Assembly: GCA_020722065.1 (NCBI GenBank) | Contig: DYLK01000024.1 | Coordinates: 1-36,795 of the forward strand | Origin: Melioribacter roseus | Lineage (GTDB): Bacteria > Bacteroidota > Ignavibacteria > Ignavibacteriales > Melioribacteraceae | Direction of reading: 5' to 3' | DNA: 36,795 nucleotides | Part shown: positions 1 through 36,795 of the stretch, piece after piece | Position numbering within the stretch: position 1 is the stretch's first letter | Layout: each line of letters opens with the position of its first letter | Notes under the pieces: generated by a model | Databases searched by the model: none | Told to the model about the DNA's origin: nothing | The model's input: only the letters and a program-made list of their open reading frames with translations | Program-made: the position numbers and the translations under genes

Positions 1-2
1 CT

Positions 3-40
3 GTCATTCCCGAATGTTTTTATCGGGAATCTCTTGAATT
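3..40. repeat. Dispersed palindromic repeat, copy 1
   Basis: An 8-bp perfect inverted repeat (ATTCCCGA at 6-13 and TCGGGAAT at 23-30) is flanked by GTC on the left and CTCTTGAATT on the right. The same layout, with nearly identical flanks, recurs at 5874-5910 (CTCTTAAATT on the right). Conserved flanks around a variable loop show this is a dispersed repeat and not a chance hairpin. It resembles the intergenic CATTCCCGC...GCGGGAAT palindromes common in many bacterial genomes. No function is evident. Confidence 0.7.
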
Positions 41-285
41 TGTAAACTTAAGATGAACTCCACCTTCAAGGTGGAGTTCGTTTTTTTAACAACAAATTAA
101 GTAATTTGCTTTTTTTATTGCAGTCAGCTTTAGCTGACTGAATTGGATAATGATAAATAATTTTGCTTTAGCATCATTTGGAGTTTATTTATGTGGCTGA
201 AGCCGATAATATTAATATTTACTTTATCAGTTCACTAAAGTGAACTGCAATATTTTAATTTTCAATTATCAGACGGGGACGTCTG
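6..285. repeat. Series of eight small-loop palindromes at regular pitch
   Basis: This gene-free stretch holds successive dyads with centres near 18, 67, 100, 130, 168, 199, 237 and 277, so most neighbours are 30-40 bases apart. Perfect examples are CAAATTA/TAATTTG (93-108), CAGTCAGCTTTAGCTGACTG (121-140), CAGTTCACTAAAGTGAACTG (228-247) and CAGACG/CGTCTG (270-285). Weaker ones are TGCT/AGCA (164-173) and GGCT/AGCC (195-204). Arm sequences differ between units but four share a CT-N-N-AG centre. This is not a CRISPR because there is no repeated arm sequence. The array may continue left of the window. Nothing else is visible up to the receptor gene that ends at 336. Confidence 0.6.
55..87 (+). 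terminator. Rho-independent terminator-like hairpin
   Basis: GAACTCCACCTT (55-66) pairs perfectly with AAGGTGGAGTTC (68-79), and a run of seven T follows at 81-87. This is a strong intrinsic terminator for plus-strand transcription entering from left of the window. It also occupies one position in the palindrome series 6-285. Confidence 0.75.
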
Positions 286-335
286 TGCTACCTAAATCGA
301 ACGATTTTTCTCTATTTTATTTTTTTTATTTCTTC

Positions 336-2906
336 TTAAAATTTGATGATAACTGATAAATTGCTCCATCTTTTTCTTTCAAAGAAAACTAATGATGAAT
401 TTTTGTCGTGATTTACACCATCAACTGCATAAATTATATTTTCCTCGTCTAATAAATTGAAAATATTCCAAATTATTTGTGCTTGTGAGAAATACTTCCC
501 TTCTAAATTGAATGCAAATCCTGTTGAGAAATCAAATCTAATGTACATTGGAACTTTCCAAGATTGAATATTTTCTTCAGTTGTGCGCGAATTTGGGTCA
601 AATTGTGCATAAAATTCATCTTTATAAAGCAAATTTGGATTTATAAAAAAATCAACATTTTTTGAAATATTTCCTTTTAGATTAAAGCCAAAATTGATTT
701 GTTGCATTGGCGAATTTCCAATATAAAGTCCAGCAATTTTTGCATTATAAAATATTTCAAAAGTTGGGTTGTTTTCTGGTTGCAGCACCGCCGAAACATC
801 ATTCAACCATTTATTTTGGGAAAATGAAGCATTTAAGTAAATATCCAAATTTTCGATTGGTTGATAATTTGATTCTATTTCTATCCCATAATGTACTTCT
901 TTTGCTCCGTAAATGTTCATATTCGACATTGTGAAATCATTTGGATTGAAATACAAATAGGAAAACGCTTTATCTTTTCGGAGTGTGTAGTATAAATTGG
1001 AATTGAATGAAAATTCATTATTTACAACTCTATGACCAATTTCAGCCGAAAAAACAGATTCATTTTTAATATCAGAATAAAGTTGATTTGTGTAATTATA
1101 GACATTCATAGAAAGTGGAGCTTTGGAAAATTGTCCAAGATTTACAAACAGATTATTTTGTGAATTCATCTGAAAATTTAGCCCAATTTTTGCCGAATAA
1201 GTTGTAAAATCTTTCCATCCAGTTTCACGATTTGGGTCAGAATTTAAGTAATTGAAATAATCAATTCTATTAAAACTATTATTCCCGATTGAAAGTGCTG
1301 CAAAACCATTTAATTTATTAAAAATAAAATCAGTGTGAAAAAAAGCTGAAATAGAACGAGCAAAACTATCAGCATCGTAATCAATTTTATCGCCAACAAA
1401 AAGCATTTTGTCGGGATTTTGATTCACATTTCCGCTTCCGATATAATAATCGCCACCAATTAAATTACTTAAAGTACTGTAATTTTGGGCAAAATAGTAA
1501 GTTGCTGTAAATCCAAAATCGAAAGAAAAATGCGGAATTTTATAATTCATTGCCGAACGCCAAACTGCCCAATCGTGAATATGATAAGTGAATCGGAGTG
1601 CATTTTCTGAGCGAGTTAATGTCTGTGAATAATTCGTGTCAATATTAGTAGAATTCTGTTCGTAAATTGTGTTAAAATCAATTTGTCCATTTTCGTCAGA
1701 AGGAAATCCGCCCCAAGGTGGAACAGTTCCGCCACCAAATCCATAATTGAAATAAAGAATATTTGTTAAAGATAAATTAGGTTTTATTTGCCAATTATGA
1801 TTTAATGTAAGAGATGGATTATGAAATTGATTATCTCGCAAATTGAGTTTTTTATCATTCAGAAAACCCCAATCCGAGTTGAAGTCCAAACCTTTTTCTT
1901 TCCAAGTTGTGATAGTTTGCGGCGTGATTCTTTGTCCGTGTTTTTGTGGCGAACCCATTATTTGCAATTCAACAACGTGATTTTTTGATATAAAACCAAG
2001 TGCCAAATAATAAGTTAGCAAATCAAGTTTTGTTTGCTCGGCATATCCATTCCAATTTGCTTTTGAGATAAATCCTTTTAGAAAAACATTTTGAGAAATG
2101 ATATTCCCAAAACTGACTGAATTTTTGATAAAATTACCATCTCCAATTTCACTTTTTAGAATAGTAAAATTTTTATCACCAAATCCTTTTTGAGTAACAA
2201 AATTTATTATTCCACCAACAGAATTAGTTGGATAAGGCGTATAACTCAAGCCTTTTTGAATTTGGATATTATTCAAAATGCCAGAAATATCTGCCCAATT
2301 CGACCAATAAATCTCGCCATTTTCAGGATTATTAATCTCGATTCCATTTATCAAAATTGAAATATCACTTTGGTGAAATCCTCGTATTGAAACTGAATTA
2401 TCAGCAAAACCGCCGCCATTTTCTGAAATATTTACATTTGGTACAGATTCCAAAATGTGAGTAGCAAATCTTCCTCCAAGATTAGCTATAATTTGGTTTT
2501 GATAAATATCAGAAAATTGAATTGGAGTGTAAAAATCATCAGCAATTTTCCCTTTAACAATCGTTTCGCCGAGTTGAAAATCTCTATTTTGCAAAAGAAT
2601 TTCTACGAAATTTCGGGTTTTCAAATCAATTTCTAATTCTATAGTTTGAAAAGAAATATGCGAAATCTGAAGATGAATGACACTTTTCGTAAGATTTTCA
2701 ATCACAAATTCGCCATTTTTATTGCTTGTTGTGCTTTTTTGAATTTCCTCCAAAACCATAATATTTGCATTTTCTACCGCTTTATTTCTCTCGTCTGTAA
2801 TCTTCCCTTCTAATCGAAAGTTTTGAGCTAAAAAATTTGATGAAATTGCAAAAAATATAACCAAAATTGATAATCTTTTAATTGGTAGCATTAATTTCTC
2901 GAACAT
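336..2906 (-). CDS. TonB-dependent outer-membrane receptor
   Basis: This 856-residue protein imports an unknown ligand across the outer membrane using TonB energy. A signal peptide spans about residues 1-28 (hydrophobic run, then ...NFLAQ). A carboxypeptidase-regulatory-like domain follows (about 30-108), then a plug with an ETIVKGK TonB-box-like start (114-120), SVSIRGF (171-177), a GGIINFVTQ stretch (231-239) and a long beta-barrel ending in the aromatic residue F. Barrel strands are rich in Asn and Tyr, as in Bacteroidota receptors. No SusD-like lipoprotein lies beside it, so a SusCD glycan pair is unlikely, and neighbours give no hint of the ligand. The ATG at 2904-2906 gives a standard signal peptide. 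A TAAATTTG element lies 27 bases upstream on the minus strand, without a good -33 partner. Confidence 0.9.
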   Translation of the reverse strand: MFEKLMLPIKRLSILVIFFAISSNFLAQNFRLEGKITDERNKAVENANIMVLEEIQKSTTSNKNGEFVIENLTKSVIHLQISHISFQTIELEIDLKTRNFVEILLQNRDFQLGETIVKGKIADDFYTPIQFSDIYQNQIIANLGGRFATHILESVPNVNISENGGGFADNSVSIRGFHQSDISILINGIEINNPENGEIYWSNWADISGILNNIQIQKGLSYTPYPTNSVGGIINFVTQKGFGDKNFTILKSEIGDGNFIKNSVSFGNIISQNVFLKGFISKANWNGYAEQTKLDLLTYYLALGFISKNHVVELQIMGSPQKHGQRITPQTITTWKEKGLDFNSDWGFLNDKKLNLRDNQFHNPSLTLNHNWQIKPNLSLTNILYFNYGFGGGTVPPWGGFPSDENGQIDFNTIYEQNSTNIDTNYSQTLTRSENALRFTYHIHDWAVWRSAMNYKIPHFSFDFGFTATYYFAQNYSTLSNLIGGDYYIGSGNVNQNPDKMLFVGDKIDYDADSFARSISAFFHTDFIFNKLNGFAALSIGNNSFNRIDYFNYLNSDPNRETGWKDFTTYSAKIGLNFQMNSQNNLFVNLGQFSKAPLSMNVYNYTNQLYSDIKNESVFSAEIGHRVVNNEFSFNSNLYYTLRKDKAFSYLYFNPNDFTMSNMNIYGAKEVHYGIEIESNYQPIENLDIYLNASFSQNKWLNDVSAVLQPENNPTFEIFYNAKIAGLYIGNSPMQQINFGFNLKGNISKNVDFFINPNLLYKDEFYAQFDPNSRTTEENIQSWKVPMYIRFDFSTGFAFNLEGKYFSQAQIIWNIFNLLDEENIIYAVDGVNHDKNSSLVFFERKRWSNLSVIIKF

Positions 2907-3003
2907 TTTTTAATAAATAAATTTTGCAGACGCAAATTTATTGTATTTGAAACTTAAAATTGAAACAGAATGAGATTTAATAAAATTTTCTCAAGTTTTA
3001 GAA

Positions 3004-3034
3004 TTGGTAGGCATATCGTTTTTAAGTATTTTTG
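3004..3034 (+). promoter_or_regulatory. FCB-type promoter candidate upstream of the 3063 gene
   Basis: TTG at 3004-3006, a 20-base spacer and TATTTTTG at 3027-3034 match the Bacteroidota consensus TTG-N19/21-TAnnTTTG. Transcription would start about 20 bases before the ATG at 3063, leaving room for the GGAG at 3054-3057. In AT-rich DNA such matches can arise by chance, but both position and spacing are right. Confidence 0.4.
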
Positions 3035-3062
3035 TTTTATCAATTAAAATATTGGAGATTTT

Positions 3063-3299
3063 ATGAAGATGGATTGGACAAAATACATTGATAGAACAAT
3101 AAATATCACAATGCAAGAAAATTATGGTATAGTTTACGGAAAAATAAAAGAACAACCACCGTTTTATGAAATCGTGTTTAAAACTGGCAAATTAACTGAA
3201 GTTTTTGAAGATGGTTTAATGTTGGATGCAGTGCGGGAAAATCATTTAATTAAGATTTTTGTCCCCTTTTCATCGATAAAATCTGTGGAGATTTATTAA
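3063..3299 (+). CDS. Small 78-residue protein, possible Sm/SH3-like barrel
   Basis: I do not recognise a family. The protein is short, has no signal peptide or membrane segment, and alternates hydrophobic and polar residues like a small beta-barrel. Its C-terminal half (MLDAV near residue 53, then IFVPFSSIKSVEIY) loosely resembles the Sm2 end of LSm proteins. That resemblance is by eye only. A good ribosome-binding site (GGAG, 3054-3057) lies five bases before the ATG. A second ATG at 3069 is also possible. The gene is only two bases ahead of the Gfo/Idh oxidoreductase and is probably the first cistron of the 3063-5840 run. Confidence 0.7.
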   Translation: MKMDWTKYIDRTINITMQENYGIVYGKIKEQPPFYEIVFKTGKLTEVFEDGLMLDAVRENHLIKIFVPFSSIKSVEIY

Positions 3300-3301
3300 G
3301 A

Positions 3302-4291
3302 ATGAGTTTAATCAAAATTGGTTTGATTGGCGTTGGATATTTAGGGAAAATTCACTTAAAGCTACTCAAAGAAAATCAAAATATTGATTTTATTGGATTT
3401 CACGAAATTGATGAAGATATATCAAATCAAATTACAAGCGAATTTGCGGTAAAATCATTCCCAAACCTTGATGAATTGATTGATTTATGTGATGGATTAG
3501 TAATAGTAACTCCAACTTCAACGCACTACAAAATCGCAAAGAAATGCTTGGATAAAGGGAAACACATTTTTCTCGAAAAGCCAATTACAGCAACTATTCA
3601 CGAAGCTGAAGAAATTGTAAAACTCGCAAACGTGAAAAATTTAAAAATTCAAGTTGGACATATTGAAAGATTCAATTCTGCTCTTCTTTCCCTCGAAAAA
3701 TACCTTCTCGAACCAAAATTTATTCAAACAGATAGATTAGCACAATTCAATCCGCGTGGAAGTGACGTGGCAGTTGTGTTAGATTTAATGATTCACGATA
3801 TTGATATTATTTTAAGTCTTGTAAAAAGTGAAGTAAAAGATATTAAAGCAAGCGGAGTCTCGGTTGTTTCTGATAATCTTGATATTGCAAACGCACGAAT
3901 TGAATTTGAAAATGGTGCAGTTGCAAATGTTACTGCAAGCAGAATTTCGCAAAAAAAGATGAGAAAAATGAGAATTTTTCAACGTGATGCATATTTGTCA
4001 TTAGATTTCACAACAGGCACTTCCGAAGTTTTCAGACTAATCGAACCAAATGCAGATATTAAAGATGGTTTTATAAATTTTGGAGAAATTGGAGTTGGTG
4101 AAAAGAAAAAATTTATCATTTACGAACAGCCCGAACAAGTTAAAATTAACGCAATGCAACATGAACAGAATTTGTTTGTAAAATCAATTTTAGAAAATTC
4201 ACGCCCAATTGTAAACGGCGAAGATGGTTTGCAAGCATTACGTGTTGCAGAATTAATTATAAATAAAATAAAAGAGAGTAGCGTCTTATGA
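3302..4291 (+). CDS. Gfo/Idh/MocA family NAD(P)-dependent oxidoreductase
   Basis: This 329-residue protein is a Rossmann-fold sugar dehydrogenase. It shows the nucleotide-binding GVGYLG (10-15), the family EKP motif (92-94, lysine at the active site) and a DLMIHDIDI stretch (161-169) carrying the conserved histidine. The GHIERFN motif (119-125) marks a subgroup common in FCB bacteria. That subgroup resembles GnnA-type enzymes, which oxidise UDP-GlcNAc during synthesis of diamino-sugar lipid A. The GnnB aminotransferase partner is not in the window, so this reading stays tentative. Its stop overlaps the next gene by four bases (ATGA), so the two are translationally coupled. The downstream ROK kinase also suggests a sugar or amino-sugar role. 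Confidence 0.85.
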   Translation: MSLIKIGLIGVGYLGKIHLKLLKENQNIDFIGFHEIDEDISNQITSEFAVKSFPNLDELIDLCDGLVIVTPTSTHYKIAKKCLDKGKHIFLEKPITATIHEAEEIVKLANVKNLKIQVGHIERFNSALLSLEKYLLEPKFIQTDRLAQFNPRGSDVAVVLDLMIHDIDIILSLVKSEVKDIKASGVSVVSDNLDIANARIEFENGAVANVTASRISQKKMRKMRIFQRDAYLSLDFTTGTSEVFRLIEPNADIKDGFINFGEIGVGEKKKFIIYEQPEQVKINAMQHEQNLFVKSILENSRPIVNGEDGLQALRVAELIINKIKESSVL

Positions 4292-4887
4292 AAAAATCTA
4301 TATTAATAATATCAGTTTTTGCTATTTTTTTAGCAAGTTGTTCAGTTTACCAAACGTATGTAAATCTTTCAAAACTTCAATTTAAAATTTCTGGAGTAGA
4401 TAATCTTGTATTAGGAAATGTGAAAATAAATAAACAATCCAAAATTTCTGATTTTTCATTTGGCGAAGTTTTACAACTTGGAACACTTTTGGCACAAAAT
4501 AAAATGCCAATTACATTTACTTTGAATGTAAATGCAAAAAATCCGAATAACGGAAATGGCTACCCACAAACTGATATAACAATCGATTCATTTCCTTGGG
4601 AATTGCAATTTAAAAAGTCAAAAATTTTAAGTGGAAATATTTCATCGCCACTAGTAGTACCAGGGAAAGGAAATGAAACCACTATTCCTCTTGAAATAAG
4701 TTTCGATTTACTTTCATTCTTTAATGGGGAAAATAGTGAATATTTTCTTGATTTGGCTTTAGCAATTAGCGGGAAAGGAAAAGATTCATCCGAATTAATT
4801 TTAATCGCCAATCCCGTGCTTGGAACTCCATTTGGCAAATTATCTTACCCTACTCCAATCAAAATTACACGTGATCAATTTAATTAG
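4288..4887 (+). CDS. LEA type 2 family lipoprotein
   Basis: This is a 199-residue exported lipoprotein. The N-terminus MKKSILIISVF...FLASC ends in a lipobox with the cysteine at residue 18. The mature part resembles the LEA-14/water-stress beta-sandwich: a KLQFKISGVDNLVLGNVKI stretch (30-48) and an ITFTLNVNAKNPN stretch typical of the domain. In bacteria such proteins are periplasmic or outer-membrane anchored and of unknown function. The ATG overlaps the stop of the oxidoreductase, and the ROK kinase gene starts 11 bases after its stop. Family assignment rests on pattern recognition only. Confidence 0.75.
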   Translation: MKKSILIISVFAIFLASCSVYQTYVNLSKLQFKISGVDNLVLGNVKINKQSKISDFSFGEVLQLGTLLAQNKMPITFTLNVNAKNPNNGNGYPQTDITIDSFPWELQFKKSKILSGNISSPLVVPGKGNETTIPLEISFDLLSFFNGENSEYFLDLALAISGKGKDSSELILIANPVLGTPFGKLSYPTPIKITRDQFN

Positions 4888-4898
4888 GAAATAACATT

Positions 4899-5840
4899 AT
4901 GAAAAAAGTAATTGGTGTTGATTTGGGCGGAACAAATATAAAATCCGCAATTGTTGATGAAAAAGGAAATATTATTAAAAATGTTACAATTCCAACTTTT
5001 GCTGAACGAGGGTACAAACTTGTTGTCGAGCAAATTGAGAAAGCAATTTCAATGCTGATTTCAGATGAAATTGATGGAATTGGAATTGGTTCACCTGGAA
5101 TCGTTTCTGCAGAAAAAGGAACAATTTCGTATCCACCAAATTTTCCTGGTTGGAAAGTTGTGAATATGAAGAAAATTCTTGAAGCAAAATTCAATAAACC
5201 AGTTTTTGTTGAAAATGACGCAAATGCAGCAGCAATTGGGGAATATATTTATGGACAAAAAATGAAGAAACCGAATTTTATTATGGTTACTTTAGGAACA
5301 GGAGTCGGTGGTGGAATTTTTTACAAAGGTGAATTGATGCGTGGTGAAACTGGCGGAGCTGGTGAAGTTGGTCACATTTCGATTGATTACAAAGGTGAAA
5401 AATGTAATTGCGGCTCAACTGGTTGCATCGAAGCTTATGCAGGAAATCAGAAAATAATCTATTCCGTTAATAACAAAATCAAAACACATTCAGAATCGAA
5501 AGTTTTTGAATTATTAGGAAATGATTTGACTGGACTTGAACCAAAAGTTTTATTTGAAGCTGCAAAACTTGGAGATGAATTTTCTATAAAAGCAATTGCC
5601 GAAATTGGTGAATATCTTGGTTATGGATTATCAAATGCTGTGAATTTACTTGATATTGCAACAATAATTGTTGGTGGTGGTGTTTCTGGATTTGGTGATT
5701 TTATTCTAAATCCAATGGAAAACATTATAAAATCAAGAGTTATGAAATCGATTCAACCACGTGTAAAAGTTATGCGTTCCAAACTTGGAAACGAAGCTGG
5801 CGTTAAAGGAGCAGCTTCATTAGTAAAATATTTTAATTAA
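4899..5840 (+). CDS. ROK family sugar kinase, probable glucokinase
   Basis: This 313-residue cytoplasmic kinase probably phosphorylates glucose or a related hexose with ATP. It has the phosphate-binding DLGGTN (8-13), the catalytic base in ENDAN (D107), the LGTGVGGG loop (132-139) and the ROK zinc site formed by EVGH (H159) and CNCGSTGC (C169, C171, C176). All key residues are intact and the length is normal. The sequence fits glcK-like glucokinase, but ROK members also act on mannose, GlcNAc or ManNAc, and the neighbouring Gfo/Idh enzyme leaves an amino-sugar substrate possible. It is the last gene of the tight run that starts at 3063. Confidence 0.88.
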   Translation: MKKVIGVDLGGTNIKSAIVDEKGNIIKNVTIPTFAERGYKLVVEQIEKAISMLISDEIDGIGIGSPGIVSAEKGTISYPPNFPGWKVVNMKKILEAKFNKPVFVENDANAAAIGEYIYGQKMKKPNFIMVTLGTGVGGGIFYKGELMRGETGGAGEVGHISIDYKGEKCNCGSTGCIEAYAGNQKIIYSVNNKIKTHSESKVFELLGNDLTGLEPKVLFEAAKLGDEFSIKAIAEIGEYLGYGLSNAVNLLDIATIIVGGGVSGFGDFILNPMENIIKSRVMKSIQPRVKVMRSKLGNEAGVKGAASLVKYFN

Positions 5841-5873
5841 TTAAAAATAGTGAACAATGAATTATCACTTTCG

Positions 5874-5910
5874 GTCATTCCCGCAGTCTTTAAGCGGGAA
5901 TCTCTTAAAT
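5874..5910. repeat. Dispersed palindromic repeat, copy 2
   Basis: ATTCCCGC (5877-5884) pairs with GCGGGAAT (5894-5901). GTC on the left and CTCTTAAATT on the right match copy 1 at 3-40 apart from single substitutions. The stem base that differs (A-T in copy 1, C-G here) is changed on both sides, so pairing is kept. The repeat lies between the ROK kinase and the LptD-like gene. Confidence 0.7.
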
Positions 5911-5925
5911 TAAAAAGCGGAAAAT

Positions 5926-5972
5926 TTACTATTAATAGTTTACTAATTACTTATTCCTTATTACTCGTTACT
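5926..5972. repeat. TTACT-rich degenerate repeat with a 12-bp palindrome
   Basis: TTACT occurs five times (5926, 5940, 5947, 5961, 5968), and ACTATTAATAGT at 5928-5939 is a perfect palindrome. The block sits just upstream of the LptD-like gene. It may be a decayed repeat or simple low-complexity drift. No terminator is formed here, so the kinase run could read into the LptD-like gene. Confidence 0.4.
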
Positions 5973-6007
5973 ATTCAAATAAAAATGTCAATTATTTTAG
6001 GTATTCT

Positions 6008-8620
6008 TTGAGTTTTATCTTTTTTTCGAAATTTCGATATATATTTTTTCTTACTTTTGGTCTTTTTTCAATATCAGTTGGAAATGGAAGAAATTCGATA
6101 ATAAATCAAGAATTTATTGCTGATTCTGTCTTGGTTTCGGATTCTTTATTCATTTCAGACAGTTTGTCCACTAAATCAGATTCTACTAAAAAATCAGATA
6201 TAACTGATATTGTATATTCTTCGGCAAAAGATTCCTTGATTTTTGATGTTACCGAGAAGCAGTTCCTTCTTTTTAATGAATCAAAAATTAAATATCAAAA
6301 ATCTGAATTAAACGCTGGTAAAGTTATTTTCAATCTAAAAGAAAATAATCTTTACGCTTTTGCAATTTTCGATGTTGATTCAACTGGCGATTCAGTTTTA
6401 ACTCAACTTCCGAATTTAAGTGATAATGGCGAGTCATTTACTGGGAATGAATTAAGTTACAATTTTAAATCAAAAAAAGGGACAATTTCTTATGCTGAAA
6501 GCAAGCAAAAAGATAAAACTTTTCGTGGAAGTTCTGTAATAAAAGTTGCTGATAAAGTTTATTTTATTCAAGATGGTACTTTTACTTCGTGCGAAGGAAA
6601 TCCGCCAATTACATATTTTACATCAACTGAAATGAAAGTAATTCAAGATGATAAAGTATTTGCTAAATGGATTTTAATGTGGATTGCTGGCGTTCCAATG
6701 CCTGTGCCACTTCCTTTTGCAGTTTTTCCGTTGAATAAAGAAAGACATTCAGGATTAGTTTTACCAAGTTATGGACAAGATGCAACTCGTGGTTTTTATT
6801 TTCGTGGTTTAGGTTATTATTTTGCTCTAAGTGATTATTTTGATTTAACCTTTTTAGGAGATTTTTATTTTAAAGGCGGTTATGGATTACGCTCAAATTT
6901 TCGTTATAAATCAAGATATTTATATTCTGGGAATCTCGATATCGGTTTATCAAGAATAATTGTTGGCGAAGAAAATGACCCAAATTACAACCGAAGTGAA
7001 GATTGGAAACTAAATTGGTCGCACAATCAGCAATTTAATCCTTCTTCAAAACTTTCCGTTAGTTTGAACTATTATTCTTCAAATTACCTTTCTACAAATT
7101 CAACTGATTATGATAACCTTCTCAGACAAAATGTAATATCAAACGCGACTTTTTCCAAAATTTTTGATAATGGTTCAAGTTTAAGTGCAAATTACTACAG
7201 GATACAAAATCTAACAACTGGCGATATTACTGAAAAATTACCAGATTTATCATACAATGTACCAATTTTCTATCCATTCAAATCAATTTTATCTTCTTAT
7301 AAAAATAAGTTTTTGGAAACTGTCGGAATTCGTTATTCAACAAGTTTGAGAAATGAAAGAACTGTTCAAAACTCAATAGTTGAATGGAGAGCGGGAATAC
7401 AACACACAGCTTCAATCTCTGCCTCTCAAAAAATATCATATTTTAATATTTCACCAAGTTTTAATTATACTTCTAAATGGTATGATAAACATATTGAAAT
7501 TCAGAATTTTCCAAAAACATCTGTCGATAGCGATGGAAATCAAGTTCTTACAGATAGCTTGGTTACAAGAACAGTTTATGGTTATAATTCTGTTGATAAT
7601 TACAATTTCAGATTATCCGCTTCAACAAAAGCTTATGGAATTATGAATGTAAATGCAGTTGGAATTGAAGCATTCCGACATACAATTACGCCAAGTATTA
7701 CTTATTCAGTTGCCCCAGATTTTTCTTCCGAAGATTTCAGCTATTATGGAAGTTATAAAACCGTCAATGGCAAAACAATTCGTTACGATAAATACCAAGA
7801 TAATATTTTTGGTGGAGCCTCAAGTGCTGAAAGTCAGAATATCAGTTTTTCACTTGGGAATATTTTTGAGATGAAAACCTTAAAAAACCCGACTGATACA
7901 ACTTCTGAACAGAAAAAATATCAACTGTTAAACTTAAATGCGGGACTTTCTTATAATTTTATTGCAGATAGTTTAAAACTTTCAGATTTAAGACTTAGTT
8001 ACAGAACATCAATCGGGGAATATCTTTCTTTTAATGGTTCTTCGGCATTCACTTTTTACGATTTCAATGAAACACGGAAAATCAATTCTTTCCTAATTGA
8101 TAAAAACAAAGGTTTGATGCGAATGACGAGTAATTCAATTTCAATTTCAACAAGACTTTCTGGTGAAAAATTAAAGAATTTAATCCAAAATGAAGAAGAA
8201 AAAGAGAATTTAGACGAATTCACAACATTTCAAACGAATAACCCAAGTGATTTATATGAAAATAGTTATGAAAAGAATACGGATTTCACAATTCCTTGGA
8301 GTTTAGATTTATCATATAATTATGGCTATTCTGCACCTTATCCAACAAAATCAACAACTTCACAAAATGTGAGTCTTAATACTTCATTCAATATTACAAA
8401 AGCTTGGAAATTTTCTTTCAGAACAAATTATGATATCGAAAATGATGAATTTTCAGCACCAGTTTTCACTGCTTATCGTGATTTAAGCTGTTGGGAAATG
8501 TTTTTTACTTGGTATCCGCTCGGCACTTATCAAGGATTTCGTTTTAATATTAGACTTAAAGCCCCAGAATTGCGTGATATTAAACTCGAAAAAACGAAAA
8601 ATATTTTTTCGGGGAGATAA
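6008..8620 (+). CDS. LptD-like LPS-assembly outer-membrane protein
   Basis: This 870-residue protein probably forms the outer-membrane barrel that inserts lipopolysaccharide. After a signal-like N-terminus comes an OstA/LptD-type periplasmic region (about 75-185). Next is a hallmark stretch of the FCB LptD family: DGTFTSC (near 194-200), then a PMPVPLPFAVFP segment and an SGLVLPSYG segment. A long barrel of alternating aromatic strands completes the protein. The start is taken as TTG at 6008 because AGG at 5999-6001 precedes it and it opens directly into the signal peptide. No in-frame ATG lies just upstream. Bacteroidota genomes often carry more than one such paralogue, so this may be either the essential LptD or a relative. 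Confidence 0.82.
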   Translation: MSFIFFSKFRYIFFLTFGLFSISVGNGRNSIINQEFIADSVLVSDSLFISDSLSTKSDSTKKSDITDIVYSSAKDSLIFDVTEKQFLLFNESKIKYQKSELNAGKVIFNLKENNLYAFAIFDVDSTGDSVLTQLPNLSDNGESFTGNELSYNFKSKKGTISYAESKQKDKTFRGSSVIKVADKVYFIQDGTFTSCEGNPPITYFTSTEMKVIQDDKVFAKWILMWIAGVPMPVPLPFAVFPLNKERHSGLVLPSYGQDATRGFYFRGLGYYFALSDYFDLTFLGDFYFKGGYGLRSNFRYKSRYLYSGNLDIGLSRIIVGEENDPNYNRSEDWKLNWSHNQQFNPSSKLSVSLNYYSSNYLSTNSTDYDNLLRQNVISNATFSKIFDNGSSLSANYYRIQNLTTGDITEKLPDLSYNVPIFYPFKSILSSYKNKFLETVGIRYSTSLRNERTVQNSIVEWRAGIQHTASISASQKISYFNISPSFNYTSKWYDKHIEIQNFPKTSVDSDGNQVLTDSLVTRTVYGYNSVDNYNFRLSASTKAYGIMNVNAVGIEAFRHTITPSITYSVAPDFSSEDFSYYGSYKTVNGKTIRYDKYQDNIFGGASSAESQNISFSLGNIFEMKTLKNPTDTTSEQKKYQLLNLNAGLSYNFIADSLKLSDLRLSYRTSIGEYLSFNGSSAFTFYDFNETRKINSFLIDKNKGLMRMTSNSISISTRLSGEKLKNLIQNEEEKENLDEFTTFQTNNPSDLYENSYEKNTDFTIPWSLDLSYNYGYSAPYPTKSTTSQNVSLNTSFNITKAWKFSFRTNYDIENDEFSAPVFTAYRDLSCWEMFFTWYPLGTYQGFRFNIRLKAPELRDIKLEKTKNIFSGR

Positions 8621-8757
8621 TTCAATTCGAATTGGACAAAAAATATCTAAATGTATTATCAAAATATTTTAAGTTGATTTTCTACTCCACTTCAAATGAA
8701 ATATCAAGAATTCAATTCATTATTCGTAAATTTCAGAGATAAAAATCAGAATCTATT

Positions 8758-9225
8758 ATGAAAATTGATATATCGTTTGTTCCCGACCGATTTATTTCAT
8801 CAAAAGTTAAAGAAATGCTTGAGTGGGAAGTTGAGTACCCATATACTGATGAAGATTTGCATGGAAGAAATTTCATCAGAACAAAAAGAAGCGATTTCAA
8901 AGACACTCCAATGTCTGATATTCGCACCGAAAGGAAGAAGAATTACCTAATTTTAGAAAAGGAATTAATGAAAATTGCTTGTAAATTAAAGAAAGCAGAC
9001 GAATATCAACTTTCTGAACAACTTTTCAAATATCTTGTTGAAATTGGCAGCAAATTAGCAAAACCGAAAGAAGAATTGCTTAAATATTATCTTGAATCAA
9101 ACAACAAAAGGTGTTTAAAGTGGATAATTCAACGTATTGATAATCAATTGAAAACTGACCATTTGTTAAAAGAGAATAAACATCTTATAAAAGTTAAAGA
9201 TGAATTATTAAAGAATGAGAATTAA
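8758..9225 (+). CDS. Hypothetical protein, 155 residues, helical C-terminus
   Basis: I do not recognise this protein. It has no signal peptide or membrane segment. The first 60 residues include a short acidic and aromatic stretch (EWEVEYPYTDEDLHG, about 22-36). The remainder is Lys/Glu/Leu-rich and probably helical, with a possible amphipathic helix pair (about 65-150). The ATG at 8758 has no clear ribosome-binding site. The 137-base gap before it carries a perfect CAATTCGAATTG palindrome (8623-8634) without a T-tract, and nothing else obvious. The methyltransferase gene starts only three bases after its stop, which suggests co-expression. Confidence 0.7.
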   Translation: MKIDISFVPDRFISSKVKEMLEWEVEYPYTDEDLHGRNFIRTKRSDFKDTPMSDIRTERKKNYLILEKELMKIACKLKKADEYQLSEQLFKYLVEIGSKLAKPKEELLKYYLESNNKRCLKWIIQRIDNQLKTDHLLKENKHLIKVKDELLKNEN

Positions 9226-9228
9226 TTT

Positions 9229-9858
9229 ATGGCAAAAATACAAGCATTTGAAGAAAATTCAATTTTATATGAAAGCTGGTTTGAAAATAACCAATTTGTA
9301 TATAAAGCTGAAGTTGAAGCAGTTCGCCAATTAATCCCAAATGGAAATGGTATTGAAATTGGCATCGGTTCTGGAAGATTTGCTTTGCCTTTAAATATTT
9401 CAGTTGGAGTTGAACCATCTGGGGAAATGGCAAAAATTGCTAAAGAGCATGGAATAACTATAATTCCTGGGATTGCAGAAAATCTTCCAATTGAAGATAA
9501 TTCCTACGATTTTGCTTTAATGGTTACAACAATTTGTTTTGTAGATAATCCACAAATTGCAATAAATGAAGCATTTAGAATAATCAAACCAAATGGAAAA
9601 TTTATCTGTGCTTTTATTGATAAAGAAAGTCCAATTGGCAAATTATATCTAAAAAATCAATCTGAAAATGTTTTTTATAAAGATGCACTTTTTTATTCAA
9701 CAAGTGAAATTGAAGAATTTATGAGAAATAGTGGTTTTGTCGATTTTGAATTTCGGCAAACAATTTTTAATTTTATCGAAAAAATTTCTGAAAATGAATT
9801 TATTAAAAATGGAACTGGTGAAGGTTCCTTTATTGTAATTTCCGCAAAGAAAGGTTAA
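9229..9858 (+). CDS. Class I SAM-dependent methyltransferase
   Basis: This 209-residue cytoplasmic enzyme has a Rossmann-like methyltransferase fold of the Methyltransf_11/UbiE type. Motif I is IEIGIGSGRFA (42-52), with the acidic residue ending strand 2 at E62 (GVEPS). The motif II/III region is AENLPIEDNSYDFALMV, and post-motif EAFRIIKPNGKF is typical. The substrate cannot be read from the sequence. It sits between an unknown gene and a metal exporter-like membrane protein, five bases from the latter. Similar small methyltransferases next to arsenic or metal transporters can act on metalloids, but no CxxC or arsM cysteines are seen, so that is not claimed. Confidence 0.85.
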   Translation: MAKIQAFEENSILYESWFENNQFVYKAEVEAVRQLIPNGNGIEIGIGSGRFALPLNISVGVEPSGEMAKIAKEHGITIIPGIAENLPIEDNSYDFALMVTTICFVDNPQIAINEAFRIIKPNGKFICAFIDKESPIGKLYLKNQSENVFYKDALFYSTSEIEEFMRNSGFVDFEFRQTIFNFIEKISENEFIKNGTGEGSFIVISAKKG

Positions 9859-9863
9859 AAAAT

Positions 9864-10898
9864 ATGGGATTACACGAATTTATACATACAATAAAACATG
9901 CAATAATGATAACATCTTTCGTTTTAATGATGATGTTACTTATTGAATTTATTAACGTTCTTACAAAAGGGATTTTTCAATCTTGGTTTAATAAAAATAA
10001 ATGGCAACAATATCTTATTGTTGTTTTACTTGGGCTTTTGCCTGGATGTTTAGGGACTTTTACGGTTGTTTCACTTTTCACTCACAAAATAGTCAGTTTT
10101 GGAGCTTTGGTTGCAAATATGATTGCAACTAGTGGCGATGAAACTTATGTAATGCTTTCCCTTTTTCCGTTAGAAACACTTTATCTTTCTTTACTTCTTG
10201 GAATTGTTGCATTTGCAACGGCTTTTGTTGTTGATAGAATTGTGAAGAATCAAGAAAATCTATTTGCTGTTGAAGATCACGGGTTAGAGATACATAGTAA
10301 CGAAACTCAAAAACCATTCTGTGTTAAAGATATTCTTAATAATTATAAAAATCTTACTTTTCATAGAGCTTTGCTTCTATTCATTGGGATTTCTTTTATT
10401 ACATTAATTGCAACGAGAAAAATTGCGGCTGATGCTGATTTGTGGATAGTTTGGACTTTTTTAATCGGTTCGGTTTTATCTTTATTTATTATTTCTATTG
10501 TTTCCGACCATTTTTTAGAAGATCATCTTTGGAAACACGTAATTAAAAAGCATCTTTTACGAATTTTCCTTTGGACTTTTGGAGCATTATTTGTAACTCA
10601 CCTTCTAAATACATACTTTGATTTTTCATCTTGGGTACAACAAAATATGTGGATTATGTTACTTCTTGCAGTCGCAATTGGAATAATTCCAGAATCGGGA
10701 CCACATTTAATTTTTGTTACTCTTTTTTCACAAGGAATAATTCCATTTAGTATTTTGTTTGCAAGTTCAGCTGTGCAAGACGGACATGGTTCACTTCCAT
10801 TACTTGCTGTTTCACGAAAAGCTTGGATTTTAATGCGCATTTTTAACATTTTCACTGGGTTATTAATCGGTGGAATTATGCTTGTTTTCGGATTCTAA
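9864..10898 (+). CDS. Putative 10-TM heavy-metal/manganese exporter (ArsP_2-like)
   Basis: This 344-residue inner-membrane protein has about ten hydrophobic segments in two halves, separated by a soluble loop (about 125-155). Its two signature motifs are PGCLGT (60-65) followed by GDETYVM (91-97), and PESGPH (276-281) followed by a QDGHGS loop near 310. These match the family called putative 10-TM heavy-metal exporter or putative manganese transporter. The paired motifs look like an internal duplication. The substrate is not established, and metal efflux is inferred from the family name. Its stop shares one base with the next ATG (TAATG), so the two genes are translationally coupled. Confidence 0.8.
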   Translation: MGLHEFIHTIKHAIMITSFVLMMMLLIEFINVLTKGIFQSWFNKNKWQQYLIVVLLGLLPGCLGTFTVVSLFTHKIVSFGALVANMIATSGDETYVMLSLFPLETLYLSLLLGIVAFATAFVVDRIVKNQENLFAVEDHGLEIHSNETQKPFCVKDILNNYKNLTFHRALLLFIGISFITLIATRKIAADADLWIVWTFLIGSVLSLFIISIVSDHFLEDHLWKHVIKKHLLRIFLWTFGALFVTHLLNTYFDFSSWVQQNMWIMLLLAVAIGIIPESGPHLIFVTLFSQGIIPFSILFASSAVQDGHGSLPLLAVSRKAWILMRIFNIFTGLLIGGIMLVFGF

Positions 10899-11257
10899 TG
10901 ATTGTTAGAAATTCTTTACAAACTTCCGAAGCAAATTATATTTATGCGAACGTTCTTGTAAAACTGAACAAAAATTCAAATTTTGTGAATCTTTCATTGC
11001 CCGAAAAAAATTCTATTATCGAAATGATTAGTAAATCAATCGTTTCTGAAAAAAATCAAGATCCAAATATAGTTGAGGCATTATTATTTGAAATGCTTTC
11101 TTTCCGTTTGTCAGACGAAGAAAAACAAATTGCTTACAATGAAAAAAATTATTTAGTAAAAGAAAAACCACAAGGTTTTAATAAATCATTAATAGAAAAA
11201 TATCAAGAAACAATAACAAAAAAAGTTAATCAATATTTAAAACAAAATTTTAGTTAA
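10898..11257 (+). CDS. Hypothetical protein, 119 residues
   Basis: I do not recognise this protein. It is soluble, Lys- and Asn-rich and mostly predicted helical, with no cysteines and no signal peptide. It is translationally coupled to the metal exporter-like gene through TAATG and lies eight bases before gcvP. A functional link to the transporter is plausible from coupling alone, but nothing in the residues identifies a role. Confidence 0.65.
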   Translation: MIVRNSLQTSEANYIYANVLVKLNKNSNFVNLSLPEKNSIIEMISKSIVSEKNQDPNIVEALLFEMLSFRLSDEEKQIAYNEKNYLVKEKPQGFNKSLIEKYQETITKKVNQYLKQNFS

Positions 11258-11265
11258 AGGATCAA

Positions 11266-14136
11266 ATGTTTGAACATTTTCAAAATCGTCACGTTGGGAT
11301 TTCTGACGCCGACAAAAAGCAAATGCTTGCCGAAATTGGAGTAAATTCCATAAATGAATTGATTGATAAGGTAATTCCATCACATATTCGTTTGCAAAAT
11401 AAAATGAAACTTGAACCAGCAATTTCAGAACATGAAATGTTCAGGAAATTCAAAAATCTCGGTTCAAAAAATAAAATCTTCGATTCATATATTGGTTTGG
11501 GATTTCATCCAACCTTAATGCCAGCAGTAATTCAAAGAAATATTCTTGAAAATGCAAGTTGGTACACTTCTTATACTCCATATCAAGCTGAAATTTCGCA
11601 AGGTAGATTAGAAGCTCTGTTAAATTTTCAGACTGTAATTCTTGATTTAACAGGAATGGAAATTGCGAATGCTTCTTTGTTAGATGAAGCAACAGCTGCA
11701 TCTGAAGCAATATTAATGCTTGCTTCTTCAAAAAAGAAAGAAAAGAAAGAATCAAATAAGGTTTTTGTTGATGAAAATATCTTCCCATTTACAAAAGATG
11801 TTTTACTTTCAAGATTGCTTCCCAGAAAAATCCAAGTTGAATTTGGTAAAATTGATGAATTTGATTATTCAAATGAATATTTCTCAATTCTTGTACAAAA
11901 TCCAAATAATGACGGTGAATTACGAGATCTTTCCGAAATATTTGCTAAATCGGCTGAAAATGGAATTAGGACTGCAGTTATTGTTGATTTACTTTCGCTT
12001 GCTTTGGTAAAATCTCCTGGTGAAATGGGTGCAGATGTAGTTGTGGGAAATTCACAAAGATTTGGACAACCGATGGGATTTGGCGGTCCGCACGCAGCAT
12101 TTTTTGCAACAAAAGAAGAATTTAAGAGAAATATTCCTGGTAGAATAATTGGAGTTTCAGTCGATTCCAAAGGGAAAAAAGTTTTAAGAATGGCTTTGCA
12201 AACTCGAGAACAACACATCAAACGCGAAAAAGCAACCAGCAATATTTGTACCGCCCAAGCACTTTTGGCAATATTTGCTGGAATGTATGCAGTTTATCAT
12301 GGTGCAGATGGAATTAGAAAAATTGCTTCTCGTGTTAATTATTTTGCTTCAGTTTTGGCTGATAATTTGAAATCATTGAATTTGAAGCAAATTAATAAAT
12401 TTTATTTCGATACAATTCAAATAGAAGTTAGTGAAAACAAAAAATCTGAATTAAAAAATATTGCTGAAAAATATAAAGCAAATTTTAGATTTGATCAAAT
12501 GAACAAAGTAGGTATTTCAATTAATGAAATTACTGACGAGAAAGCAATTTTAAGAATAGTAAATATTTTTGAAGAATTTTTGGCAATTCAAAACTCAACT
12601 AAATTGCAATCTCGCGGTGAAAATTCTTCAATTCCAAAAAATTTACAAAGAACATCTGAATACTTAAAACACGAAATTTTCACTAAATATCATTCCGAAA
12701 CAGAAATGATGAGATATATCAAGAAATTAGAAAGAAAGGATATTTCTCTAACTCAAAGTATGATTTCACTTGGTTCTTGCACAATGAAATTAAATGCTGC
12801 AATTGAACTTTTCCCACTTAGTTGGGCTGAATTTGGAAATATTCATCCATTCGCGCCAAAAAATCAAGTCGAAGGTTATTCTGAATTAATTTCAGATTTA
12901 GGAAGAGATTTGTGCGAAATTACAGGCTTTTCCGACATTTCATTTCAACCAAATTCGGGGGCTCAAGGTGAATTAACTGGACTTTTAACACTTATGGCTT
13001 TTCATAAAAATAATAATCAAGAAAATAGAAAAGTTATGCTAATTCCTTCTTCCGCACACGGAACAAATCCAGCAAGTGCAATTATGTCTGGAGCCGAAGT
13101 TGTTGTTGTAAAATGCGATGAAAATGGGAATGTTGATGTTGAAGATTTGAGACAAAAAGCAGAAGAAAATAAAGAGGATCTTGCAGGATTAATGATTACT
13201 TATCCTTCAACGCACGGCATTTTTGAGACAAAAATAACCGAGATTGTTGATATAATTCATAAAAATGGCGGATTAGTTTATATGGATGGTGCGAATATGA
13301 ACGCACAAGTTGGCTTAACTTCACCCGCAAAAATTGGCGCCGATGTTTGCCATTTAAATTTGCACAAAACTTTCGCAATTCCACACGGTGGTGGCGGTCC
13401 TGGTGCTGGACCAATTTTAGTAAACGATAAATTAAAGCCATTCCTTCCAAATCACTTTGGGAATGAAAATAAACGTGAACGTGGAATTTATGGAACTGTT
13501 GCCGCACCATTTGGAAGTGCTTTTATTCTAACTATTTCTTATGCTTACATAAAAATGATGGGAGAAGAAGGTTTACGAAACGCTACTGAATCGGCAATTC
13601 TGAATGCAAATTACTTGCGTGCAAAATTAGGTAATGATATCAAAGTTTTATATACTGGTGAGACTGGTTTTGTTGGTCACGAATTGATTTTCGATTTCCA
13701 TCCTTTCAAAAATACAGCAAATATTGAAGTTGAAGATGTATCCAAAAGATTGATGGATTATGGATTTCACGCTCCAACAGTTTCCTTCCCCGTTCATTCT
13801 ACTTTAATGGTTGAGCCGACAGAAAGTGAATCGAAAGCAGAATTAGATAGATTTATCGAAACGTTAAGAAATATCAAAAAAGAAATTGAAAATATTCAGG
13901 ACGGCTTGTGGTCTAAATTAGATAATCCATTAAAAAATGCCCCACATACTGCTGAAGATATTTCGGTTGAAATTTGGTCGCACACGTACACTCGAGAACA
14001 AGCTGTTTATCCATTAAAATGGATTAAAGACAACAAATTCTGGGTTCCAGTTAATAGAATTGATAATGCTTACGGAGATAGAAATTTGTTTTGCAGTTGC
14101 ATCCCAACAGAAGAATTTACATCAGGAGGAAATTGA
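11266..14136 (+). CDS. gcvP: Glycine dehydrogenase (decarboxylating), P-protein
   Basis: The 956-residue P-protein of the glycine cleavage system decarboxylates glycine and passes the aminomethyl group to lipoyl GcvH. It is the fused form: an N-terminal half (about 1-440) equivalent to GcvPA and a C-terminal half (about 460-956) carrying the PLP site. The PLP lysine is K701 in LNLHKTFAIPHGGGGPG, followed by the glycine-rich loop. Also visible are SLGSCTMKLNA and SAHGTNPAS, both typical of P-protein. Length is normal. AAGGA lies four bases before the ATG. The genes for H, T and L proteins are not in the window. Its TGA overlaps the TTG start of the next gene. Confidence 0.97.
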   Translation: MFEHFQNRHVGISDADKKQMLAEIGVNSINELIDKVIPSHIRLQNKMKLEPAISEHEMFRKFKNLGSKNKIFDSYIGLGFHPTLMPAVIQRNILENASWYTSYTPYQAEISQGRLEALLNFQTVILDLTGMEIANASLLDEATAASEAILMLASSKKKEKKESNKVFVDENIFPFTKDVLLSRLLPRKIQVEFGKIDEFDYSNEYFSILVQNPNNDGELRDLSEIFAKSAENGIRTAVIVDLLSLALVKSPGEMGADVVVGNSQRFGQPMGFGGPHAAFFATKEEFKRNIPGRIIGVSVDSKGKKVLRMALQTREQHIKREKATSNICTAQALLAIFAGMYAVYHGADGIRKIASRVNYFASVLADNLKSLNLKQINKFYFDTIQIEVSENKKSELKNIAEKYKANFRFDQMNKVGISINEITDEKAILRIVNIFEEFLAIQNSTKLQSRGENSSIPKNLQRTSEYLKHEIFTKYHSETEMMRYIKKLERKDISLTQSMISLGSCTMKLNAAIELFPLSWAEFGNIHPFAPKNQVEGYSELISDLGRDLCEITGFSDISFQPNSGAQGELTGLLTLMAFHKNNNQENRKVMLIPSSAHGTNPASAIMSGAEVVVVKCDENGNVDVEDLRQKAEENKEDLAGLMITYPSTHGIFETKITEIVDIIHKNGGLVYMDGANMNAQVGLTSPAKIGADVCHLNLHKTFAIPHGGGGPGAGPILVNDKLKPFLPNHFGNENKRERGIYGTVAAPFGSAFILTISYAYIKMMGEEGLRNATESAILNANYLRAKLGNDIKVLYTGETGFVGHELIFDFHPFKNTANIEVEDVSKRLMDYGFHAPTVSFPVHSTLMVEPTESESKAELDRFIETLRNIKKEIENIQDGLWSKLDNPLKNAPHTAEDISVEIWSHTYTREQAVYPLKWIKDNKFWVPVNRIDNAYGDRNLFCSCIPTEEFTSGGN

Positions 14137-14516
14137 ACACTTGCGAAATTCTAAAAAATTATAAAAATATCGCTGTTGTTGGATACAAACCCAGTAGAAT
14201 TAGTGGAGAAATTGCACATATTCTTGCCAATTCAGGTTACAAAGTTGTTGGTGTAAATCCAAAATATTCTGAAGAAGCACCAATTCCTGTGTATAAATCG
14301 CTATTGGAAATTCCATTTCACGTTGAAATTTTAGATGTTTTCAGAAATTCTGATTCAATTCCCGAATTAATTCCCGACGTGCTTGCAATTCATCCCGAAG
14401 TTCTCTGGTTGCAATTAGGGATAAGAAATGATATTGCAGTTCAACCAGCAATTGAAAATGGAATTATTGTAATTCAAGATACTTGCATCAAAATTGAATA
14501 TTTTTCATGTTTTTGA
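14133..14516 (+). CDS. CoA-binding domain protein (YccU-like)
   Basis: This small cytoplasmic Rossmann-fold protein of about 127 residues belongs to the CoA_binding_2 family. It shows a NIAVVGYKPSRISGEIAH nucleotide-binding start, VVGVNPKY, a LDVFRNSD strand, VLWLQLGI and a C-terminal VIQDTCIKIEY, all in family order. Biological function is unknown. The start is set at TTG 14133 because a perfect AGGAGG (14124-14129) precedes it and TTGA overlaps the gcvP stop. The protein length then matches the family. The longer reading frame from 14091 would run inside gcvP and add residues with no family match. The SD-to-start spacing of three bases is short. Confidence 0.83.
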   Translation: MNTCEILKNYKNIAVVGYKPSRISGEIAHILANSGYKVVGVNPKYSEEAPIPVYKSLLEIPFHVEILDVFRNSDSIPELIPDVLAIHPEVLWLQLGIRNDIAVQPAIENGIIVIQDTCIKIEYFSCF

Positions 14517-14517
14517 T

Positions 14518-15849
14518 ATGAAAAGCAAAATTCACAAGTTTCGATTTTCTAAGATTGCATTCATTTTTTTTGTAATTCTTTCCATAAATAGCAATTTCGG
14601 TCAAGATTCGACAAAGTTTTTTGTTCGTGATATTATAATTATTGGCAATGAAATTACGAAGGATTTTGTAATTCTAAATGAAATTCCATTTACAATTGGT
14701 GATTCAGTTTCTGCTACAGATTTAGATTTTGCTCGCGAAAGAATTTATTCACTTGGTATTTTCAATTCAATCGATATTACTAAATCCAATGGGAATGAAA
14801 GTGGAGCAGAAGTATTTGTAGTTGTAAAAGAAGGTTGGACAATTTTCCCGATGCCATATTTTCTATTTCAGAAAAATTCAATAAAATATTCTACTTATGG
14901 TTTTAACTTTCTTTACAAAAATTTTCGCGGACGGAATGAAACAATTTCTATAAACTTTGCTTTTGGTTACGACCCAAATTTCTTTCTGTCTTATCAAAAT
15001 CCAAATTTCATTGAAAGGAACACAAACTTAGCTTTAGAAGTTGGATATTCCCCTATTTTGAATAAAAACAAAGAATTTCTTCAAATTTCAAATGAAAAAT
15101 TTAAATATCATACATTTTATTTTAATGGAATTTTGGGCAAGAGATTTAGCAGTTTTGCCCAAGCGAACTTTCTCTTAAGTTTTCGACAAGCAAAATTGAA
15201 TTCCGAATATTCTTCACATTATTTTTCAAGTAAAAATAATCATGATAATATTCCATCAATTGGAATTAACTTCCGATTTGATTCCCGTGACTTCCCACTT
15301 TATGCTACTTCTGGTGATTTTGCTGAACTTATTTTTACACATAACGGATTTGGAATCGACAACATAAATTATTCAGCAATCAACTTAGATTTACGTAAAT
15401 ATTACAATTTTGGCAAATATTTATTTGTTCGTAGTGGTTTACAAACTCGATTTTTAGTTGGTGAAAGTATTCCAATTTATGATTTATCTTATTTAGGATA
15501 TTTAGATTACATTCGTGGAAATTCAAAAGCATATCAATCTGGGAGAAACAAGTTGAAATTCATCTCTGAAATTGGAGTTCCAATAATTGATAATTTCCTC
15601 TTTAGAATGGATTTGCCACTTGTGCCAAAGGAATTGTCAACTTCCAAAATTGGAATGAATATAGTCGGTTTTTATGATTTTGGGAAGGCTTTTGATGATT
15701 TTGCGGAAATATCCAAAAATAAAATGATTTACGGTTATGGACTCGGTATTAATATTTTTATGCTACCTTATAATATTTTAAGATTTATTTATGGATTTAA
15801 TGATGAAGGAAATGGAGAATTTATCTTCGAAACAGGTTTTTCTTTCTGA
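14518..15849 (+). CDS. Omp85/BamA-TamA family outer-membrane protein
   Basis: This protein of about 443 residues has a signal peptide (MKSKIHKFRFSKIAFIFFV, cleavage near SNFGQ). It has one recognisable POTRA-type domain (FFVRDIIIIGNEITKDFVILNE, then a DLDFARERIYSLGIFNSIDI helix). A barrel of the Surf_Ag_VNR/D15 type follows, ending GEFIFETGFSF with a terminal aromatic residue. A single POTRA is fewer than the five of BamA, so this is more likely a small Omp85 paralogue than the essential assembly factor. The ATG at 14518 is chosen because it begins the signal peptide and follows the upstream stop by one base. An in-frame TTG at 14494 would overlap that gene. Confidence 0.83.
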   Translation: MKSKIHKFRFSKIAFIFFVILSINSNFGQDSTKFFVRDIIIIGNEITKDFVILNEIPFTIGDSVSATDLDFARERIYSLGIFNSIDITKSNGNESGAEVFVVVKEGWTIFPMPYFLFQKNSIKYSTYGFNFLYKNFRGRNETISINFAFGYDPNFFLSYQNPNFIERNTNLALEVGYSPILNKNKEFLQISNEKFKYHTFYFNGILGKRFSSFAQANFLLSFRQAKLNSEYSSHYFSSKNNHDNIPSIGINFRFDSRDFPLYATSGDFAELIFTHNGFGIDNINYSAINLDLRKYYNFGKYLFVRSGLQTRFLVGESIPIYDLSYLGYLDYIRGNSKAYQSGRNKLKFISEIGVPIIDNFLFRMDLPLVPKELSTSKIGMNIVGFYDFGKAFDDFAEISKNKMIYGYGLGINIFMLPYNILRFIYGFNDEGNGEFIFETGFSF

Positions 15850-16525
15850 TACTGAATTATTTTATACGGAAAAAGTAAATGAAAAATCCGCAGAAATCAG
15901 CGGCGAAGAAGCAAATCACTTAATAAATGTGATGAGGTATAAAGTTGGCGATTTAGTAAATCTGACAGATGGAAAAGGTAAAATTTACAAAGCAAAGCTA
16001 ATAAAAATTCAAAAAAATACTGCTTGGGCAGAAGTTGTTGAATTTGTGGAATATCAAAAAACTAATGAAAATATTCGAGTTTTTGTCCCAAATCTAAAAT
16101 CAAAAGATAGAATGCGATTTTTGATTGAAAAGCTGGTAGAAATTGGGATTTTAAATATCACAATTTTTGATAGCAAAAGAAGTATTGCCAAAGGTGGCAA
16201 CAATGAAAAATGGGAAAAAATAACAATTGCCGCAATAAAACAATCACTTAGAGCATTTTTGCCGAATGTTTATTTTGAGAAATCGTTAGCAAAAATTGAT
16301 TTTTCCAATCAAATTGTACTTATTTTTGACCAAAATGCTGAAACTTATCTTTCTGAAATAATGTTTGAAAATGATAAAAACTATTCGCTGATTTTTGGAC
16401 CAGAAGGCGGTTTAGATGAATCAGAAATGAATTTACATAATTCAACTAAAATAAAACTTAGTAATTATAGATTACGGAGCGAAACAGCGATTATATTTGC
16501 CGTAAGTAAAATTATTAATCTATAA
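15812..16525 (+). CDS. rsmE: 16S rRNA (uracil-1498-N3)-methyltransferase RsmE
   Basis: RsmE methylates U1498 of 16S rRNA using SAM. The N-terminal PUA-like part contains EEANHLINVMRYKVGDLVNL. The C-terminal SPOUT domain with its trefoil knot ends in IFGPEGGLDESE and LRSETAI, the family hallmarks. The length fits. Several in-frame ATGs exist (15791, 15800, 15803, 15812). I use 15812 because family N-termini begin a few residues before the LFY segment and it gives the shortest overlap (38 bases) with the Omp85 gene. It is the last gene of the tight 8758-16525 run, and no terminator is visible after it. Confidence 0.92.
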   Translation: MENLSSKQVFLSDTELFYTEKVNEKSAEISGEEANHLINVMRYKVGDLVNLTDGKGKIYKAKLIKIQKNTAWAEVVEFVEYQKTNENIRVFVPNLKSKDRMRFLIEKLVEIGILNITIFDSKRSIAKGGNNEKWEKITIAAIKQSLRAFLPNVYFEKSLAKIDFSNQIVLIFDQNAETYLSEIMFENDKNYSLIFGPEGGLDESEMNLHNSTKIKLSNYRLRSETAIIFAVSKIINL

Positions 16526-16541
16526 CGAACCTATTTAGAAG

Positions 16542-16555
16542 ATAATACGTCTTAT
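16542..16555. promoter_or_regulatory. Near-palindrome upstream of the metal-uptake genes
   Basis: ATAATACGTCTTAT pairs six of seven positions around a central ACGT. It lies in the short gap between rsmE and the His-rich small gene, where an operator would be expected. Fur-family sites often contain GATAAT half-sites, and GATAAT begins at 16541. This is only suggestive. Confidence 0.25.
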
Positions 16556-16581
16556 ACTAATTAAATATTGAAAGTTAAAAT

Positions 16582-16926
16582 TTGAATAAATTGATAAATA
16601 AATATCGCCGAAACAACTCAAAATTATTAGCAATTGTTCAGTTTCTTTTAATTTTTCAGATTTCTTTTCACGTTCACCCAATTGATATAGCCGCTCACCT
16701 TTTTGATGAAATTAAAGTTGAACACTCAATTTCAGATTCGCATTCGCCGGTTGGTTGTGCGATTATTTTCCATAGTAATGAACGTTCCGAAGAAAATTCA
16801 TTATTTGATAAAATAGTAGTACTTTTTGATACAAACCAATATTTTGAAAATCCACAAAAAAAGTCAACAACAAATTTCTCACTAACTGAGAATAAACGAG
16901 GACCTCCAGAAATAGTAATTAATTAG
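16582..16926 (+). CDS. Small His-rich exported or membrane-anchored protein
   Basis: This is a 114-residue protein of no named family that I can confirm. A basic start and hydrophobic run (about 14-29) form a signal peptide or anchor. The following stretch 30-64 carries six histidines and one cysteine (H30, H32, H39, H48, H54, C59, H64), ending in CAIIFH. This layout recalls the small DUF2946-like proteins that precede metal-related TonB receptor genes. A role in metal binding is inferred from the residues and from the ZnuD-like receptor two genes downstream. The start is TTG at 16582 (or TTG at 16591); there is no ATG in frame and no clear ribosome-binding site. Confidence 0.6.
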   Translation: MNKLINKYRRNNSKLLAIVQFLLIFQISFHVHPIDIAAHLFDEIKVEHSISDSHSPVGCAIIFHSNERSEENSLFDKIVVLFDTNQYFENPQKKSTTNFSLTENKRGPPEIVIN

Positions 16927-17005
16927 AATTTATCAAAATTAGAGTTCAGGGAATACAATTTTTCCCTAATTCATAACTATTAATTATTAATCTTTTGGAG
17001 AAAAA

Positions 17006-17824
17006 ATGAAAAAAATAATTTTATTATTAACCATTGTATTTTCACAATTTTTATTTACTGCTTGCGATGAAAATGTTTCACCAACAGGAAAACACATTGA
17101 AGCAGTCGGAATGGCATTTTATGCATCGGGCATAAAAGTAGCCGAAATCTTACGAGGTGAAACTTCCGATACACTTTATGCACCAGCTGGTGGTTTGGGA
17201 GATCATATTGAAATTAAATTTATTGACGAAAATGGTAATGAATTTGCAGTTGAAGAAGATGCTGAACAAACTTTAGCTTGGGAATTTGCGAATCCAAGTA
17301 TTGCTACTATTTGGCAACACGAAGGTGAAGAAGGTAGTTTTGAATTCCACTTGCAAGGTTTATTAGTTGGAACAACAACAGTAGAATTCTTTGCTATGCA
17401 TAATGATCATTATGATTATCGCTCAGGGAATATCCCTGTTAAAATCATTAATCAATCTGGTAGTCATGGTGCCCCTATCGGAGCAATTTTAGAAGACGAA
17501 GAATCTGGGAATATTTTAGCTCGAATTCAAGATTCAACTGTAACTGGACAATTATCGATTGCAGCAGGTTCAACTTCAGATCATATAGAGATAACATTAT
17601 TTGATGCAAATGGAGTAGAATTTCAGCCACCAGTTCCACCACATAGCTTAAATATTGTTAGTGGAGATGAAAGTAAACTTCAGATTGAACAAGCTTCTGC
17701 GGAAGAACCTTGGGCATTCAAATTAATTGGTGTACAAAGTGGAACAACAACAATTACAATCCAAATTTATCACGACGAAACCCTTGGCAAACAGTTTGTT
17801 CCAATCAACGTTAATGTTTATTAA
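17006..17824 (+). CDS. Lipoprotein with two tandem copies of a His-bearing domain
   Basis: This 272-residue lipoprotein has a signal ending FTAC (cysteine 20). The mature part is two copies of one domain, residues about 29-148 and 153-272. They share an N-terminal histidine (GKH30, GSH154), DHIEI (66-70 and 192-196), an FIDENG/LFDANG turn, EF, and a GTTT stretch (122-125 and 246-249) before a strand with histidine (H132/H135 and H256). The repeated His and acidic positions would suit metal binding. The ATG has GGAG five bases upstream (16997-17000). The gene is nine bases before the ZnuD-like receptor, so it probably encodes the surface or periplasmic partner of that receptor. An Ig-like fold is likely but not shown. 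Confidence 0.75.
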   Translation: MKKIILLLTIVFSQFLFTACDENVSPTGKHIEAVGMAFYASGIKVAEILRGETSDTLYAPAGGLGDHIEIKFIDENGNEFAVEEDAEQTLAWEFANPSIATIWQHEGEEGSFEFHLQGLLVGTTTVEFFAMHNDHYDYRSGNIPVKIINQSGSHGAPIGAILEDEESGNILARIQDSTVTGQLSIAAGSTSDHIEITLFDANGVEFQPPVPPHSLNIVSGDESKLQIEQASAEEPWAFKLIGVQSGTTTITIQIYHDETLGKQFVPINVNVY

Positions 17825-17833
17825 GGATTTATC

Positions 17834-20053
17834 ATGAATCTTCATTATTCAAAGAGAGTAATTTTTACTCTCTTTGTTTTTTTCCTTTCGACCGTAATTT
17901 TTGCTCAAAATTCAAAATTGCAAGGAATTGTTTTAGATTCTGAAACAAATCAACCATTAATATCTGCTGCAATTGAATTGCTAAATGAAAATCAATATAC
18001 AATTTCAGATGGAAATGGCATTTTCAATTTTGATAACTTGAACAATTCGCAAATAAAAATTAGAATAACTTATTTAGGATATAAAGAAGGAATATTTACT
18101 ATTGATTGCAACAAAGAAAAATGTTCAAAAATGATATTCTTTTTAATTCCTGAAGCAGTTGAAGTTTCTACAATTGTTATTACTGATCATAATGAAAAAG
18201 CAGTATTTGATGATTTGGCAAACCTTTCAAATGTGTTGAGCGGTAGAAAACTTGAGAAAGATTTAAGCGTAACTTTAGCCTCTACACTTAAAAATGAGAC
18301 TGGTTTAGCAATGCGTTCTATGGGACCAGCTCCATCTCGTCCAGTAATTAGAGGTTTGGGTGGCGATAGAGTTGTTTTAAGTGAAGATGGGAATAAAACC
18401 GTAGATTTATCTGCCACGTCTCCAGATCACGCAGTAACAATTGAACCATTCGGAATTGAGAGAATTGAAGTAATTCGCGGACCAAAACTGCTTTTACAAA
18501 CTTCCTCAACAATTGGTGGAATTGTGAATGTTATTAAAAATGAAATCCCGACAAAAATTCATAAAGCCCCATTTGGGACACTCGGTTTTTACGCTGAAAC
18601 TGTGAATAGTGGTTACCTTGGCTCTGCTAAATTTGAAATTCCAATTTCAGATTTTGAAATACGCGGAGAAATGAGTAAACGAAAAACATTGGATTTGTCA
18701 ACTCCAATTGGCACTCTTAAAAATACTTATTCAGATAATTCAAATTTCTCTATCGGAAGCAGTTATATTCAAAATTTTGGATTAATTGGTGCGTCTTTTC
18801 GTGGATTTACTTTGAATTATGGAGTTCCTGGCGGATTTTTGGGAGCTCATCCACACGGTGTTGATATCGAAATGCAAAAATATCAATCTAATGGAAAAGT
18901 GCGTTTCAATTTACATTCTGATAAAATTGATCATATAATAATTGATTTTTCACAAGTTTATTATAGACATAAGGAATTTGAGAAAAACGGTTCAATCGGT
19001 GCTGATTTTTTAATTAATCAATATTTAATCACTTCCAATCTTGATTTTAAAAAGTTATTATTTGATGATGATGGAACTTTGGGAATTTCGAGTAGTTATC
19101 GCGACTTCAAAATTGGTGGGTTTGTGTTTACTCCACCTTCATATTCCACAAATTTTTCAGCATATTTTTATGATAGAATGAAATTCAACGATTTTCAGTT
19201 AGAATTGTCTTCACGAATTAATTACGATTTGATAAAACCTAAATACGAAGATTATTCATCTGGAATTGGAGCAATTAGAAAAAGAGAATTTACTACTTTT
19301 TCAGGAAGTATTTCAGCAATTTATAATCTAACAAAAAATGTTGCTTTCGGTGGAAATATCAGTAAATCATCTCGTGTTCCAACAATTGAAGAACTTTTTT
19401 CAGAAGGACCACATCTTGCAGCCTATTCTTATGAAATTGGAAATCCAGATTTGAATGCTGAAACTGGTTTAGGTTCTGAAGTATTTCTCTATCATAACTA
19501 TGATAAGTTAAAAGTGAACGTTAATATTTTTTATAATTATTTACCATATTACATTATTCCAAGAAATACTGGGGAAATAAATTGGGCAACATTCCTACCG
19601 ATTTTTGCAAGTACAGGAGTTAATGCATTGTTAACTGGAAGTGAAATGCAAGTTGATTGGAATATTTATCAAAATTTATCATTAAATTTATCGGCAAGTT
19701 ACACTTATGGCGAAATTGTAAATGAAAAAGTTCCATTACCTCAAATTCCCCCGCTAAAAGGTATTGTCGGAATCAATTATATTTCTTCCGACATAAATTT
19801 AGGTGTTATTGGGGAGTGGGCAAATTCGCAAAAACGAGTTGATTACAATGAAGAACCAACTGCTGGTTATTTTATTATAAATGTTTACGGACAATATTCT
19901 CTGAAAATGAATGAATTTATTCATAATTTATCACTTTCTATAGAAAATCTATTGAATCAAGAATATAGGAATCACCTTTCGCGTGTGAAAATTATTTTGC
20001 CAGAAAGTGGTTTTAATTCAAAATTAACTTATAAATTATATTTCCATTTTTAA
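17834..20053 (+). CDS. TonB-dependent receptor, ZnuD-like (probable zinc)
   Basis: This 739-residue outer-membrane receptor has a signal peptide (cleavage near IFAQ) and a carboxypeptidase-regulatory-like domain (about 28-110). The plug carries RPVIRGLGGDRV (from R169), an SPDHAVTIEP segment, IEVIRGP and IGGIVNVI, and the barrel ends in YFHF. The RPVIRG...SPDHA...RGP order, and the NYGVPGG stretch followed by HPHG (339-342), are features I associate with the ZnuD family of zinc receptors. Histidines in this loop are likely ligand contacts. AGGA lies six bases before the ATG. Neighbouring His-rich and duplicated-domain proteins support metal uptake. Cobalt, nickel or another metal cannot be excluded. 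Confidence 0.88.
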   Translation: MNLHYSKRVIFTLFVFFLSTVIFAQNSKLQGIVLDSETNQPLISAAIELLNENQYTISDGNGIFNFDNLNNSQIKIRITYLGYKEGIFTIDCNKEKCSKMIFFLIPEAVEVSTIVITDHNEKAVFDDLANLSNVLSGRKLEKDLSVTLASTLKNETGLAMRSMGPAPSRPVIRGLGGDRVVLSEDGNKTVDLSATSPDHAVTIEPFGIERIEVIRGPKLLLQTSSTIGGIVNVIKNEIPTKIHKAPFGTLGFYAETVNSGYLGSAKFEIPISDFEIRGEMSKRKTLDLSTPIGTLKNTYSDNSNFSIGSSYIQNFGLIGASFRGFTLNYGVPGGFLGAHPHGVDIEMQKYQSNGKVRFNLHSDKIDHIIIDFSQVYYRHKEFEKNGSIGADFLINQYLITSNLDFKKLLFDDDGTLGISSSYRDFKIGGFVFTPPSYSTNFSAYFYDRMKFNDFQLELSSRINYDLIKPKYEDYSSGIGAIRKREFTTFSGSISAIYNLTKNVAFGGNISKSSRVPTIEELFSEGPHLAAYSYEIGNPDLNAETGLGSEVFLYHNYDKLKVNVNIFYNYLPYYIIPRNTGEINWATFLPIFASTGVNALLTGSEMQVDWNIYQNLSLNLSASYTYGEIVNEKVPLPQIPPLKGIVGINYISSDINLGVIGEWANSQKRVDYNEEPTAGYFIINVYGQYSLKMNEFIHNLSLSIENLLNQEYRNHLSRVKIILPESGFNSKLTYKLYFHF

Positions 20054-20064
20054 AAAGGTTAGAA

Positions 20065-20637
20065 ATGAAAAGAATATTATTTTTTGTTGTATTGATTTTA
20101 TTGATTGAGAATATTTCAGGTCAAGTCTCAATTTCCTCAGAAAAATATAATGCTGTGAATGAAATCAAACCACTTCCTGAAGGAATGACTTATGCAGAAT
20201 TTCAGAAAATTCAAAGATATGTAGATTGGAAAAAAATTACTGTTGCAGCAATCTTACCTGGTTATATTCATTTTTATTCTGCAAAACCCGAAATTGGTTG
20301 GGCAATTTTTGGAACTCGATTAATTGGAAGTTTGATGATGGGATTTGCAATGTATGACCAATATAAAATTTCAAATGCTTTGGATTTTGCAATCGATATC
20401 AATTCCGAAGCTGACCAAAGTCGGACACGAAACAATGCGATTGTTTTTTCTACGGGACTTGTTTTAAATATGTTAGGTTTTGCTTTCGATTGGGCACACG
20501 GTGATTGGGTTGTAGAATCTGAACGGAATCAAGTCTATTTTAAATATGGAATTGATGAAGAAAAAAGGAAATTGTTAGGAATTTCATATAATTCTGAACT
20601 AAACACTCCCGAAATATCATTTTCACTTAAATTGTAA
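20065..20637 (+). CDS. Small membrane protein, 190 residues, unrecognised
   Basis: The protein has a signal peptide (about 1-20) and hydrophobic segments around ITVAAILPGYIHFY, GWAIFGTRLIGSLMMGFAM and NAIVFSTGLVLNMLGFAF. The LPG...Y pattern followed by a membrane hairpin recalls the DUF5683/P13-like proteins of FCB bacteria and resembles the protein at 31209-31928. I cannot assign a function. It follows the ZnuD-like receptor by 11 bases, with AAAGG before the ATG, and is the last gene before a strong terminator. It therefore belongs to the metal-uptake transcript. Confidence 0.72.
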   Translation: MKRILFFVVLILLIENISGQVSISSEKYNAVNEIKPLPEGMTYAEFQKIQRYVDWKKITVAAILPGYIHFYSAKPEIGWAIFGTRLIGSLMMGFAMYDQYKISNALDFAIDINSEADQSRTRNNAIVFSTGLVLNMLGFAFDWAHGDWVVESERNQVYFKYGIDEEKRKLLGISYNSELNTPEISFSLKL

Positions 20638-20674
20638 AAATAAGGACGTTCAGTTGAACGTCCTTATTTTTTTT
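20636..20674. terminator. Bidirectional intrinsic terminator
   Basis: TAAGGACGTTCA (20641-20652) pairs with TGAACGTCCTTA (20655-20666), a 12-bp perfect stem with a two-base loop. A T-rich run follows on the right and an A-run precedes on the left. It separates the convergent metal-uptake transcript (plus) and glgP (minus), so it can serve both strands. Confidence 0.88.
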
Positions 20675-20682
20675 ATTTTAAT

Positions 20683-23259
20683 TTAGTGTTGCTCTTTTGC
20701 CCATTTTATCAAACCAAGTTCAAATGAACTAAGTAATAAAGGATGTTTAGGCAAAACACGAATTGTAAATCCAAATTGACCTGTTGTGTAAGCATCAATT
20801 TCGCCAATATAGTGAACAATATTTTTGCTATTCTTTTCAGTTGGTTGCATAGATACAAATTTATTAGATTCAGAATTTTCAATTTCTTCAATTTTCCCGT
20901 AATAAATCTGTACATCTAAATCGTTAATTGAAAGTCCGTCAATAAATACATTTACTTCAACTTTTTGTGTTTCTCCAACTTTTAATTCGGAATTATCAGT
21001 AAATTTAACTCCTGCACAAGAAATTGCATTCCAATTATCAAATATTTTCCTTCTCCATTCAGAAAATTCTTTACCCAATTTCCAATCATCTAACATTAAT
21101 TGTCTTCGTTTTTCGTAAGATGTAAGATAAAATTTATTAAAATATTCTTTCACCATTCTGTGTGTGTTAAAGATTGGTCCCAAAGTTTTCATAGACTTTT
21201 TTACCATTTGAATCCATTCACGCGGTAATTTATCAGAACCAAAATTATAAAAAGTTGGAACAATCTCTTTTTCAAGTACATCATAAATGATGTTTGATTC
21301 GACTTCATCTTGATAATCTGAATCACTGAATTCTTCGCCATTACCAATTTTCCAACCTAATTCTTTGTCGTACGCTTCGTCCCACCAACCATCAAGTACA
21401 CTAAAATTCAAGCCACCGTTTGCAATTACTTTCATGCCCGAAGTACCACTTGCTTCCATTGGTCGAAGTGGATTATTCAACCAAACATCGCAACCTTCAA
21501 CCATATAACGTGCGACATTCATATCATAATTTTCGATGAAAACGATTCTTTTTTTCAGATTAAAATTCTTTGTGAAATGTAAAATTTCTTGAATTAATTT
21601 TTTACCAGCATCATCGCGTGGATGTGCCTTTCCCGCAATAATTAATTGGACTGGATGTTCTGGATTAAATAAAATTGAAGCTAACCTTTCGATATTTCTG
21701 AAAAGTAAAGTACCACGTTTATAAGTAGCAAATCTGCGTGCAAAACCAATTGTAAGAGCCGTTGGGTCAAGAATTTCATTTGCAAGATTAATTTCATTTT
21801 TAGAAGCACCTTTTGCCTCGAGTTGGCGTTTTAATCTTTTGCGAGCAAAAGCAACTAATCTTTCTCTTCTTCTTTCGTGGGTTCGCCACAATTCTTCGTC
21901 TGGAACCTCATCAATTCTTTCCCAAAGTTTTGGGTCATCAATTTCTCTATCAAATCTTTCACCAATATAACGGAGCATTAAATAGTGCATTTCGCTAGAA
22001 AAATGGGAATGCATGTGAACGCCATTTGTTACATAATCTATTGGAATTTCGTTAAAAGGAATATTTGGGAAACCATCAACCCACATTTTACGTGATACTT
22101 TGCCATGTAATCGGCTCACACCGTTTACAAATGCTGCAGTATTCATTGCCAGATGAGCCATATTAAACTCTGTGGGATTTCCATTTCCTTTGATTATTGT
22201 ACCGAGTTTGTAAAATTGATTATCTGAAATTCCAAGTTCATTTCTATAATATCCACCAAAATATTTTTCCATCAATTCATTTGGAAACACATCAATTCCA
22301 GCTGGAACAGGAGTGTGCGTTGTGAAAACATTTGAGAAAAATCCGATATCTTTTGCTTGTTCAAAACTTAAATTATGCCTTTTGATTAAATGTCGCATTC
22401 TTTCTAAAGCTAAAAATGCTGAATGTCCTTCGTTCATGTGGCAAACAAGTGGCTCCATTCCCATTGCGTGAATTGCTCTAATTCCACCAATTCCAAGCAG
22501 AATTTCTTGTTGAATTCTTACTTCCTTATCGCCACCATAAAGAGATTTTGTAATATCTTTATCTGCATCGTTGTTTTCATCAATATAAGTATCTAAAAGA
22601 TAAAGTGGTAATCTACCAACATCAATCTTCCAAATTTGATAAAATACTTTTCGCCCAGGAAAATCAAGCGATAATTTAAGAATTTCGCCATTTTCGTCTT
22701 TTACTAATTCTAATGGTTGATTATAAAAATCAGTATTTTCATACCTTTCATTTTGCCAACCATCTGAATTCAAATATTGTTGAAAATAACCTTCTCTATA
22801 ACAAAGACCCATTCCAACAAGTGGTATTCCTAAATCGCTCGCAGATTTTAGATGATCTCCTGCTAAAATTCCCAAACCGCCAGAATAAATTTGTAAACTT
22901 TCAGTTATTCCAAATTCTGCTGAAAAATAGATAATATATGGTTTGTCGTGTGGATCATAATTTTTTTGGTACCAAGTAATTTCATTTAAGTAAACTTCAA
23001 GTTGCAAAAGCACACGATTCATGTGTGCAACAAAACCATCATCTTCTGCAACTTCTTTCAGTCTTTCTTGACTTATTTTCCCCAACAACAATGTTGGATT
23101 ATGATTGAGTTGCTCCCAAAGTTTTCTATCTAATCTTCTGAAAAGTTCTAATGCATCTGTATTCCAAGTCCAATACATATTTTTTGCGATTGTACGCAAT
23201 GGTTCTAATTTTTTAGGAAGTGAAGGTTTTACAGTATATCTTCCAACTAAATTTATCAT
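20683..23259 (-). CDS. glgP: Alpha-glucan (glycogen/maltodextrin) phosphorylase
   Basis: This 858-residue GT35 enzyme releases glucose-1-phosphate from glycogen or maltodextrins using PLP. The N-terminus has NMYWTWN and the region around EFGITESLQIYSGGLGILAGDH is typical of the TIGR02094-type subfamily found in bacteria and archaea. The PLP lysine is K610 in EASGTSGMK, followed by NGGLNFSVLDGWWDEAY. Length matches that subfamily. GGAG on the minus strand (23268-23265) is five bases before the ATG. It is transcribed alone and divergently from plsY. With the ROK kinase of this window it fits glycogen and glucose metabolism, though the two genes are not adjacent. Confidence 0.95.
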   Translation of the reverse strand: MINLVGRYTVKPSLPKKLEPLRTIAKNMYWTWNTDALELFRRLDRKLWEQLNHNPTLLLGKISQERLKEVAEDDGFVAHMNRVLLQLEVYLNEITWYQKNYDPHDKPYIIYFSAEFGITESLQIYSGGLGILAGDHLKSASDLGIPLVGMGLCYREGYFQQYLNSDGWQNERYENTDFYNQPLELVKDENGEILKLSLDFPGRKVFYQIWKIDVGRLPLYLLDTYIDENNDADKDITKSLYGGDKEVRIQQEILLGIGGIRAIHAMGMEPLVCHMNEGHSAFLALERMRHLIKRHNLSFEQAKDIGFFSNVFTTHTPVPAGIDVFPNELMEKYFGGYYRNELGISDNQFYKLGTIIKGNGNPTEFNMAHLAMNTAAFVNGVSRLHGKVSRKMWVDGFPNIPFNEIPIDYVTNGVHMHSHFSSEMHYLMLRYIGERFDREIDDPKLWERIDEVPDEELWRTHERRRERLVAFARKRLKRQLEAKGASKNEINLANEILDPTALTIGFARRFATYKRGTLLFRNIERLASILFNPEHPVQLIIAGKAHPRDDAGKKLIQEILHFTKNFNLKKRIVFIENYDMNVARYMVEGCDVWLNNPLRPMEASGTSGMKVIANGGLNFSVLDGWWDEAYDKELGWKIGNGEEFSDSDYQDEVESNIIYDVLEKEIVPTFYNFGSDKLPREWIQMVKKSMKTLGPIFNTHRMVKEYFNKFYLTSYEKRRQLMLDDWKLGKEFSEWRRKIFDNWNAISCAGVKFTDNSELKVGETQKVEVNVFIDGLSINDLDVQIYYGKIEEIENSESNKFVSMQPTEKNSKNIVHYIGEIDAYTTGQFGFTIRVLPKHPLLLSSFELGLIKWAKEQH

Positions 23260-23288
23260 AATTACTCCGAAATTCTTAAATTACATAT

Positions 23289-23296
23289 TAAGTTTG
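23289..23296 (+). promoter_or_regulatory. FCB-type -7 element candidate for plsY
   Basis: TAAGTTTG matches TAnnTTTG and lies 42 bases before the plsY ATG, in the divergent gap with glgP. A convincing -33 TTG at the right distance is absent, so support is weak. Confidence 0.25.
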
Positions 23297-23337
23297 TTAA
23301 TTTATTAATAAAGTATCAAAAGAAAAAGAATATTATT

Positions 23338-23952
23338 ATGGATTTTTTTTTAATTATTTTTTATAGTTATTTAATAGGTTCAATTCCTACAGCATTTTTA
23401 GTATTAAAAAGAAAAGGTATTAATATTTTAGATGAAGGGTCAGGGAATGTTGGCACATTAAATTCGTATGAAGTTTCAAAATCAAAATCTGCGGCAATTT
23501 TAGTTTTAATTACTGATTTATTAAAAGGAATGTTTCCTTTATTTATAACTCTACATTTCTTTGGAGAAAATTTCGTTTATCTTGGAATCTCAGTTGTTTC
23601 TGCAGTTTTTGCTCATTGTTTTTCTATTTGGATTGGTTTCAAAGGAGGTCGCGGATTAGCTACTGCACTTGGTGGTTCAGTTTTATTTGTTCCACAATTA
23701 CCAATTTTATGGATTAGTTTTTGGCTAATTTCATTTTGGATAAAAAAGGACATCCATTTTGCTAATATTTTCGCCACGTTTTCTCTTTTAGTAGCAACAA
23801 TCTTTTACTCATCTTTTTTTATAAAATTTTCAATTTATTCAAGCACTGAATTTGAATATACTATCTTTGTTTCTATAGTTTTGATAATTATTCTGATTAA
23901 ACATATTGAACCTTTACATAATTATATAAAAATGCTCAAATCTAAATCTTGA
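23338..23952 (+). CDS. plsY: Glycerol-3-phosphate acyltransferase PlsY
   Basis: PlsY acylates glycerol-3-phosphate from acyl-phosphate at the inner membrane, the first step of phospholipid synthesis. The 204-residue protein has several membrane segments and the family motifs: GSIPTAF (14-20), GSGNVGTLN (34-42, usually GSGNxGATN), DLLKG (60-64), H93 and FKGGRGLAT (101-109, usually KGGKGVAT). The substitutions fall within a PlsY subgroup common in Bacteroidota, which may act as a second PlsY paralogue. Its stop is seven bases before the protease gene, so the two are likely co-transcribed with purB. Confidence 0.88.
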   Translation: MDFFLIIFYSYLIGSIPTAFLVLKRKGINILDEGSGNVGTLNSYEVSKSKSAAILVLITDLLKGMFPLFITLHFFGENFVYLGISVVSAVFAHCFSIWIGFKGGRGLATALGGSVLFVPQLPILWISFWLISFWIKKDIHFANIFATFSLLVATIFYSSFFIKFSIYSSTEFEYTIFVSIVLIIILIKHIEPLHNYIKMLKSKS

Positions 23953-23959
23953 TGGAATT

Positions 23960-25171
23960 ATGAATAAGACAAAAATTATTATTTACTCAACTTTAACTAC
24001 TTTTTTATTTGTTTCTATTGCCTTTGCATTTGCTTACTTCAACTTCATTCAGCCACAAAAATCTATAAATGACACTTCAGATTCAACTTCAAACTTTGAA
24101 TTTGCAACATTATCTAACCAGGATACTGTTTTTTTGAAGAACCAACGAAATAACGAAATCACTTTATCCCGAAGTACAATAATTACTGAAACTGTTCAAC
24201 AAGTTAGTCCCGCTGTTGTTGGAATTAATATCACAAAAGTAAATAAATATCGCGATCCATATTCATCTGACCCGCTTTTTAGATATTTTTTTGGTGACCG
24301 TGTTTATCAAGAAAAAGTACAAGCTCTTGGGTCAGGAGCTATTATTTCCTCCGATGGTTATATTATTACAAACGACCACGTTGCTGGCAATGCTGATGAA
24401 ATTATTGTTACAATGACGGACGGAAGCGAACATCCTGCTAAATTAATTGGTTCTGATCCTTCAACCGACATTTGCCTTCTTAAAATTGATGGGAAAAATC
24501 TTCCGTATATAAAAATGGGAAATTCTAATGATATTTTAATAGGCGAATGGGTAATTGCTTTGGGAAATCCATTTGGGCTTTTTGAAATAAATGATAAACC
24601 AACAGTTACAGTCGGAGTTATTAGTGCAACAGGAATGAACTTAAATTCAGTAAATGGAAGATATTACATTAATATGATTCAAACTGATGCTTCAATTAAT
24701 ACAGGGAATAGCGGTGGACCGCTTGTAAATAGTATTGGGGAACTAATTGGAATGAATACGCTTATTTATTCACCAAATGGAAATTCAGGAAGCGTGGGAG
24801 TTGGATTTGCAATTCCTATCAATAAAGTTCGTGAAGTTATTCATCAAATTAAAACTGAAGGTTACGTTGATAGACAATTTTGGACTGGATTAAAAATTCA
24901 AGCAATTGACAAACGATTAGCTGAATATTTCAATCTTTCGGCAGCAAAAGGTGTGATTATTACAGATATTATTCGAAATTCTCCAGCAGCAAAAGCTGGA
25001 CTTTTAGTTGGCGATATAATAATAAAAATTGATCAATTTACTGTAACTGATGATGAATCAATAATCAGCATTCTAAATCAATATACTACAGGCGATAAAA
25101 TTTCAATAAAAATTATTAGAGATAAAAAATATTTAACCAAACAAATGAAATTGGATAGAAAAAATGATTGA
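23960..25171 (+). CDS. HtrA/DegS-like periplasmic serine protease with one PDZ domain
   Basis: This 403-residue protease of the S1C family acts in the periplasm on misfolded envelope proteins. A single N-terminal hydrophobic segment (about 6-27) probably anchors it. The catalytic triad is H140 (TNDHV), D170 (STDICLL) and S251 (GNSGGPL). One PDZ domain follows (about 300-395, with GVIITDIIRNSPAAKAGL). One PDZ plus an anchor resembles DegS, but FCB bacteria also use such proteins as general HtrA proteases. The gene overlaps purB by eight bases. Confidence 0.93.
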   Translation: MNKTKIIIYSTLTTFLFVSIAFAFAYFNFIQPQKSINDTSDSTSNFEFATLSNQDTVFLKNQRNNEITLSRSTIITETVQQVSPAVVGINITKVNKYRDPYSSDPLFRYFFGDRVYQEKVQALGSGAIISSDGYIITNDHVAGNADEIIVTMTDGSEHPAKLIGSDPSTDICLLKIDGKNLPYIKMGNSNDILIGEWVIALGNPFGLFEINDKPTVTVGVISATGMNLNSVNGRYYINMIQTDASINTGNSGGPLVNSIGELIGMNTLIYSPNGNSGSVGVGFAIPINKVREVIHQIKTEGYVDRQFWTGLKIQAIDKRLAEYFNLSAAKGVIITDIIRNSPAAKAGLLVGDIIIKIDQFTVTDDESIISILNQYTTGDKISIKIIRDKKYLTKQMKLDRKND

Positions 25172-26465
25172 ACGTTATACTTTACCCAAAATGGGACGAA
25201 TTTTTGAAGATCAATTCAAATATGAAACTTGGCTTAAAATCGAGATTCTTGCTGTTGAAGCTCGTGTTAAAATGGGACAAGTTCCAGCTGAAGATTTAAT
25301 TACTATTCAACAAAAAGCAAAGTTTGATGTTAAAAGAGTTCTCGAAATTGAAGAAACTACAAAACACGATGTTATTGCATTTTTAACCAACGTTGCTGAA
25401 TATGTTGGCTCAGCTTCTCGACATATTCATTATGGAATGACTTCATCTGACATACTTGATACAACACTTTCCTACCAAATGAAATCTGCTGGGGAATTAC
25501 TTCTGGAAAGAATTAGAAAATTCCAAGAAATTCTTAAACGTCAAGCAAAAAAGCACAAACATACTTTTATGATTGGAAGAAGTCACGGAATTCATGCCGA
25601 ACCAACTTCAATGGGACTTAAATTTGCACTTTGGTTTGAAGAAGCAAAACGCAATGAAATTCGTTTAGAAAATGCTATTAAATCAATTTCAGTTGGACAA
25701 ATTTCTGGTGCAGTTGGAACTTTCGATCACCTTTCGCCTGAAGTTGAAGAATACGTTTGTTTGAAAATGGGACTAAAACCAGCTCCAGTTTCAACTCAAG
25801 TAATTCAAAGAGATCGCCACGCCGAATTTCTTTCTACAATCGCAATAATTGGGGCTTCATTAGAAAAAATTGCAATTGAAATACGTCATCTTCAAAGAAC
25901 TGAAGTTTTAGAAGCTGAAGAATATTTTTCTGAAGGACAAAAAGGTTCTTCTGCAATGCCTCATAAACGAAACCCAATTGTTAGTGAAAGAATTACTGGT
26001 TTAGCAAGATTACTACGAGGAAATGCTCACGCAGCAATTGAAAATGTTGCTCTTTGGCACGAACGTGATATTTCACACTCTTCTGTTGAAAGAGTAATTA
26101 TTCCAGATAGTTTTATCACTTTAGATTATATGTTCGATAAAATGATAAACTTGATAGATAATCTTCTGATTTATCCCGAAAAAATGCTTGAGAATTTAAA
26201 TTTAACTCGCGGTTTGGTTTTTTCACAAAAAGTTTTGCTAAAATTAGTTGAAAAAGGTGCTTCGAGAGAAGATGCATACAAAATTGTACAAACCCCAGCT
26301 ATGAAAGTTTGGAAAGATAAAAATTCCAATTTAAGCAATGAATTAAAACAATCTGAAAACGCGAGAAAATATCTTTCTGAAGAAGAAATTGATTCCATTT
26401 TTGATAATTCAAAAATGCTAAAAAATCTTGATTATATTTTCAAACGAACAGTAGAAAAAGATTAG
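25164..26465 (+). CDS. purB: Adenylosuccinate lyase
   Basis: PurB performs two fumarate-releasing steps of purine synthesis, on SAICAR and on adenylosuccinate. The 433-residue protein has the fumarase/lyase signature GSSAMPHKRNP (261-271), with the catalytic serine in this mobile loop. The TSSDILDTTLS region and GRSHGIHAEP with the catalytic histidine are also present. Length is typical. The ATG lies inside the 3' end of the protease gene (eight-base overlap), so translation is coupled. The gene converges with an SDR gene and leaves a two-base gap with no visible terminator. Confidence 0.96.
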   Translation: MIERYTLPKMGRIFEDQFKYETWLKIEILAVEARVKMGQVPAEDLITIQQKAKFDVKRVLEIEETTKHDVIAFLTNVAEYVGSASRHIHYGMTSSDILDTTLSYQMKSAGELLLERIRKFQEILKRQAKKHKHTFMIGRSHGIHAEPTSMGLKFALWFEEAKRNEIRLENAIKSISVGQISGAVGTFDHLSPEVEEYVCLKMGLKPAPVSTQVIQRDRHAEFLSTIAIIGASLEKIAIEIRHLQRTEVLEAEEYFSEGQKGSSAMPHKRNPIVSERITGLARLLRGNAHAAIENVALWHERDISHSSVERVIIPDSFITLDYMFDKMINLIDNLLIYPEKMLENLNLTRGLVFSQKVLLKLVEKGASREDAYKIVQTPAMKVWKDKNSNLSNELKQSENARKYLSEEEIDSIFDNSKMLKNLDYIFKRTVEKD

Positions 26466-26467
26466 AA

Positions 26468-27301
26468 TTACTTCCCTTCTCTTCCACGGAATGAATTCAT
26501 ACTTTTTGTAATTCCAAGGAATCGAACAAGAAGTTGATAGATATAATCGGGTAAAATTCCTCGTAAAAAGACAGATAATCTTACTGTGAAGGGACGATAA
26601 ATGATTGTTTTTCCGAGCATAATTCCATCTTCAACAATTGCTTTTGCGATTACATCGTGATTTTTTACTAATGGAACAATTAAACTTCCTGGGAAAGGAA
26701 TTCTTGCACCTTCAAACAAACCTTCTTTTAAGTATCCTGGATGAACTGAAGTCCATTTTACATTTTTCCCCAAATTTTGTGCTTCAAAACGCATTGATTC
26801 TGTAAATCCCCAAACTGCCCATTTTGTAGCAGTATAAATTGCTAAATTTGGAACACCAAGTGTCGATGAAGCTGAAGAAATATTAATTATGTGTCCAAAA
26901 TTCATTTCATACATTTTTGGTAAAAAAGCTCGAATTGTATAAATAAACGAAGTCAAATTGATATCAATTGTTTTTTCCCATTCATCGTCAGTTCTATCTA
27001 AAAAACTTCCACTCTTTACATATCCAGCATTATTAATCAAATAATTTACACTCCCCATTTCTGTAAAAGCAACTTTTGCGAGCGAATAAACCTGCTCTTT
27101 ATTTGTAACATCGCAATGATGGTAAAAATATTTTGCTGAATAATCTGAAATTTGATTTGAATTTTTCGAGAAAGTTTCGTCATCAATATCCCAAATTGTA
27201 ACCGTAAATCCGTTTTCCAGAAGAAGTTTTACAGTTGCAAAACCAATCCCTTGTGATGCTCCAGTTACAACTACAGTTAATTTATGCAATCTTTCGTTCA
27301 T
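26468..27301 (-). CDS. Short-chain dehydrogenase/reductase
   Basis: This 277-residue NAD(P)-dependent oxidoreductase has a classical SDR fold: TGASQGIG (13-20), NNAG (90-93), the catalytic serine in NISSAS (142-143) and YTATK (Y156, K160). The C-terminal 60 residues extend beyond the catalytic core with a hydrophobic part (RLSVFLRGILPDYIYQLLVRFLG), as in membrane-associated SDRs of the retinol/ketoacyl reductase type. The substrate is unknown. GGAG lies six bases before the ATG. It is the last gene of the minus-strand block and lies 15 bases after the YibQ-like gene. Confidence 0.9.
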   Translation of the reverse strand: MNERLHKLTVVVTGASQGIGFATVKLLLENGFTVTIWDIDDETFSKNSNQISDYSAKYFYHHCDVTNKEQVYSLAKVAFTEMGSVNYLINNAGYVKSGSFLDRTDDEWEKTIDINLTSFIYTIRAFLPKMYEMNFGHIINISSASSTLGVPNLAIYTATKWAVWGFTESMRFEAQNLGKNVKWTSVHPGYLKEGLFEGARIPFPGSLIVPLVKNHDVIAKAIVEDGIMLGKTIIYRPFTVRLSVFLRGILPDYIYQLLVRFLGITKSMNSFRGREGK

Positions 27302-27316
27302 TTTAACTCCAATTTA

Positions 27317-28321
27317 TTATTTTGAAATTTCAGTTTCAGTCATTCTTTTTTCTTCAGATAAACTCAAAAACTTAACCCCACGTTTTTTCAATTGAATAAT
27401 GAAATCTTGAGATTTTGACAATGTTTCCAAATCAACAAGAAATATTTCAGATTTTTTATTTAATATTCGAAGATTTACAATGGCTTGCAATTCCTTTTCA
27501 TCTAATTCTGTAAGATTTTTTATTCTATTCAAATAACTGAACTTCACCTTATTTGTATTTAAAAATTCCTTTATGAAAGAAAATGCAATAGAATTCGACA
27601 AATTTGATTCTGAATCAATATAAATTGGAGTTTCCCAGCCAAAATCATTCAGAATTCTTGAAAGTGAATTACGGATTTCCTTTTTCCCCATCGATTCTTC
27701 GAGTTTGTATTTTGCTTCTACAATTAAATCATTAAATAAGATTGCATAATCATATTTTGGATTTCTATTTGCCTGATTAAATTCATTAATATTGATTAGA
27801 AAAGTAATTTCTTTGAAAAAATCATTTTCCATTTGCCCAATTTCTTCAATAGAATTTATTATTGTTAGGAATACAATTCTCGGAGAATCTCGCATAATTA
27901 ATTTATCTTTCTGAAAATATGAATCAATTATTTGTTGATTTTTCGAAAATACTTGAAGTCTGATTTTTCCCTTTTCAACTAACTCGCTCGTTTTAATTGA
28001 GATGGAATCATTTGTTAATTGTGTAGAAAAATCCACAATTAATTCGGGAATTGTTAAGTCGTTAGGAATTTTAATTTGAAACACTTTAGATTTCTTGCTA
28101 TTTTTCTCAACAATCCACTCAGTTTTAATTCCCCGTGATAAAAGAATTTGCTTGAATTTATACTCAATTCCGCTTTTTTCTGAAATCTCATCGGACTTCA
28201 TAATAGTTTCTTCAACTAACTGTTCATTTTCACTAAAAGTATTGTAAAGTAGATTAGCAAAAATTAAAATAACAGCAATTACGAATAATCCAAAAATAAT
28301 TTTAATTTGATTGCTCAACAC
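27317..28321 (-). CDS. Degenerate YibQ-like (divergent polysaccharide deacetylase) protein
   Basis: This protein of about 334 residues has one N-terminal membrane segment (about 6-25) and a periplasmic region. The first part (about 40-145) is not recognised. From PRIVFLT onward the order resembles the divergent polysaccharide deacetylase family: a strand, a PIYIDSESNLSNSIAF stretch where active members have a LDSRTS-like motif, and a final RGVKFLSLSEEKR where they have RGIxFVxLSE. The histidine of the usual IGHP motif is replaced (FLVDLET), and a catalytic DD pair after the first strand is missing. It may therefore be an inactive relative. This is an alignment by eye. The start is GTG at 28321 or TTG at 28318; AGGTGA just upstream fits the TTG better. 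Confidence 0.6.
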   Translation of the reverse strand: MLSNQIKIIFGLFVIAVILIFANLLYNTFSENEQLVEETIMKSDEISEKSGIEYKFKQILLSRGIKTEWIVEKNSKKSKVFQIKIPNDLTIPELIVDFSTQLTNDSISIKTSELVEKGKIRLQVFSKNQQIIDSYFQKDKLIMRDSPRIVFLTIINSIEEIGQMENDFFKEITFLININEFNQANRNPKYDYAILFNDLIVEAKYKLEESMGKKEIRNSLSRILNDFGWETPIYIDSESNLSNSIAFSFIKEFLNTNKVKFSYLNRIKNLTELDEKELQAIVNLRILNKKSEIFLVDLETLSKSQDFIIQLKKRGVKFLSLSEEKRMTETEISK

Positions 28322-28325
28322 TCAC

Positions 28326-29108
28326 CTATCTCTTTACAAATTTTGCTTCGCGTTTTTCTAGGAAAGCAGTTGTCCCTTCCATAAAATCCTGAGTTCCACA
28401 ACATAAACCAAATAGTGATGCTTCGTATTTTAAACCATCTTCCAGTGAAATTTCTTTGGTTGCATTTACAGCTTTTATTGACATCGTAACAGCAATTTGC
28501 CCTTTTGATGCAATTTTTTTAGCAGTTTTAATTGTTTGTTCAAGCAATTCTTCTTTTGGAAAAACTTTATTTACTAAACCAATACGCAATGCTTCATCTG
28601 ATTTTATCATATCACCCGTTAAAATAAATTCCATCGCTCTACCATGATTTATCAAACGAGCCATTCTTTGAGTTCCACCGTAACCAGGAATTATTCCTAA
28701 ATTCACTTCTGGTTGACCAAAAACAGCATTTTCTGAAGCATATCTAAAATGACACGACATTGCAAGTTCGCAACCGCCACCGAGTGCGTAACCATTTACA
28801 GCGGCAATTACTGGTTTTGAAAGATTTTCAATTAAACTAAACACTTTTTGTCCTTTTTCCGACATAATTTGTCCCGAAATTACATCCATTTTGTTTAATT
28901 CTTTTATATCTGCACCAGCAACAAATGCTTTTTCACCATTTCCAGTAAGTACAATTGCATCAACATTTTCATCTTTGTTTAACTCAGTAAAAATGATTTC
29001 AAGTTCATCAATTGTTTCGGAATTGAGTGCGTTCATTTTTTCAATTCTATTGATTTTTACAATAGCTACATTTTCTACTTTTTCTAAAATTAAATTCTTA
29101 AATTCCAT
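28326..29108 (-). CDS. Enoyl-CoA hydratase (crotonase family)
   Basis: This enzyme of about 260 residues hydrates enoyl-CoA in fatty-acid or amino-acid degradation. The crotonase fold is clear: FVAGADIKE (62-70) and the oxyanion-hole GGG (110-112). Both catalytic glutamates are present, E114 (GGGCELAM) and E134 (GQPEVNLGIIPGYGGTQR), which favours true hydratase activity. Numbering is from the ATG at 29108, chosen because family proteins start MEFKNL. A GTG at 29120 overlaps the stop of the upstream gene (GTGA) and would add four residues. The substrate chain length is unknown. Other beta-oxidation genes are absent from the window. Confidence 0.92.
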   Translation of the reverse strand: MEFKNLILEKVENVAIVKINRIEKMNALNSETIDELEIIFTELNKDENVDAIVLTGNGEKAFVAGADIKELNKMDVISGQIMSEKGQKVFSLIENLSKPVIAAVNGYALGGGCELAMSCHFRYASENAVFGQPEVNLGIIPGYGGTQRMARLINHGRAMEFILTGDMIKSDEALRIGLVNKVFPKEELLEQTIKTAKKIASKGQIAVTMSIKAVNATKEISLEDGLKYEASLFGLCCGTQDFMEGTTAFLEKREAKFVKR

Positions 29109-29116
29109 TTTTTTTC

Positions 29117-29737
29117 TCACACTTTAATGAATATTGGTAATCTCAATTTGACATTTAATCCTAAATACTGATTCCCGTGATGATAATTGTATTCTACTCC
29201 TGTATCTAATAAAAACATCGAAACACCAACTCCTAAATGCAATCCCATTTTGGCTTGATTATTTGTAAATTGTGCAATAATTCCCTTTGTTTGTTGATTT
29301 GTAACAATCAAATAACTCACATCAAAACCAGTGTCAATATAAGGCATTAATAAAATCACTTTCTTTTCAAATGGCGGAATATAAAATCTAATTCCAGGTT
29401 CAAATGATATTATTTGAGTTGATAATTCATAAACTGGATTATTAATTATTTCCACAAAATCTGCTTGAAACATTGCGTATTTTATCTTTCCATAAACAAA
29501 AATTGGGAAAATATCATTATCTGCGTATGAAAACGCAGTTTCTATTTTTGAACCTAATGTATGATTTACAGCAAAATCACCGACGGGAAATGTTGGTCCA
29601 ACTCCCAATTCAAGAAATAATCCACGAACTTGTCCGAGTTTGAAATCTACAATTTGAGCTTGATTAAAACTACTTATAATAAATAAAAGACATAAAATAT
29701 GTTTAATTCTTTTAACCACAGAGTACACTTCCACCAT
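29117..29737 (-). CDS. Exported outer-membrane beta-barrel-like protein
   Basis: This protein of about 200-206 residues has a signal peptide (KRIKHILCLLFIISSFNQAQ). Alternating beta strands follow (LELGVGPTFPVGDF, FPIFVYGKIKYAMFQADF, ISFEPGIRFYIPP, MGLHLGVGVSMFLLDTGVEYNY), ending LGLNVKLRLPIFIKV. It looks like a small eight-stranded outer-membrane barrel without a named family. The ATG at 29737 overlaps the FabG-like gene by 26 bases. A GTG at 29719 would shorten the overlap to eight bases and begin closer to the signal peptide, so the start is uncertain. Confidence 0.75.
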   Translation of the reverse strand: MVEVYSVVKRIKHILCLLFIISSFNQAQIVDFKLGQVRGLFLELGVGPTFPVGDFAVNHTLGSKIETAFSYADNDIFPIFVYGKIKYAMFQADFVEIINNPVYELSTQIISFEPGIRFYIPPFEKKVILLMPYIDTGFDVSYLIVTNQQTKGIIAQFTNNQAKMGLHLGVGVSMFLLDTGVEYNYHHGNQYLGLNVKLRLPIFIKV

Positions 29738-30467
29738 TTACATTTAGAATTTCGCCAGTAATGTGCCGAGCATAATCTGATGCAATAAATAAAATTGGAT
29801 AAGCTATATCTTCAACTGTGGCAATTCTTTGAATCGGAATTGATTCTTCAACTTTTTTGCGATATTTTTTATCAGAAAACACTTCATTATTCATATCTGT
29901 ATCAACCCAACCTGGGGCGACTGAATTTACTGTAATGTTATGTTGTGCCAATTCTGTTGATAATGATTTTGTGTAGGAAACCATCGCTCCTTTTGATGCT
30001 GCATAATGAGAATGTTCTGCTTCACCACGTTGTGCGGCAGTTGACGAAACGTTTACAATTTTACCATATTTTTGTTTTATCATTATTGGCAAAACTGCTT
30101 TTGTTATCAGAAACATTCCAGTTAAATTAACTTGCATCAAATTTTCCCAAGTTTCCAGCGACATTGATTCGGCTTTTCCGTAATTCCAAATTCCAGCGTT
30201 ATTTACTAAAATATCAATTCTTCCAAATTTTTGAATTACTTTTTCAACCAATTTTTGTATTGCAATTTCCGATTTGAAATCTATTTGTTCGTAAAATCCA
30301 TCATTTTCTAATGAATTTAGCAGATTATTTGCTGCATTTTTATCTTGAAAATAAGTAAAAACAACATTTGCCCCTGCTTTATCAAACAATTCCACAGTAG
30401 CTTTTCCAATTCCACGCGAACCGCCAGTAACTAGAACTACTTTTTTTGAAAAATTGAAAGCAATCAT
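29712..30467 (-). CDS. FabG-like short-chain reductase
   Basis: This 251-residue NAD(P)-dependent SDR resembles 3-oxoacyl-ACP reductase. Motifs are TGGSRGIG (14-21), NNAG (89-92), the catalytic serine in NVSSTA (141-142) and YAASK (Y155, K159). The C-terminus (ITGEILNVNGGSVLCG) is typical of FabG-like enzymes. No other fatty-acid synthesis gene is next to it, so true FabG function is not certain. AGG overlaps the truA stop a few bases before its ATG. It lies in the mtaB-to-SDR run. Confidence 0.9.
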   Translation of the reverse strand: MIAFNFSKKVVLVTGGSRGIGKATVELFDKAGANVVFTYFQDKNAANNLLNSLENDGFYEQIDFKSEIAIQKLVEKVIQKFGRIDILVNNAGIWNYGKAESMSLETWENLMQVNLTGMFLITKAVLPIMIKQKYGKIVNVSSTAAQRGEAEHSHYAASKGAMVSYTKSLSTELAQHNITVNSVAPGWVDTDMNNEVFSDKKYRKKVEESIPIQRIATVEDIAYPILFIASDYARHITGEILNVNGGSVLCG

Positions 30468-30473
30468 TTCAAC

Positions 30474-31208
30474 CTAATATTTTACTTTGAATAAAAATAA
30501 ACCTTTTGACTTTACTGCTTTTCCAGCGTAAATTCTATTTTTTGCTCTCAAAATATCAGCAATCTTTTTCTTAAAATCATCATATTTATATACTTCTAGG
30601 ATTGTCCCAATTATTGCTCGAACCATTCCATGTAAAAATCGATTTGCTTCAATGTAGAATATTGTGATGTTTTTCTTTCTTTTCCACCAAATTGAATAAA
30701 TTGTGCAGTTTTTATTTTCAATTTCAGATTTGGTTTTCGCAAAAGATGTAAAATCCTTTTCCCCGAGGAATTCCCTACTGATTTTATTTAACTTTTCAAT
30801 TTCATATTGATTGAAATTCGGGTTGTAAAATGTATATTTTTCATAAAAAGGAGATTTTTGAGTTGAAAAGAAATAAAGATAACTTCTCTTTTTTGCATCA
30901 AATCTTGAATGAAAGTTAGAATTGACTATTTCCATTTTTTTGATGTTAATCTCTTTCGGTAAAAGTGAATTCAAGGAATGTAAGAATTTGCTTATTTGTA
31001 TTTTATTTTCAGTCTGAAAATTAGCTACTTGACCAAAAGCGTGAACTCCCGAATCAGTTCTTCCAGAGCCAAGTAAATTTATTTTTTCTTGAAGAATTAA
31101 CTCAATTTTCTCTTTTAATATTTGCTGAATAGTTACAGAATTTCTTTGAATTTGCCAGCCCGAAAAATTCGTCCCGTCATATTCTATTATCAATTTGTAG
31201 TTGTTCAA
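30474..31208 (-). CDS. truA: tRNA pseudouridine(38-40) synthase TruA
   Basis: TruA converts uridines 38-40 of the tRNA anticodon stem to pseudouridine. The 244-residue protein has YDGTNFSGWQ (10-19) and the catalytic aspartate D52 in GRTDSGVHA. The C-terminal half contains NRFLHGMVRAIIGT, typical of the family. The start is TTG at 31208, directly abutting the TAA of the upstream gene, and gives the usual N-terminus. No ATG is available. No ribosome-binding site is clear. It lies in a run with another anticodon-loop modification gene, mtaB. Confidence 0.95.
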   Translation of the reverse strand: MNNYKLIIEYDGTNFSGWQIQRNSVTIQQILKEKIELILQEKINLLGSGRTDSGVHAFGQVANFQTENKIQISKFLHSLNSLLPKEINIKKMEIVNSNFHSRFDAKKRSYLYFFSTQKSPFYEKYTFYNPNFNQYEIEKLNKISREFLGEKDFTSFAKTKSEIENKNCTIYSIWWKRKKNITIFYIEANRFLHGMVRAIIGTILEVYKYDDFKKKIADILRAKNRIYAGKAVKSKGLFLFKVKY

Positions 31209-31928
31209 TTAAAGTCTGTGATTTAAATTAATTGATAATCCCACCGAATTATCGACAAAAATAATCGGTGTAAAATTGATATTATAAGATTGAGTATTAG
31301 ATAGATTTTCATTGAAATTACGTGCTATACGAGCTGCATTTACAGCACTAATAATACGGTTTAAAACCATTCCGCCAGCGATAAAAATTAATGAATTTTT
31401 TGCACTTTCGCTTGAAACCCACATTGCACGATATTCTTTTCGCGATGAAACAGAATTCCATTCCCAGAAATGAGAAGTTTCATCATAAAGTAAATCGTAA
31501 TTTCTATTCAAATCCATTTCTTCGTTGTAAATGTAAATACTTGAATAATTACCAATATCAGCCCAAAATTGGTCATCTTTTCCAGAAGTTGTAACATTAG
31601 CATTCACTTTCGCAAAAGCCATATAATTATCTTTTTTGTAACTTGAATAATAACTTGTTCCCAAATAACTTCCCCACAAAACGCCTTCGGCTATAGTAAA
31701 ATATTTCCCAGTTGAATAATCGCCCGAATAAAGTTCTCCCATTCCTGGCAATAATAATGAATATAAAATTGCTAAACCGACACTCTTTTTCTCTTGATTT
31801 TTCTGTTCAACTTCAGGCAAATTAAATTCTACATTCTGATTTGCTTCAACTCTAAAATCTATTAATGATTTAGTTTGTGAACTTAATAAGACTGGAATAA
31901 CAAAAAGAAACACGAGTAATTTTTTCAT
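31209..31928 (-). CDS. DUF5683-like exported membrane protein
   Basis: This protein of about 239 residues has a signal peptide (MKKLLVFLFVIPVLLSSQ). A conserved-looking core follows: SLLLPGMGELYSGDYSTGKYF, then a hydrophobic hairpin (LWGSYLGTSYY). Downstream come a WEWNSVSSRKEYRAMW stretch and a second hydrophobic segment with NRIISAVNAARIAR. Such proteins are frequent in Ignavibacteria and other FCB bacteria next to housekeeping genes, and their function is unknown. The ATG at 31928 is preferred over the longer frame from 31961 because AAGGAG lies four bases upstream and it begins the signal peptide. The longer frame would overlap mtaB. Confidence 0.78.
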   Translation of the reverse strand: MKKLLVFLFVIPVLLSSQTKSLIDFRVEANQNVEFNLPEVEQKNQEKKSVGLAILYSLLLPGMGELYSGDYSTGKYFTIAEGVLWGSYLGTSYYSSYKKDNYMAFAKVNANVTTSGKDDQFWADIGNYSSIYIYNEEMDLNRNYDLLYDETSHFWEWNSVSSRKEYRAMWVSSESAKNSLIFIAGGMVLNRIISAVNAARIARNFNENLSNTQSYNINFTPIIFVDNSVGLSINLNHRL

Positions 31929-31939
31929 AAATCTCCTTT

Positions 31940-33250
31940 TTAGATAATTTTTCCGTAACAAAAATTGTTGTTACAATTTGTAATCTCAATTTCAACAAAT
32001 TTATTTACTAAATCAATGTTAAAATCTGTTTCAACACGAATATAATTTGAAGAATATCCACGCATTTTCCCATTTATTTCTTGATGTTCAAACAAAACTT
32101 GTACTTTCTTTCCAATATTTTTCTGCATAAAAGCCAATCTTTTCTTTTCACTCAAAATTCGGAGCATGTTTGTTCTTTCTTTTCGTTTGATGTGAGGAAC
32201 TGAATTTTTCATTAACACTGCTTCGGTATTTTCTCTTTCTGAATATGTGAAAACATGCAAATATGAAAATTCCATTTCAGATAAAAATTTATAAGTTGAG
32301 AGAAAATCTTCGTCAGTCTCACCAGGGAAACCAGTAATTACGTCAATTCCAATTCCAACATTTTTAATTTCAATATTCAACTTATTTATCAAATTCTTAA
32401 AAAATTCGGTGTTGTATCGGCGTTTCATTAATTGTAAAATTTTGTTTGTTCCACTTTGCAAAGGAATATGGAAATGATTTACAAGTTTCGGATTATTTTT
32501 TGCTAATTGGATTATTTCATCAGTTAATAAATTTGGTTCAATTGAACTGATTCGCAATCTAAATTCACCATTTTCAGAAAGTAAATGATTAAGTAAATCT
32601 GAAAATTTTTGATTAGTCGATTTCCCATAATCTCCAACATTTACGCCAGTTAGAATAATTTCTTTGTAACCTTCAGCTAATATTTTCCGAAAATTTTCTA
32701 ACAAAAGCGAAATTTCCATACTTCTGCTTCTTCCCCTTGCTTTTGGAATTGTACAATAAGTACATAAATAATCGCATCCATCTTGAATTTTGAAAAAAGC
32801 GCGTGTTCTTTCATCAGCTTCAGTTGACGAAGAAAAATAAAAATTGGATATTTTATCGGTTGGCGTTACAAACACACACGAAGTTTCCCTTTTCGAGAAA
32901 TCATCTTCTAATAATTCAAAGATTTTGAATTTTTCAGCAGTACCCAAAACTGCATCAACTTCAGGCATTTTCATTAATTTTTCAGATTGTAATTGTGCAA
33001 AACACCCAGTTACAACCATAAAAGAATTTGGGTTGCGTGTTTTTGCTTTTCGGATTATCTGTCGGCATTCTTTATCGGCGTTCTCAGTAACTGTGCAAGT
33101 ATTTAATACGTAAATATCTGCTTTTTCGGAGAAATCAACAATTTCATATTCTCGAATCTTAAATTGATTTGCAATAGTTGATGTTTCAGAAAAGTTTAAT
33201 TTGCAACCAAGTGTATGGAAAGCTACTTTCAAGAATTTTCCTTTCTTCAT
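31940..33250 (-). CDS. mtaB: tRNA t6A37 C2-methylthiotransferase MtaB
   Basis: MtaB is a radical-SAM enzyme that adds a methylthio group to t6A37 of tRNA. The 436-residue protein has an N-terminal UPF0004 domain with three cluster cysteines (C16 in TLGCK, C52 in NTCTVT, C83 in TGCFAQ). The radical-SAM CxxxCxxC follows (C159, C163, C166 in CDYLCTYC), and a C-terminal TRAM-like region (about 370-436). The ATG at 33250 is chosen. A longer frame from TTG 33280 starts inside the terminator stem that follows rpsA and adds residues not seen in the family. It starts the minus-strand run that continues to truA and beyond. Confidence 0.93.
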   Translation of the reverse strand: MKKGKFLKVAFHTLGCKLNFSETSTIANQFKIREYEIVDFSEKADIYVLNTCTVTENADKECRQIIRKAKTRNPNSFMVVTGCFAQLQSEKLMKMPEVDAVLGTAEKFKIFELLEDDFSKRETSCVFVTPTDKISNFYFSSSTEADERTRAFFKIQDGCDYLCTYCTIPKARGRSRSMEISLLLENFRKILAEGYKEIILTGVNVGDYGKSTNQKFSDLLNHLLSENGEFRLRISSIEPNLLTDEIIQLAKNNPKLVNHFHIPLQSGTNKILQLMKRRYNTEFFKNLINKLNIEIKNVGIGIDVITGFPGETDEDFLSTYKFLSEMEFSYLHVFTYSERENTEAVLMKNSVPHIKRKERTNMLRILSEKKRLAFMQKNIGKKVQVLFEHQEINGKMRGYSSNYIRVETDFNIDLVNKFVEIEITNCNNNFCYGKII

Positions 33251-33267
33251 TTTTGAAAGTTTACTTA

Positions 33268-33304
33268 AAAGAAAACCCAACTATTTTGTAGTTGGGTTTT
33301 TTAA
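33268..33304 (-). terminator. Intrinsic terminator after rpsA
   Basis: AAAACCCAACTA (33272-33283) pairs perfectly with TAGTTGGGTTTT (33289-33300) around a five-base loop, with T-rich sequence on the minus-strand exit side. It lies between rpsA and mtaB, 18 bases upstream of rpsA's stop in plus-strand coordinates. It should limit reading from rpsA into mtaB. Confidence 0.85.
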
Positions 33305-33321
33305 CATAAATAATAATATAA

Positions 33322-35211
33322 TTAATTTTCTTTATTTTCTTCAGTTTCGGAAGTATTGGCTTCAGTTTCAGATATATTTTCTTCTGTTGCGATTGATTCT
33401 TCAACTTCATTCATAGGATTTTCTTCTACAAAATCGCTTGTAGCAACTTCAGTTCCAAGATTTTTTTCATCATAAATATCAAAATCTTTTGGGTCAAATT
33501 TCCCTGTATCAGCTTTTCTGATTGCTTGAACAGAAGTTCTTTCAAGTTTATGATCGGCAATGTATTTTTCAATTTCAGCATCCGACATTTCTTTCAAAGC
33601 AGAAAGTACACTCAATACGATTTTCTTGTTTTCAATATCGAATTCAATAACACGCATTTTCAAAGTTTCATCGATTGGGAAGCAATATGCCAAATTTTTG
33701 ATTTTTGATGAAGAAAGTTGAGCTTGTGGGACAAAACCATCAACTTTGCCACCAAGTTCTACAATTAATCCTTTTTCGATAATTTTAGAAACTTTTCCTT
33801 CTACCAAAGTACCAACTTTGTAAATCTTTTCTAATTCTGGCCAAGGATTATCTTCAATTTGTTTATGACCAAGAGAAATTTTTCTTTCTTGAGTGTTTAC
33901 TTCAAGAACAACTACTTCAATTGTTTCACCTTTTTTAACAATTTCCCCAGGATGACGAACTTTCTTTGTCCAAGATAAATCTGAAATATGAATTAAACCA
34001 TCAACACCAGCTTCCAATTCAACGAAAGCACCAAAGTTAGTTAGATTTCTGATTATTCCTTTTTGGTGTGAACCAACTGGATATTTAGTTAATAATTCCG
34101 ACCAAGGATCTGGAGTAAGTTGTTTCATCCCAAGAGAAATTTTCTTTTCTGATTTATCCAAACTCAAAATGACAGCTTCAACATGCATTCCCATCGAAAC
34201 AAATTGTCCTGGATGAGAAATATGTTGTGTCCAACTCATTTCAGAAATGTGAATCAAACCTTCAATTCCTTTTTCAATTTCGATGAAAGCACCATATTCT
34301 GTTAACGAAACTACTTTTCCAGCAACTTTATCGCCAATCAAATACTTTGTTTCAATATTATCCCAAGGATGAGGTGTTAATTGTTTTAGACTAAGTGAAA
34401 TACGTTTTTTGTCTTTATCATAATCAGTTACAACAACTTGCAATTTTTGGTCAAGCTCAACAACTTCTTTTGGATGATTGATTCTTCCCCAACTTAAATC
34501 TGTAATATGAATCAAACCATCAACTCCGTTCAAGTCAACAAATACACCAAAATCTGTAATTGCTTTAACTGTACCTTCAAGAATTTGACCTTTTTCCAAT
34601 CCTTTTAGAATTTCATCTCGTTGTGAAGCATATTTTTCTTCAATTAGAACTTTATGTGATACAACAACATTTTCAGTTGGGATATTCACTTTTACGACTT
34701 TGAAATCCATTGTTTCGCCGACAAGAGCATCAAAATCGCGGATTGGTTTAATATCGATTTGTGAACCAGGTAAAAATGCTTCAATTCCCATTATGTCAAC
34801 AACCATACCACCTTTTATTCTGCGTACAATTTTTCCAGATAGAATTTTATCATTTTCATTTGCATCAAGAATAATTCGCCATATTTTTAAGAAATCGGCA
34901 CGTTTTTTACTAATTTTTAATACACCATCTTCATCTTCTACGCTTTCAATTACGATATCAACTGTCTTGCCAAGTGCAATTTCTTCTGTACTGGTAAATT
35001 CACTCTTAGGAATTAAACCATCAGACTTAAAACCAAGTGAAATAACTACATTGTCTTTATCAAATCCACTTATAGTTCCTTGAATAATTTCGCCTTCTTT
35101 GAAATCACTAAACGAATCGTTTATCAGTTTTTCAAACTCAGATATTTCTTCAGGTGAATACGTTTCTTCTGTTATTAATTTTACATCTTTTACTTTTTTT
35201 TCTTCGGACAT
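33322..35211 (-). CDS. rpsA: 30S ribosomal protein S1
   Basis: S1 binds mRNA on the small ribosomal subunit. The 629-residue protein has six S1 domains, at about 39-105, 121-190, 206-277, 291-366, 378-452 and 464-538. The central ones carry the RNA-binding GVDGLIHISDLSW type core. An acidic, low-complexity tail (about 590-629) is rich in Glu, Ser and Thr. The ATG at 35211 is chosen because GGAG lies five bases upstream. A frame from 35244 would add eleven unrelated residues. The cmk-rpsA order is conserved in many bacteria, including E. coli. A 70-base gap separates it from cmk. Confidence 0.96.
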   Translation of the reverse strand: MSEEKKVKDVKLITEETYSPEEISEFEKLINDSFSDFKEGEIIQGTISGFDKDNVVISLGFKSDGLIPKSEFTSTEEIALGKTVDIVIESVEDEDGVLKISKKRADFLKIWRIILDANENDKILSGKIVRRIKGGMVVDIMGIEAFLPGSQIDIKPIRDFDALVGETMDFKVVKVNIPTENVVVSHKVLIEEKYASQRDEILKGLEKGQILEGTVKAITDFGVFVDLNGVDGLIHITDLSWGRINHPKEVVELDQKLQVVVTDYDKDKKRISLSLKQLTPHPWDNIETKYLIGDKVAGKVVSLTEYGAFIEIEKGIEGLIHISEMSWTQHISHPGQFVSMGMHVEAVILSLDKSEKKISLGMKQLTPDPWSELLTKYPVGSHQKGIIRNLTNFGAFVELEAGVDGLIHISDLSWTKKVRHPGEIVKKGETIEVVVLEVNTQERKISLGHKQIEDNPWPELEKIYKVGTLVEGKVSKIIEKGLIVELGGKVDGFVPQAQLSSSKIKNLAYCFPIDETLKMRVIEFDIENKKIVLSVLSALKEMSDAEIEKYIADHKLERTSVQAIRKADTGKFDPKDFDIYDEKNLGTEVATSDFVEENPMNEVEESIATEENISETEANTSETEENKEN

Positions 35212-35281
35212 TTTGTCTCCGTACTCCTTAATACAAATCAACAAAAATCAAGAAGTTTTGTTAGTTTAACATTAGTTAATT

Positions 35282-35968
35282 CTATTTGATTTGTTTTGAA
35301 ATCTTTATTTTATTTATTCTATCTAGAATAATTTCTAATTCTTGATTAATTGACAGAGATGAAGTGTCAATCTGATAAGCATCATCAGCTTTTTTTAATG
35401 GGCTAACTTCACGCCCACTATCAATTTTATCGCGTTTAGCAAGATTTTCTTTAACTTCTTCAATCGAAATTTGAACACCATTTTCTAAATATTCTGCTAA
35501 TCTTCTTTCTGCTCTAACGTCAATTGAAGCAACAAGATAAATCTTAAAATCCGCATTAGGAAAAACCACAGTTGTTGTATCGCGTCCTTCGGCAACAACA
35601 GTTTCTGTTTGACCCATTTTTTGCTGAATCTTTACTAATTCTGCTCTAACTTCTGGAATTCTACTAACTTCACTTACATTATCATTTACTTCAGAACTTC
35701 TTATAAAATCTGTAACTTCTTCAGAATCTACAAAAACTCGTGTTCTTCCATTTTCATAAGTTAATTTGATTTTTGCAGATTTGGAAAATTCAATTATTTT
35801 GTGAATGTCGTGTATAAATCCACCAGAAAGAGCTTTAAATGTAATAGCTCGATACATTGCTCCTGTATCAATGTAAGTTGCTCCAATTTTTGTTGCTAAA
35901 AATTTTGCAATCGTACTTTTGCCTGAACCAGCGGGACCATCTATAGCTATTACTAAGTTTTTTGACAT
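35282..35968 (-). CDS. cmk: Cytidylate kinase
   Basis: Cmk phosphorylates CMP and dCMP using ATP. The protein of about 228 residues has the P-loop GPAGSGKST (11-19), YIDTGAMYRA, a GRDTTTVVFP segment (usually GRDIGTVVFP) and a RDKIDSGREVSPLKKADDA lid-region stretch. Length is normal. The ATG at 35968 is chosen because it gives the family N-terminus. A longer frame from TTG 36004 would begin inside a promoter-like element (35975-36004). No ribosome-binding site is visible, which fits a very short or absent leader. rpsA lies downstream. Confidence 0.94.
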   Translation of the reverse strand: MSKNLVIAIDGPAGSGKSTIAKFLATKIGATYIDTGAMYRAITFKALSGGFIHDIHKIIEFSKSAKIKLTYENGRTRVFVDSEEVTDFIRSSEVNDNVSEVSRIPEVRAELVKIQQKMGQTETVVAEGRDTTTVVFPNADFKIYLVASIDVRAERRLAEYLENGVQISIEEVKENLAKRDKIDSGREVSPLKKADDAYQIDTSSLSINQELEIILDRINKIKISKQIK

Positions 35969-35974
35969 AGGTTG

Positions 35975-36004
35975 CAAAAATAGTAAAATATTCTCATTTT
36001 TCAA
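35975..36004 (-). promoter_or_regulatory. FCB-type promoter candidate for cmk-rpsA
   Basis: On the minus strand TTG (36004-36002), a 19-base spacer and TATTTTTG (35982-35975) fit TTG-N19/21-TAnnTTTG. The element ends only six bases before the cmk ATG at 35968, so the transcript would be leaderless or nearly so. The match in both motif and spacing is good for AT-rich DNA. Confidence 0.5.
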
Positions 36005-36063
36005 TTTTTTATAACTAACTTTGACTAATATTTTAAATTTATTTTCAAATAATTGGAGTCTTT

Positions 36064-36786
36064 ATGTTGGATATTAAAAAAAATCCCGAACAATTAATTT
36101 TAGGTTTATCAATTTTTCTTGGGTTAACTCTTTTAGGCTTAATTCTTGGGAAAAGTGCAATTGAAGTAAAAGAATTTGAAAGAACAGTTTGGGTTAAAGG
36201 TTTGTCGGAAAAGGAATTCCCCGCCGATTTAGTTCTTTGGCCAATTGAATATAGTTTAGCTGAGAATGACTTCACAAATCTGTATTCAAAAATTGGGAGT
36301 AACAATTCGATTATTAAGTCGTTTTTGTTAAAGAACGGAATTAATGAAAACGAAATATCAGTTTCCCCACCACAAATTACTGACAAATTTGCTCAAATGT
36401 ACGATTCTGGGGTAGAGGTTCGTTTTAGATATACTGCTATTCAAACAATTACAGTTTATTCAAAAAAAGTTGATGTTGTTAGAAAACTTACGACCTCCAT
36501 CGCTGATTTAGGAAAGAAAGGCATTGTTTTTAATAATAATGAATATTCTGTTAAACCCGAATATTTTTTTACAAAATTGAATGAAATTAAACCTTCTATG
36601 ATAGAAGAAGCGACTCGGAAAGCTCGCGAAGTTGCAGAAAAATTCGCAAATGATTCTGATAGTAAACTAGGCAAAATAAAAACCGCTGACCAAGGACAAT
36701 TTACTATTTCTGAAAGAGATATAAACAATCCACAAATCAAAAAAGTACGAGTTGTATCTACAATTGAATATTATTTAGTGGATTAG
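36064..36786 (+). CDS. SIMPL domain (DUF541) membrane-anchored protein
   Basis: This 240-residue protein has one N-terminal hydrophobic segment (about 10-29) and a periplasmic SIMPL domain (about 37-238): RTVWVKGLSEKEFPAD, an EISVSPPQITDKFAQ stretch, YTAIQTITVYSKKVD, a helix EEATRKAREVAEKFAND, and a final VRVVSTIEYYLVD. Family members include periplasmic proteins such as YggE, linked to oxidative stress, but no biochemical function is established. GGAG (36055-36058) lies five bases before the ATG. It is divergent from cmk. The last nine bases of the window after its stop hold nothing. Confidence 0.85.
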   Translation: MLDIKKNPEQLILGLSIFLGLTLLGLILGKSAIEVKEFERTVWVKGLSEKEFPADLVLWPIEYSLAENDFTNLYSKIGSNNSIIKSFLLKNGINENEISVSPPQITDKFAQMYDSGVEVRFRYTAIQTITVYSKKVDVVRKLTTSIADLGKKGIVFNNNEYSVKPEYFFTKLNEIKPSMIEEATRKAREVAEKFANDSDSKLGKIKTADQGQFTISERDINNPQIKKVRVVSTIEYYLVD

Positions 36787-36795
36787 TTTTTTGAT

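Follow-up and report, generated by a model that had tools for sequence, protein, structure and literature searches.

The window, a 36,795-nt stretch of Melioribacter roseus DNA, contains a unit of four consecutive plus-strand ORFs that is likely to be a zinc-uptake operon under translation-arrest control. All four had been reported by the initial annotation and were found at the positions claimed: a small His-rich ORF (16582–16926, 114 aa, TTG start), a lipoprotein gene (17006–17824, 272 aa), a ZnuD-like TonB-dependent receptor gene (17834–20053, 739 aa) and gene 4 (20065–20637, 190 aa). The grouping of the lipoprotein gene, the receptor gene and the small ORF is beyond chance, that of gene 4 is not. 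The product of the small ORF appears to be a CruR/CutF-type leader, exported and sensing metal through translation arrest. The anatomy of the unit, its conserved geometry, the receptor ligands and the predicted pairing described below are read from the sequences themselves.

In the proposed mechanism, the 114-aa leader would be exported co-translationally, and its translation would stall near its end when zinc is scarce. The stalled ribosome would cover the arrest codons, which double as the predicted anti-Shine–Dalgarno (anti-SD) arm of the next gene, so that the SD of the lipoprotein gene would be exposed and lipoprotein and receptor would be made, the translation of the two being coupled through an overlapping stop codon and SD. 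When zinc is present, it would bind His/Cys sites of the leader as they emerge (H30/H32, C59 and those near them) and relieve the stall; the SD would then be sequestered again and uptake switched off. The lipoprotein, probably on the surface, would bind zinc and hand it to the receptor. If a nascent peptide sensed extracytoplasmic zinc in this way, that would account for a cell's decision to build an outer-membrane receptor according to the metal that actually arrives.

Bacterial zinc genes are known to be controlled mainly by transcription factors such as Zur, and a literature search found no zinc arrest leader. What appears to be new is the link to zinc uptake, together with the use of the arrest codons as an anti-SD. 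We regard it as evenly balanced whether this is the first post-transcriptional zinc switch based on a nascent exported peptide, with Pro codons serving as the anti-SD of an uptake operon, and recurring across many families of the phylum to which the window belongs.

Leader anatomy and pairing of the arrest codons

The window leader has a hydrophobic N-terminus, H30-x-H32 after the signal segment, and R-G-P-P at residues 106–109, 5 aa from the C-terminus; its single Cys, C59, lies 47 residues before the Arg of this motif. Set against the filters for CutF-like proteins (<150 aa, a signal segment, PP in the last 15 residues and a same-strand gene within 1000 nt; PMC9973294), it has 114 aa, the hydrophobic N-terminus, PP at 108–109 and a gap of 79 nt to the lipoprotein gene. 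RAPP and RGPP are reported to arrest ribosomes and to be avoided in proteomes, with RGPP arresting them more stably than any other RAPP-like motif tested (PMC12992588, in part), and we infer that arrest occurs at the RGPP of the leader.

This layout recurs in relatives. An R[AGS]PP-ending ORF was found at 58 of the 67 closer receptor sites, being missing for no trivial reason at 6 of them, and at 12/12 further family loci; on the opposite strand it was found at 3/83 (all 83 sites). The motif stands 1–7 residues from the end in 67/68 leaders. Among full-length leaders picked by this motif, a Cys occurs at −44 to −50 in 67/67 (shuffle mean 12.9, maximum 23), H-x-H in 65/67 (shuffle mean 23.5, maximum 34) and a hydrophobic segment in 64/67, while CXXC is kept in 32/67. 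The leaders are alike in motif, spacing and place, and hardly in sequence: tblastn with the window leader gave no match in 40 related loci and one match (32% identity) in 15 family loci. Pfam gave no match on the window leader; DUF2946 (PF11162) matched 3 of 10 relatives scanned, all under the cut-off (best 22.1 versus 23.7 bits).

The R-G-P-P codons of the window, CGA GGA CCT CCA (16897–16908, plus strand), overlap the predicted anti-SD arm CUCCAGAA (16904–16911). Its predicted partner is UUUUGGAG, the lipoprotein gene's SD arm (16993–17000, with GGAG at 16997–17000), which would be sequestered unless a ribosome occupies the arrest codons. The two arrest Pro codons thus take part in the predicted pairing, whose probability in the window is 1.00. 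Across the 33 related leaders with a recognisable next-gene SD, mean pairing probability was 0.67, versus 0.14 in shuffles and 0.24 in protein-preserving controls, the analysis and its controls covering ATG starts. Individually, 17 of the 33 were at or below 0.05 against the protein-preserving control, in P values that take related loci as independent. A RAPP-type stall holds the first Pro in the P site and the second in the A site (PMC10951233, in part); by analogy, the Pro1 codon of the window (16903–16905) would lie in the P site and the Pro2 codon (16906–16908) in the A site. If this is true, the bases that silence lipoprotein and receptor are the same ones that the P and A sites of the stalled ribosome cover.

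A metal-sensing arrest leader could instead work by Rho-dependent termination between leader and lipoprotein gene, as CruR acts through Rho. Pairing was below 0.5 in 9 of the 33 SD-bearing loci (below 0.2 in 8), and for 47/80 leaders no SD could be recognised within reach; the sample's largest family contributes none of the 33 SD-bearing loci, so that the switch there must act otherwise. However, the leader–lipoprotein gap of the window is only 79 nt long and AU-rich to the eye, and SD pairing is strongly above controls; we consider termination by Rho rather unlikely.

Zinc or copper: the receptor and known arrest leaders

The receptor had been called ZnuD-like in the initial annotation, and its sequence bears this out. 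It contains a TonB plug (PF07715), a barrel (PF00593) and CarbopepD_reg_2. Its best family is NCBIfam NF038289 (ZnuD), at 203.9 bits, far under the cut-off of 950, so that it is ZnuD-like and not filed as ZnuD. In the alignment D198, H199, E381 and H527 are the equivalents of the zinc ligands D99, H100, E340 and H499 of ZnuD (numbering from PMC4557270, in part), and the four are invariant in 48/48 receptors examined, the window counted. A receptor that clustered with non-metal receptors had been named as grounds for rejection; the window receptor keeps the ZnuD ligands. The HPHG reported in a loop is also present, beginning at residue 339; its first His (H339) is found in all 48 receptors and its second in the window receptor alone. 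With ZnuD of Neisseria meningitidis the receptor shares the plug and barrel, all four zinc-site ligands and, in the alignment, a conserved His near the H241/H243 loop; it differs by the N-terminal CarbopepD_reg_2, by its low family score, and by the constant lipoprotein neighbour and the leader. In one related genome (G062), genes for ZnuA, an ABC ATPase, ABC-3 and FUR (znuA-znuC-znuB-fur) lie directly upstream on the same strand, preceding the leader that heads the operon with the TonB receptor. Neither ZnuA nor ZIP was found in the window genome.

Of 28 more distant receptors that gave no lipoprotein match, 21 also carry the four-ligand set (with D or E in first position), so that the set marks a wider receptor group. 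Several of these are preceded by a leader, at 12/21 with the full ligand set versus 1/7 without it, in a comparison covering 16 weaker receptor sites first, with the remaining 14 weaker places added afterwards. This association is loose and was not taken as support for zinc.

CruR (bp2923, DUF2946) of Bordetella pertussis heads the cruR-bfrG-bp2921 operon and controls its TonB receptor; it carries RAPP 3 residues from its end and CXXC 45 residues upstream of the motif, and a copper receptor family stands behind it (PMC12914433, in part). The window unit likewise begins with a short exported-type leader, followed in the operon by a TonB receptor gene, and this leader has a C-terminal RAPP-like motif with a putative metal-binding site ∼45 residues upstream. 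CruR turns its receptor off with metal present, and the same polarity is expected here, a stall meaning receptor on and zinc meaning off. The differences are that the receptor here is ZnuD-like, with a lipoprotein gene in between; that CXXC is replaced by one Cys at −47, with the spacing kept, and H-x-H; that SD sequestration by the arrest codons is predicted where CruR uses Rho; and that CruR is a DUF2946 protein, whereas the window leader is under the Pfam cut-off for that family.

The same architecture could be read as a CruR-type operon with a diverged receptor, in which copper is both signal and cargo. The characterised CruR and CutF sense copper, and CruR homologues precede OprC-type TonB receptors among others; since CXXC, the copper sensor in CruR, is retained in about half of the leaders, some of these may still sense copper. 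Against this, the receptor scores only 77.5 bits with the copper model TIGR01778, OprC as aligned has neither the DH nor the GPH His whereas all four zinc ligands are kept here, the znu–fur neighbourhood of G062 points to zinc, and the window leader has one Cys. We judge copper improbable, and zinc would be the signal.

The window leader resembles CutF of Rhodobacter capsulatus in having <150 aa, an N-terminal signal, PP near the C-terminus and a predicted stem shielding the SD of the next gene. Unlike the window leader, which is expected to act as an off switch with metal, CutF switches its target on in response to copper. CutF-like clusters with His only stand beside HupE/UreJ, and the words 'zinc' and 'ZnuD' are absent from the main text of the CutF-like protein paper. 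CC2720 (DUF2946) is the first gene of the Zur-activated czr/zntA efflux cluster in Caulobacter (PMC4176598, in part), and CzcI, before czcCBA, has been discussed as a metal-sensing CutF-like protein; both belong to efflux clusters, in contrast to the uptake receptor here, and the text covered describes neither arrest nor zinc sensing by the leader for either. ApdA/ApdP/ApcA and SecM share the RAPP-like arrest module and the logic by which arrest opens the next gene's SD (SecM), but they monitor protein export, whereas the window leader has a putative metal site and a metal-uptake gene as its presumed target.

The lipoprotein, gene 4 and flanking elements

The lipoprotein has the lipobox LFTAC (Cys20) and two Ig-like domains. 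The two copies of a His-bearing domain that had been proposed are indeed there, 25% identical, but in the second the His site is partly lost. The protein matched no Pfam or NCBIfam family. Its gene was found in 65 other genomes, and in 63 of them it stands directly upstream of such a receptor; a genome-contig collection yielded one locus and a plasmid collection none. As the constant neighbour of the receptor, the lipoprotein is plausible as the surface or periplasmic metal partner that had been suggested, here a zinc partner. An acidic stretch after the lipobox hints at surface exposure; the protein is probably on the cell surface, and we infer that it binds zinc. The receptor SD, TAAGGA (17822–17827), overlaps the lipoprotein stop codon, which suggests translational coupling.

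Bacteroidota have other pairs of a lipoprotein and a TonB receptor, namely SusD/SusC, BtuG/BtuB and HmuY/HmuR. In these, as in the window, the genes for lipoprotein and outer-membrane receptor are neighbours; in contrast, the window lipoprotein belongs to a His-bearing family of Ig-like type for which neither Pfam nor NCBIfam has a model, an unannotated family that gains a functional context. Its domain model (pLDDT 67.5; full-length model poor, pLDDT 57.2) shows a common Ig-like arrangement, for which the top-ranking structures were the S-layer protein SbsC (Z 9.7, rmsd 5.2, 104 aligned) and chains of the nuclear pore; CopC and PcoC rank lower among the Foldseek matches. No function was drawn from this fold.

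The occurrence of lipoprotein and small protein with this receptor elsewhere had been offered as a check, and the partners do co-occur. For the small His-rich protein the proposed role as a periplasmic metal-capture partner, with R[AGS]PP as a coincidence or a sorting signal, is nevertheless very improbable: its His content, export signal and constant place beside the receptor module would suit that role, but the arrest motif is near-constant at the C-terminus, the spacing from Cys to motif is nearly fixed, RAPP and RGPP are known arrest motifs avoided in proteomes (PMC12992588, in part), and the Pro codon/SD pairing exceeds what the leader's protein sequence demands.

Returning to the proposed arrest-controlled operon, its borders carry two elements that had been reported. 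Downstream, the terminator was confirmed as an intrinsic-terminator-like hairpin of 16 pairs with a T-run (20636–20671, plus strand), closing the unit. The palindrome upstream of the leader (16542–16555, 14 bp) is present but imperfect (6/7 pairs) and unremarkable in the genome: there is one exact copy, and if one mismatch is allowed, the reversed-pattern control is the more frequent (18 versus 53 forward). It is possibly an operator or promoter part. A Zur box was considered and set aside, the genome giving no regulon signal; inspection by eye upstream of 24 leaders revealed no shared palindrome. A further hairpin of terminator-like form, located where the receptor gene begins, was not retained as part of the module, something similar being seen in only 10/83 loci.

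Gene 4, the small membrane protein, lies on the same strand and ahead of the same terminator in the window but outside the conserved module, and its proposed role as a module partner was dropped. No match to it was found by tblastn (E 1e-3) in 40 related loci. Module genes were absent beside it in the stretch examined in one genome (G297) and in six more, some stretches ending at contig ends. It occurs in 11/79 family genomes, that of the window included, and in one of the genomes (G357), where the contig ends inside the receptor gene, the order receptor–gene 4–glgP is kept.

Receptor and lipoprotein

The four plus-strand open reading frames of the initial annotation are all present at their positions: a small His-rich exported protein (the leader, 16582-16926, 114 aa), a lipoprotein (17006-17824), a receptor (17834-20053) and a small membrane protein (20065-20637). 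The proposed closing terminator is a 16-pair terminator-like hairpin. The window is contig C2 of a 2.38 Mb genome. The membrane protein, originally counted as part of the module, shares the transcription unit as a passenger.

Pfam resolved the receptor into plug, barrel and CarbopepD_reg_2 domains. The top NCBIfam model was that of ZnuD (NF038289, 203.9 bits, below its cut-off of 950 bits), followed by hemin (133.8) and copper (77.5) models, and the closest solved relative is the PDB ZnuD. The ZnuD metal site is given as D90/H100/E340/H499 (PMC4557270). With the numbering shifted by 14 relative to the PDB sequence, H100, E340 and H499 correspond to His, Glu and His; D90 was taken as D99, because an Asp directly precedes H100 in that sequence. 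The window counterparts D198, H199, E381 and H527 have invariant equivalents in 48/48 receptors (the window plus 47 of 83 sites where the fetched DNA spans most of the gene). Family match and ligand conservation together bear out the ZnuD-like assignment. Of the HPHG noted in a receptor loop, the first His (H339) is invariant (48/48), while the second is confined to the window. A terminator-like hairpin of 12-13 bp with a trailing T-run (17850-17886) lies within the first codons of the receptor and could attenuate it relative to the lipoprotein; of 83 related loci, just 10 have a comparable hairpin at the receptor start.

The ZnuD-like receptor and the lipoprotein are a conserved pair. Among 296 genomes of the phylum, 66 were positive for the lipoprotein, and in 63 of the 65 besides the window's own the receptor adjoins it directly downstream on the same strand, confirming the suggested co-occurrence. 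The exceptions were G019, a genome with the two genes on separate contigs, and G043, with a weak match (E 3.7e-4). The receptor search, in which scoring was limited to the three best candidates of each genome, was positive in 83/296 genomes (own genome counted). It gave 98 receptor places outside the window. All 67 at ≥380 bits were examined, as were 30 of the 31 weaker ones (16 first, 14 later); the remaining one is the second part of a split gene.

The lipoprotein matched no family in Pfam or NCBIfam. Among the 57 sequences (out of 70 tried) passing lipobox extraction, H113 of the mature protein was invariant, and His116, Asp118 and His11 were kept in 49, 47 and 46 sequences, respectively. 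The domain was modelled as all-beta with an Ig-like arrangement (pLDDT 67.5; four-row alignment of domains from the window and the related locus L031). In Bacteroidota, an acidic stretch after the lipobox can mark surface export. Here, the ten residues past the lipobox Cys are acidic (D/E 0.37 versus 0.18 further along), with at least two acidic residues at +2 to +6 in only 18/57. In seven genomes (G026, G054, G163, G038, G100, G187 and G262), other residues take the place of the second His and of the Asp in the HxxHxD motif, which weighs against zinc binding by every member. These lineages still have neighbouring leaders and receptors.

The small upstream protein

The small His-rich protein had been proposed as a metal-capture partner. 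Its anatomy is instead that of CruR, and the most likely reading is a metal-sensing arrest leader that would control lipoprotein and receptor. In CruR, RAPP lies three residues from the end and CXXC 45 residues upstream, a functionally important spacing, and copper relieves arrest, turning the TonB receptor off; the leaders here share the C-terminal motif, the spacing of a putative metal site and a TonB receptor as predicted target. RAPP/RGPP upstream frames have been described as widespread ahead of TonB receptors in Gram-negatives, and RGPP, the window motif, gave the most stable arrest among the motifs tested (PMC12992588).

Leaders were defined as short frames with R[AGS]PP in the last 32 residues, at most 2 kb upstream of the receptor; they lie upstream of the lipoprotein. 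They were found at 58/67 closer and 14/30 weaker receptor sites (9/16 and 5/14), versus 3/97 (3/83 and 0/14) for an opposite-strand control, and at 12/12 additional loci from the family to which the window belongs. Nine closer sites had none: one carries RDPP (G065), one is at a contig edge (G289), in G019 the lipoprotein and an RGPP leader share a contig other than the receptor's, and six are unexplained. RDPP replaces the motif in leaders of L031 (689-1009) and G065 (L104); this variant is reported as partly permissive for arrest (PMC12992588).

There is hardly any sequence likeness among leaders: by tblastn, the window leader had no match in 40 related loci and one in 15 family loci. Because leaders were chosen by R[AGS]PP, its frequency is no test, but other features are. 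A Cys at -50 to -44 from the motif Arg was present in 67/67 leaders scored (shuffles: mean 12.9, maximum 23; a 68th, truncated frame was left out), H-x-H upstream of the motif in 65/67 (mean 23.5, maximum 34), a hydrophobic segment in 64/67 and CXXC in only 32/67. Three of ten leaders scanned matched DUF2946, all under cut-off (best 22.1 versus 23.7 bits).

In G062, the order is znuA-znuC-znuB-fur-leader-lipoprotein-receptor (L036 6992-10992, receptor thereafter), with a complete znuA-znuC-znuB-fur cluster, the five genes from znuA through leader overlapping or ≤3 nt apart, and a two-domain lipoprotein. As the receptor is ZnuD-like and this operon carries znu genes, signal and cargo would both be zinc. 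The word 'zinc' is absent from the main text of PMC12992588, PMC10987492, PMC9973294 and PMC9426467; zinc contexts for such proteins are not wholly without precedent, since the first gene of a Zur-activated efflux cluster in Caulobacter is a DUF2946 gene (PMC4176598). The own genome, rated complete, has two Fur-family genes, and searches of it for ZnuA and ZIP found neither.

Predicted pairing of the putative arrest codons with the Shine-Dalgarno sequence

C16904-U-C-C16907, within both Pro codons of the arrest motif, is predicted to pair with G16997-G-A-G17000, the Shine-Dalgarno (SD) sequence of the lipoprotein (P 0.998 in a 280-nt context; junction folding z -3.3). CutF is similar, its next-gene SD also being shielded by a stem (PMC9973294). 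Among 80 leaders, 33 had a recognisable SD of the next gene (the lipoprotein; the receptor in G148) within reach. The mean pairing probability of SD core with stalled-ribosome footprint was 0.67 in these, versus 0.14 in shuffles, and exceeded 0.5 in 24/33. Synonymous recoding (peptide kept) with a shuffled intergenic part gave 0.24 (Wilcoxon p about 1e-6; 17/33 individually ≤0.05). CCTCC, formed by the first Pro codon plus two bases, occurs in 23/33. Pairing was nearly absent in 8/33, and f30, the largest family in the sample, has no locus among the 33. The effect was weaker across the full set of 60 tested junctions, taken irrespective of SD: pairing was 1.27 versus 0.66 (p 0.02), and the value for an unpaired SD region was 0.46 versus 0.53 (p 0.0004); all these p values are optimistic because the loci are related. 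In the window, the SD of the receptor and the stop codon of the lipoprotein overlap, so control of the lipoprotein would pass on to the receptor.

More distant receptors

Of 28 distant receptors checked (14 + 14), the full four-ligand set (D or E at the first position, followed by H, E and H) is present in 21, so this set marks a wider receptor group; the others are A-H-E-D (three), D-D-E-Q (one) and R-H-E-H (three). The leader follows this set loosely, being upstream of 12/21 full-set receptors versus 1/7 others; the first 14 alone gave a stronger 8/11 versus 0/3. The larger sample weakened this side argument, and the odds of the main reading are unaltered. One D-H-E-H receptor without a leader (G112; L099, L178; C1:1158444-1163600) has ZnuA-like (22% identity) and ZnuC-like (34%) sequences beside it in divergent orientation. 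The R-H-E-H proteins are diverged TonB receptors (G250:C2:516399-518480, G081:C6:45278-47308 and G274:C67:92125-94167); the first two lie just downstream of a ZnuD-like receptor on the same strand, and the third has its own leader 586 nt upstream.
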